From the NCBI GenBank assembly GCA_006226965.1, contig SBGQ01000049.1, forward strand, positions 1 to 38,967: 38,967 nt of DNA. Direction: 5' to 3'. Below the pieces are notes generated by a model. That model had not been told where the DNA came from. It made no database searches and worked only from the letters and a program-made list of their open reading frames with translations. A program made the translations under genes and the position numbers. Origin of the DNA: a bacterium. Its GTDB lineage: Bacteria > Bacteroidota > Rhodothermia > Balneolales > M1805. Of this stretch, positions 1 to 38,967 are shown piece by piece (the stretch's first letter is position 1; each line of letters begins with the position of its first letter).

Positions 1-59
1 TTAAAATAATATTGATGTTAAAAATGTTAATCAAAAAGAAATATTTGCATTAAAATGTT

Positions 60-2309
60 TTGTCTAAAAATCAAAAAGACTTATTATTGAATAACCCTCA
101 ACTCATAAAATTCGCAATCGAAATGAGTAAAGCTTATAGACGTTATGACACTCTCGCTGCGGCGAGATTCACTTCAAATGAACTTCAAGATAAAGTTGGC
201 GAGCCAATCAACATATTGGCAATTTTTGGTGATAATACACTTCACCCGGAAACCTTAAAATCTCGTTTACCAAAGAACATTTGGAAAGAGTTCAAAAAGA
301 CTTTGTATGATGGTGAGCCTCTCTCGCTTACCGTAGCTGATGCCGTAGCTCTTGTAATGAAAGATTGGGCTACTGAAAAAGGCGCTACTCACTTTACTCA
401 CTGGTTCCAGCCATTAACCGGTTCTACTGCTGAAAAACATGATAGTTTTATTACTCCAAACCAAGGTGGCGGAGCGGTTGCGGAATTCTCTGGAAAAGAT
501 TTGATTCAGGGTGAGCCTGATGCATCCAGTTTTCCTTCAGGTGGTTTGCGTGCAACGTTCGAAGCACGTGGTTACACTGCTTGGGATCCAAGTTCACCTG
601 CATTTATCGTAGAATCTCCAGCGGGTGCTGTTCTTTGTATTCCGACAGCATTCGCATCATGGAAAGGCGAAGCATTAGATACCAAAACTCCATTATTACG
701 TTCAGACCATGCTATTGACAAAATAGCTATGAAAACCATGGAGTTGTTTGGTGAAACCGAAGTGAAAAAAGTATTCTCAACTGTAGGTTTCGAACAAGAA
801 TATTTCTTAGTAGACGAAGAGTTTTATTATCGTCGCCCCGATTTAATTACTAGCGGACGTACTTTGTTTGGTACCAAACCGCCACGCGGACAAGAATTAG
901 AAGATCACTATTTCGGTTCAATTCCTGATCGTGTATTAGCTTGCATGATTGATGTAGAAAAAGAGCTATACAAATTAGGCGTACCAGTAAAAACTCGTCA
1001 CAACGAAGTAGCTCCGGCGCAGTACGAAATTGCTCCTATTTACGAAACAGTAAACATCGCCGCTGACCATCAGCAATTAACGATGTCTGTATTGCAGAAA
1101 TCTGCTCGTAAATTCGGTTTTGTATGTTTATTACATGAAAAACCATTTGCAGGCGTAAACGGATCCGGTAAGCATTCCAACTGGTCTTTAGCAACAGATA
1201 CTGGTATTAACTTATTCGAGCCGACTGATAATCCACACGAGAACAAAATGTTCTTGTTCTTCGCAACAGCAGTAATTAAAGCGGTTTACGATCATCAGGA
1301 TTTATTACGTGTTGCCTGTGCCAGTGCCGGTAACGACCACCGTTTAGGTGCGAACGAAGCTCCGCCTGCAATCATGTCTATTTTCTTAGGTGAACAATTA
1401 GACGATGTATTCCAGCAATTAATTACTGATAAACCAAAATCTTCCAAACAATCCGGTTTATTAGGCTTAGGAACCAATGTAATTCCTCATATTTCTAAAC
1501 ATGCCGGCGACCGTAATCGTACTTCGCCATTTGCATTTACAGGTAACAAATTTGAATTCCGTGCTGTTGGTTCCAACTTCTCAGTTTCAATGCCTGTTAC
1601 CATTTTAAATACCATTATGGCAGCGTCTTTAACTGAGCTCAATGCGTCATTAGAAGCAGAGTTAAAAACAGGTAAAGATTTTGATGAAGCCTTATTAGCA
1701 GTACTAAAGTCAGCGCTTGTTGATAGCTATAAAGTGGTGTTTAACGGTGATGGTTATTCTCAGGAATGGCAAGATGAAGCTGCAAAGCGTGGTTTATTAA
1801 ACCGCAAAAATACCTTGGAAGCCCTCCGTTACATGGTTACTGATAAAAACGTGAAGTTATTCGAACGTCTAGCAGTATTGAACCATGATGAGTACCATGC
1901 TCGTTACGAAATCATGTTAGAGCAGTATTTTAAAACCATCAATATTGAAGCTGAAACAACACAAACCATCGCAAAAACGATGATTTTACCTGCCGCTGTT
2001 CGTTTCTTTAACGAAGTGGCTGCTGTTGCTGATCGCGGTTCATCACTTGGTCTTAAAACTACCGGTGCATCTCACATTCTAGGCGAAGTAAACGACTTAG
2101 TAAACGACCTCGTGGTTAAGTTAGATGCCTTGGTTAAAGTGAATGCTGACTTAGGCGGTGATTCTATTTCTGAGAAATGTGACCACATGTACACCAATGT
2201 GATTCCAGCGATGAATGAAGTTCGTTCAGTTGCTGACCGACTCGAAAAAGTTGTTGCTGATGACTATTGGCCATTGCCAACGTATCGCGAAATGTTATTC
2301 GTAAAATAA
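60..2309 (+). CDS. glnN: Glutamine synthetase type III
   Basis: ATP-dependent ligation of ammonia to glutamate in the cytoplasm, the main ammonia-assimilation step. The 749-residue length fits the type III family (about 700-730 residues or slightly more) and excludes type I/II (about 350-470). Visible catalytic-core motifs are FEQEYFLVD (244-252), [13 protein letters not shown] (314-326), [10 protein letters not shown] (367-376) and [11 protein letters not shown] (428-438), the metal, ATP and glutamate-binding elements of the family. The start is a TTG; a TAA lies in frame at 51-53, so translation cannot begin earlier, and the next in-frame ATG is residue 22. A partial Bacteroidota -7-like box (AATATTTG, 40-47) sits just upstream, so most of the promoter may be outside or at the window edge. 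The gene is monocistronic with a strong terminator behind it. Product assignment is firm; the start is less so. Confidence 0.95.
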
Positions 2310-2346
2310 TTAAGACTCAATTTCTTAATTAATCCTCCAATAGATA

Positions 2347-2382
2347 AAGTCCTGTATCTGAAACATGCAGGGCTTTTTTTTT
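2347..2382 (+). terminator. Rho-independent terminator of the glutamine synthetase gene
   Basis: A 10-bp stem (AGTCCTGTAT at 2348-2357 pairing with ATGCAGGGCT at 2365-2374, with T-G wobbles) and a 7-nt loop are followed by a run of T. It lies 38 nt after the stop codon. Confidence 0.85.
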
Positions 2383-2690
2383 GAATAATATGTTCACGCA
2401 GAAAGTGCGGTCTCTATATATCACTAAGAAAAGCCCCGAAAGTTTTTAAATATTTTTTTTGATGAATGTGAGTATTTCAAAGGATTTCATCAAAAAAAGG
2501 GAATAATGATGATAAGTATAATGACAATGCAGTGTTTCAGAGCCTTATTAAATACTTTTCATGTGACGATAATGAGAAGACATGATTGAACAGGTGTAAA
2601 CGTGTACATCTGCATTCGGTATAGAGATCATTCAATCAAAAATCTACCATCTGAGATGAGATCAACCATCAAAAATCAGAAATAATTACA
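2383..2690. other. Non-coding stretch between convergent genes
   Basis: About 310 bases without a credible gene between the glutamine synthetase terminator and the tandem repeat. It is rich in A/T and in short ATG/TGA runs. The one clear structure is the 13-bp inverted repeat at 2454-2498. I see no RNA-gene signature and no open frame with a recognisable product. Confidence 0.6.
2454..2498. repeat. 13-bp perfect inverted repeat
   Basis: Arms TTTTTTTGATGAA (2454-2466) and TTCATCAAAAAAA (2486-2498) are exact reverse complements with a 19-nt spacer. The hairpin would be almost entirely A-T and does not end in a T tract beyond the stem in either direction, so it is not a classical terminator. 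Confidence 0.7.
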
Positions 2691-2753
2691 ATCCGACATC
2701 CGACATCCGACATCCGACATCCGCCATCCGCCATCCGACATCCGCCATCCGAC
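2691..2753. repeat. Heptanucleotide tandem repeat, nine copies
   Basis: Nine head-to-tail 7-bp units, ATCCGAC or ATCCGCC, in the order A A A A C C A C A (A = GAC end, C = GCC end), followed by a partial ATC that runs into the stop codon of the minus-strand kinase (TAG at 2756-2758). It is non-coding and ends 2 bp from that stop. The only difference between units is one A/C position. The array is more GC-rich than its surroundings. Confidence 0.95.
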
Positions 2754-2755
2754 AT

Positions 2756-3919
2756 CTAAACTTTTGGCAACCTAACAGTAAATAAAGTGCCTTTTCCCGA
2801 TTCTGATTTTACAGTAATTGAACCGTTATGAAGTGTAATAAAAGCTTTCACAATAGATAATCCCAAGCCTGTTCCGCGCTCGTTTTTAGTTCCGGAACGT
2901 TGATAACTGCTAAATTTCTCAAACACAAAAGGTAATTGAGTCGAATCAATGCCAATTCCGTTATCGCGAACAGTAATTATATAATCAAAATCATCTTGCG
3001 CAAGTGAAACAATCACTTCGCCGTGTTCTTGAGTAAATTTTAAGGCATTTGAAATTAAATTGGCGATTGACTGTCTAATTTTAGGTTCATCAATGGTGGC
3101 TTTGGCTTCACGAATGGGCGATTCCAATCGAATGGAGATGTTTTTTTGCTTAGCCGTGTAGCTGAACTGTTCAACTTCCTCAGAAATGATTTTTATCAAG
3201 TTTACATCACTCAATTGGAGTTCGATTTTTCCTGATTCTAGTCTGGCGGCATCCAATAATGTATTTACAATAGCCAAAAGGTTTTCGCCGCTTCGAATCA
3301 TAACATCGGCAATGGTTTTAATTTCTTCTGGTTCTTGATCCGGAACTTCCTGTAAAATTTGTGCCAATCCGATAATATTTCCTAAGGGATTTCTCATATC
3401 GTGAGAAACTATACGAAGCACTTCATCTTTTTGAGTGTTAAGTTCTTTTAGGTGAAGATTCGTTTCATTTAGCTTATCAACTAAGGAGAATTGTCGGTCT
3501 GAATAAATTTTTAAACGACACAGATTCTTTGATTTTAATATGAGTTCCGTTACGTCGTAAGGTTTTTTTAAAAAGTCGATAGCTCCGATTTCCAAACCTT
3601 TTAAAGCCATGTTTTGGTCTTGGTTCGCTGAAATAAAAATGAACGGAAGATTGCTGTTCATTTCAATTTCTTTGGCTCTGTTATAGACCTCAAAACCGTC
3701 AATATCGGGCATCATTAAATCACATAAAACCAATGTGTAACGGTTTTTTTCGAGCATTTCTAACGCTTCAAATCCGTTTTGAGCTTCATCTACATGTAAG
3801 CCGGGGAGTTCGTCTTCTAAGTCTAACCGTAACAAGGTTCGGTTATCATCCAAATCGTCCACAATCAAGACATGGAAGTCATTATTAGAGATTGGCAGAA
3901 GTAAACTTTCGTTATCCAT
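2756..3919 (-). CDS. Receiver domain-histidine kinase (REC-HisKA-HATPase)
   Basis: A soluble two-component protein of 387 residues with an unusual order: receiver first, then transmitter. The receiver spans about 15-135, with acidic pair D21/D22, phospho-acceptor D67 (in LCDLMMPDIDGF) and the conserved lysine K119 before a proline. A short coiled linker (about 145-165) leads to HisKA with phosphorylatable H173 (SHDMRNPLG). The HATPase has an N box around 287-295, DNGIGI (319-324) and GTGLGL (349-354). There are no membrane segments. It starts 6 nt after the stop of the PAS kinase and is the last gene of that operon. A plausible role is a relay in which the upstream kinase phosphorylates this receiver, which then controls its own transmitter; no DNA-binding output regulator is encoded nearby. 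Domain calls are firm; the signalling partner is inferred. Confidence 0.92.
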   Translation of the reverse strand: MDNESLLLPISNNDFHVLIVDDLDDNRTLLRLDLEDELPGLHVDEAQNGFEALEMLEKNRYTLVLCDLMMPDIDGFEVYNRAKEIEMNSNLPFIFISANQDQNMALKGLEIGAIDFLKKPYDVTELILKSKNLCRLKIYSDRQFSLVDKLNETNLHLKELNTQKDEVLRIVSHDMRNPLGNIIGLAQILQEVPDQEPEEIKTIADVMIRSGENLLAIVNTLLDAARLESGKIELQLSDVNLIKIISEEVEQFSYTAKQKNISIRLESPIREAKATIDEPKIRQSIANLISNALKFTQEHGEVIVSLAQDDFDYIITVRDNGIGIDSTQLPFVFEKFSSYQRSGTKNERGTGLGLSIVKAFITLHNGSITVKSESGKGTLFTVRLPKV

Positions 3920-3925
3920 GTTATG

Positions 3926-6343
3926 TTACTTAGAATTTTTTGAAGCAGACGGTATGTAAATATTAAATGTACTGCCTTCATTTAAAGTCGATTGAACGTC
4001 GATTTCGCCACCCATTTCGAACATCATTTTTTTAGAAATTGCCAAGCCTAAACCCGTGCCTCCACGGTTTTGTTCAGAATCGGTATCAACTTGTTCAAAA
4101 ACATCAAAAATCACACTCAGTTTATCTGATTTTATTCCGATTCCGGTGTCTTTTACAGATACTTTTGAGTAATGATTTCCGCTGAAAAACACCTCACTTA
4201 AACGTATGGAGACCGAACCTTCATCCGTGAATTTTATACCATTCCCGATTATGTTAATCAAAACCTGGCGTAATCTCATAGGGTCTGATTTTACAAAAGT
4301 GGCTTCACTTGGTTCAAATACTAAATCGATATGTTTTTGAGATGATAAAGGTTCTAACTCTTCTACAACCGAGGAAATCTGCTCATTCAGATTAAGTTGT
4401 TTCATGTTGTAGGATATTTTTCCGGCTTCAACTTTTGAGATATCTAATACATCGTTTATGAGTTTTAGCAAGTTCATCGCGTTTCGTTGAACCGTTTCAA
4501 GCGCTTTAAAACTTTGTTCATCTAATACGTTTTCAGCTTTTCTGAGCACCCTGCGCGTAAAACCAATAATCGAGTTTAAGGGTGTTCGTAATTCGTGCGA
4601 CATATTCGCTAAGAACAAGGATTTTGACTTACTTGCAGCTTCGGCTAAATCTTTTGATTCCAATAAAGAGTTTTCATATCTGCGTCGTTCAAGCGCAGAT
4701 GTAACGTGTTGCGCCACAAATGTTAATACTTCCAAATCTCTTTCAGAAAAGGCATTCGTATCGGTGTACGATTGAACAGCCAAAACGCCGATAACTTTAT
4801 AAGCTGAACGAAGCGGTACGCCTAAGAACTGTTTTGACGGCGCCCCGACTAAATCAAAAACCTTGGCATCAATCATATCCAACAATTGCTGCTCATTTAT
4901 CAATAAGGGTTCGCCGGTTCGCAAAATATATTCGGTTACTCCGTTCCCCGGTTTTTTGGGTAGGGCAACTTTATCGAAAGCATCTTCCAGATAAGAAAAA
5001 GAAATTAAATCCTTTAATTCATCGTATTCAGCGATGTAGAGATTTTCCGCATCCATCAATTCGTTAATAATGCGATGGATTTCTTCGAAAAATTGTTTGA
5101 TATCACGCAGAGAATTTGAGCGGTCGGCAATTCGGTATAACGCCGCTTGTAGAATTTCAGCTTGTTTGCGTTCTTCAATATCAAGTACAACGCCTTCCAC
5201 ATAACCTTCACGCGGATAAAACTTAGCAGAAATAGAAGCCCAGAATATAGAACCGTCTCTTCTCCGTAATTGAACTTCCATTTCGTCCAAAACACGCTTT
5301 TTTTGAAGAATTGTTCTAAGTGTTAACCAATCGTATTTATCGCGATACAAACTGTGATTCTGAATTTGGCCGAACGTCTCAAATCCGAAAATTTCCAACC
5401 CTTTTTTGTTCACATTCAGAAAACTGCCATCACTTATATTGATACGATACATTCCAACCATCGAGTTTTGAAACAGATTTCTAAATTGTTCTTCACTTTC
5501 TTGAATACGTTGAACTTGTTCTTTTCTAATGGTGATGTCCGAAATTAAACAGTCTGCATAACGGACAGCTTGATTTTGATCTAATAAAATGGCTACTGAA
5601 AGTTGCGCCCAAAACGTAGTACCGTCGTTTCTGCGAATTAGAATTTCATCATTTATATATCGATTTCCGTTTCTGATGCTATCCAAAATCTCATCTTTGT
5701 TCGATGAAATTACATGTGTACTCAGTGGGTTTGTGCCCATTAAAGATTCGGCAGATTCGTAACCTAATAAACTGGTTAATGCTTTATTGGAATAGGTAAT
5801 ACCGATGTCAGGAACTATTCTGAAAATGCCTTCTGTGATATTTCGATTGATGGAAGCCAACATTTCACGGCTTTCATGCAATTCGTTTTGAATGCGCTCA
5901 CGTTCTTTTATTTCATCGAGTGCCTGTTTCCGTAAATCTTTAATCTTTTGAAGATGTCGGTGCGTGTCGGTTATATCCTGAATAGTGAAAACTAAATAAG
6001 CACCGATTTTTTCGTCGAAATTTCGCGTTAATGTAGTGTTTTGAATGCGGTAGCTACCGTCAGGTAATTGCGCAGGAAGAAAATTGGGGTGTAATTGCGA
6101 TGAAAAAATTACCGAAGGGCCGCCGTTAATCACTTCTGTTATTCGGGCGATGTAGTTTTTTTGAGTGAGATTAGGATAAAGTTCTGTTATGATTTCACCT
6201 TTAACTTCTTCTCGTTTTTTCCCCGTCCAAAGTTCTAGTTTTTTATTCCAAAACAGGATTCTTAATTCGGTATCAGTTATAAAAATACCAACCGGTAATT
6301 GTTCTAAAACACTAAAATCAACTGTTTTGACTGAATCAGGCAT
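3926..6343 (-). CDS. Multi-PAS/GAF sensor histidine kinase
   Basis: An 805-residue cytoplasmic sensor kinase without transmembrane segments. Domains in order: PAS about 8-130, coiled linker 130-160, PAS 160-275, PAS 282-395 (each ending in the PAC-like D-I/E-T/E pattern), GAF about 400-553, then HisKA with H583 (SHELRTPLN) and a HATPase with N box near 697-705, DTGIGI (732-737) and GGTGLGL (761-767). The stacked PAS and GAF domains suggest sensing of an internal small molecule, redox state or light, but no cofactor-binding residue is diagnostic. It lies 7 nt downstream of the alanine dehydrogenase and 6 nt upstream of the receiver-kinase, so the three genes should be co-transcribed. It has no receiver of its own, and the adjacent receiver-kinase is its most likely phosphotransfer partner (inference). 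Confidence 0.92.
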   Translation of the reverse strand: MPDSVKTVDFSVLEQLPVGIFITDTELRILFWNKKLELWTGKKREEVKGEIITELYPNLTQKNYIARITEVINGGPSVIFSSQLHPNFLPAQLPDGSYRIQNTTLTRNFDEKIGAYLVFTIQDITDTHRHLQKIKDLRKQALDEIKERERIQNELHESREMLASINRNITEGIFRIVPDIGITYSNKALTSLLGYESAESLMGTNPLSTHVISSNKDEILDSIRNGNRYINDEILIRRNDGTTFWAQLSVAILLDQNQAVRYADCLISDITIRKEQVQRIQESEEQFRNLFQNSMVGMYRINISDGSFLNVNKKGLEIFGFETFGQIQNHSLYRDKYDWLTLRTILQKKRVLDEMEVQLRRRDGSIFWASISAKFYPREGYVEGVVLDIEERKQAEILQAALYRIADRSNSLRDIKQFFEEIHRIINELMDAENLYIAEYDELKDLISFSYLEDAFDKVALPKKPGNGVTEYILRTGEPLLINEQQLLDMIDAKVFDLVGAPSKQFLGVPLRSAYKVIGVLAVQSYTDTNAFSERDLEVLTFVAQHVTSALERRRYENSLLESKDLAEAASKSKSLFLANMSHELRTPLNSIIGFTRRVLRKAENVLDEQSFKALETVQRNAMNLLKLINDVLDISKVEAGKISYNMKQLNLNEQISSVVEELEPLSSQKHIDLVFEPSEATFVKSDPMRLRQVLINIIGNGIKFTDEGSVSIRLSEVFFSGNHYSKVSVKDTGIGIKSDKLSVIFDVFEQVDTDSEQNRGGTGLGLAISKKMMFEMGGEIDVQSTLNEGSTFNIYIPSASKNSK

Positions 6344-6350
6344 ATGATTA

Positions 6351-7571
6351 TTAAAAAGCGCTGGCGATTAACATGTCAATTTCTCTGTACGGCCTATCGA
6401 ACATCTCAGAAAGTGATTTTTTGGTGATGTGCTTTCTATATGAATAGGTTCCATTTCTTAGAGCAACATTATTCCAAAGGGCTTGCTCAATTCCACCCTG
6501 ATCACCGATATCAATTAAAAAAGGAACTATTACGTTATTTAGCGCAACAGTTGATGTTCGCGCCACCGTTGACGGGATATTCGGAACACAGTAGTGCGTA
6601 ATACCATATTCTGTATAGGTTGGCTTTGCAATGGTTGTCTGACGCGAAGTTTCTATACATCCGCCTTGGTCGATTACTGTATCCACGATTACTGTTCCGG
6701 GTTTCATTTGTGAAACCATATCGGCTGTTACCCAGCATGGTGCACGGTGTCCTTCTTCCATAACGGCACCAATAACAACATCGGCTTGTTTTATGGCAGA
6801 GGAGATATAGGAAGGATTGGCAACAGCTGTAATTACTCTTCGGTCGAGTGTGTTTTCTAAATGGCGTAACTGAGCCAGGTCATTATCCAATACAAATACT
6901 TGTGCGCCATAGCCTAATGCCGTTCTTGCCGCGTATTCAGCTATAATTCCGGCACCTAAAATCACCACAACAGCAGGCGGTATTCCGGAAATTCCTCCTA
7001 ATAATATTCCTTGTCCTTGTTGACGCGTTTCCAAATAATGCGTCGCAATTTGAATGGATAGCAATCCCGTAATTTCGTGCATCATGCGCACAATCGGGAA
7101 AGTATGGCTTGCATCCTGAATAAATTCAAAACCGATTCCGGTAATCTGCTGACTAATCAAATAATCAAAAAAATCTACTTTTTGATTGCCCAAGTGCAGC
7201 GCAGATAATAAAATTTGATTGCGTTGTAACAGTTTGGTTTCTTCCGCATTAGGAGGAGCCACTTTGGAAATCAGCTCGGACTTCTTGTACAATTCTTCTG
7301 TGGAATAAACAATGTGCGCACCTGCATCAGCATAGTCCTGATCGCTATAGTTAGCTTGCTTTCCGGCACCTTGTTCAACATACACTTCATGTCCGTTCGC
7401 TGTAAGAATCGTTGCGCCGCTTGGAGTAATGCTTAAACGATGTTCATTGGCTGCCTGTTCTCTGGGAACGCCAATTTTTAAAGATATTTGCGAATTCGTT
7501 TTACTTAATCGTTTTTCCAGCGTTTTTAAGCCGAAGTCAATCGCTATATTTGAGGGATTAATAATCTCCAT
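6351..7571 (-). CDS. ald: Alanine dehydrogenase (AlaDH/PNT family)
   Basis: NAD-dependent interconversion of alanine and pyruvate plus ammonia; cytoplasmic. Family marks include GVPREQAANEHRLSITP (34-50, with substrate-contact R45), K103, H126 in the ALHLG segment, the dinucleotide-binding VVILGAGIIA (202-211), DTVIDQGGC (297-305, D301 being the likely catalytic aspartate) and CVPNIPSTVARTSTVALNN near 328-346. It is 406 residues against about 370 for the classical enzyme; the extra 30 or so are N-terminal, as in other Bacteroidota relatives. The related transhydrogenase alpha subunit is less likely because no membrane segment or beta subunit is present. It is the first gene of a three-gene minus-strand operon, 7 nt ahead of the PAS kinase. 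It is divergent from rsmA across 84 bp, which must hold both promoters. The exact amino-acid substrate is inferred from the family. Confidence 0.88.
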   Translation of the reverse strand: MEIINPSNIAIDFGLKTLEKRLSKTNSQISLKIGVPREQAANEHRLSITPSGATILTANGHEVYVEQGAGKQANYSDQDYADAGAHIVYSTEELYKKSELISKVAPPNAEETKLLQRNQILLSALHLGNQKVDFFDYLISQQITGIGFEFIQDASHTFPIVRMMHEITGLLSIQIATHYLETRQQGQGILLGGISGIPPAVVVILGAGIIAEYAARTALGYGAQVFVLDNDLAQLRHLENTLDRRVITAVANPSYISSAIKQADVVIGAVMEEGHRAPCWVTADMVSQMKPGTVIVDTVIDQGGCIETSRQTTIAKPTYTEYGITHYCVPNIPSTVARTSTVALNNVIVPFLIDIGDQGGIEQALWNNVALRNGTYSYRKHITKKSLSEMFDRPYREIDMLIASAF

Positions 7572-7655
7572 GCCCCTGAAAATCTTCTATTTCGGAATGT
7601 TAAACCAGTAGGCTAATGTAGCAATTGAAACTTAGAAAACACAGGATTCACAACG

Positions 7656-8417
7656 ATGATTCAAGCAAAAAAATCACTGGGACAAAATTTTTTGAAAGAT
7701 GAGAACATCATCGGAAAAATCGTGAACAGTTTATTTGCTACAGAAGACGATTTAGTAATTGAGATTGGGCCTGGAACGGGCGCTTTAACCCGACATCTGT
7801 ACAAACGGTATCCCAATTTTGTAGCAATTGAGCTGGATGAACGGGCGGAAGAAGTGTTAAAACTGGAAATGCCGGATTTAGAAATCATCCATAGTGATGT
7901 GTTGAAGGTCGATTTTAAATCACTCCGAAAAAAAGAAAATCAGCGAATTTTTGTGATTGGGAATATCCCGTATTACATCACCAGCCCGATTTTATTCCAT
8001 GTTTTCGACCAAGCCGTTGAAATAACACAATCCGTTTTAATGATGCAATTAGAAGTGGCGCAACGTTTAGCAGCTGATAAACGAACCAAAGACTATGGCA
8101 TACTAACAGTACAGACGCAGTTTTTTTCTCAGGCAGATTTCTTATTTAAAGTTCCGCGACAGGTTTTTCATCCTGTTCCGAATGTGGATTCAGCAGTAGT
8201 ATCATTTAAAATGAACCAAGGCTTAAACGCAGCAATTGTACCCGGATTTAAAAAAGTGGTTCGAATGGCATTCAATCAACGAAGAAAAAAATTGTCGAAT
8301 GCGCTAAAAGGTTTGGGTGTGGAATTATCGCCTGCGGAACAGTTTCTAGATAAGCGAGCCGAGGAATTAACAGTTGATGATTTTATCGAATTAACGCGCT
8401 TATTAGGCTTTAATTAG
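7656..8417 (+). CDS. rsmA: 16S rRNA (adenine1518/1519-N6)-dimethyltransferase
   Basis: Dimethylates two adjacent adenines in the 3' hairpin of 16S rRNA during small-subunit assembly, using S-adenosylmethionine. The 253-residue protein has the family N-terminus KSLGQNFLKD (6-15), SAM motif EIGPGTG (36-42), acidic VAIELDE (57-62) and the catalytic NIPYYITSP (103-111, equivalent to the N-x-P-Y motif). The basic C-terminal part (RMAFNQRRKKLSNALKG) is also typical. The ATG start places the family N-terminus exactly where expected. It is transcribed alone. Its stop overlaps by 8 bp the stop of the convergent thioredoxin-like lipoprotein gene, so no terminator separates them. Confidence 0.96.
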   Translation: MIQAKKSLGQNFLKDENIIGKIVNSLFATEDDLVIEIGPGTGALTRHLYKRYPNFVAIELDERAEEVLKLEMPDLEIIHSDVLKVDFKSLRKKENQRIFVIGNIPYYITSPILFHVFDQAVEITQSVLMMQLEVAQRLAADKRTKDYGILTVQTQFFSQADFLFKVPRQVFHPVPNVDSAVVSFKMNQGLNAAIVPGFKKVVRMAFNQRRKKLSNALKGLGVELSPAEQFLDKRAEELTVDDFIELTRLLGFN

Positions 8418-8907
8418 CACCAATTTTCCCTGCAATTTCAGAAGGATAATCCACATCTTCACGCAAACCCATTAAACGGTGCGTTATGGTTCCGTTTGAT
8501 TGGATGACTTGCGTTTGTGGAATAGAAGTAACCTCATATTTTTTGCCGATTGAGCCGTCTTGGTCGAAAACAACGGTAAAGTTATACCCGTTTTTAGATA
8601 AATAATCTTTTACTTCGAACTCAGAACCCGACCAATTTAGACAAACAACAACGAGTTTTCCGCCTTTTTTAGCTACGTTTTCATTGAGTTTGTTCATGTA
8701 AGTCAATGAGTTTCTGGAAAGGGGATGATTGTAAGCCCAAAAGTGCAAAACCGTTGCTTTACTTTTTACCGGAATGGAAACAGAAGTACCGTTTACATCA
8801 TTTGCAGTTGCTTCAGGTGCTTTTTTTTGAAGATTATCCCATAAATAAGTGCTTCCGCAAGACATCAGTAAGAGAAATAAAAAGAGATAAGAAAAACGAA
8901 ATTTCAT
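8410..8907 (-). CDS. Thioredoxin-fold lipoprotein lacking the CxxC active site
   Basis: A 165-residue predicted lipoprotein: basic start MKFRF, hydrophobic segment, then LLLMSC lipobox, so it should be anchored by a lipidated cysteine. The mature part reads as a TlpA/ResA-type thioredoxin fold: VLHFWAYNHP where the family has FWAxWCxxC, then LVVVCLNW, and the cis-proline region EVTSIPQTQVI. Neither active-site cysteine is present (the segment is YNHPLSRNS), so disulfide chemistry is not expected. I chose the ATG at 8905-8907 because GGAAG (8916-8920) sits 8 nt before it and the signal peptide then starts normally; an ATG 15 nt upstream would overlap the preceding gene by 10 nt. It is the second gene of a two-gene unit with the lipoprotein upstream. 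The fold call is good; the function is unknown. Confidence 0.8.
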   Translation of the reverse strand: MKFRFSYLFLFLLLMSCGSTYLWDNLQKKAPEATANDVNGTSVSIPVKSKATVLHFWAYNHPLSRNSLTYMNKLNENVAKKGGKLVVVCLNWSGSEFEVKDYLSKNGYNFTVVFDQDGSIGKKYEVTSIPQTQVIQSNGTITHRLMGLREDVDYPSEIAGKIGAN

Positions 8908-8912
8908 GGTGC

Positions 8913-9620
8913 TTACTTCCAAAGTAGAGTTCCTGCTTTTGTGATTGTTGTGGAATCACTAAGCGATTGAATGTAAAGAAAAGGAAAGTCAAATGACGTT
9001 TCCACAGGTTTAAATTCTTTGATAAATAGAGGAGTTTCAGCATCGGAACGTTTAACATGTAGTTCGTTTGATTTTGCTCCGGTTACAACCAATACTTTTC
9101 CAGATTCTGATTCAATAAAACCACTGTGATTGTAAATGTCTGAAATCCCTACTTGGATGCTTCCGGTTTTATTTAACGCCCAAAAATGGTCGCGAACCAT
9201 ATAAAATGTAATTGAACCTTGCTCAGATTGCGCCGCAACTACACCTGAGTGATTCACAAAAGTATTTCCTTGTTTGTTTTCTATTTGAACAACCGTTCCG
9301 GCGGGCGCAAAAACATGAATGTGAGGATACGTTTCTAACACGGATTCAGAACGTAATTCATCTGAAATAAGGGCATTAGAGCCCGTTTGCTTAACATCTA
9401 AAGCATAGTGATTTTTCAGTTTCTTTGGGAATTTCCATTCAATTTTTGCACTGGTTTCAGATGAGGATTCGATAAACACAGAGCTGGATTTTGTTCTGAT
9501 GATAATGGTATCAGATTCAGCTAAGTTTTTAGATGCGTGGATGTTAGGCGAGGAATAATAAGTTGCTGCCGAACATGACATCAAAAAGAAAAGAATCCAA
9601 AAGTGGCGTAAATAGTTCAC
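8913..9620 (-). CDS. Putative lipoprotein with beta-helix (DUF4097-like) repeats
   Basis: A 235-residue protein starting with GTG. Its N-terminus has a hydrophobic run ending FFLMSC, a lipobox, so it is probably a lipoprotein. The rest is beta-rich with repeating short strands such as VQIENKQGNTFV and SGFIESESGKVLV, resembling the right-handed beta-helix of DUF4097/DUF2807 'putative adhesin' proteins. That resemblance is by pattern only. There is no catalytic motif and no C-terminal sorting domain. The stop codon lies only 5 nt before the start of the thioredoxin-like lipoprotein, so the pair is probably translationally coupled and acts in the same envelope compartment. The 87 bp upstream separate it from the ligase gene. 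No function can be assigned. Confidence 0.72.
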   Translation of the reverse strand: MNYLRHFWILFFLMSCSAATYYSSPNIHASKNLAESDTIIIRTKSSSVFIESSSETSAKIEWKFPKKLKNHYALDVKQTGSNALISDELRSESVLETYPHIHVFAPAGTVVQIENKQGNTFVNHSGVVAAQSEQGSITFYMVRDHFWALNKTGSIQVGISDIYNHSGFIESESGKVLVVTGAKSNELHVKRSDAETPLFIKEFKPVETSFDFPFLYIQSLSDSTTITKAGTLLWK

Positions 9621-9707
9621 GTGTTTTTTGTTTAAAATCTGCGCGGAAAGATAGGTTTTTTACTGATTAAACCCGAAAATGATGCTTTACAAATAGGGTT
9701 AGCAGTT

Positions 9708-11438
9708 TCAAGCGGTCGGAAAAATCAAAAAAGGTTCGACAAAGTTTTTTAATCGTTTTCGGTGTAATTGAGCTTCGTAAAGTTTTTTTACATCGTCCAG
9801 ATTATCAACATCATATATGCTTAAATCGTGGCGAATTGCTTTAAAACGAGGTAAACGAAGTGTATAGCCGGCTTTAGTTCGTTTGTTTAATTGCACTTCT
9901 TCAAATTCGAGTTCAATTACAATTTGCGGTTTTAAACCCAAAGTAGGACCAAAACGATCCAGAATAATTCCACGAATTTCTTTGTTCAACCATCTGAGCT
10001 CATCGTCCGTGTAACCGCCATACGCTTTTCCAATCGGGACGAAGTAGGGTTCTTCATTTTTTTTATGATGATTGGCCCGAATTCCCAATGTAAAATCGGA
10101 ATAATAACCGCCTCGTTTGCCGCTTCCGGCATGGGCGTATAATAAAACGGTATCCAAGCTTCCTGCGGGTTCTTTTACTTTAATCCATTGGTTGCCACGT
10201 TGGCCAAATTCATAGGAAGAATCCGTTCGTTTAAGCATTAAACCTTCATTTCCGTGCTCTCGTGCGATATCGAATCTGGATTTAACATCGTCTAAAGTTT
10301 GAACCGAATAGCTAAGTGAAATAGGAAGTTTATGCGTTACCGATACTGTTTCTAAATACAATTTTCGTTCTGAAAGTGTTTTTTTGATGAGCAATTCTTT
10401 GCCTTCTGCCAGTATATCATAAGCGATAAAAGCAACCGGAAATTCATCTAACAGGGCTTTGGTCGGTTTCTTAACTCCCATTCGTTTTTGCAATAACTGA
10501 AACGGTAGGATTTCATCATCTTTGAATACGATAATTTCACCATCCAAAATGAGTTGGTCTAAACCACGATTCAGAAAAAATGATTGAAGTTCCGGAAAGC
10601 TTTCAGTTATCGGATTTAAATCACGAGAGAATAATTCAACTTTGCCATCAGCAATATGTGCCTGACATCGCATCCCGTCAAATTTTTCTTCACAAATAAA
10701 GCCTGAAAAATCAGTAATTTGAACGGTGTGTAAAGGACTCGCTAACATAAAAGCCAAAGGTTTAAAAAAGCTGAACTGTACTTCTTGTAAAGTGTCTTTG
10801 CCGGAACGTTCCAAGGTTTTTTCTAGGGACCCGGTTAGCATGTGCGCATAACGAATGTCTTCCAAAGGCTGCGAAAAAGCCGACGCAATTGCACGCAAAA
10901 TGCTTTTTTCTTCGAACCCAATCCGTAGTGAATACTGGTGCATGACTCGGATAGCGTATTTAATTTCAACGGGAGTTAAGGTTGACCAAAGCCTGTGAAG
11001 TTCTCGAAGTTTTTCTTCTTTCGATTTGATATCAGCCAGATGAACAAAGAAAGCGGCAATTTCTGATAAAGAATGTAGTTCTGGGCTTCTTTTTTGGATG
11101 CCGATCGGCCAGGCTTCCATCAATTTTTCGATAGCTTCAGAAGATGACCCGGTTGCTGTTTTACAAGCTCGAAAAACATAATCATAGTCGAGTTCCAAGA
11201 AGGCACAAGCGGCTTCAGCAATGGTTTTGTGTCCGATTGAAAGGCGTTTTTTTTCGATAGCTGCAAATGCACCTTCACCGAAGAAACGAACCGCCAGTTT
11301 TTGATTGGCGCTATCCGGTAATGATTTCAAATAGTAAGCACAGATTTCAGCTTTTTCCGAATTACTTCGTGTGTCGGCGATGAGTTGCGCCGTTTCTGCA
11401 AAATGTTTAAAACTGACGATATAATCGGATTCGCTCAT
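9708..11438 (-). CDS. ATP-dependent DNA ligase
   Basis: Seals DNA nicks through a lysyl-AMP intermediate. The 576-residue protein has an N-terminal DNA-binding domain (about 1-220), an adenylation domain with motif I EKFDGMR (251-257; nucleophile K252), motif III AYDIL (339-343), motif IV EGLMLKR (398-404), motif V WIKVKEP (418-424), and an OB domain ending with the motif VI-like RLPRFKAIRHD. There are no LigD polymerase or phosphoesterase domains, so this is the stand-alone ligase type that travels with a dedicated exonuclease. Its ATG overlaps the stop of that exonuclease gene by 4 bp (ATGA), which argues for translational coupling. It should act beside, not instead of, the NAD-dependent replicative ligase, which is not in this window. 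It is the last gene of the operon headed by oxyR. Confidence 0.93.
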   Translation of the reverse strand: MSESDYIVSFKHFAETAQLIADTRSNSEKAEICAYYLKSLPDSANQKLAVRFFGEGAFAAIEKKRLSIGHKTIAEAACAFLELDYDYVFRACKTATGSSSEAIEKLMEAWPIGIQKRSPELHSLSEIAAFFVHLADIKSKEEKLRELHRLWSTLTPVEIKYAIRVMHQYSLRIGFEEKSILRAIASAFSQPLEDIRYAHMLTGSLEKTLERSGKDTLQEVQFSFFKPLAFMLASPLHTVQITDFSGFICEEKFDGMRCQAHIADGKVELFSRDLNPITESFPELQSFFLNRGLDQLILDGEIIVFKDDEILPFQLLQKRMGVKKPTKALLDEFPVAFIAYDILAEGKELLIKKTLSERKLYLETVSVTHKLPISLSYSVQTLDDVKSRFDIAREHGNEGLMLKRTDSSYEFGQRGNQWIKVKEPAGSLDTVLLYAHAGSGKRGGYYSDFTLGIRANHHKKNEEPYFVPIGKAYGGYTDDELRWLNKEIRGIILDRFGPTLGLKPQIVIELEFEEVQLNKRTKAGYTLRLPRFKAIRHDLSIYDVDNLDDVKKLYEAQLHRKRLKNFVEPFLIFPTA

Positions 11439-12433
11439 GAATCTTCTCCGCGCTCATGCTCTCCCAATGGCTGTGCGTCAAATCCATTTTTCTGTAGGAA
11501 GTAACAAACCATATCAGGGTTTGGGCTGTGAGTGATGTAGGTTTTTTTGGGTTTAAGCTGCTCTACTACACGTAATAATTCATAAAAGTCTATATGATCT
11601 GAAAGTGGAATTCGAGCATCAATAATCATTTGCTGACGGCGAGCTTCCAACGCTGCCCAACCGGAAACATAGGCTACTTTTTGTTTGCTGATTTTTTGAA
11701 CGCTGCCAGAATCCAATGCATTGGAAGGTATAATTAATGCTCTGCCTTGATGCGAGCTATCGCCCAATTTTTTGTAATTACCCAAATGGAATCCATACTG
11801 CTCGTACACCTTGCATAATTCGAATCCGGCATCATGAATCGTCATTGGTATTTCTGCTTTGGCTAAAGCGTGCATCACTTCCTGACCTTTTCCCAAATTG
11901 TAAGCCAAGAAAATGGGTGTATAACCGTTGTTAAGATGCTTTTTTGCAAAATCAACTATTGATTTATCTAAAAATTCCTGCGGTTTCCATTTATAAATGG
12001 GTAAACCGAAAGTGGCTTCAGCAATAAAAATATCAATAGGTTTTTCGGGAAAAAAACAGCCTTCGCTAACTGGTGAAGCCGGGTATTTAAAATCTCCCGT
12101 GTATAATAAGTTGCCTTTTTCAGATTCAATGAAAATTTGTGCTGAGCCTAGAATATGCCCGGCAGGAAAAAGAGTAATTCGTGCAACATCGGTTTCAAAC
12201 GGAGTATAGAAATCTAGTTTTTCGTAATCGCCTTTAAAACCTCGGGCAATCATCAAATCTATTGTAGCCGGACTCGCTAAAATCGGTCGTTTTGTTTTGT
12301 GTGGAACGTGATCGGCATGTGCGTGCGAAATTACTTGGATAAGATGCTGTGAAAAACGCGTATCTAAGCCAATTTTAAGCTCAGGAAGTACAATTCCGTG
12401 TCCGTGCGCATGTTCCAGTTCAAATTGAATCAT
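11435..12433 (-). CDS. Ligase-associated DNA exonuclease (metallo-beta-lactamase/beta-CASP)
   Basis: A 332-residue predicted metal-dependent nuclease of the SNM1/Artemis-like beta-CASP superfamily, the type repeatedly found next to ATP-dependent ligases. The metal motif HAHADH is at 37-42, AGHILGSAQ with H93 at 91-99, and YTGDF with D114 at 111-115. The later DARIPLSDHIDF and THSPNP supply the beta-CASP histidines. It presumably trims DNA ends before sealing by the ligase, whose start overlaps its stop by 4 bp. The gene lies 46 nt after the small membrane-protein gene. The third usual member of this set, a ligase-associated helicase, is absent from the window. RNA-processing beta-CASP enzymes are an alternative, but the ligase neighbour favours DNA. 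Confidence 0.88.
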   Translation of the reverse strand: MIQFELEHAHGHGIVLPELKIGLDTRFSQHLIQVISHAHADHVPHKTKRPILASPATIDLMIARGFKGDYEKLDFYTPFETDVARITLFPAGHILGSAQIFIESEKGNLLYTGDFKYPASPVSEGCFFPEKPIDIFIAEATFGLPIYKWKPQEFLDKSIVDFAKKHLNNGYTPIFLAYNLGKGQEVMHALAKAEIPMTIHDAGFELCKVYEQYGFHLGNYKKLGDSSHQGRALIIPSNALDSGSVQKISKQKVAYVSGWAALEARRQQMIIDARIPLSDHIDFYELLRVVEQLKPKKTYITHSPNPDMVCYFLQKNGFDAQPLGEHERGEDS

Positions 12434-12479
12434 GCAGTCAAAATAGGAGTTTGAATGAAAAATCTGTACTCAAAAAAGA

Positions 12480-12896
12480 TTAAATCGTAAAATACAGAAC
12501 GGCAAAAGTTGCTAAGCCCATCATAAGAAAAAGAGCTCCGGTTCTTTGGAAAAATCGTTCGAGTCCTGCAGGATTCGCTTTCCAAAATGTTCTGAATGAT
12601 TCCCAATTCACCAAAATTCTTCCGAAAATGAACATCATGCTGAAAATCCAGATTGTATAAACTAAATTGACCCACGAAAAAGGAGAAAAGGATAGAATTA
12701 AACTCACAACGGTAAACAGGAAGAGATAACGAAGTGGACGAATAGCTTTCGCAGGAGCTTTTTCATCATCCAAAGAATCTCTGGTAGATGTAGAAATAGA
12801 CGTCGGGCTAAACATCCAAATAAATCCCTGAATGCTAAAAAGTGCAGACAGGAAGAAGTAATACAAGATAAACCACTTTAGAGCAAAGGCTTCCAT
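12480..12896 (-). CDS. Small four-helix membrane protein of unknown function
   Basis: About 138 residues with four hydrophobic segments (roughly 8-28, 55-70, 72-92 and 115-137, counted from the ATG) and a charged loop rich in S, T, D and E between the first two. I do not recognise a family. The start is taken as the ATG at 12894-12896, which overlaps the oxyR stop in a TGATG arrangement, typical of translational coupling; a TTG one codon upstream is possible but less likely. It sits between oxyR and the exonuclease gene, so it belongs to the same transcript. Its link to peroxide response or DNA repair is by position only. Confidence 0.72.
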   Translation of the reverse strand: MEAFALKWFILYYFFLSALFSIQGFIWMFSPTSISTSTRDSLDDEKAPAKAIRPLRYLFLFTVVSLILSFSPFSWVNLVYTIWIFSMMFIFGRILVNWESFRTFWKANPAGLERFFQRTGALFLMMGLATFAVLYFTI

Positions 12897-13810
12897 CAAG
12901 AAGATTGTTTAACCAAATCGGTTGGAACACAACTTAAAATATGGTCTCGCAATGCGTGAAGCATTTTGTTTTTAGTATATAAACGACCAAAAACCATTTT
13001 TACATTTCTTCCCAATTGTCGGTTCGAGAATGTTCTTACGTGTTTTTTTTGTGTTTCTGATAATCCGCTGTATGTGAGGTATGGCAGAATAGTCATTCCT
13101 TTACCTTGATCTACAATTCGGATTAAGGTTTCGAGGTTTCCGCTTTCAAATTGAACATTACGATCGCGCTGTGATTTTACTTTTTTACACAAATCGATGG
13201 ATTGATCACGCAAACAATGTCCTTCGCTGAGCAACCACATTTGATCTGATTCAAGGTCGTCCAGTTCGAGCGATTCTTTCTTTAAGAGCGGATGATTTTC
13301 TGATAAGTACACATCGAAGGGTTCGAAATACAAACTCAATTCTTTAAACTGATTTCCGGGAAGCGGTGTGCCGATAATACCGGCATCTAACTGATCGTCC
13401 TGCAATTTGCTGAGAATATCTCTGGTAAGTAATTCTTCAAAAATGAGCTGAATAGTAGGATATTTTTCAGTGAATGTGTGTAAAAACAAGGGGATTAAAT
13501 TGGAAGCAACTGTCGGGATAATTCCGATTCGGAACGTTCCTTCCATTTCATCTTTGTTGGATTCAATGATGGTTTGAATATGCTGAGCTTCTTTTAAAAC
13601 GATGCGAGCTTGTTCAATAATTTTAGCTCCGACTTCTGTCGGGATAACAGGTTGTTTGCTTCGGTCGAAAATAACAACACCTAACTCGTCTTCCAGTTTT
13701 TGAATTTGCATACTGAGAGTCGGCTGAGTAACAAAAGACTTTTCGGCTGCCGTTGCAAAATGTCGATAGGTATCAACCGCAACGATATAACTAAGTTGTG
13801 TAAGTGTCAT
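12896..13810 (-). CDS. oxyR: OxyR-type peroxide-sensing LysR regulator
   Basis: A LysR-family activator of 304 residues: N-terminal winged helix-turn-helix (about 1-60, TQPTLSMQIQKLEDELG forming the recognition region) and a C-terminal regulatory domain. The redox switch is preserved: GHCLRDQSIDLC gives C199 and C208, nine residues apart and at the same numbers as the peroxidatic and resolving cysteines of the E. coli protein. This is strong sequence evidence for a disulfide-switched H2O2 sensor rather than a generic LysR. It heads a minus-strand operon with a membrane protein, a DNA exonuclease and an ATP-dependent ligase. Two 8-bp direct repeats (AATCAAAC, 15 bp apart) lie just upstream and may be part of its control region. 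Confidence 0.92.
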   Translation of the reverse strand: MTLTQLSYIVAVDTYRHFATAAEKSFVTQPTLSMQIQKLEDELGVVIFDRSKQPVIPTEVGAKIIEQARIVLKEAQHIQTIIESNKDEMEGTFRIGIIPTVASNLIPLFLHTFTEKYPTIQLIFEELLTRDILSKLQDDQLDAGIIGTPLPGNQFKELSLYFEPFDVYLSENHPLLKKESLELDDLESDQMWLLSEGHCLRDQSIDLCKKVKSQRDRNVQFESGNLETLIRIVDQGKGMTILPYLTYSGLSETQKKHVRTFSNRQLGRNVKMVFGRLYTKNKMLHALRDHILSCVPTDLVKQSS

Positions 13811-13994
13811 TATAAATCAAACTAGATGTAATCAAACAGGCTCTAATTTACGTGAAAACCCAAGTTAATTCATTGAAAAGTTCAAGGCTTGCATAACTTT
13901 AGGAAAGTAAGGCTGAAACGTAAAATTATGTTTAAAATTTAGGCTGCTTCGCTTGTCTTGCATATTTTCCATTAAGCAATTCTTGATTTGAACC

Positions 13995-14273
13995 ATGATA
14001 AAAAGTTTGAGAATTATCGTACAGGGAAAGGTACAGGGCGTTGGTTTCCGTTACTTTGCTTATCAAAAAGCAAATGAGTTGAACCTTACCGGTTCAGTCG
14101 AGAATTTAGATGACGGATCGGTAAAAGTGATAGCAATCGGACAAAATGAAAAATTGAGCGCATACATTCACCTATTAAGAGAAGGGCCGCCATTTTCTAG
14201 AGTTTCATCCGTTAATTTTGATGAAATTGAATATTCGTTGGAACATAATTCGTTTAAAATTGTTAGGTCGTAA
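13995..14273 (+). CDS. acyP: Acylphosphatase
   Basis: Hydrolyses acyl phosphates such as carbamoyl or 1,3-bisphosphoglycerate carboxyl-phosphate bonds; a small cytoplasmic enzyme. The 92-residue length is typical. The signature GKVQGVGFRYF (11-21) carries the phosphate-binding loop and catalytic R19, and the second motif GSVENLDDGSV (33-43) carries catalytic N37. It is the first gene of a compact plus-strand set; its stop is 3 nt before the 2H phosphodiesterase gene. It is divergent from oxyR across 184 bp. Confidence 0.93.
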   Translation: MIKSLRIIVQGKVQGVGFRYFAYQKANELNLTGSVENLDDGSVKVIAIGQNEKLSAYIHLLREGPPFSRVSSVNFDEIEYSLEHNSFKIVRS

Positions 14274-14276
14274 GTT

Positions 14277-14858
14277 ATGGTTAGGATGTTTACGGCAATT
14301 CCAGTTGAGGACAGTCTTAGTAAAAAATTAGCGCAGGTTCGAACTGACTTAAAAGGAGCCCAGTGGGTTTCTCCTGAGCAGTTTCATATTACCCTAGTTT
14401 TTATGGGTGATGTGAACGTATATCTGTATCGCCAAATTCGTCAACAGTTAAAAGCAATCGATTTTAAATCCTTTGAAATAAAAGTAGAAGGAATAGAACT
14501 GTTTTACGATGCACAAGGTGAACCAACTGTTTTATATGCAAAAGTTCACGAGTCAGAAGAAATTAAAGCTCTTCAATTAGAATTGGCGAATTTAATCAGC
14601 ATGTTCCATCCGAATCTGAAACTCGTTCATTCTTTTCATCCACACATTACCTTGGCACGTTTACATAAAACGCCAAAGGAAGAAGTAGAGCAATTTGTGT
14701 CCTATTTCCGGAATCATGAATGTTGTAAAACAGAGGTAAAAGAATTCAATTTGTACTCATCTCGAACAACGCCAATCGGAAGTGTTTACACCAAATTAGA
14801 GTCTTATGAATCGATTCCGAAAGAAGAACTCGATTATTCAGATTATCAGATATTCTAG
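14277..14858 (+). CDS. thpR: RNA 2',3'-cyclic phosphodiesterase (2H family)
   Basis: A 193-residue member of the 2H phosphoesterase (LigT/ThpR) family, which opens 2',3'-cyclic phosphates on RNA ends to 2'-phosphates. Both H-x-T signatures are present: FHITL with H37/T39 and HPHITLARL with H123/T125, about 86 residues apart as the family requires. The first ATG is 3 nt after the acylphosphatase stop; a second in-frame ATG nine bases on (before FTAIPV) matches the usual family N-terminus equally well. The stop codon directly abuts the ATG of the dehydrogenase, so all three genes are probably one transcript. The physiological substrate in this lineage is unknown. Confidence 0.9.
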   Translation: MVRMFTAIPVEDSLSKKLAQVRTDLKGAQWVSPEQFHITLVFMGDVNVYLYRQIRQQLKAIDFKSFEIKVEGIELFYDAQGEPTVLYAKVHESEEIKALQLELANLISMFHPNLKLVHSFHPHITLARLHKTPKEEVEQFVSYFRNHECCKTEVKEFNLYSSRTTPIGSVYTKLESYESIPKEELDYSDYQIF

Positions 14859-15605
14859 ATGAAAAAACGTGTTTTATTGATTACCGGTGCAAGTAAAGGA
14901 ATTGGACTTTCACTGGCAAAATCGGCGCTTGAGTCAGGCTTTGACGTGTATAATTTTAGCAGGACTGAAGGCGATTTTACTCATCCCAATTTGCATTTTA
15001 TTCCGATTGATTTAGTTGATACAATTTCGGCAGTTGCAAAAGTCGATTCAGTACTAAAAAGTCTGCAGCTAAAAGATTATGATACCATAGGTTTAATCAA
15101 TAATGCCGGAGTTTTGGAACCCATGTATCCGATGGGAAAAACATCCAAACCGGAATTAATTGAAGAGCATTTTTCCGTTAATACGATTTCTCCGATAGCA
15201 TTATCTGAGCTGTTTATTCATGAGTTAAATCGAATAGATACTTACAAGTTTATTTTAAACGTCGGTTCCGGTGCCGCTGATTATCCATATGAAGGTTGGG
15301 CGAATTATGGAGCTTCAAAAGCAGCGTTGCATTATTTCACCAAAACAGTTGCGCTCGAACAAAAAAAAGTTTCTAATCCTGTTATTCTGGCATTATTCAA
15401 TCCCGGAAGAACAAATACACAGATGCAAACTCAAATCAGAAGCGCATCACAAGAAGATTTTCCGTTCACAGAGAGTTTTATTCAAGCTTATGAGCAAGGA
15501 AAACTCAACTCGCCGGATGTTATGGCTGAGGAGCTCATCAAGAAAATAAATAACAAAACGATTTTACAAGGTGACGAGATTAGTCACAAGGACTTGTTAA
15601 GTTAA
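14859..15605 (+). CDS. Short-chain dehydrogenase/reductase (sepiapterin-reductase-like)
   Basis: A 248-residue classical SDR oxidoreductase: TGASKGIG (9-16) for NAD(P) binding, NNAG (81-84), catalytic S137, and Y150-x3-K154 in the YGASK motif. The FSRTEGDF segment after the second strand and the NPGRTNTQM region resemble sepiapterin/benzil-reductase-like SDRs, but the substrate cannot be read from sequence. Its ATG follows the preceding stop with no gap, so it is tightly coupled to thpR. Likely NADP preference (an Arg, R35, follows strand 2) is an inference. Confidence 0.87.
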   Translation: MKKRVLLITGASKGIGLSLAKSALESGFDVYNFSRTEGDFTHPNLHFIPIDLVDTISAVAKVDSVLKSLQLKDYDTIGLINNAGVLEPMYPMGKTSKPELIEEHFSVNTISPIALSELFIHELNRIDTYKFILNVGSGAADYPYEGWANYGASKAALHYFTKTVALEQKKVSNPVILALFNPGRTNTQMQTQIRSASQEDFPFTESFIQAYEQGKLNSPDVMAEELIKKINNKTILQGDEISHKDLLS

Positions 15606-15756
15606 TTCAAAATTGCAGCCTGCATAAAATACTTTTCAACAAATCGACGATTTTCAGGACTTGGTAAATCGAGCACAAAATCAAGAGTGAAAAACCCGAA
15701 GATTTGTATTAATATGTGGGCTTCTGATTCATCTTTTCAGGTACTTTGTTCGTCTC

Positions 15757-18700
15757 ATGAAATTCTCGCATCTACATACACATACCCAATTTTCTCTGCT
15801 CGACGGAGCCGCGTCCATCAAGAAGTTATATGCAAAAGCTATAAAAGATAATATGCCTGCGATTGCCATAACCGACCACGGAAATATGTTCGGTGTGTTC
15901 GATTTTGTGGCTGAGGCATACAATCATAAAGATGCAAACGGAAATCCATTAGTTAAACCAATTGTAGGTTGCGAATTTTATATAACGGAAGACCGACACA
16001 GAAAATCGTTTTCGAAAGAAGATAAAGACCCGCGTCACCATCAACTCTTTTTAGCAAAAAATGAAATCGGGTATAAAAATCTGGTGAAGATGACTTCACT
16101 TGGATATATAGAAGGGTTGTATTCAAAATATCCCAGAATTGATAAAGAATTGGTTTTAAAACACCATGAAGGATTGATTGCTACTACTTGTTGTTTAGGT
16201 GCTTTGGTGCCGCAAACGATTTTGACCAAAGGCGAAGCAGAAGCGGAAAAAGAGTTTTTGTGGTGGTTAGATATTTTTGGTGAAGACTATTATGTAGAAT
16301 TGCAACGTCACGGAATTGGCGAACAGGAAAAAGTGAATGAAATTCTGCTCAAATTCGCGAAAAAGCATAATGTGAAGATTATTGCAAGTAACGACTCGCA
16401 TTATGTTGACCAGCAAGATGCCAACGCCCACGATATTTTGTTATGTATCAACACGGGCGAAAAACAAAGTACTCCAGGTTTTGATGATTTTATAAACGAT
16501 GATACACAGGTAAAAAACCGACGCTTTAAATTTCCGAACGATCAGTTTTTCTTTAAAACAACTGAGCAAATGAGCAAAACCTTCGGGGATTTGCCGCAAG
16601 CGATTGACAATACCAACGAAATTGTAGACAAAGTAACTGCGCTTAAGTTAAAGCGAGACATTCTTTTACCGAACTATCAGGTTCCGATTGAATTTACATC
16701 ACAGGATGATTATCTCGTTCACTTAACATGGCAAGGCGCCAAACAACGTTATTCAGAACTAACTCCAGCCATCGAAGAACGCATTAATTTTGAATTGCAT
16801 ACCATTAAAACGATGGGATTTGCGGGTTACTTCCTCATCGTATCAGATTTTATAAAAGCGGGGCGTGATTTAGGCGTTTTCGTGGGTCCGGGACGTGGTT
16901 CGGCTGCCGGAAGTGTGGTGGCTTATTGTATTGGAATCACGAATATAGACCCGATGAAGTACGGTTTGCTGTTCGAGCGTTTCTTGAATCCTGATCGTAA
17001 ATCCATGCCCGATATTGATACGGATTTTGATGATGAAGGTCGCCAAAAGGTAATCGACTACGTTGTTAAGAAATACGGGAAAAACCAAGTGGCTCATATT
17101 GTTACCTACGGTACTATGGCTGCAAAAATGTCGATCAAAGACGTTGCCCGAGTAATTGATTTACCGCTTGCCGAATCCAACGCTTTAGCAAAATTAGTTC
17201 CTGATAAACCCGGAATTTCACTGAAACGTGTTTTACATGCACCTATCACAGAATCAGAAAAAAAGGATAGCAGTGAAAAAGCGTTATCCGAGAAAGAAGG
17301 TTTGCGTGATGAAGATTTAGTAAATGTTCGCGAAATCAGAAAGATTTATGATGATGAAAGTGATTTGCGCTCATCTATTCTAAAAGAAGCCGAAATTTTG
17401 GAAGGTTCTGTCCGAAATACCGGGATTCATGCAGCCGGAATTATTATCGCGCCGGACGATTTAACGAATATTCTTCCTGTAGCCGCAACCAAAGATGTTG
17501 AGCTTTTGATTACACAATATGAAGGCAGTATCATTGAAGATGCCGGTGTAATTAAGATGGACTTTTTGGGGCTGAAAACACTCACTATTATCAAAACTGC
17601 GCTAAAACTCATCAAGAAAAATTATGGAGTTGAGATAGAAATCGACTCGATACCATTAGATGATAAAAAAACATACGAGTTGTATCAGCGTGGGGAAACG
17701 AATGCTACATTCCAGTTTGAAAGTACAGGGATGCAGAAATATTTGCGCGATCTAAAGCCCGACGTTTTTGAGGATTTAATTGCAATGAACGCACTTTATC
17801 GTCCGGGACCTTTGCAATACATTCCACAATTCATCAACAGAAAGCTTGGAAAAGAAGAAATAATCTACGACTTACCTGAACAACAAGAATATCTGGAAGA
17901 AACGTACGGAGTTACGGTTTATCAGGAACAGGTAATGTTACTTTCTCAGAAGTTAGCCGGATTTACAAAAGGAGATGCCGACGTTCTTCGTAAAGCGATG
18001 GGTAAGAAGCAAAAAGCCGTTCTGGATAAGATGAAAATCAAGTTTATGGAAGGTGCCTTGCAAAAAGGGTTGCCCGAAGCTAAACTCGAGAAAGTATGGA
18101 CGGATTGGGAAGCATTTGCGCAATATGCGTTTAATAAATCGCACTCTACATGTTATGCTTTTGTAGCCTATCAAACCGGATATTTAAAAGCTCATTATCC
18201 CGCAGAATACATGGCGGCTGTTCTCACCCATAACATGAACGATATCAAAAAAGTCTCGTTTTTTATGGAGGAAGCACGCCGAATGGGAATCGCCGTAGAT
18301 CCGCCGTCAATCAACACTGGAGAAGCAGAATTCACAGTAGTTGATGGCCGAATTCAGTACGGTTTGGTAGCTATTAAAGGTGTTGGAACGGCTGCGGTTG
18401 AAGGTTTGGTTGAAGAACGCAACAAAAACGGGAAATATAAAAGTATTTTTGAGTGTGTTTCCCGAAATGATATGCGAAGCATGAACCGGAAAACCTTGGA
18501 ATCCTTGATTCAAGCAGGTGCTTTCGATTCCTTGCACATGAACCGCGCACAACTCATCGAAAGTCTAGATGATGTGGTGAATTATTCCGCTCGATTGCAG
18601 CATGAAAAAGCTATGTCTCAGGCTTCTTTGTTTGGCGGAAATACAAATGGTTCGTTTTTGGCCGAACCCAAATTGAGAGATATTCCGGCTTGGACAAATC

Positions 18701-19359
18701 TACAACGATTAAAAAGAGAGCGTGAATTGATCGGTTTTTATTTGAGTGCGCATCCATTGGATAAATTCAAAGATGATATTCAATTGTTTACCACACACCC
18801 GATTAATAAAGAAGTTTTCCAAGCTTTGGAAGACGGTACCGAAATTACCATTGCAGGAATTATTACTACAGTGAGAAAGGGCAGAAACCAAAAAGGGCAG
18901 GATTACGCTTTTGTTACTCTCGAAGATGAAAACGATTCGATTGAACTCGGGTTTTTCAGGAAATCGTACGATTCGTTTAACCACATGTTGGTTGAAGACA
19001 ATTTGGTTCTGATACAGTGTAAAATTTCTAAACGTGATGACCAAGCCGCACGATTATATGTAAATAATCTGGAGCGCTTGGAAAGTATGCGCGAAAATAA
19101 CTTGGGCAAAATTCGGGTTCGTCTGAAATTAAAAACAGAAGAAATTAGTGTGATGGACTTGGAAATCATAACGTCATTATTGGCTTCAAATAAAGGTAAA
19201 GTACCATTGTCATTGGATATTTTTACGCCATCTATTCAGCGACCTATTCGTATGAATGCCCGCAAGTTTGTTATTGACCCGACAGATGATTTAATTACTC
19301 AGTTACGAAATATCGTTGGCGATGAAAGTGTTCTTTTTGAGAAAATAAACATGAATTAA
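15757..19359 (+). CDS. dnaE: DNA polymerase III subunit alpha
   Basis: The replicative DNA polymerase catalytic subunit, 1200 residues, close to the usual 1160-1200 for the family. N-terminal PHP domain (HLHTHTQFSLLDGA at 5-18 and ITDHGNMFG), then the polymerase core with GPGRGSAAGS near 380, catalytic aspartates D419 and D421 in PDIDTDFDD, and a third, D602, in KMDFLGL. The fingers region includes the ALYRPGPLQYIPQF and KSHSTCYAFVAYQT segments, then helix-hairpin-helix, and an OB-fold near 1028-1100 (TIAGIITTVRKG). No proofreading exonuclease domain is present, so this is DnaE1-like rather than PolC. It is separated by 151 bp from the SDR gene and probably has its own promoter. I see no clear terminator after it. 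Confidence 0.97.
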   Translation: MKFSHLHTHTQFSLLDGAASIKKLYAKAIKDNMPAIAITDHGNMFGVFDFVAEAYNHKDANGNPLVKPIVGCEFYITEDRHRKSFSKEDKDPRHHQLFLAKNEIGYKNLVKMTSLGYIEGLYSKYPRIDKELVLKHHEGLIATTCCLGALVPQTILTKGEAEAEKEFLWWLDIFGEDYYVELQRHGIGEQEKVNEILLKFAKKHNVKIIASNDSHYVDQQDANAHDILLCINTGEKQSTPGFDDFINDDTQVKNRRFKFPNDQFFFKTTEQMSKTFGDLPQAIDNTNEIVDKVTALKLKRDILLPNYQVPIEFTSQDDYLVHLTWQGAKQRYSELTPAIEERINFELHTIKTMGFAGYFLIVSDFIKAGRDLGVFVGPGRGSAAGSVVAYCIGITNIDPMKYGLLFERFLNPDRKSMPDIDTDFDDEGRQKVIDYVVKKYGKNQVAHIVTYGTMAAKMSIKDVARVIDLPLAESNALAKLVPDKPGISLKRVLHAPITESEKKDSSEKALSEKEGLRDEDLVNVREIRKIYDDESDLRSSILKEAEILEGSVRNTGIHAAGIIIAPDDLTNILPVAATKDVELLITQYEGSIIEDAGVIKMDFLGLKTLTIIKTALKLIKKNYGVEIEIDSIPLDDKKTYELYQRGETNATFQFESTGMQKYLRDLKPDVFEDLIAMNALYRPGPLQYIPQFINRKLGKEEIIYDLPEQQEYLEETYGVTVYQEQVMLLSQKLAGFTKGDADVLRKAMGKKQKAVLDKMKIKFMEGALQKGLPEAKLEKVWTDWEAFAQYAFNKSHSTCYAFVAYQTGYLKAHYPAEYMAAVLTHNMNDIKKVSFFMEEARRMGIAVDPPSINTGEAEFTVVDGRIQYGLVAIKGVGTAAVEGLVEERNKNGKYKSIFECVSRNDMRSMNRKTLESLIQAGAFDSLHMNRAQLIESLDDVVNYSARLQHEKAMSQASLFGGNTNGSFLAEPKLRDIPAWTNLQRLKRERELIGFYLSAHPLDKFKDDIQLFTTHPINKEVFQALEDGTEITIAGIITTVRKGRNQKGQDYAFVTLEDENDSIELGFFRKSYDSFNHMLVEDNLVLIQCKISKRDDQAARLYVNNLERLESMRENNLGKIRVRLKLKTEEISVMDLEIITSLLASNKGKVPLSLDIFTPSIQRPIRMNARKFVIDPTDDLITQLRNIVGDESVLFEKINMN

Positions 19360-19542
19360 CGACTTTATTTCGTTGATGACGAAAATTCGTTGTTTTAAAT
19401 CACGTATTTCTCGAATAGTTTCTTATGTCTGTTAGTTGGCATTTTTGCACTCGATATTGTTGAATGCTGAAGAAATTATTACGTATTGAGACTATATTAA
19501 AATTCAAACGAAATTCGTCGATTTTATCCTGTTAAATAGACA

Positions 19543-19574
19543 TAAAAAAAGCGCGATACATGCGTACCGCGCTT
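19543..19574 (-). terminator. Rho-independent terminator of pckG
   Basis: On the minus strand, AAGCGCG(G)TAC and GTA(T)CGCGCTT form an interrupted GC-rich stem followed by seven T. It lies about 40 nt beyond the pckG stop. Confidence 0.88.
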
Positions 19575-19610
19575 CACTAACTAACCTCAGAACAATAGAG
19601 GATCTTGGTT

Positions 19611-21482
19611 TTATCTTTCAGCGGCTAATGTCCATTTGTTTGGTGAACGCCATACGCTTGAAAGTAATAATTCGCGCATATAGAAAAACTCTTTTGGAAG
19701 TTTGTCATAGAGTTTTTCGAATAACTCTTCATGAGAAAGAATTTCTTTTTTCCATGATTCAGCATCGATTTCCATTAAGTTATTAAATTCTTCTTCAGAG
19801 AAATCTAAACCTGTCCAGTCGATATCTTTATAACGTGGCATCCATCCTAGTGGAGATTCAACCGCAGCTGTGCGACCTTTAACACGGTCGATAATCCATT
19901 TCAGAACACGCATGTTTTCGCCAAAGCCCGGCCATAAGAATTTTCCGTCTTTGTCTTTTCTGAACCAGTTTACTCCGAAAATTCTTGGAGGATTTGCAAT
20001 ATTGCGTCCGAATTGTAACCAGTGGTTGAAGTAATCAGCCATATGGTAACCGCAGAATGGAAGCATTGCAAATGGGTCGCGACGAACAGCCCCGATGTTA
20101 CCAAAAGCAGCAGCAGTCATTTCAGAACCCATGGTTGCAGCCATATACACACCGAAATTCCAGTTAGCAGATTGATAAACCAAAGGAACGGTTGTAGAAC
20201 GGCGTCCGCCCACAATAAACGCTGAAATCGGAACACCCGCAGGATTTTCGGCTTCGTTATCTAACACAGGGTTGTTGGCCATCGGTGCAGTGAAACGAGC
20301 ATTTGGGTGAGCCACCGGCTGACCATTAGCTGGATCGTGAACCTGACCTTTCCAGTTAATGGTGCCAGCTGGTGGAGTATTGCTTAAACCTTCCCACCAA
20401 ACATCACCATCTGGAGTAATACCGCAGTTAGTGAAAATGGTATCACGTTTACATGATTCCATCGCATTGGGGTTAGATTTATAGTTTGTTCCGGGAGCTA
20501 CGCCAAAGTAACCTGCTTCAGGGTTTATAGCGAATAAACCGTCTTTTTTAGGTTTTATCCATGCAATATCATCACCAACAGTTGTGATTTTCCATCCTTG
20601 GAAAGAATCGGGAGGAATAAGCATGGCAAAGTTTGTTTTACCGCATGCAGATGGGAAAGCAGCAGCTACATAGGTTTTTTCACCTTCTGGGCTTTCGGCG
20701 CCTAAGATGAGCATGTGTTCAGCTAACCAGCCTTCATCTCTCGCCATGGTAGATGCAATGCGCAACGCAAAACATTTTTTACCTAATAAAGCATTCCCGC
20801 CGTATCCTGATCCGTAAGAAATAATCAGTTTTTCTTCTGGAAAGTGAGTAATGTATTTTTCAGTTGGATTACATGGCCATAAAGCATCTTCCTGACCTTC
20901 TTCGAGTGGAGCACCAACGGTATGAACACATTTTACGTATTCGCCGTTTTCTCCCAAAACATCAAGAACTTTTGCACCCATTCGAGTCATTATCTTCATG
21001 TTTACTACAACATACTCAGAGTCGGTGATTTCCACTCCAATTTGAGCAATGTCTGAGCCTATTGGACCCATGCTATAAGGAATTACATATAATGTACGTC
21101 CTTTCATGGCGCCTTTTAACAATCCGTTTAAGATGTCTTTCATTTCGCGTGGATCCATCCAGTTATTGGTTGGGCCTGCATCAGATTTTCTTAAAGAACA
21201 GATAAAAGTACGGTCTTCAACACGAGCAACGTCTGATGGGTCAGAGAAGCAAGCGAAGCTGTTTGGTCTTTTTTCCGGATTTAACTTTACAAACGTTCCT
21301 TTATCAACTAAACGTTGACATAATTCGATATACTCTTCTTCAGAACCGTCGCACCAATAAACGGAATCTGGTTGAAGATAATTGGCCATTTGGTTTACCC
21401 ATTGTTCAAGCTCTGTGTGTTTCAAGTTGGCCGGCTTTTTTGTGTGATTGATCATGATTTCTCCAAGTGTATTAACTAACAT
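19611..21482 (-). CDS. pckG: Phosphoenolpyruvate carboxykinase (GTP)
   Basis: Converts oxaloacetate and GTP to phosphoenolpyruvate and CO2, the entry to gluconeogenesis. The 623-residue length and motifs are of the GTP class: P-loop PSACGKTN (277-284) with the hyper-reactive C280, VGDDIAWI for metal binding, [16 protein letters not shown] (221-236), and [11 protein letters not shown] with [11 protein letters not shown] further on. ATP-class enzymes (about 530 residues) lack these. Two in-frame ATGs are plausible, at 21482 and at 21455 (residue 10); each has GGAG placed exactly 5 nt ahead. I keep the longer form. A terminator follows, and 262 bp separate it from the divergent DUF4175 gene, leaving room for a regulated promoter. 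Confidence 0.95.
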
Positions 21483-21744
21483 AATATCTCCGGTATTTAG
21501 GTAAAGGTTAAGTTGGATTCCTTTGTTTCTAATTTAAGACTCAAATAGCTTAAATGTGAATTAAAGTGTCATGTTTACCTGGAAATCCTTCGAAGCGTTT
21601 CCATAAGATAAGATGCTGAGAGACGTGAGACAATGGAGTCTTTATTGTGTTTTTGTTATAAAAAAGCACATTTTTACATACAATATTCTTCAAGAAAGAG
21701 GGTATTGAGTTGTCAAACAACAGGCATTTAGGTATGTTTTCACG

Positions 21745-24700
21745 ATGACAAATTCACCTGAAAAACAAAGTCGAAATTTATTTGATTTAACCCGAGATGC
21801 TCACCATACGTTTGTGTGGCATCAGAAAATGCACATTGCTAAAAACGGGTTAATTAACGGTTTTATCGGGTTAATTGCGTATGTATATCTGGAATCAGCC
21901 TTTTATCTGAGTGCACCTGCGAAAATGGTAATTCTGGGAATTACGGTTTTTGCGGCATTACTTGGATTCATCTATCGATACAAAAAATTTGAACTGAAAA
22001 ATTATGCAGCATTTTATCGTTATGCTTCAAAATCTATTCAGGTTCCTGAGCTTAGTTATGCCATTGATTTACATGAATCAGAACAAAAAACACAATTATC
22101 GGAGTCTGCGTTATCGCAGTTGGTGAATCAGTTGCAGGGAATGCAAATTGAACAAAAAATCGCCGAGTTTTTAAAAACCAATGAGTTTGCACATCAAAAC
22201 AGAATCGTTCGGAATAGTGTAGTAAGCAGTTTCGCTATCATCTTAATCCCACTGTTTTTAACTGATAACGGTTTGAAACGAGTGTTAACTTTCTGGCATG
22301 GTTTTCAACCGCCGAATCCGTTTCATTATGTGATTCAACCGGGAAATACAATCACGGAACAAGGCGCAAAATTGACTATTCAAGTTCAGTTTATGGGGGA
22401 ATTGCCGCAGAAAACGTATGTGGAATATAAAACTGACATCGAATCAGATTATCGGATTTACAGTTTAGTTTTTGTTGATTCTGTTTTCAGTACGGAATCT
22501 ATTCAACAAATTGAGCAGGCAAGTTACAGAGTTATAATGGACGGTTACCGCTCCGATGAATACACGATTCAGGTGCAAACTCGTCCGCGTTTTGATTCCT
22601 TATTGGTGCAAATTAAACCGCCTGCTTATACTCAATTAGAATCTCAGGACTATGCTTACCCGATTAATGCCATTGAGGCGCCTATAGGTTCCGAGATTCA
22701 TATACAGGCATATGTTAACAAACCAATTGCCTTGCTTAGAGTGGTTTCATCAAATTTAATACACCAAGATTCCAGAGAAATTAAAGACGTTTTTAAAGCA
22801 TCGGCAATTTTAAAACAAGCAGATACTCTTTCCTTTAGTTTGTTGGATTACAATGCGTTATCAAACGAAAATACTTATCCGATTCAGTTTGAGCCAATAC
22901 AAGATGCTTACCCGACGGTGAATATATATCAACCTTCAACAACATTAAGTTTAGCGAATCCGGATACGGTGCAATTGTCGTATGAAATTTCTGATGATTA
23001 CGGAATTCGTTTAGTTCAACTAAAATGGGAAGTAAAACACGTTTTTGTGAATCAGCCTGAAAAAGGTTCTAAAGTAATAACACCATCTAAAAAACAAGGA
23101 TTTGTAGATTACACTTGGGATTTGAAATCACTCAATTTACGTCCGCAAGATGAAATGACGTATTGGTTAGAAGTTTGGGATAATGACCAAATTAACGGCT
23201 CAAAATCATCCAAATCGCAAACTCAACTTATAAAAGTGCCGTCTTTAACCGAGCAGTTTTTGGGAGAGCAGGAGACAGAGTCACAGATTGATAATACGTT
23301 TACAGAAGTTGATGAACGTATGAAACAAATGAATCAGCAGTATCAGGATTTTCTTCAAAAATTGGCTGAAAATCCGTCTAAAATAACTGAAAACCAGAGA
23401 AATCTGGAAGATGTTAAATCACAGCAGGAAAAGATAAATTCAAAGATTGACGAGTTGAATAAGCAGTTTGATGACCTGAAAAATCAACTTAACGAATCGA
23501 ATCAACTTTCTGATGAAACCAAAGAAGCGTATGAGAATTTACAGGAATTAATAAGCGAAATTAAAGATGATGAGTTTTTAAAAGCACTTGAAGAACTTCA
23601 AAAATCGATGAATAATTTTGATCAGCGTTCTATTCAACAGGCGTTGCAGCAGATTAAGTTTGATGAAGAAAAGTATAAAGAGCGCATAAATCGCACGATG
23701 GAGTTGTTTAAACAGGTTAAACTCAATGCCGATTTAGACCGACTCGAAAAAGCGTTGGATCAGTTAGCAAACAAGCAGGAAAATTTAGAAAACGACTCAA
23801 CCAAGACGAATGATGAAGCAAAAGCCATGCAGGATCAGCTTCAAAAAGAGCTGGAGAATATTCAGAAAATGGCTGAAAAGTTAAGTGAGAATCCGCCGGA
23901 AAGAATGCAGGAGCAGGTGAATGATTTAAAAAGTGAGATGAAGCAAGACATGGAGGATGCCGGGCAGGATATGCAGGATGCAAGCGAGCAACTTCAGCAA
24001 AATCAGAGAGAAAAAGCAAAATCAAGCCAAAAAAGCGCAAAACAGAAAATGAAAAAAATGAAGGAAATGGCTTCGTCTTTCAAACAGCAAATGAACCAAA
24101 GTCAGGAGTCAATTGATAAGTTTGCCTTGGAAAATATTCTTACCCAGCTCATTTTATTATCTGAAACACAGGAAAATATTGGCTTAAAAACCGACGACTT
24201 AGATCAGAAATCGAACGGATTTGTACAACAAGCGCGTTCGCAACAGCTTATTAATAAAGTGTTTACACAAGTTGGCGATTCCTTGTATAGAGTTTCTACT
24301 GTGAATGCATCGCTTTCAAACAAAGTACTCGAAAAGAAGAATGAAGTAGCCAAACAGCTTGATAAAAGCATAACTGCTCTAACTGAAAGAGATCGCCAAA
24401 ACGCCTTGATTTTGGTGCGTCAATCAATGGGTGGAATTAATGATTTAGCTTCTATGATTGTGAGCATTTTAGAGCAATCGTCTAATGAAAATGGCGGCGG
24501 TGGTGGTGGCGGAATGTCAGCTGACGATATGATGGAGCAATTACAGAATATGCAGGGTCAACAACAGCAGTTAAATCAACAATTGCAGGAAATGTTGAAC
24601 GATATGCAAGGGAATAGAATGTCTCAATCACAAATGGAGCGCATGGAACAGTTGTCTAAAATGCAGGATCAAATAAGAAAGCAATTAGAAGAGTTACAAA

Positions 24701-25068
24701 AAAACGGTTCTTTTGAGCAAGGTGACCGAGTTTTAAGTGATTTGCAACGTATGGCTGAAGAAATGGAAGACGCCATAAATGATATGCGTGGCGGAAGAAC
24801 AGACCGTTTAATGTTGCAACGTCAACAAAATATTTTATCGAGAATGCTGCAAGCTGAAAAAGCTATTGATGAGCGCGATGAAGATGAAAAACGCAAAGGT
24901 GAGACAGCTAAAGAAGTGATTCAATCCCAACCGCCGACTATGACTTTAGAAGAGCTTAGAAAAAAGATTTTATTGCAATTACAGAATGGCGAATTGACGC
25001 CTTACAGCAAGGATTATCAGAACTTGATTGACTTGTATTTCAAAGAGTTAGAGCGAAGAATCAACTAA
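21745..25068 (+). CDS. DUF4175-like membrane-anchored coiled-coil protein
   Basis: A 1107-residue protein. Three hydrophobic segments lie near the N-terminus (about 35-55, 60-78 and 157-174), followed by a beta-rich region of about 200-500 that reads like repeated Ig-like extracytoplasmic domains, then a long coiled-coil rich in Q, N, E, K and M (about 505-800). A seven-glycine linker (about 917-923) separates this from a second Q/M-rich helical part ending in SRMLQAEKAIDERDEDEKRK, a signature I associate with the DUF4175 family common in Bacteroidota. The family has no settled function; a structural or envelope role is inferred from the architecture. It is transcribed alone, upstream of and convergent with the sugar transferase gene, with only 8 bp between the stops. 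Confidence 0.82.
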   Translation: MTNSPEKQSRNLFDLTRDAHHTFVWHQKMHIAKNGLINGFIGLIAYVYLESAFYLSAPAKMVILGITVFAALLGFIYRYKKFELKNYAAFYRYASKSIQVPELSYAIDLHESEQKTQLSESALSQLVNQLQGMQIEQKIAEFLKTNEFAHQNRIVRNSVVSSFAIILIPLFLTDNGLKRVLTFWHGFQPPNPFHYVIQPGNTITEQGAKLTIQVQFMGELPQKTYVEYKTDIESDYRIYSLVFVDSVFSTESIQQIEQASYRVIMDGYRSDEYTIQVQTRPRFDSLLVQIKPPAYTQLESQDYAYPINAIEAPIGSEIHIQAYVNKPIALLRVVSSNLIHQDSREIKDVFKASAILKQADTLSFSLLDYNALSNENTYPIQFEPIQDAYPTVNIYQPSTTLSLANPDTVQLSYEISDDYGIRLVQLKWEVKHVFVNQPEKGSKVITPSKKQGFVDYTWDLKSLNLRPQDEMTYWLEVWDNDQINGSKSSKSQTQLIKVPSLTEQFLGEQETESQIDNTFTEVDERMKQMNQQYQDFLQKLAENPSKITENQRNLEDVKSQQEKINSKIDELNKQFDDLKNQLNESNQLSDETKEAYENLQELISEIKDDEFLKALEELQKSMNNFDQRSIQQALQQIKFDEEKYKERINRTMELFKQVKLNADLDRLEKALDQLANKQENLENDSTKTNDEAKAMQDQLQKELENIQKMAEKLSENPPERMQEQVNDLKSEMKQDMEDAGQDMQDASEQLQQNQREKAKSSQKSAKQKMKKMKEMASSFKQQMNQSQESIDKFALENILTQLILLSETQENIGLKTDDLDQKSNGFVQQARSQQLINKVFTQVGDSLYRVSTVNASLSNKVLEKKNEVAKQLDKSITALTERDRQNALILVRQSMGGINDLASMIVSILEQSSNENGGGGGGGMSADDMMEQLQNMQGQQQQLNQQLQEMLNDMQGNRMSQSQMERMEQLSKMQDQIRKQLEELQKNGSFEQGDRVLSDLQRMAEEMEDAINDMRGGRTDRLMLQRQQNILSRMLQAEKAIDERDEDEKRKGETAKEVIQSQPPTMTLEELRKKILLQLQNGELTPYSKDYQNLIDLYFKELERRIN

Positions 25069-25076
25069 AAAGAAGA

Positions 25077-25709
25077 TTATTTTAAAATTATAGCATCAAC
25101 ATTTTGAGTAGGTGTTTTAGTTGATTTTAATTGTAAATCGGGCATCATTTTGCCGTCGCTTGTATAAATGCCTTTTCGTAAAGCCCAAATAGGAAGCGTT
25201 TTAAATAGTATGTTGATGTCTAACCAAAAAGAGCGGTTATCGACATACCATGCGTCTAATGCCAGTTTTTCTTCCCAACCGATTTCATTTCTTCCATTAA
25301 CTTGCGCCCAGCCTGTGAGTCCGGGTTTTATCGAATGGCGGTGTTCAGAAATGTGTTCAGGTAATTCATTTTTGTAAGCCCAAATTAATGGACGTGGACC
25401 AATAAGTGACATTTCGCCTTTTAACACATTCCAAATTTGCGGAAGTTCATCTAAGCTCCAATCACGCAAAAAATGTCCGTTACTGGTAATGCGCAAATCA
25501 TCAGCCAAATTACTGTCCACTAGCATGGTTCTGATTTTGTAAATCTCGAACGGTTTTCCGTCTTTTCCGATTCGAGTTTGAGTATAAAAAACGGGCTTTT
25601 TATCTCGATAAAGTGTTCTTATGATGCTGTAAAACAACAATAAACCCCAAACCGGAAACCCAATAAACAAGAAAAGTAAATCCCTGGCGTAAATGCTTGC
25701 ATGCTTCAT
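25077..25709 (-). CDS. Bacterial sugar transferase (undecaprenyl-phosphate type)
   Basis: Transfers the first sugar-1-phosphate onto a lipid carrier to start exopolysaccharide or surface-glycan assembly. The roughly 210-residue protein has one N-terminal membrane segment (DLLFLFIGFPVWGLLLFYSI), the family start of the catalytic part PVFYTQTRIGKDGKPFEIYKIRTM-type motif, SLDELPQIWNVLKGEMSLIGPRP, and PGLTGWAQVNGR. It matches the short monotopic class rather than WbaP-sized proteins. I chose the ATG at 25707-25709; an upstream TTG (25748) would add 13 residues unlike the family. It lies downstream of the secreted-protein gene on the same strand (34 nt to the TTG, 73 nt to the ATG), probably in one transcript. 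Confidence 0.9.
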   Translation of the reverse strand: MKHASIYARDLLFLFIGFPVWGLLLFYSIIRTLYRDKKPVFYTQTRIGKDGKPFEIYKIRTMLVDSNLADDLRITSNGHFLRDWSLDELPQIWNVLKGEMSLIGPRPLIWAYKNELPEHISEHRHSIKPGLTGWAQVNGRNEIGWEEKLALDAWYVDNRSFWLDINILFKTLPIWALRKGIYTSDGKMMPDLQLKSTKTPTQNVDAIILK

Positions 25710-25782
25710 AAAACGGGTATCGGTAAGATTTGTATCAACTAAAGACAAATAAGAAAAAACTAATCAACAGAATAAAAATCGT

Positions 25783-26901
25783 TTAAAAAGCGGCAGTGAT
25801 TTTAAGTGTTGATCCAAGTCCTGAAATAGTGTAATTGCCGGATTTTATACGTTTTAACTGTAGCTTATGGCCGGATATGATTTTTGATGACAGTGTAGAT
25901 TCGTCTTTAGCAATTTTTCGTTTTCCCAAATGAACAGCTTGAACAGATAAACCTGAGATTTCATTTTCTGATGAATTCCCTTGCACTCCAATAAGCAGTT
26001 GGTCTTTGGCATCGTAAAAGGCTGCAACTAAAGGAATTCCACGAACGCTAGAACTACCAAGTCTTTCTTCATTTGATAGTTGATACACTTGCATTCTGGA
26101 GTCGCTATAAACAGTGATAAAAGATTTGGATTCGTCTAATGTTGCGCCTATTGCGGATTCAACATCAGCTTCAAGTTCAAATTTGGTCGACCCAAGTTCA
26201 TCAATCACTTTGACTAATGATGTTTTTCCGCCGGATTTTGAACTTACTAAAACACTCCACTTACCATCATTCGAATAAGAAAATCCAACAGGACTGGCTT
26301 TGGTTTCATAAGCTAAAGACGTTTTTTGATTTGAAAATGGATTTAATTCAGCCGCAGCTGAGTTTTTATTCCCTTGCATTTGAATCATTGGATTCGTTGC
26401 AATTAATGCATAGCTGTTAGGATTAATACCAAACTCAGATATTTTTTCGCCTTCAGTAGACCCCGCAGTATTGCTTAATGTGTTTATAAAATGTCCGTCC
26501 CAGTTATAGAACTCAAACGTTCCGATTGTATGACGAATCCCAACTAATAACTGATTGGTAAGAAAAATTGCTAAAGATTCATCAGTTTTGTCAAATGCAT
26601 TTACCTTGAATTGTGATAATTCATTTCCGCTTATATCGTACAAATGAATGGTTGCTTGATCCGTTCCATGCAGATACGTAACTAGATGTGTTCTTGATGG
26701 ATTAATAGCCCATAAATCATAAGAAAGCTCTTTGTTATTGCTCAATTTTAAAGAATACGGTTGAACAGATAAATTGCCTTTTTGCAGCTCAATGGTTGAG
26801 TTGCCGGATTGGGAAAGGCTAAGGTTTACTTTTTGTGAAAAACTGATTACAGGTAATAAAAACAATAAAAAAAGAAATTGAACAACAGATTTACGGGTCA
26901 T
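25783..26901 (-). CDS. Secreted protein of unknown function, possible beta-propeller
   Basis: A 372-residue protein with a clear signal peptide: MTRKSVVQ, a hydrophobic core FLFLLFLLPVISF, and cleavage likely after SFSQ. The mature part is rich in beta strands with repeated blocks such as YSNDGKWSVLVSS and LDESKSFITVYSDS, resembling WD40/PD40 propeller blades; that is a pattern impression, not a family match. No lipobox, catalytic motif or C-terminal sorting domain is seen. It is upstream of the sugar transferase on the same strand and divergent from a glycosyltransferase 59 bp away, so it may belong to surface-glycan biology. I do not recognise it. Confidence 0.7.
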   Translation of the reverse strand: MTRKSVVQFLFLLFLLPVISFSQKVNLSLSQSGNSTIELQKGNLSVQPYSLKLSNNKELSYDLWAINPSRTHLVTYLHGTDQATIHLYDISGNELSQFKVNAFDKTDESLAIFLTNQLLVGIRHTIGTFEFYNWDGHFINTLSNTAGSTEGEKISEFGINPNSYALIATNPMIQMQGNKNSAAAELNPFSNQKTSLAYETKASPVGFSYSNDGKWSVLVSSKSGGKTSLVKVIDELGSTKFELEADVESAIGATLDESKSFITVYSDSRMQVYQLSNEERLGSSSVRGIPLVAAFYDAKDQLLIGVQGNSSENEISGLSVQAVHLGKRKIAKDESTLSSKIISGHKLQLKRIKSGNYTISGLGSTLKITAAF

Positions 26902-26960
26902 TACTACTATATTTTTGTAAGATTTTTAAAAAGATACTAATTATAGGTTAAACGGTCGGA

Positions 26961-28091
26961 ATGATTGGATTTTTAAGTGTATTTCCTCCGTACAGAGGTG
27001 GCATTAGTCGTTTTAGTGATTACGTTTTACATGAGTTAAATCAATATGAAAAAACGATACCTATCAATTATTCTAAGCAATACCCGAGTTTGCTTTTTCC
27101 GGGGAAAACTCAGTTAGATGCACATTTTAAAGGACATTCATCTGTTCGATTTTTACACGCTTATAATCCGTTAAACTGGTTTAAAAGTATAGATGGTATT
27201 TTGGATGAGCCGGTTTCACATTTGATTTACACGCATTGGCATCCATTTTTTACACCATCAACCTTATCGTTTATAAAAAGAGTGAAGAGAAAGCATCCGC
27301 ATGTAAAAGTGAGTGGAATCGTGCATAATGTGTTGCCACATGAGAAGTTCCCGTTTCAAGAAACCTTAGTAAATCAGTTATTTAAAAAATCAGATAGAGT
27401 ATTCACCTTGTCTACTCAAGGTTCAGGTGCGATGCAGCAATTTGATGGAAATCTTGATAAGGTAGTACAGTTATACCATCCCATTTATGAAGCCCAGCCT
27501 ATCCAAGCTGATAAGCCAAACCTTAGAAAGAAATGGGGGATACCGGAAGATGCTTTTGTGGTATTATTCTTTGGATTGATTCGCGAGTATAAAGGATTGA
27601 GTTTACTAATTGAAGCGTTTAATAAAGTGGCTGAACAAAGAAAAGATATTCATGTTTTAGTTGCAGGAGAGTTTTACGAGCCTCAGTCTGAATATGAAGA
27701 ACAGATTCAACCTGAGTTCATGAATCGTGTACATATTTATAATCAATTTCTAAGTAATGAAGAGGCTGGGGAAGTTTTATCGCTAGCTGATATATTAACA
27801 CTTCCCTATAAACATGCAACTCAAAGTGGGGTTCTGGCAGATGCTATTGCGTATGAGTTACCTGCAATTGCCACTAATCAACCGGGATTTACAGACTTTA
27901 TTACACATGAAAACAATGGAATTATATTAAAAGAGTACAATTCTGATGAACTGGCTGATGTATTAAGAAAAATAAATCTTACAAGAATTGCTGATTTAAG
28001 AGCAGGATTAAAGGATTTGAAGCAAAGATTTAGTTGGCAGATGTTTGGTGAAGAATTATTTAAAAAACTAAGCGAAATTGAATTGACATGA
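26961..28091 (+). CDS. Glycosyltransferase, GT4-like
   Basis: A 376-residue GT-B glycosyltransferase. The N-terminal half starts FLSVFPPYRGGISRFSDYV (4-22), the glycine-rich acceptor-side loop of group 1 enzymes. The C-terminal half has VLFFGLIREYKGLSLLIEAF and the nucleotide-sugar site LPYKHATQSGVLADAIAYELPAIATN, where the usual E-x7-E is replaced by a QSG-type motif seen in a subset of the family. Donor and acceptor sugars cannot be read from sequence. It is divergent from the secreted-protein gene and ends 74 bp before the tRNA array. Position suggests extension of a surface glycan begun by the neighbouring sugar transferase. Confidence 0.86.
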   Translation: MIGFLSVFPPYRGGISRFSDYVLHELNQYEKTIPINYSKQYPSLLFPGKTQLDAHFKGHSSVRFLHAYNPLNWFKSIDGILDEPVSHLIYTHWHPFFTPSTLSFIKRVKRKHPHVKVSGIVHNVLPHEKFPFQETLVNQLFKKSDRVFTLSTQGSGAMQQFDGNLDKVVQLYHPIYEAQPIQADKPNLRKKWGIPEDAFVVLFFGLIREYKGLSLLIEAFNKVAEQRKDIHVLVAGEFYEPQSEYEEQIQPEFMNRVHIYNQFLSNEEAGEVLSLADILTLPYKHATQSGVLADAIAYELPAIATNQPGFTDFITHENNGIILKEYNSDELADVLRKINLTRIADLRAGLKDLKQRFSWQMFGEELFKKLSEIELT

Positions 28092-28165
28092 ACGGGTGAA
28101 TCACCGTATCTTTCGTGTCTCTAATAAATCCGATGATTGATTAGAGTGTTAGCTTGCTAACAAAT

Positions 28166-28239
28166 CGGGGCGTAGCGCAGTCCGGTAGCGCATCTGCTTT
28201 GGGAGCAGAGGGTCGCAGGTTCAAATCCTGTCGCCCCGA
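28166..28239 (+). tRNA. tRNA-Pro (anticodon TGG)
   Basis: Acceptor arms CGGGGCG (28166-28172) and CGCCCCG (28232-28238) pair fully, discriminator A. Anticodon stem TCTGC/GCAGA with loop TTTGGGA gives TGG. CCA is not encoded. First of six tRNAs. Confidence 0.96.
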
Positions 28240-28320
28240 CTTCAAATGTTTTTTGAAATCATGAAAATTAAAATCATGGTGGTAGTCCAAGGATTTTCGA
28301 CTTCTACTAGAATCTTTTGA

Positions 28321-28394
28321 GCGCCCGTAGCTCAATCGGATAGAGCAACTGCCTTCTAAGCAGTAGGTTACAGGTTCGATTCCTGTCGGGCGTA
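28321..28394 (+). tRNA. tRNA-Arg (anticodon TCT)
   Basis: Anticodon stem ACTGC/GCAGT with loop CTTCTAA gives TCT. Acceptor GCGCCCG pairs with CGGGCGT, so the first pair is G-U. Discriminator A is followed by CCA (28395-28397), though other tRNAs here do not encode it, so this may be chance. Confidence 0.95.
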
Positions 28395-28406
28395 CCACTT
28401 ACTAAA

Positions 28407-28477
28407 GGCGACATGGCCGAGTGGCTAGGCAGAGGTCTGCAAAACCTTGTACGGCGGTTCGAATCCGCCTGTCGCCT
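28407..28477 (+). tRNA. tRNA-Cys (anticodon GCA)
   Basis: Acceptor GGCGACA/TGTCGCC, discriminator T as expected for cysteine tRNA, anticodon stem GAGGT/ACCTT with loop CTGCAAA. Length 71 nt. Confidence 0.96.
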
Positions 28478-28501
28478 CACGATTTAAAAATAGTTCTAAG
28501 A

Positions 28502-28574
<73 letters not shown>

Positions 28575-28589
28575 CAAAAAAATATTTAT

Positions 28590-28664
28590 GGAGCCTGTAG
28601 CTCAGTTGGTTAGAGCGTCAGATTGTGGCTCTGAAGGTCGTGGGTTCGACCCCCATCAGGCTCC
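28590..28664 (+). tRNA. tRNA-His (anticodon GTG)
   Basis: Anticodon stem TCAGA/TCTGA with loop TTGTGGC gives GTG. Counting back from the conserved T8 (28598) shows a genome-encoded extra G (-1) at 28590, facing C73 at 28664, the identity pair of histidine tRNA. Confidence 0.96.
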
Positions 28665-28684
28665 CATTTTTTACAATTTCCTAT

Positions 28685-28757
<73 letters not shown>

Positions 28758-28760
28758 CAA

Positions 28761-28791
28761 AGCCTTGCAGGAATCCTGTGAGGCTTTTTTT
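28761..28791 (+). terminator. Terminator of the tRNA array
   Basis: AGCCTTGCAGG (28761-28771) pairs with CCTGTGAGGCT (28775-28785) over 11 bp with two wobbles and a 3-nt loop, then seven T. It also lies at the 3' end of the convergent membrane-protein gene. Confidence 0.88.
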
Positions 28792-29299
28792 ATGGTTGTT
28801 TATTCAGTTGTTTGAGCTTTGATCCCAATGGAGTTTGAATAACAACAAAGCCTAAATTTATTAATGGTTCGCCGTATCTACCTAGTAGATCAACTAAATA
28901 AATTCCACTCTTATGAATATAAAGACCGAAAAATAAGAGTAGAATTCCAAGTAAAATCATTCCAATTTGAAGAAAGAAATAACGGAATAAGATTTTATTA
29001 GGATGCTCAGATAGCAAAACAATTATTATGCACCCGAATAGAAAAAACATCCCGCCCATAACTCTAAAGAAGAGTTCTTTATATCCTTGAGAGGTGTTTT
29101 TAATACGAATGTAATACCCTAGGCTATTTCCGGGTCTCATAATGATATCTTGCTCAGTATGGGTGTAATCGAATTGTTCAGCAACCGGATTTAAAACATA
29201 TTGAGCAATTCCAGATCGAATAGGACGCCATACAGTGAAATAGACTCCAATCAGTAAAACAATAAAAAATGATTTTCTAATGATTGGGTTCTTAAGCAT
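28790..29299 (-). CDS. Exosortase-associated multi-spanning membrane protein
   Basis: A 169-residue protein with three clear hydrophobic segments (about 9-27, 72-96 and 104-128) and a possible fourth near 131-150, with a soluble stretch of about 45 residues between the first two. I recognise no catalytic motif. Its ATG overlaps the exosortase stop by 8 bp, so the two are translationally coupled. Bacteroidota exosortases are commonly followed by a small dedicated membrane partner (as with the XrtF and XrtX types), and position and topology fit this. The assignment is by context; sequence alone would leave it unknown. Confidence 0.7.
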   Translation of the reverse strand: MLKNPIIRKSFFIVLLIGVYFTVWRPIRSGIAQYVLNPVAEQFDYTHTEQDIIMRPGNSLGYYIRIKNTSQGYKELFFRVMGGMFFLFGCIIIVLLSEHPNKILFRYFFLQIGMILLGILLLFFGLYIHKSGIYLVDLLGRYGEPLINLGFVVIQTPLGSKLKQLNKQP

Positions 29300-29843
29300 G
29301 AATAGGTTTTACCGTTTCAGATTGTTGCTCGCTTCCCCCATAATTCGCCCAGATTACCCACATAATAAAAATTACAATGTAGAAAATAGCAGTAGTAGAG
29401 TAATCATGCGTGAAGTCAAAGAAATCTGCCCAATAGACTTGAGTGACAGCTAAAATTACGACACGGATTACATTTACTAGATAAATAACTCCAATTCCTG
29501 TAATCAAAAATAAAATTCGCTTTACATTATCTCCAGGATAGGCAACTACAAAACCTATGAATAAACCAATTGCCGATAATCCGTTACATCCATTAACGAT
29601 TTCGATACCGGGCGATTCACCTATCCCAATAATTCTAAATGCAGTGTAGACTTCAGAGTAGCCGATTGCGTGTAAAATCCCGGCAGCAACATCAATAATG
29701 TTAAGTGATAAGGCTTCGTCTACATTTCCGGCGGGTAGAATCCATAAGTCGTAAAAAAAATACCAGACAATATAAATTCCAATTCCTTTTAAGGCGAATA
29801 GATAAACAGGGTTTTTATCAAAAAGAGCTTTAAGTTTATTCAT
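29292..29843 (-). CDS. Exosortase/archaeosortase family protein
   Basis: A membrane transpeptidase-like protein of 183 residues that should cleave C-terminal sorting signals of exported proteins. The three catalytic elements are visible in order: NGCNGL with C86, NVIRVV with R127, and THDYST with H146. The rest is hydrophobic, with about five to six membrane segments (about 15-36, 48-62, 90-103, 108-122, 124-138 and 150-167). The size is that of the short Bacteroidota exosortases (XrtF/XrtX-like) rather than the long proteobacterial ones. It overlaps the CapD-like epimerase gene and its membrane partner by 8 bp each. No protein in this window carries a recognisable C-terminal sorting tail, so its substrates are elsewhere. 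Confidence 0.88.
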   Translation of the reverse strand: MNKLKALFDKNPVYLFALKGIGIYIVWYFFYDLWILPAGNVDEALSLNIIDVAAGILHAIGYSEVYTAFRIIGIGESPGIEIVNGCNGLSAIGLFIGFVVAYPGDNVKRILFLITGIGVIYLVNVIRVVILAVTQVYWADFFDFTHDYSTTAIFYIVIFIMWVIWANYGGSEQQSETVKPIHA

Positions 29844-30825
29844 AGCTAACGGTTGTTTTTAATTGCTCAAGGGATTGATAATAAATAGTTTGTAAAAAAA
29901 GTTTGTAATCCAGTTCGTTGAATTTATCTGGATAACCGCTGAAAGCTAGCCAAGGACTTGTATTCAAACAAGAAAAATCTTGAATTATGAGTTCATTATT
30001 TCTTTTTTGGTTTTTGAGTTCACAGCCCCAATACATCTTTTCTGTAGATTTTTCTCCGTCACGTAATCCTGTAATAGTAACAATGTCTCTACTCATGTTT
30101 TTAGTGTCAAGTTGTTCATGAATAAAATCGATGAGTTTGACTTCTTCGATATGTGAGGGGGTAATCAGGCTAGATGTGACCTCGGAAAAGTCTAACAACC
30201 AATCAAGAATACAGGAATACAAATCATCAATTGATATAACAAATCTAGTACTGTTCACATCAGTTATCGGAATAAAACCCTTTTGCATATAGATTTTTTC
30301 CCATTCAGAGAAAAACGAACCTCGACTCCCGATGATGTTTGGAAGTCTAAAAACGGATGCATGCGAGTGTGTCAGAGAAATATAAAGTTCCACAAGCCAT
30401 TTGCTCAGTCCTAAGACACCGGTTGGTTCTACTGCTTTATCACTCGAAATAAATAAAAACTGAGCCTTATTTTTTTCGGATAATTCGAGTAATTCAATAC
30501 TGGAAATGGTATTTATTCTAAAAGCACGTTCAGGAAATCGTTCGAGTAAACTTACCTGTTTGTGTGCTGCGGCATGAACTACAGTTGAAATCGGATAGGT
30601 ATTAAACAAGGTTTTTAAATAATCGACGTCTGCGATATCTCCTAAAGTGGGAATAAATCGATTACTTTCTTTATAGAGTTCATCGAGTTCATATAAATCA
30701 GTGTCATCGTTGTCTAAACCAATAACTATAGCTTCAGAATGAGTTTGAAGTATAGCTTCGACAAATAACCTGCCAATTGAGCCTGCGGCTCCAGTAACTA
30801 AATAATATGATGGTGCTTGAATCAA
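29836..30825 (-). CDS. CapD/FlaA1-like nucleotide-sugar epimerase/dehydratase
   Basis: An NAD-dependent SDR enzyme of about 329 residues acting on nucleotide sugars for surface glycans. Visible are YLVTGAAGSIGRLF (cofactor site), HAAAHKQVSLLERFPERA (the family's substrate/cofactor segment), SSDKAVEPTGVLGLSK (catalytic region, with SK-ending motif in place of YxxxK as in CapD relatives) and GLRDGEKSTEKMY. The open frame extends to an ATG at 30873, but the first 16 codons of that longer version lie inside the clpC terminator, so I place the start at a TTG (30823-30825), giving an N-terminus of normal length for a Rossmann protein. No Shine-Dalgarno sequence precedes it. It is first in an operon with the exosortase and its partner. 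Substrate sugar unknown. Confidence 0.84.
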   Translation of the reverse strand: MIQAPSYYLVTGAAGSIGRLFVEAILQTHSEAIVIGLDNDDTDLYELDELYKESNRFIPTLGDIADVDYLKTLFNTYPISTVVHAAAHKQVSLLERFPERAFRINTISSIELLELSEKNKAQFLFISSDKAVEPTGVLGLSKWLVELYISLTHSHASVFRLPNIIGSRGSFFSEWEKIYMQKGFIPITDVNSTRFVISIDDLYSCILDWLLDFSEVTSSLITPSHIEEVKLIDFIHEQLDTKNMSRDIVTITGLRDGEKSTEKMYWGCELKNQKRNNELIIQDFSCLNTSPWLAFSGYPDKFNELDYKLFLQTIYYQSLEQLKTTVSYE

Positions 30826-30840
30826 AAAAATGGACAGATA

Positions 30841-30874
30841 AAAAAAATGCGTGATGAACATCTCACCACGCATT
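30841..30874 (-). terminator. Rho-independent terminator of clpC
   Basis: Minus-strand hairpin with perfect 8-bp arms AATGCGTG/CACGCATT (plus-strand 30846-30853 and 30867-30874), extended inward by TGA/TCA, then seven T. It lies 15 nt after the clpC stop and overlaps the longest possible start of the epimerase. Confidence 0.82.
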
Positions 30875-30888
30875 ACATGAATTATTAG

Positions 30889-33450
30889 TTATGCATTTGC
30901 GTGTGATTCCGATTCTTCCTCGCTGGAAGTTTCAGCAACTTCTTTCCATTCAAATGCAAGTCCGTCACGCGAACCGTTTAATTTTATTTTTAGTAGAGAA
31001 CCCGCTTTTTTCGCATCAGTTAGTAGTTCTTCAGCGAGTTGGTCTTCTACATATTTTTGGATAGCGCGTTTTAGTGGACGAGCGCCAAATTTTGGATCAA
31101 ATCCTTTTTCTACCAAGAATTCTTTAGCACCTTTTGTGATTTCAACATCATAACCAATGGCTTTCACTCGAGTGAATAAGCTTTCTGTTAAGTTGTCAAT
31201 AATTTTAAAGATGTCTTCTTTTTCAAGTGGTTTAAATACAATCACATCATCGATACGATTCAAAAATTCAGGATTAAATACTTTAATTAAAGCATCCTGA
31301 ATGGTTGATTTCATTTTAGCGTAATCGAAAGGAGTGTTATCCGAATCAAAACCGATTCCTTTACCGAGGTTTTTAATATCACGAGCACCAACGTTCGATG
31401 TCATGATAATAATCGTGTTTCTGAAATCAACTTTACGACCCAGTGAATCGGTTAAAATACCATCATCTAAAACCTGTAATAATAAGTTGAATACATCAGG
31501 GTGTGCTTTTTCAATCTCATCAAGTAAGACAACAGAATAAGGTTTTCTACGAACTTTCTCAGTAAGAATACCACCTTCTTCATATCCCACATAACCAGGA
31601 GGAGCTCCAACTAAACGAGAAACCGTGAATTTTTCCATGTATTCACTCATGTCAATTCGAATCAGAGAATCATCGCCATTGAAGAGGTACTTGGAAATAA
31701 CTTTTGCCATTTCTGTTTTACCGACACCTGTTGGACCTAAGAAAATGAACGAACCGATTGGTCTGTTCGGGTCTTTTAAGCCTGCGCGAGTTCGTTGTAT
31801 AGCTCTTGTCAGTTTTTCGATAGCTTCCGGTTGGCCAATAACTTTAGTTGAGAGCTCTTCACGCATTTTGAGCAATTTATCGCCTTCGTTTTGTGTGATT
31901 TTGGTAACAGGTATACCAGTCATCATACCAACTACAGAAGCGACATCTTCTTCATTTACATCGTAAATAACTTCTGAACTTTCTTTTTCCCAGACTTTTT
32001 GGGCGATTTCGAGTTCTTCAATCAAACGTTTCTCACGGTCGCGCAAACGAGCAGCCTCTTCAAAACGTTGTTTTTTAACCATCGAATTTTTTTCTTGGCT
32101 CGTTGACTCGATTTCTTCCTCGAGTTTTACAATATGCTCAGGAACAGTAATGTTGGATAAATGGACACGAGCACCGGCTTCATCCAATGCGTCAATAGCT
32201 TTATCCGGTAAAAAATGATCCGTAATGTAACGGTCAGTTAATTTCACGCATGCTTCGATTGCTTCATCAGAATAATGAACACTATGATGTTTTTCGTATT
32301 TCGCTTTAATGCGATTTAGGATTTCTACCGTTTCTTCAATTGAAGTCGGTTCGATCATGATTTTCTGGAAGCGACGTTCTAAGGCACCGTCTTTTTCAAT
32401 ATACTGGCGGTATTCGTTTAGTGTAGTTGCACCGATTGCTTGAATTTCACCACGCGCTAAAGCGGGTTTCAACATATTGGAAGCATCAAGTGAGCCACTG
32501 GCTCCACCAGCTCCAACAATGGTATGGAGTTCATCAATAAACAGAATGATGTTTGGAGTTTTCTCCAATTCACTCATAACTGCTTTCATTCGTTCTTCGA
32601 ATTGTCCACGGTATTTGGTGCCGGCAACTAAAGCCGCTAGGTCTAGCGCCACAACACGTTTATCAAACAATACTCGGGAAACTTTTCTCTGAACAATTCG
32701 CAAGGCTAAACCTTCGGCGATTGCAGTTTTCCCTACACCCGGTTCACCTATAAGAACAGGATTGTTCTTTTTTCTGCGGCTTAAAACCTGTGCAACACGC
32801 TCAATTTCTTTTTCACGACCAACAATCGGATCTAATTTACCATCTTCTGCAAGTTTGGTTAAATCTCTACCGAAGTTGTCTAATACCGGAGTTTTAGTCT
32901 TTTCCATTTTTTTAGATCTGATATTACCGGCACCTTGTGGTTCCGGTTGTGATGAAGTGTATTCGGCTGATAAGGTAGATTCAGGTTCGTTTGTACTTGG
33001 TGCACTAGAAGATTTTCCGGATATAATCATATCCAATTCTTCGCGTACGCCTTCGTAATTCACATTAAACTGATGCAAAATCTGTGCAGCAATATTCTCA
33101 TCGTCACGCAATAGTGACAACAGTAAATGTTCGGTTCCTATTGTGTCACTTTTATAAAGTTTTGCTTCTAAATAGGTAATGCGAAGTACTTTCTCTGCCT
33201 GTTTCGTTAAAGGTACATGTCCTACTTTTATGGTTGATCCGGTTCCTCGAACCGTATCTTCTATAGTCTTTTTTAATTTCGCTAAATCGCAGCGTAAATT
33301 TTTCAGGATTTTAACAGCAACGCCATCACCTAAGCGCACGATTCCTAACATGAGGTGTTCTGTGCCTATATAATCGTGACCTAAACGAAGCGCTTCTTCA
33401 CGGCTGTATTGAATCACATCTTTAACTCTGCTCGAAAAATTACCTTCCAT
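30889..33450 (-). CDS. clpC: ATP-dependent Clp protease ATP-binding subunit ClpC
   Basis: A Hsp100 unfoldase that feeds proteins to ClpP. The 853 residues, counted from the ATG at 33448-33450, begin [20 protein letters not shown], the standard ClpC N-terminus; an upstream TTG would add 18 unrelated residues. Domains: two Clp-N repeats (about 1-145), AAA-1 with Walker A GEPGVGKT (235-242), a middle region with UVR-like [17 protein letters not shown] (adaptor binding), AAA-2 with GPTGVGKT (572-579), and an IGF tripeptide in GKGIGFDS for docking on ClpP. Together these favour ClpC over ClpB or ClpA. It ends at a terminator. A 24-bp imperfect palindrome lies 20 nt upstream of the ATG and may be its operator. 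ClpP is not in the window. Confidence 0.94.
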
Positions 33451-33469
33451 GGGTCTTTCTTTAGTGGTT

Positions 33470-33493
33470 GAAACTGGTTGATATACCAATTTC
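33470..33493. promoter_or_regulatory. Imperfect palindrome upstream of clpC, candidate operator
   Basis: GAAAcTGGT and ACCAaTTTC form matching half-sites around a 6-nt centre, 20 nt upstream of the clpC ATG. It does not fit the CtsR direct-repeat site. The position suits a repressor site in the leader; nothing proves it. Confidence 0.3.
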
Positions 33494-33579
33494 TGGAAAT
33501 TCAACGAATGTTTTTAACATCTTGTTGAAAGTAATACGGGTGAGGTTTAAACGCAAGTGAATACTTTAAACTCAAAGAA

Positions 33580-35094
33580 TTAAAATAGTGGAGAGCCTGT
33601 CATTTCTTTAGGCTGTTGAACGCCTATGATTTTTAACAGGGTTGGTGCAACATCAGCGAGAATGCCATTATGTAAGTTTGCATTATCCGGATTGTTGATG
33701 AGAGCACAAGGAACGGGCTGAGTTGTATGTGCGGTATTAGGGCTTCCGTCCGGATTAATCATGCAATCAGCATTACCGTGGTCGGCAATTACTAAAATCT
33801 GGAATCCGTGCTCTATAGCTGTTGGAATTAAATGGCTTAACTCTTTATCGACAGCTTCGATGGCTTTTGCCGCCGCATTGATATCGCCTGTATGTCCGAC
33901 CATATCAGGATTGGCAAAGTTGAGTATAATTAAACTGTAAATGTCTTTTTTGATAGCTTCGGAAAGAGCTGCGCCTACACCTGGAGCAGACATTTCGGGC
34001 TGTAAATCGTAGGTTGCTACTTTGGGGCTAGGAATTAGAATTCTATCCTCGCCTTCAAAAGGAGTTTCAATTCCGCCGTTAAAGAAAAAGGTAACATGCG
34101 GATATTTTTCGGTTTCAGCGATGCGGAGCTGTTTCAACCCGGCTTCACTCACTACTTTACCCAAAACATTTTCAAAAGATTGCGGAGCAAATGCGATTTC
34201 AACTCCGGTAAAAGTTGCATCATATTGTGTAAAGCAGACATAATGCAAATGAAGGTTTCCAATAGTTGGAAATCCCTCAAAACCGGGCTGAGTTAAAGCG
34301 CGGGTAATTTGTCTTGCTCTGTCGCTTCTATAATTGAAGAAAATGACTACATCGCCTTCTTCAATTCTGTTTGATGCCGAATTCCCTAAAACGCAAGGTT
34401 CTAAGAATTCATCTGTTTTGCCTGCGCTGTAGTTAGCATCGAATGCTTCAGATGAAGAAGAATAGGAAGTGCCGATACCTTTAAGTAATAAGTTATAAGC
34501 ACGTTCAACACGTTCCCAACGATTATCTCGATCCATAGCATAATAGCGACCAATGATGGATGCTATTTCGCCGGTTCCGATTTCTTTGGCATATTCTTCA
34601 ACCTGATTAACATATCCTTTTCCTGATTTGGGATCAGTATCGCGCCCATCCGTAAATGCATGGATGTACACGTTTTCGACTTGTTCAGATTTGGCAAAAT
34701 CGAGGAGGGCTAAAATGTGATTTTGGTGTGAATGTACACCTCCATCAGAAATCAATCCCATTAAGTGCACTTTACCTTTTTGTTTGGCTTTTTGAAATGC
34801 ACTTTTAAGAGTTTGATTTTCAAAGAATGATTTTTCTCTAATGTCTTTATTGATTCTTGAAATATCTTGCCAGACAATTCGTCCGGAACCAATATTCAAA
34901 TGTCCGACTTCAGAGTTTCCAAATTGGCCTTCAGGTAATCCTACGGCTTCGCCTGATGCTATCAGCTGCGATGTAGGATTAGTTGAAAAAATTCCATCCA
35001 ATGTTGGCTTGTGGGCTTTATCAATCGCGCTGACTTTAGGGTCAGCTGCAATCCCGTAACCATCAAGGATTACCAAAAAGGCTTTGGAGTTCAT
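33580..35094 (-). CDS. gpmI: Phosphoglycerate mutase, 2,3-bisphosphoglycerate-independent
   Basis: Interconverts 3- and 2-phosphoglycerate in glycolysis and gluconeogenesis, using two manganese ions. The 504-residue length is normal for the family. The phosphatase-like domain has the first metal site ILDGYG (D11) and the phospho-acceptor serine S61 in FGNSEVGHLNIGSGR. The inserted phosphotransferase domain carries HAFTDGRDTDP and DRDNRWERV, and the C-terminal VIADHGNADCM supplies metal ligands. Its ATG is 4 nt after the rpsT stop on the same strand, so it is probably co-transcribed with the S20 gene, an uncommon pairing that may link it to growth rate (inference). Confidence 0.96.
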   Translation of the reverse strand: MNSKAFLVILDGYGIAADPKVSAIDKAHKPTLDGIFSTNPTSQLIASGEAVGLPEGQFGNSEVGHLNIGSGRIVWQDISRINKDIREKSFFENQTLKSAFQKAKQKGKVHLMGLISDGGVHSHQNHILALLDFAKSEQVENVYIHAFTDGRDTDPKSGKGYVNQVEEYAKEIGTGEIASIIGRYYAMDRDNRWERVERAYNLLLKGIGTSYSSSSEAFDANYSAGKTDEFLEPCVLGNSASNRIEEGDVVIFFNYRSDRARQITRALTQPGFEGFPTIGNLHLHYVCFTQYDATFTGVEIAFAPQSFENVLGKVVSEAGLKQLRIAETEKYPHVTFFFNGGIETPFEGEDRILIPSPKVATYDLQPEMSAPGVGAALSEAIKKDIYSLIILNFANPDMVGHTGDINAAAKAIEAVDKELSHLIPTAIEHGFQILVIADHGNADCMINPDGSPNTAHTTQPVPCALINNPDNANLHNGILADVAPTLLKIIGVQQPKEMTGSPLF

Positions 35095-35098
35095 TTGC

Positions 35099-35353
35099 TT
35101 ACGCTAATTTGTTAACGAAACGAACTAAGCGTGATTTCTTATTCGCTGCGTTGTTTTTGTGGATGATACCCACTTTCGCCATTCTGTCGATGTAAGAAAC
35201 AGCTTCGTTAATAACCGCATTAGCTTCTTCTTTAGAAGTAGAGGTTAAAACTTTTTTGAAAAGAGTTCTCATTTTAGAACGCTTCATTCTGTTTGCGTTA
35301 CGGCGCTTAATGGTTTGGCGAACACGCTTAATTGCTGACTTATGCTGTGGCAT
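35099..35353 (-). CDS. rpsT: 30S ribosomal protein S20
   Basis: An 84-residue, strongly basic, alpha-helical primary 16S rRNA-binding protein. The N-terminus PQHKSAIKRVRQTIKRRNAN and the later KNNAANKKSRLVRFVNKL are the family signatures. Length is typical (84-90). It is divergent from cmk across 126 bp and likely leads a two-gene transcript with gpmI 4 nt downstream. A possible promoter of Bacteroidota type lies about 50 nt upstream. Confidence 0.97.
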   Translation of the reverse strand: MPQHKSAIKRVRQTIKRRNANRMKRSKMRTLFKKVLTSTSKEEANAVINEAVSYIDRMAKVGIIHKNNAANKKSRLVRFVNKLA

Positions 35354-35399
35354 GTATGATAATATTAAATATGTTTGCTAAAACTTTTTTTAGAGTCGG

Positions 35400-35430
35400 G
35401 AAAATTAATGATTATTCGAGTGAGTATCAA
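35400..35430 (-). promoter_or_regulatory. Candidate rpsT promoter (TTG-N20-TAATTTTC)
   Basis: On the minus strand a TTG (plus 35428-35430) and TAATTTTC (plus 35400-35407, 7 of 8 matches to TAnnTTTG) are separated by 20 bp, the Bacteroidota layout. The start would fall about 40 nt before the rpsT ATG. Confidence 0.35.
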
Positions 35431-35437
35431 TAATGAT

Positions 35438-35469
35438 TTTGCTCCATCGTAAATATTTATTTATTTTTG
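35438..35469 (+). promoter_or_regulatory. Candidate cmk promoter (TTTG-N20-TATTTTTG)
   Basis: TTTG (35438-35441) and TATTTTTG (35462-35469, 8 of 8 to TAnnTTTG) with a 20-bp spacer match the Bacteroidota sigma-70 consensus. The -7 box ends only 10 nt before the cmk ATG at 35480, so the mRNA would be leaderless or almost so. Confidence 0.45.
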
Positions 35470-35479
35470 CCTTCTTGTT

Positions 35480-36160
35480 ATGATTATAGTAATAGATGGA
35501 CCCGCCGGGTCAGGCAAAAGTTCTACCGCAAAAGCCGTTGCACAAATGGCTGATTTAAAGTACCTCGATTCCGGGGCATTGTACAGAGCGGTAACCCTAC
35601 ATTTCTTGCGCGGAGGGTTCTCAAAAAACGATAATCAGCAAGCGTTCTTTGATTCATTGGAATCATTAAAGCTGAGATTTGATTATATCGAAGGCAAATT
35701 TCGTGTTTGGTTAAATGACGATGAGATTTCTGAGGAAATCAGAACATTGGAAGTTAGCCAGTCTGTTTCTGTTGTTGCTGCCATGCCGACAGTACGCGAT
35801 TACGTAAATGTGTATTTACGCGAAGTGGTTAAAAACGGTTCATTTATTGCTGATGGCCGTGATTTAAGTACAGTTGTATTTCCGGATGCTGAATTAAAAG
35901 TTTTTATGGTTGCTTCAATTCAGGCTCGTGCTCAACGCCGATTTGAAGAATTACAAGCCATGGGAAAACCTGCTGATTTGCAATCTATCACAGATAATAT
36001 TGCAGAAAGAGATCATATTGATTCATCTCGTGAAACTGCACCGCTAAAAAAACACGAATCTGCTGTAGAAATCGACACATCGAATCTCACCTTTGATGAA
36101 CAGGTTCAACAAATTGTTGAGCTTATTGAAAACAAAGGACTCAAATCAAACAAACATTAA
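35480..36160 (+). CDS. cmk: Cytidylate kinase
   Basis: Phosphorylates CMP and dCMP with ATP in pyrimidine nucleotide synthesis and salvage. The 226-residue protein has the P-loop GPAGSGKSS (7-15), the CMP-site YLDSGALYRAVTL, the DGRDLSTVVFPDAELKVFMVAS segment and the lid ERDHIDSSRETAPLK with catalytic arginines. The P-loop is at the very N-terminus, so the ATG is right. It is followed 61 bp later by rpsA on the same strand, a pairing conserved in many bacteria. A consensus promoter ends 10 nt before the start. Confidence 0.96.
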   Translation: MIIVIDGPAGSGKSSTAKAVAQMADLKYLDSGALYRAVTLHFLRGGFSKNDNQQAFFDSLESLKLRFDYIEGKFRVWLNDDEISEEIRTLEVSQSVSVVAAMPTVRDYVNVYLREVVKNGSFIADGRDLSTVVFPDAELKVFMVASIQARAQRRFEELQAMGKPADLQSITDNIAERDHIDSSRETAPLKKHESAVEIDTSNLTFDEQVQQIVELIENKGLKSNKH

Positions 36161-36221
36161 CTCTAATCCCATATCAAAGCCTTTTAGCCCAGATATGCGG
36201 CATTTTTTCAAAACAAAATAA

Positions 36222-38039
36222 ATGTCAGAAGAAACAAAAACTCAAACTGAAGAAACAACAAAAACTGCTACAGTTGACACTGTTGAGCGTCACATTTTCA
36301 CTGGTGAAATCGAAGGTGATGTAATCAAATTAGAGGATCTTGATAGCATGACCGATTACACTAAAGACGAATTTGCGTCTTTAATGAACATGTATGAAGG
36401 TACGTTGAATGCTATCACTGAAAAAGAAATTGTATCAGGTACTATCGTTGGTATCGACGAGAAATACGTAATTATTGATATCGGATTCAAATCTGAAGGT
36501 ATTATTCCTTTGAACGAATTCCGTCATCCTGATAAAATCAAAATCGGTGATGAAGTAGAAGTATTTCTTGATAAAGTAGAAGACCGCGAAGGTCAATTAG
36601 TTCTCTCTCGTAAAAAAGCTGACACCTTACGTGTATGGCAATTCATCGAAGAGGCTTACAACGAACAAAAAATTATCGAAGGTTTCATCAAACGCCGTAT
36701 CAAAGGCGGTATGGTTGTGGATATCGATGGTATCGACGCCTTCTTACCAGGTTCTCAAATTGACGTTCGTCCTGTTCGCGATTTCGACGCGTATGTTGGT
36801 AAAACCATGGAATTCATGGTTGTTAAACTCAACATGTCTAGCGAAAACGTTGTTGTTTCTCACCGTGCTATCGTTGAGTCTGATCTTGAAGAGCAACGCT
36901 CTCAAATCCTCCAAAGCATGGAGCCAGGTCAAATTCTCGAAGGTCACGTTAAAAACATTACCGATTTCGGTGTGTTCATCGATCTTGGTGGTGTTGATGG
37001 TTTATTACACATCACAGACCTTTCTTGGGGCCGTGTTGAGCACCCAAATGAAATCGTTAAACTCGATCAGAAATTAAACGTTGTTGTTTTAGAATTTGAC
37101 GAGAATACTAAACGTATTTCTTTAGGTCTCAAACAATTACAGCCACATCCATGGGATGGTATCGACGGTAAATATCCTGAAGGAATGAAAGTTCAGGGTC
37201 GTGTGGTATCTATCGCTGATTACGGTGCTTTCATCGAATTAGAGCGTGGTGTTGAAGGTCTTGTACACATTTCTGAAATGAGCTGGACACAGCACATTAA
37301 GCACCCATCTCAATTAGTTGAGAAAAACCAAATGATTGAGTGCGTTGTGTTAAACATCAGCAAAGAAGACAAAAAAATCTCTCTTGGTGTTAAACAATTA
37401 GAAAACGATCCATGGCAAAACCTCTTAGAGAAATACCCAATTAACTCTAAGCACAAAGGTACAGTTCGCAACTTAACCAACTTTGGTGTGTTTGTTGAAT
37501 TAGAGCCAGGTATCGACGGTTTAATCCACGTTTCTGACTTAAGCTGGACTGATAAAATCAACCATCCGAATGACGTAGTTCAAAAAGGTGATGTAATTGA
37601 TGTAGTTATTCTTGCAGTTGATTTCGAAAACCGCAGAATTACTTTAGGTCACAAGCAAATCGGTGAAAACCCATGGGAAAAATACTTAGTTGAATTTGCA
37701 AAAGGCAACGAAGTTGACGCCGTAGTGGTTCGTACTACCGATAAAGGCGCTTTCTTAGCTTTAGGTTTAGGTGCAGAAGCATTCTTACCAAAAGATGAAG
37801 CTGAAGGCGAATTAGCAGTTGAAACTTCACTCAAAGTTGTAGTAACTGATATTGATGAGAACAATAAAACCATCAATGTGAGCCAAAAACAATTAGGTAA
37901 AGTGAAAAAAGGCAAGCCTAAAAAACAAAAAACATCTGAGCCTGATGCATTGACTTTAGGTGAGATGTCAGGTTTAGCTGATTTGAAAAAAGAATTAGCT
38001 GAAAAAGAAGCTGCTGAAAAAGCAGATTCAGCTGAATAA
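36222..38039 (+). CDS. rpsA: 30S ribosomal protein S1
   Basis: Binds mRNA and helps start translation on the small subunit. The 605-residue protein contains six S1 (OB-fold) repeats at about 68-131, 149-215, 236-304, 322-392, 409-478 and 496-557; the central four have the strict GVFVELEPGIDGLIHVSDLSW-type pattern, while 1, 2 and 6 are more divergent, as in other S1 proteins. The N-terminus is an acidic, threonine-rich tail and the C-terminus a lysine/glutamate-rich tail. Strong codon bias (GGT, CGT, AAC) fits high expression. It is 61 bp downstream of cmk and ends at a strong terminator. With six repeats it is full-length S1, not a short S1-like protein. Confidence 0.97.
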   Translation: MSEETKTQTEETTKTATVDTVERHIFTGEIEGDVIKLEDLDSMTDYTKDEFASLMNMYEGTLNAITEKEIVSGTIVGIDEKYVIIDIGFKSEGIIPLNEFRHPDKIKIGDEVEVFLDKVEDREGQLVLSRKKADTLRVWQFIEEAYNEQKIIEGFIKRRIKGGMVVDIDGIDAFLPGSQIDVRPVRDFDAYVGKTMEFMVVKLNMSSENVVVSHRAIVESDLEEQRSQILQSMEPGQILEGHVKNITDFGVFIDLGGVDGLLHITDLSWGRVEHPNEIVKLDQKLNVVVLEFDENTKRISLGLKQLQPHPWDGIDGKYPEGMKVQGRVVSIADYGAFIELERGVEGLVHISEMSWTQHIKHPSQLVEKNQMIECVVLNISKEDKKISLGVKQLENDPWQNLLEKYPINSKHKGTVRNLTNFGVFVELEPGIDGLIHVSDLSWTDKINHPNDVVQKGDVIDVVILAVDFENRRITLGHKQIGENPWEKYLVEFAKGNEVDAVVVRTTDKGAFLALGLGAEAFLPKDEAEGELAVETSLKVVVTDIDENNKTINVSQKQLGKVKKGKPKKQKTSEPDALTLGEMSGLADLKKELAEKEAAEKADSAE

Positions 38040-38061
38040 TTCCTGCTAATTAGGAAATTCG

Positions 38062-38093
38062 AAGGGAAGTTGAGCAATCAGCTTCCCTTTTTT
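38062..38093 (+). terminator. Rho-independent terminator of rpsA
   Basis: AAGGGAAGTTGA (38062-38073) pairs with TCAGCTTCCCTT (38078-38089) over 12 bp with one wobble and a GCAA loop of the stable GNRA type, then T residues. It lies 23 nt after the stop. Confidence 0.92.
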
Positions 38094-38141
38094 ATTTGGG
38101 AATGGGTAACAAAGAGAATAAGAAATGAGAGTTTTTGGGGA

Positions 38142-38837
38142 TTAGTCAGCGATATTTAAAAAATCCAATAACTGCTGAAAATCGTTAAAATGAAGCTTAG
38201 TTAAAGCAAGTTTATCAGCGTCTGTCTCATTAGTAAACCAAGCTACATCCCATCCAAAACCGGAGCCACCCAATACATCACTGGAGTATGAATCACCTAC
38301 ATAAAGTATTTCATTAGATTGAAAGCCCGAAATAGTAGTTGCCGCTTCAAAGATCCCCGCTTGTGGTTTCATAATTCCAACGTCTTCCGAAATTACAATC
38401 TTAATTTCTGGCGTGTCTAAATTAAATTTCTTGAGTTTAATGCGTTGTGTTTCAGCAAACCCATTCGTCAGAATTCCTACAGGATAATGTTTTTTGATGG
38501 TTTCAAAAGCTTTTTGTGCACCTTTAATCCAAGTCCAATGTTCCTGATACCGTTCCATATAACGATCACCAACTTCCTGCCAAGAAGATGTAGATTCAAT
38601 ACGGAATAGAGTGCGTTCAAAACGAGTACGTTGAAGCTCATCTCTATCTATTTCACCACGACCGTACATTTCCCACAAAAAGACATTGATATGGTGATAA
38701 GTCTCTTGCAGTTGCTCAATGGTTACCAATTTGTTGAGTTCAAACTCTTGCCAAATATCAGCGAGAGCGAGCTTTTCAGCTTTTCTGTGATTTAATAAGG
38801 TGTCATCAAGATCAAAATAAATAAAACGGTAAGCCAT
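38142..38837 (-). CDS. yjjG: HAD-family nucleotidase, YjjG-like
   Basis: A 231-residue haloacid dehalogenase phosphohydrolase. Motif I is YFDLDDTL with nucleophile D9 and D11; motif II ILTNGFAETQRIKLKKF; motif III lysine in GIMKPQAGIFE; motif IV YVGDSYSSDVLG. The TNGFxxxQxxKL pattern is typical of the YjjG group, which dephosphorylates pyrimidine nucleoside monophosphates, including non-canonical ones. The helical cap follows motif I. It stands alone, convergent with rpsA, and is followed by no obvious terminator of its own. Substrate is inferred from the subfamily; other small phosphates are possible. Confidence 0.85.
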   Translation of the reverse strand: MAYRFIYFDLDDTLLNHRKAEKLALADIWQEFELNKLVTIEQLQETYHHINVFLWEMYGRGEIDRDELQRTRFERTLFRIESTSSWQEVGDRYMERYQEHWTWIKGAQKAFETIKKHYPVGILTNGFAETQRIKLKKFNLDTPEIKIVISEDVGIMKPQAGIFEAATTISGFQSNEILYVGDSYSSDVLGGSGFGWDVAWFTNETDADKLALTKLHFNDFQQLLDFLNIAD

Positions 38838-38940
38838 TGCTATGAATTGAAAAGGTGATAAATAAAAAACGAGATTTCAGGTGTTTAGACTGAATAGTTT
38901 TAATCCAGTTTAATTATTTCAAAATAGGTTTATGAAACAG

Positions 38941-38967
38941 CGGAGAGAGAGGGATTCGAACCCTCGA
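38941..38967 (-). tRNA. tRNA-Ser, 3' part, cut by the window edge
   Basis: Reading the minus strand gives a T-arm GAGGG-TTCGAAT-CCCTC and a 3' acceptor strand TCTCTCC with discriminator G, the usual tRNA-Ser 3' end. CCA is not encoded. The anticodon lies outside the window, so the isotype rests on the acceptor and discriminator only. Confidence 0.75.

Follow-up and report, generated by a model that had tools for sequence, protein, structure and literature searches.

An exosortase of the XrtX family and a small membrane partner are encoded in the 38,967-nucleotide stretch of DNA that was analysed (the window), and nine candidate substrates, very short precursors of the PID-CTERM family, are encoded elsewhere in the same genome. 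Each of these predicted precursors lies in a same-strand run with a gene for a large secreted protein with a terminal T9SS type A tail. XrtX probably releases or conjugates short peptides that are produced together with T9SS cargo, which suggests that the exosortase and T9SS pathways may cooperate, although these routes of surface building are treated as separate. The precursors form a compact candidate substrate set for an exosortase of the Bacteroidota, which makes the question of exosortase substrates and their acceptors in this phylum directly testable. Through them, the genes for candidate exosortase substrates are physically linked to those for T9SS cargo and, in relatives, to a sugar pathway of the type known from T9SS anchors.

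The window locus consists of three overlapping genes on the reverse strand. These encode a short SDR enzyme of the CapD/PseB type (Polysacc_synt_2, 345 aa, 29836-30873), the exosortase (183 aa, 29292-29843) and the membrane partner (169 aa, 28790-29299), whose homologues lie 3' of XrtX in relatives. By the ORF coordinates, the SDR enzyme and exosortase genes share 8 bp (29836-29843), as do the exosortase and partner genes (29292-29299). The run is bounded by a gene for a ClpC-type ATPase (30889-33504), recognized by reading of the translation, and by an opposite-strand cluster of six tRNA genes (Pro, Arg, Cys, Glu, His and Glu, with tRNA-Glu occurring twice; 28166-28758 of the window, forward strand) that adjoins the partner gene. 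An earlier note on this DNA had described an epimerase, an exosortase with C86, R127 and H146 and a small membrane protein, with 8-bp overlaps at both junctions, and the ORFs and translations bear this out. The module span that it gave, 28790-30825, holds at its start, but position 30825 is an internal TTG and the longer ORF begins with an ATG at 30873. An identical 8-bp overlap at the XrtX/partner junction was found in the relatives L050, L053, L059, L064, L072, L108, L110, L111 and L140, which come from two collections with some genomes present in both.

The exosortase was scored against subfamily models, a check proposed earlier, and by this measure it is XrtX (NF046081, 190.1 bits, curated cut-off 170). 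The scores for XrtF (TIGR04128, 73.5 bits), XrtY (61.7 bits) and EpsH (TIGR02602, 27 bits) were below the cut-offs of 90, 160 and 105.55, respectively, and Pfam Exosortase_EpsH was matched at 43.2 bits against 25.7. XrtX is the single match to the exosortase/archaeosortase model TIGR04178 at E<=1 in the 3.78-Mb assembly. The Cys-Arg-His triad (C86, R127 and H146) is invariant in an alignment of ten sequences, namely the window exosortase and nine relatives with 50-58% identity. The earlier note had let its reading depend on retention of the triad in homologues and on the existence of a substrate; the aligned homologues keep the triad, and candidate substrates are present. XrtX and PID-CTERM are already named families, and the window exosortase and nine tails of the genome score above their curated cut-offs (NF046081 and NF046080), whereas the window partner is unmatched by the corresponding partner model and the precursors lie beside T9SS cargo genes. 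The locus resembles that of XrtF and its membrane protein (TIGR04128 and TIGR04127), in which a small membrane protein follows the exosortase with an 8-bp overlap (L142 and L144), but the window exosortase falls short of the XrtF cut-off. The PEP-CTERM/EpsH system belongs to the same superfamily and has the same tail layout (motif, helix and basic end); it differs in the low TIGR02602 score of the window exosortase and in that the substrates here are micro-precursors.

The partner has no Pfam match, and its best NCBIfam match is at chance level (E 0.12). It was rejected as a member of the XrtX-associated membrane protein family (NF046082, cut-off 75 bits), which does not match it and whose best place in the genome scores 14.6 bits on another contig. 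Profile alignment with XrtF partners gave nothing useful, one side being shallow, with three close XrtF partners. An AlphaFold2 model (pLDDT 87) predicts a long helix, three strands and then helices, and comparison of this fold with the PDB gave no convincing match (best Foldseek E 0.35; best VIA-align Z 5.4 at an rmsd of 8.6; both uninformative). The partner family was found in 55 genomes, 52 of which also hold XrtX (Fisher 3e-14, ancestry uncorrected), and the partner gene lies <300 bp from XrtX in 30 genomes. As judged from gene order, the conserved pair is XrtX with the membrane partner, and the co-encoded membrane partner postulated earlier is real.

The SDR enzyme matches PF02719 at 161.9 bits against a cut-off of 20.2. 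Its best NCBIfam match is PseB (TIGR03589), at 97.4 bits and under the cut-off of 407.75, and the nearest solved structure is 5bjw (WlaL); it is not a Wbp enzyme. Of 38 named XrtX loci, 35 have Balneolales-type titles (Balneola, Gracilimonas, Rhodohalobacter, Fodinibius and Balneolaceae) and three are from Aestuariivivens. No relative of the epimerase was found in the 35 Balneolales loci (tblastn, E<=1e-15; several loci are short), so its pairing with the exosortase is not stable, and a conserved module of this kind was rejected. The link between epimerase and exosortase drawn in the earlier note survives in that nucleotide-sugar enzymes recur beside XrtX, whereas the epimerase neighbour itself does not recur.

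At least one gene of the WbpA, WbpB, WbpD or WbpE type is present in 10 of the 35 loci, and 25 show none. All four types lie beside XrtX in L110, L111, L131 and L140, and all four are also present in L127, where WbpB is cut by the contig end. The best solved relatives of the WbpD-like and WbpB-like proteins are 3mqg and 3q2i, respectively, both of which we take to be enzymes of the Wbp pathway, and WbpE is among the better, but not the best, solved matches of the WbpE-like aminotransferase. In L110 and L111, a WbpE-like aminotransferase gene is followed by XrtX with an 8-bp overlap, as at the junction of the SDR enzyme and XrtX in the window. Among 41 genomes with both genes, 13 have WbpD and XrtX <4 kb apart on one strand, and by presence alone the two genes are only weakly tied (p=0.009). 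The Wbp count in the named loci and the genome-wide counts for WbpD and the partner are not independent because they come partly from the same genomes (L110 matches G048 at 100%). Linkage of predicted Wbp-type genes to XrtX refers to relatives; in the window genome, a search for WbpD gave a match (C135:403-879) near a contig end and on a different contig from XrtX.

The genome contains nine matches to PID-CTERM (NF046080) above the cut-off of 26 bits, and the tenth match is far below it. The earlier note had reported an exosortase with no substrate and had advised a search of the proteome for tails made of a motif, a helix and a basic end; the genome-wide search with PID-CTERM yielded these nine precursors, and the first claim was overturned. 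Its further statement that sorting tails are absent from the proteins of the window is true for PID-CTERM and T9SS type A tails, none of the PID-CTERM matches and none of the 77 T9SS tails of the genome being on the window contig (C33); the T9SS tail model matched one window protein (25783-26901) weakly, internally and below the cut-off, at 18.2 bits. None of 14 control genomes had PID-CTERM above the cut-off, and 9 had sub-cut-off matches at a lax E-value.

The nine predicted precursors are 56-69 aa long from the likely start, and all are encoded on contigs other than that of the window. A typical precursor has a signal peptide ending in A, followed by QPPGMPGAPSQA, PIDGG, a hydrophobic helix and a K/R tail. 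The peptide reads QPPGMP[G/Q]APSQA in five of the nine, and the rest are QPP-rich variants. Across the order, the matches listed include 99 precursors (96 once identical ones are merged), drawn from nine own loci, 29 loci of the order-wide search and 60 fetched regions, of which better-scoring ones were mostly taken first. A simple pattern for an AxA-Q-like site was found in 82 of the 96 listed precursors; in 78 of these 82, the segment that starts at Gln and stops just ahead of PID has 11-14 residues, and Pro makes up 34% of such segments. The peptide appears to be under amino-acid constraint, with a pairwise pN/pS of 0.46, against 0.22 for the tail; synonymous sites are saturated. Micro size is not absolute for PID-CTERM proteins because a 965-aa protein with many hydrophobic segments in G256 (L226) ends in a PID-CTERM tail above the cut-off; this protein presumably resembles those of the XrtN system.

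A T9SS tail ends <600 bp upstream, on the same strand, of eight of the nine own precursors, and the ninth opens a run on C171 in the order precursor, cargo, precursor, cargo. On C109, one cargo gene is followed by two precursors. In this test any same-strand ORF of at least 60 aa ending <600 bp upstream was counted, and the precursor at C109:15753 has the second precursor in between. Seven of the nine large genes were scanned, and Por_Secre_tail was above the cut-off in all seven products, some of which contain laminin-G, FG-GAP or alpha-amylase domains. The genome as a whole has 77 T9SS tails at E<=0.01 (74 above the cut-off) and a PorU match of 1007 bits against 420; PorU joins T9SS cargo to the linking sugar in P. 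gingivalis. A translational fusion of cargo and precursor was considered and rejected, as the precursors have their own signal peptides.

The same arrangement was found across the order, where 76 of the 96 listed unique precursors, in 34 of 43 genomes, have a same-strand T9SS tail upstream. By family, the numbers are 8 of 9 (f1), 58 of 70 (f3), 4 of 11 (f4) and 6 of 6 (f5); two loci cut at a contig end (L094 and L160) were scored as lacking the tail, and the profile used for T9SS tails derives from 30 tails of the window genome, some of which adjoin precursors. The same test applied to 513 genes in the named XrtX loci gave two positives, both in L132. Outside the order, a T9SS tail lies upstream of 14 of 28 precursors (12 by profile and 2 by eye, the latter being the two in L238), in five family labels (f12, f16, f24, f29 and f38), and an exosortase gene is directly beside 6 of the 28. 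This set leaves out a spurious 244-aa ORF (L239) and the 965-aa protein; one of the by-eye matches in L238 and the match in G142 (L257) had no ATG-started ORF in the scan. In L281 (G213), a T9SS cargo gene is followed after a 24-bp gap by a PID precursor, which overlaps by 4 bp with an XrtX-like exosortase gene, which in turn overlaps by 11 bp with an ORF of 132 aa. The cargo scores 28 bits against 23 for TIGR04183, the precursor 40.8 against 26 and the exosortase 133.8, below 170, and the 132-aa ORF has no family match.

XrtX and PID-CTERM also co-occur at the level of genomes. Among 116 genomes of the order, 52 have both, 17 have XrtX only, 8 have PID-CTERM only and 39 have neither (Fisher p=4e-10, ancestry uncorrected); several of the drafts are incomplete. 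Of 392 phylum genomes, 61 have PID-CTERM and 102 have XrtX-like proteins (E<=1e-20), 46 of the latter above the cut-off. Of the 17 genomes of the order with XrtX only, four were matched by a profile of the full precursor (A5), and the other 13 yielded nothing. One match (L252) was dropped for an in-frame stop; the remaining three, in L250 (E 1e-8), L251 (E 4e-4, weak) and L253 (E 0.007, weak), are micro-genes of the same kind that encode a similar Pro-rich peptide and have a drifted motif; all three come after a T9SS tail, as judged by eye. Their peptide likeness is partly selected because A5 contains the peptide, but the T9SS neighbour is not so selected.

In the proposed mechanism, the window would supply the processing enzyme XrtX and the membrane partner of an XrtX/PID-CTERM system whose substrates are the micro-precursors. 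Signal peptidase I would cut the N-terminal signal and expose Gln, and XrtX would cleave at the PID-CTERM region, giving a Pro-rich peptide of roughly 12-16 residues; both cleavages are those expected from family knowledge. The peptide might then be joined by XrtX to an envelope acceptor, for example an amino-sugar glycan of the Wbp type, which is a guess. We infer that the peptide is used at the surface together with the cargo. It would most likely be a generic component, produced in step with T9SS cargo and consumed at the cell surface, because most precursors are found just downstream of T9SS cargo genes and different cargo is accompanied by similar peptides. A cargo-specific chaperone is unlikely for the reason that similar peptides adjoin quite different cargo proteins. 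The several precursor copies beside cargo genes are best read as a generic part consumed in proportion to cargo. Coupling of precursor and T9SS is not obligatory because no T9SS tail was found at 20 of the 96 listed precursors of the order (in f4, only 4 of 11 have one) or at 14 of the 28 outside it, and because most cargo is without a precursor (nine precursors and 77 tails).

A different use of the same peptides, as secreted signals, is distinctly unlikely. Signal peptidase and XrtX would in that case free short, possibly pyroglutamate-capped signals, and the T9SS neighbours would give regulated expression only. The precursors indeed contain little beyond a signal peptide, 11-14 residues and a sorting tail, and Gln after an AxA-like site fits the Q-rule of Bacteroidetes, by analogy with which a signal peptidase I site followed by Gln could lead to pyroglutamate (PMC5837995). 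According to the abstract of that paper, however, the rule does not extend to the whole FCB group, and its accessible text makes no mention of Balneola, Rhodothermus or Salinibacter (PMC5837995). Nine paralogues with similar peptides in one genome also fit a structural part better than distinct signals. Slightly less likely still is classical exopolysaccharide sorting, in which XrtX would tether the precursors to a polysaccharide made by the nearby sugar genes and T9SS would have no role. Nucleotide-sugar genes do lie beside XrtX in the window and in the Wbp-bearing loci (10 of 35), and exosortases are described as being mostly associated with EPS clusters (PMC10936215), but this reading leaves the 76 of 96 listed precursors 3' of T9SS tails unexplained. 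By the least likely reading, duplication and recombination would spread a 3' cassette of T9SS tail and PID precursor, and adjacency would reflect this spread and not joint function. It draws on several copies with identical PID-CTERM scores in some genomes (e.g., four in G048) but is at odds with the own-genome copies, which vary in signal peptide and gap and resemble one another more in peptide and tail, with adjacency in nine family labels of diverged sequence (f1, f3, f4, f5, f12, f16, f24, f29 and f38) and with the exosortase gene within the same run in L281.

Release or conjugation of peptides made together with T9SS cargo can be compared with two other systems. In F. johnsoniae, deletion of xrtF or its partner gives the whole phenotype row, in coarse categories, of a porU or porZ deletion, and the same row is common to deletion of a hypothetical protein and of an aminotransferase assigned to rhamnose/fucose synthesis (PMC10936215). 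These deletions are the experimental support found for this reading, and they concern XrtF, which is related to XrtX; the search for exosortase substrates was named in that study as future work (PMC10936215). Formation of the sugar joined to T9SS cargo in P. gingivalis requires WbpA, B, D and E (PMC7468200). T9SS anchoring with a Wbp/Vim linking sugar (P. gingivalis and T. forsythia) is matched here by PorU and T9SS tails in the window genome and by the WbpA/B/D/E-type genes beside XrtX in L110, L111, L131 and L140, but the P. gingivalis pathway, as described in the accessible text, has no exosortase as part of it (PMC7468200). A broader proposal is tentative and somewhat unlikely: X- and F-type exosortases of Bacteroidota might be part of T9SS cargo anchoring, with XrtX linking the Pro-rich peptide and an amino sugar of the Wbp type into a unit that is produced in proportion to cargo and incorporated into the surface anchor or matrix by which the cargo is retained. 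If so, the substrates missing for XrtF would likewise be micro-precursors encoded next to T9SS cargo. In the literature searched, the term PID-CTERM did not occur and exosortase substrates were not linked to T9SS cargo genes, which is weak evidence of absence, subscription journals being mostly outside the search.

Several further arrangements were observed. In G003 and G011, a partner-family gene lies about 2.2 kb from WbpD and XrtX lies elsewhere. In L132, a T9SS-tail gene is immediately upstream of XrtX and its partner (1892-2955). XrtX is also near T9SS cargo in four loci outside the order (L286, L287, L288 and L291), which were left out of the counts because T9SS genes are frequent. In G146, a PID-like precursor (L238) lies between a T9SS-tail gene and an exosortase that is nearer XrtY (115.4 bits, cut-off 160) than XrtX (59 bits). 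The same genome encodes, at L237:2006-2269 on the reverse strand, a protein with the PID-like tail PFDGG and a lipoprotein-type signal (LLFSC) in place of the usual signal peptide.
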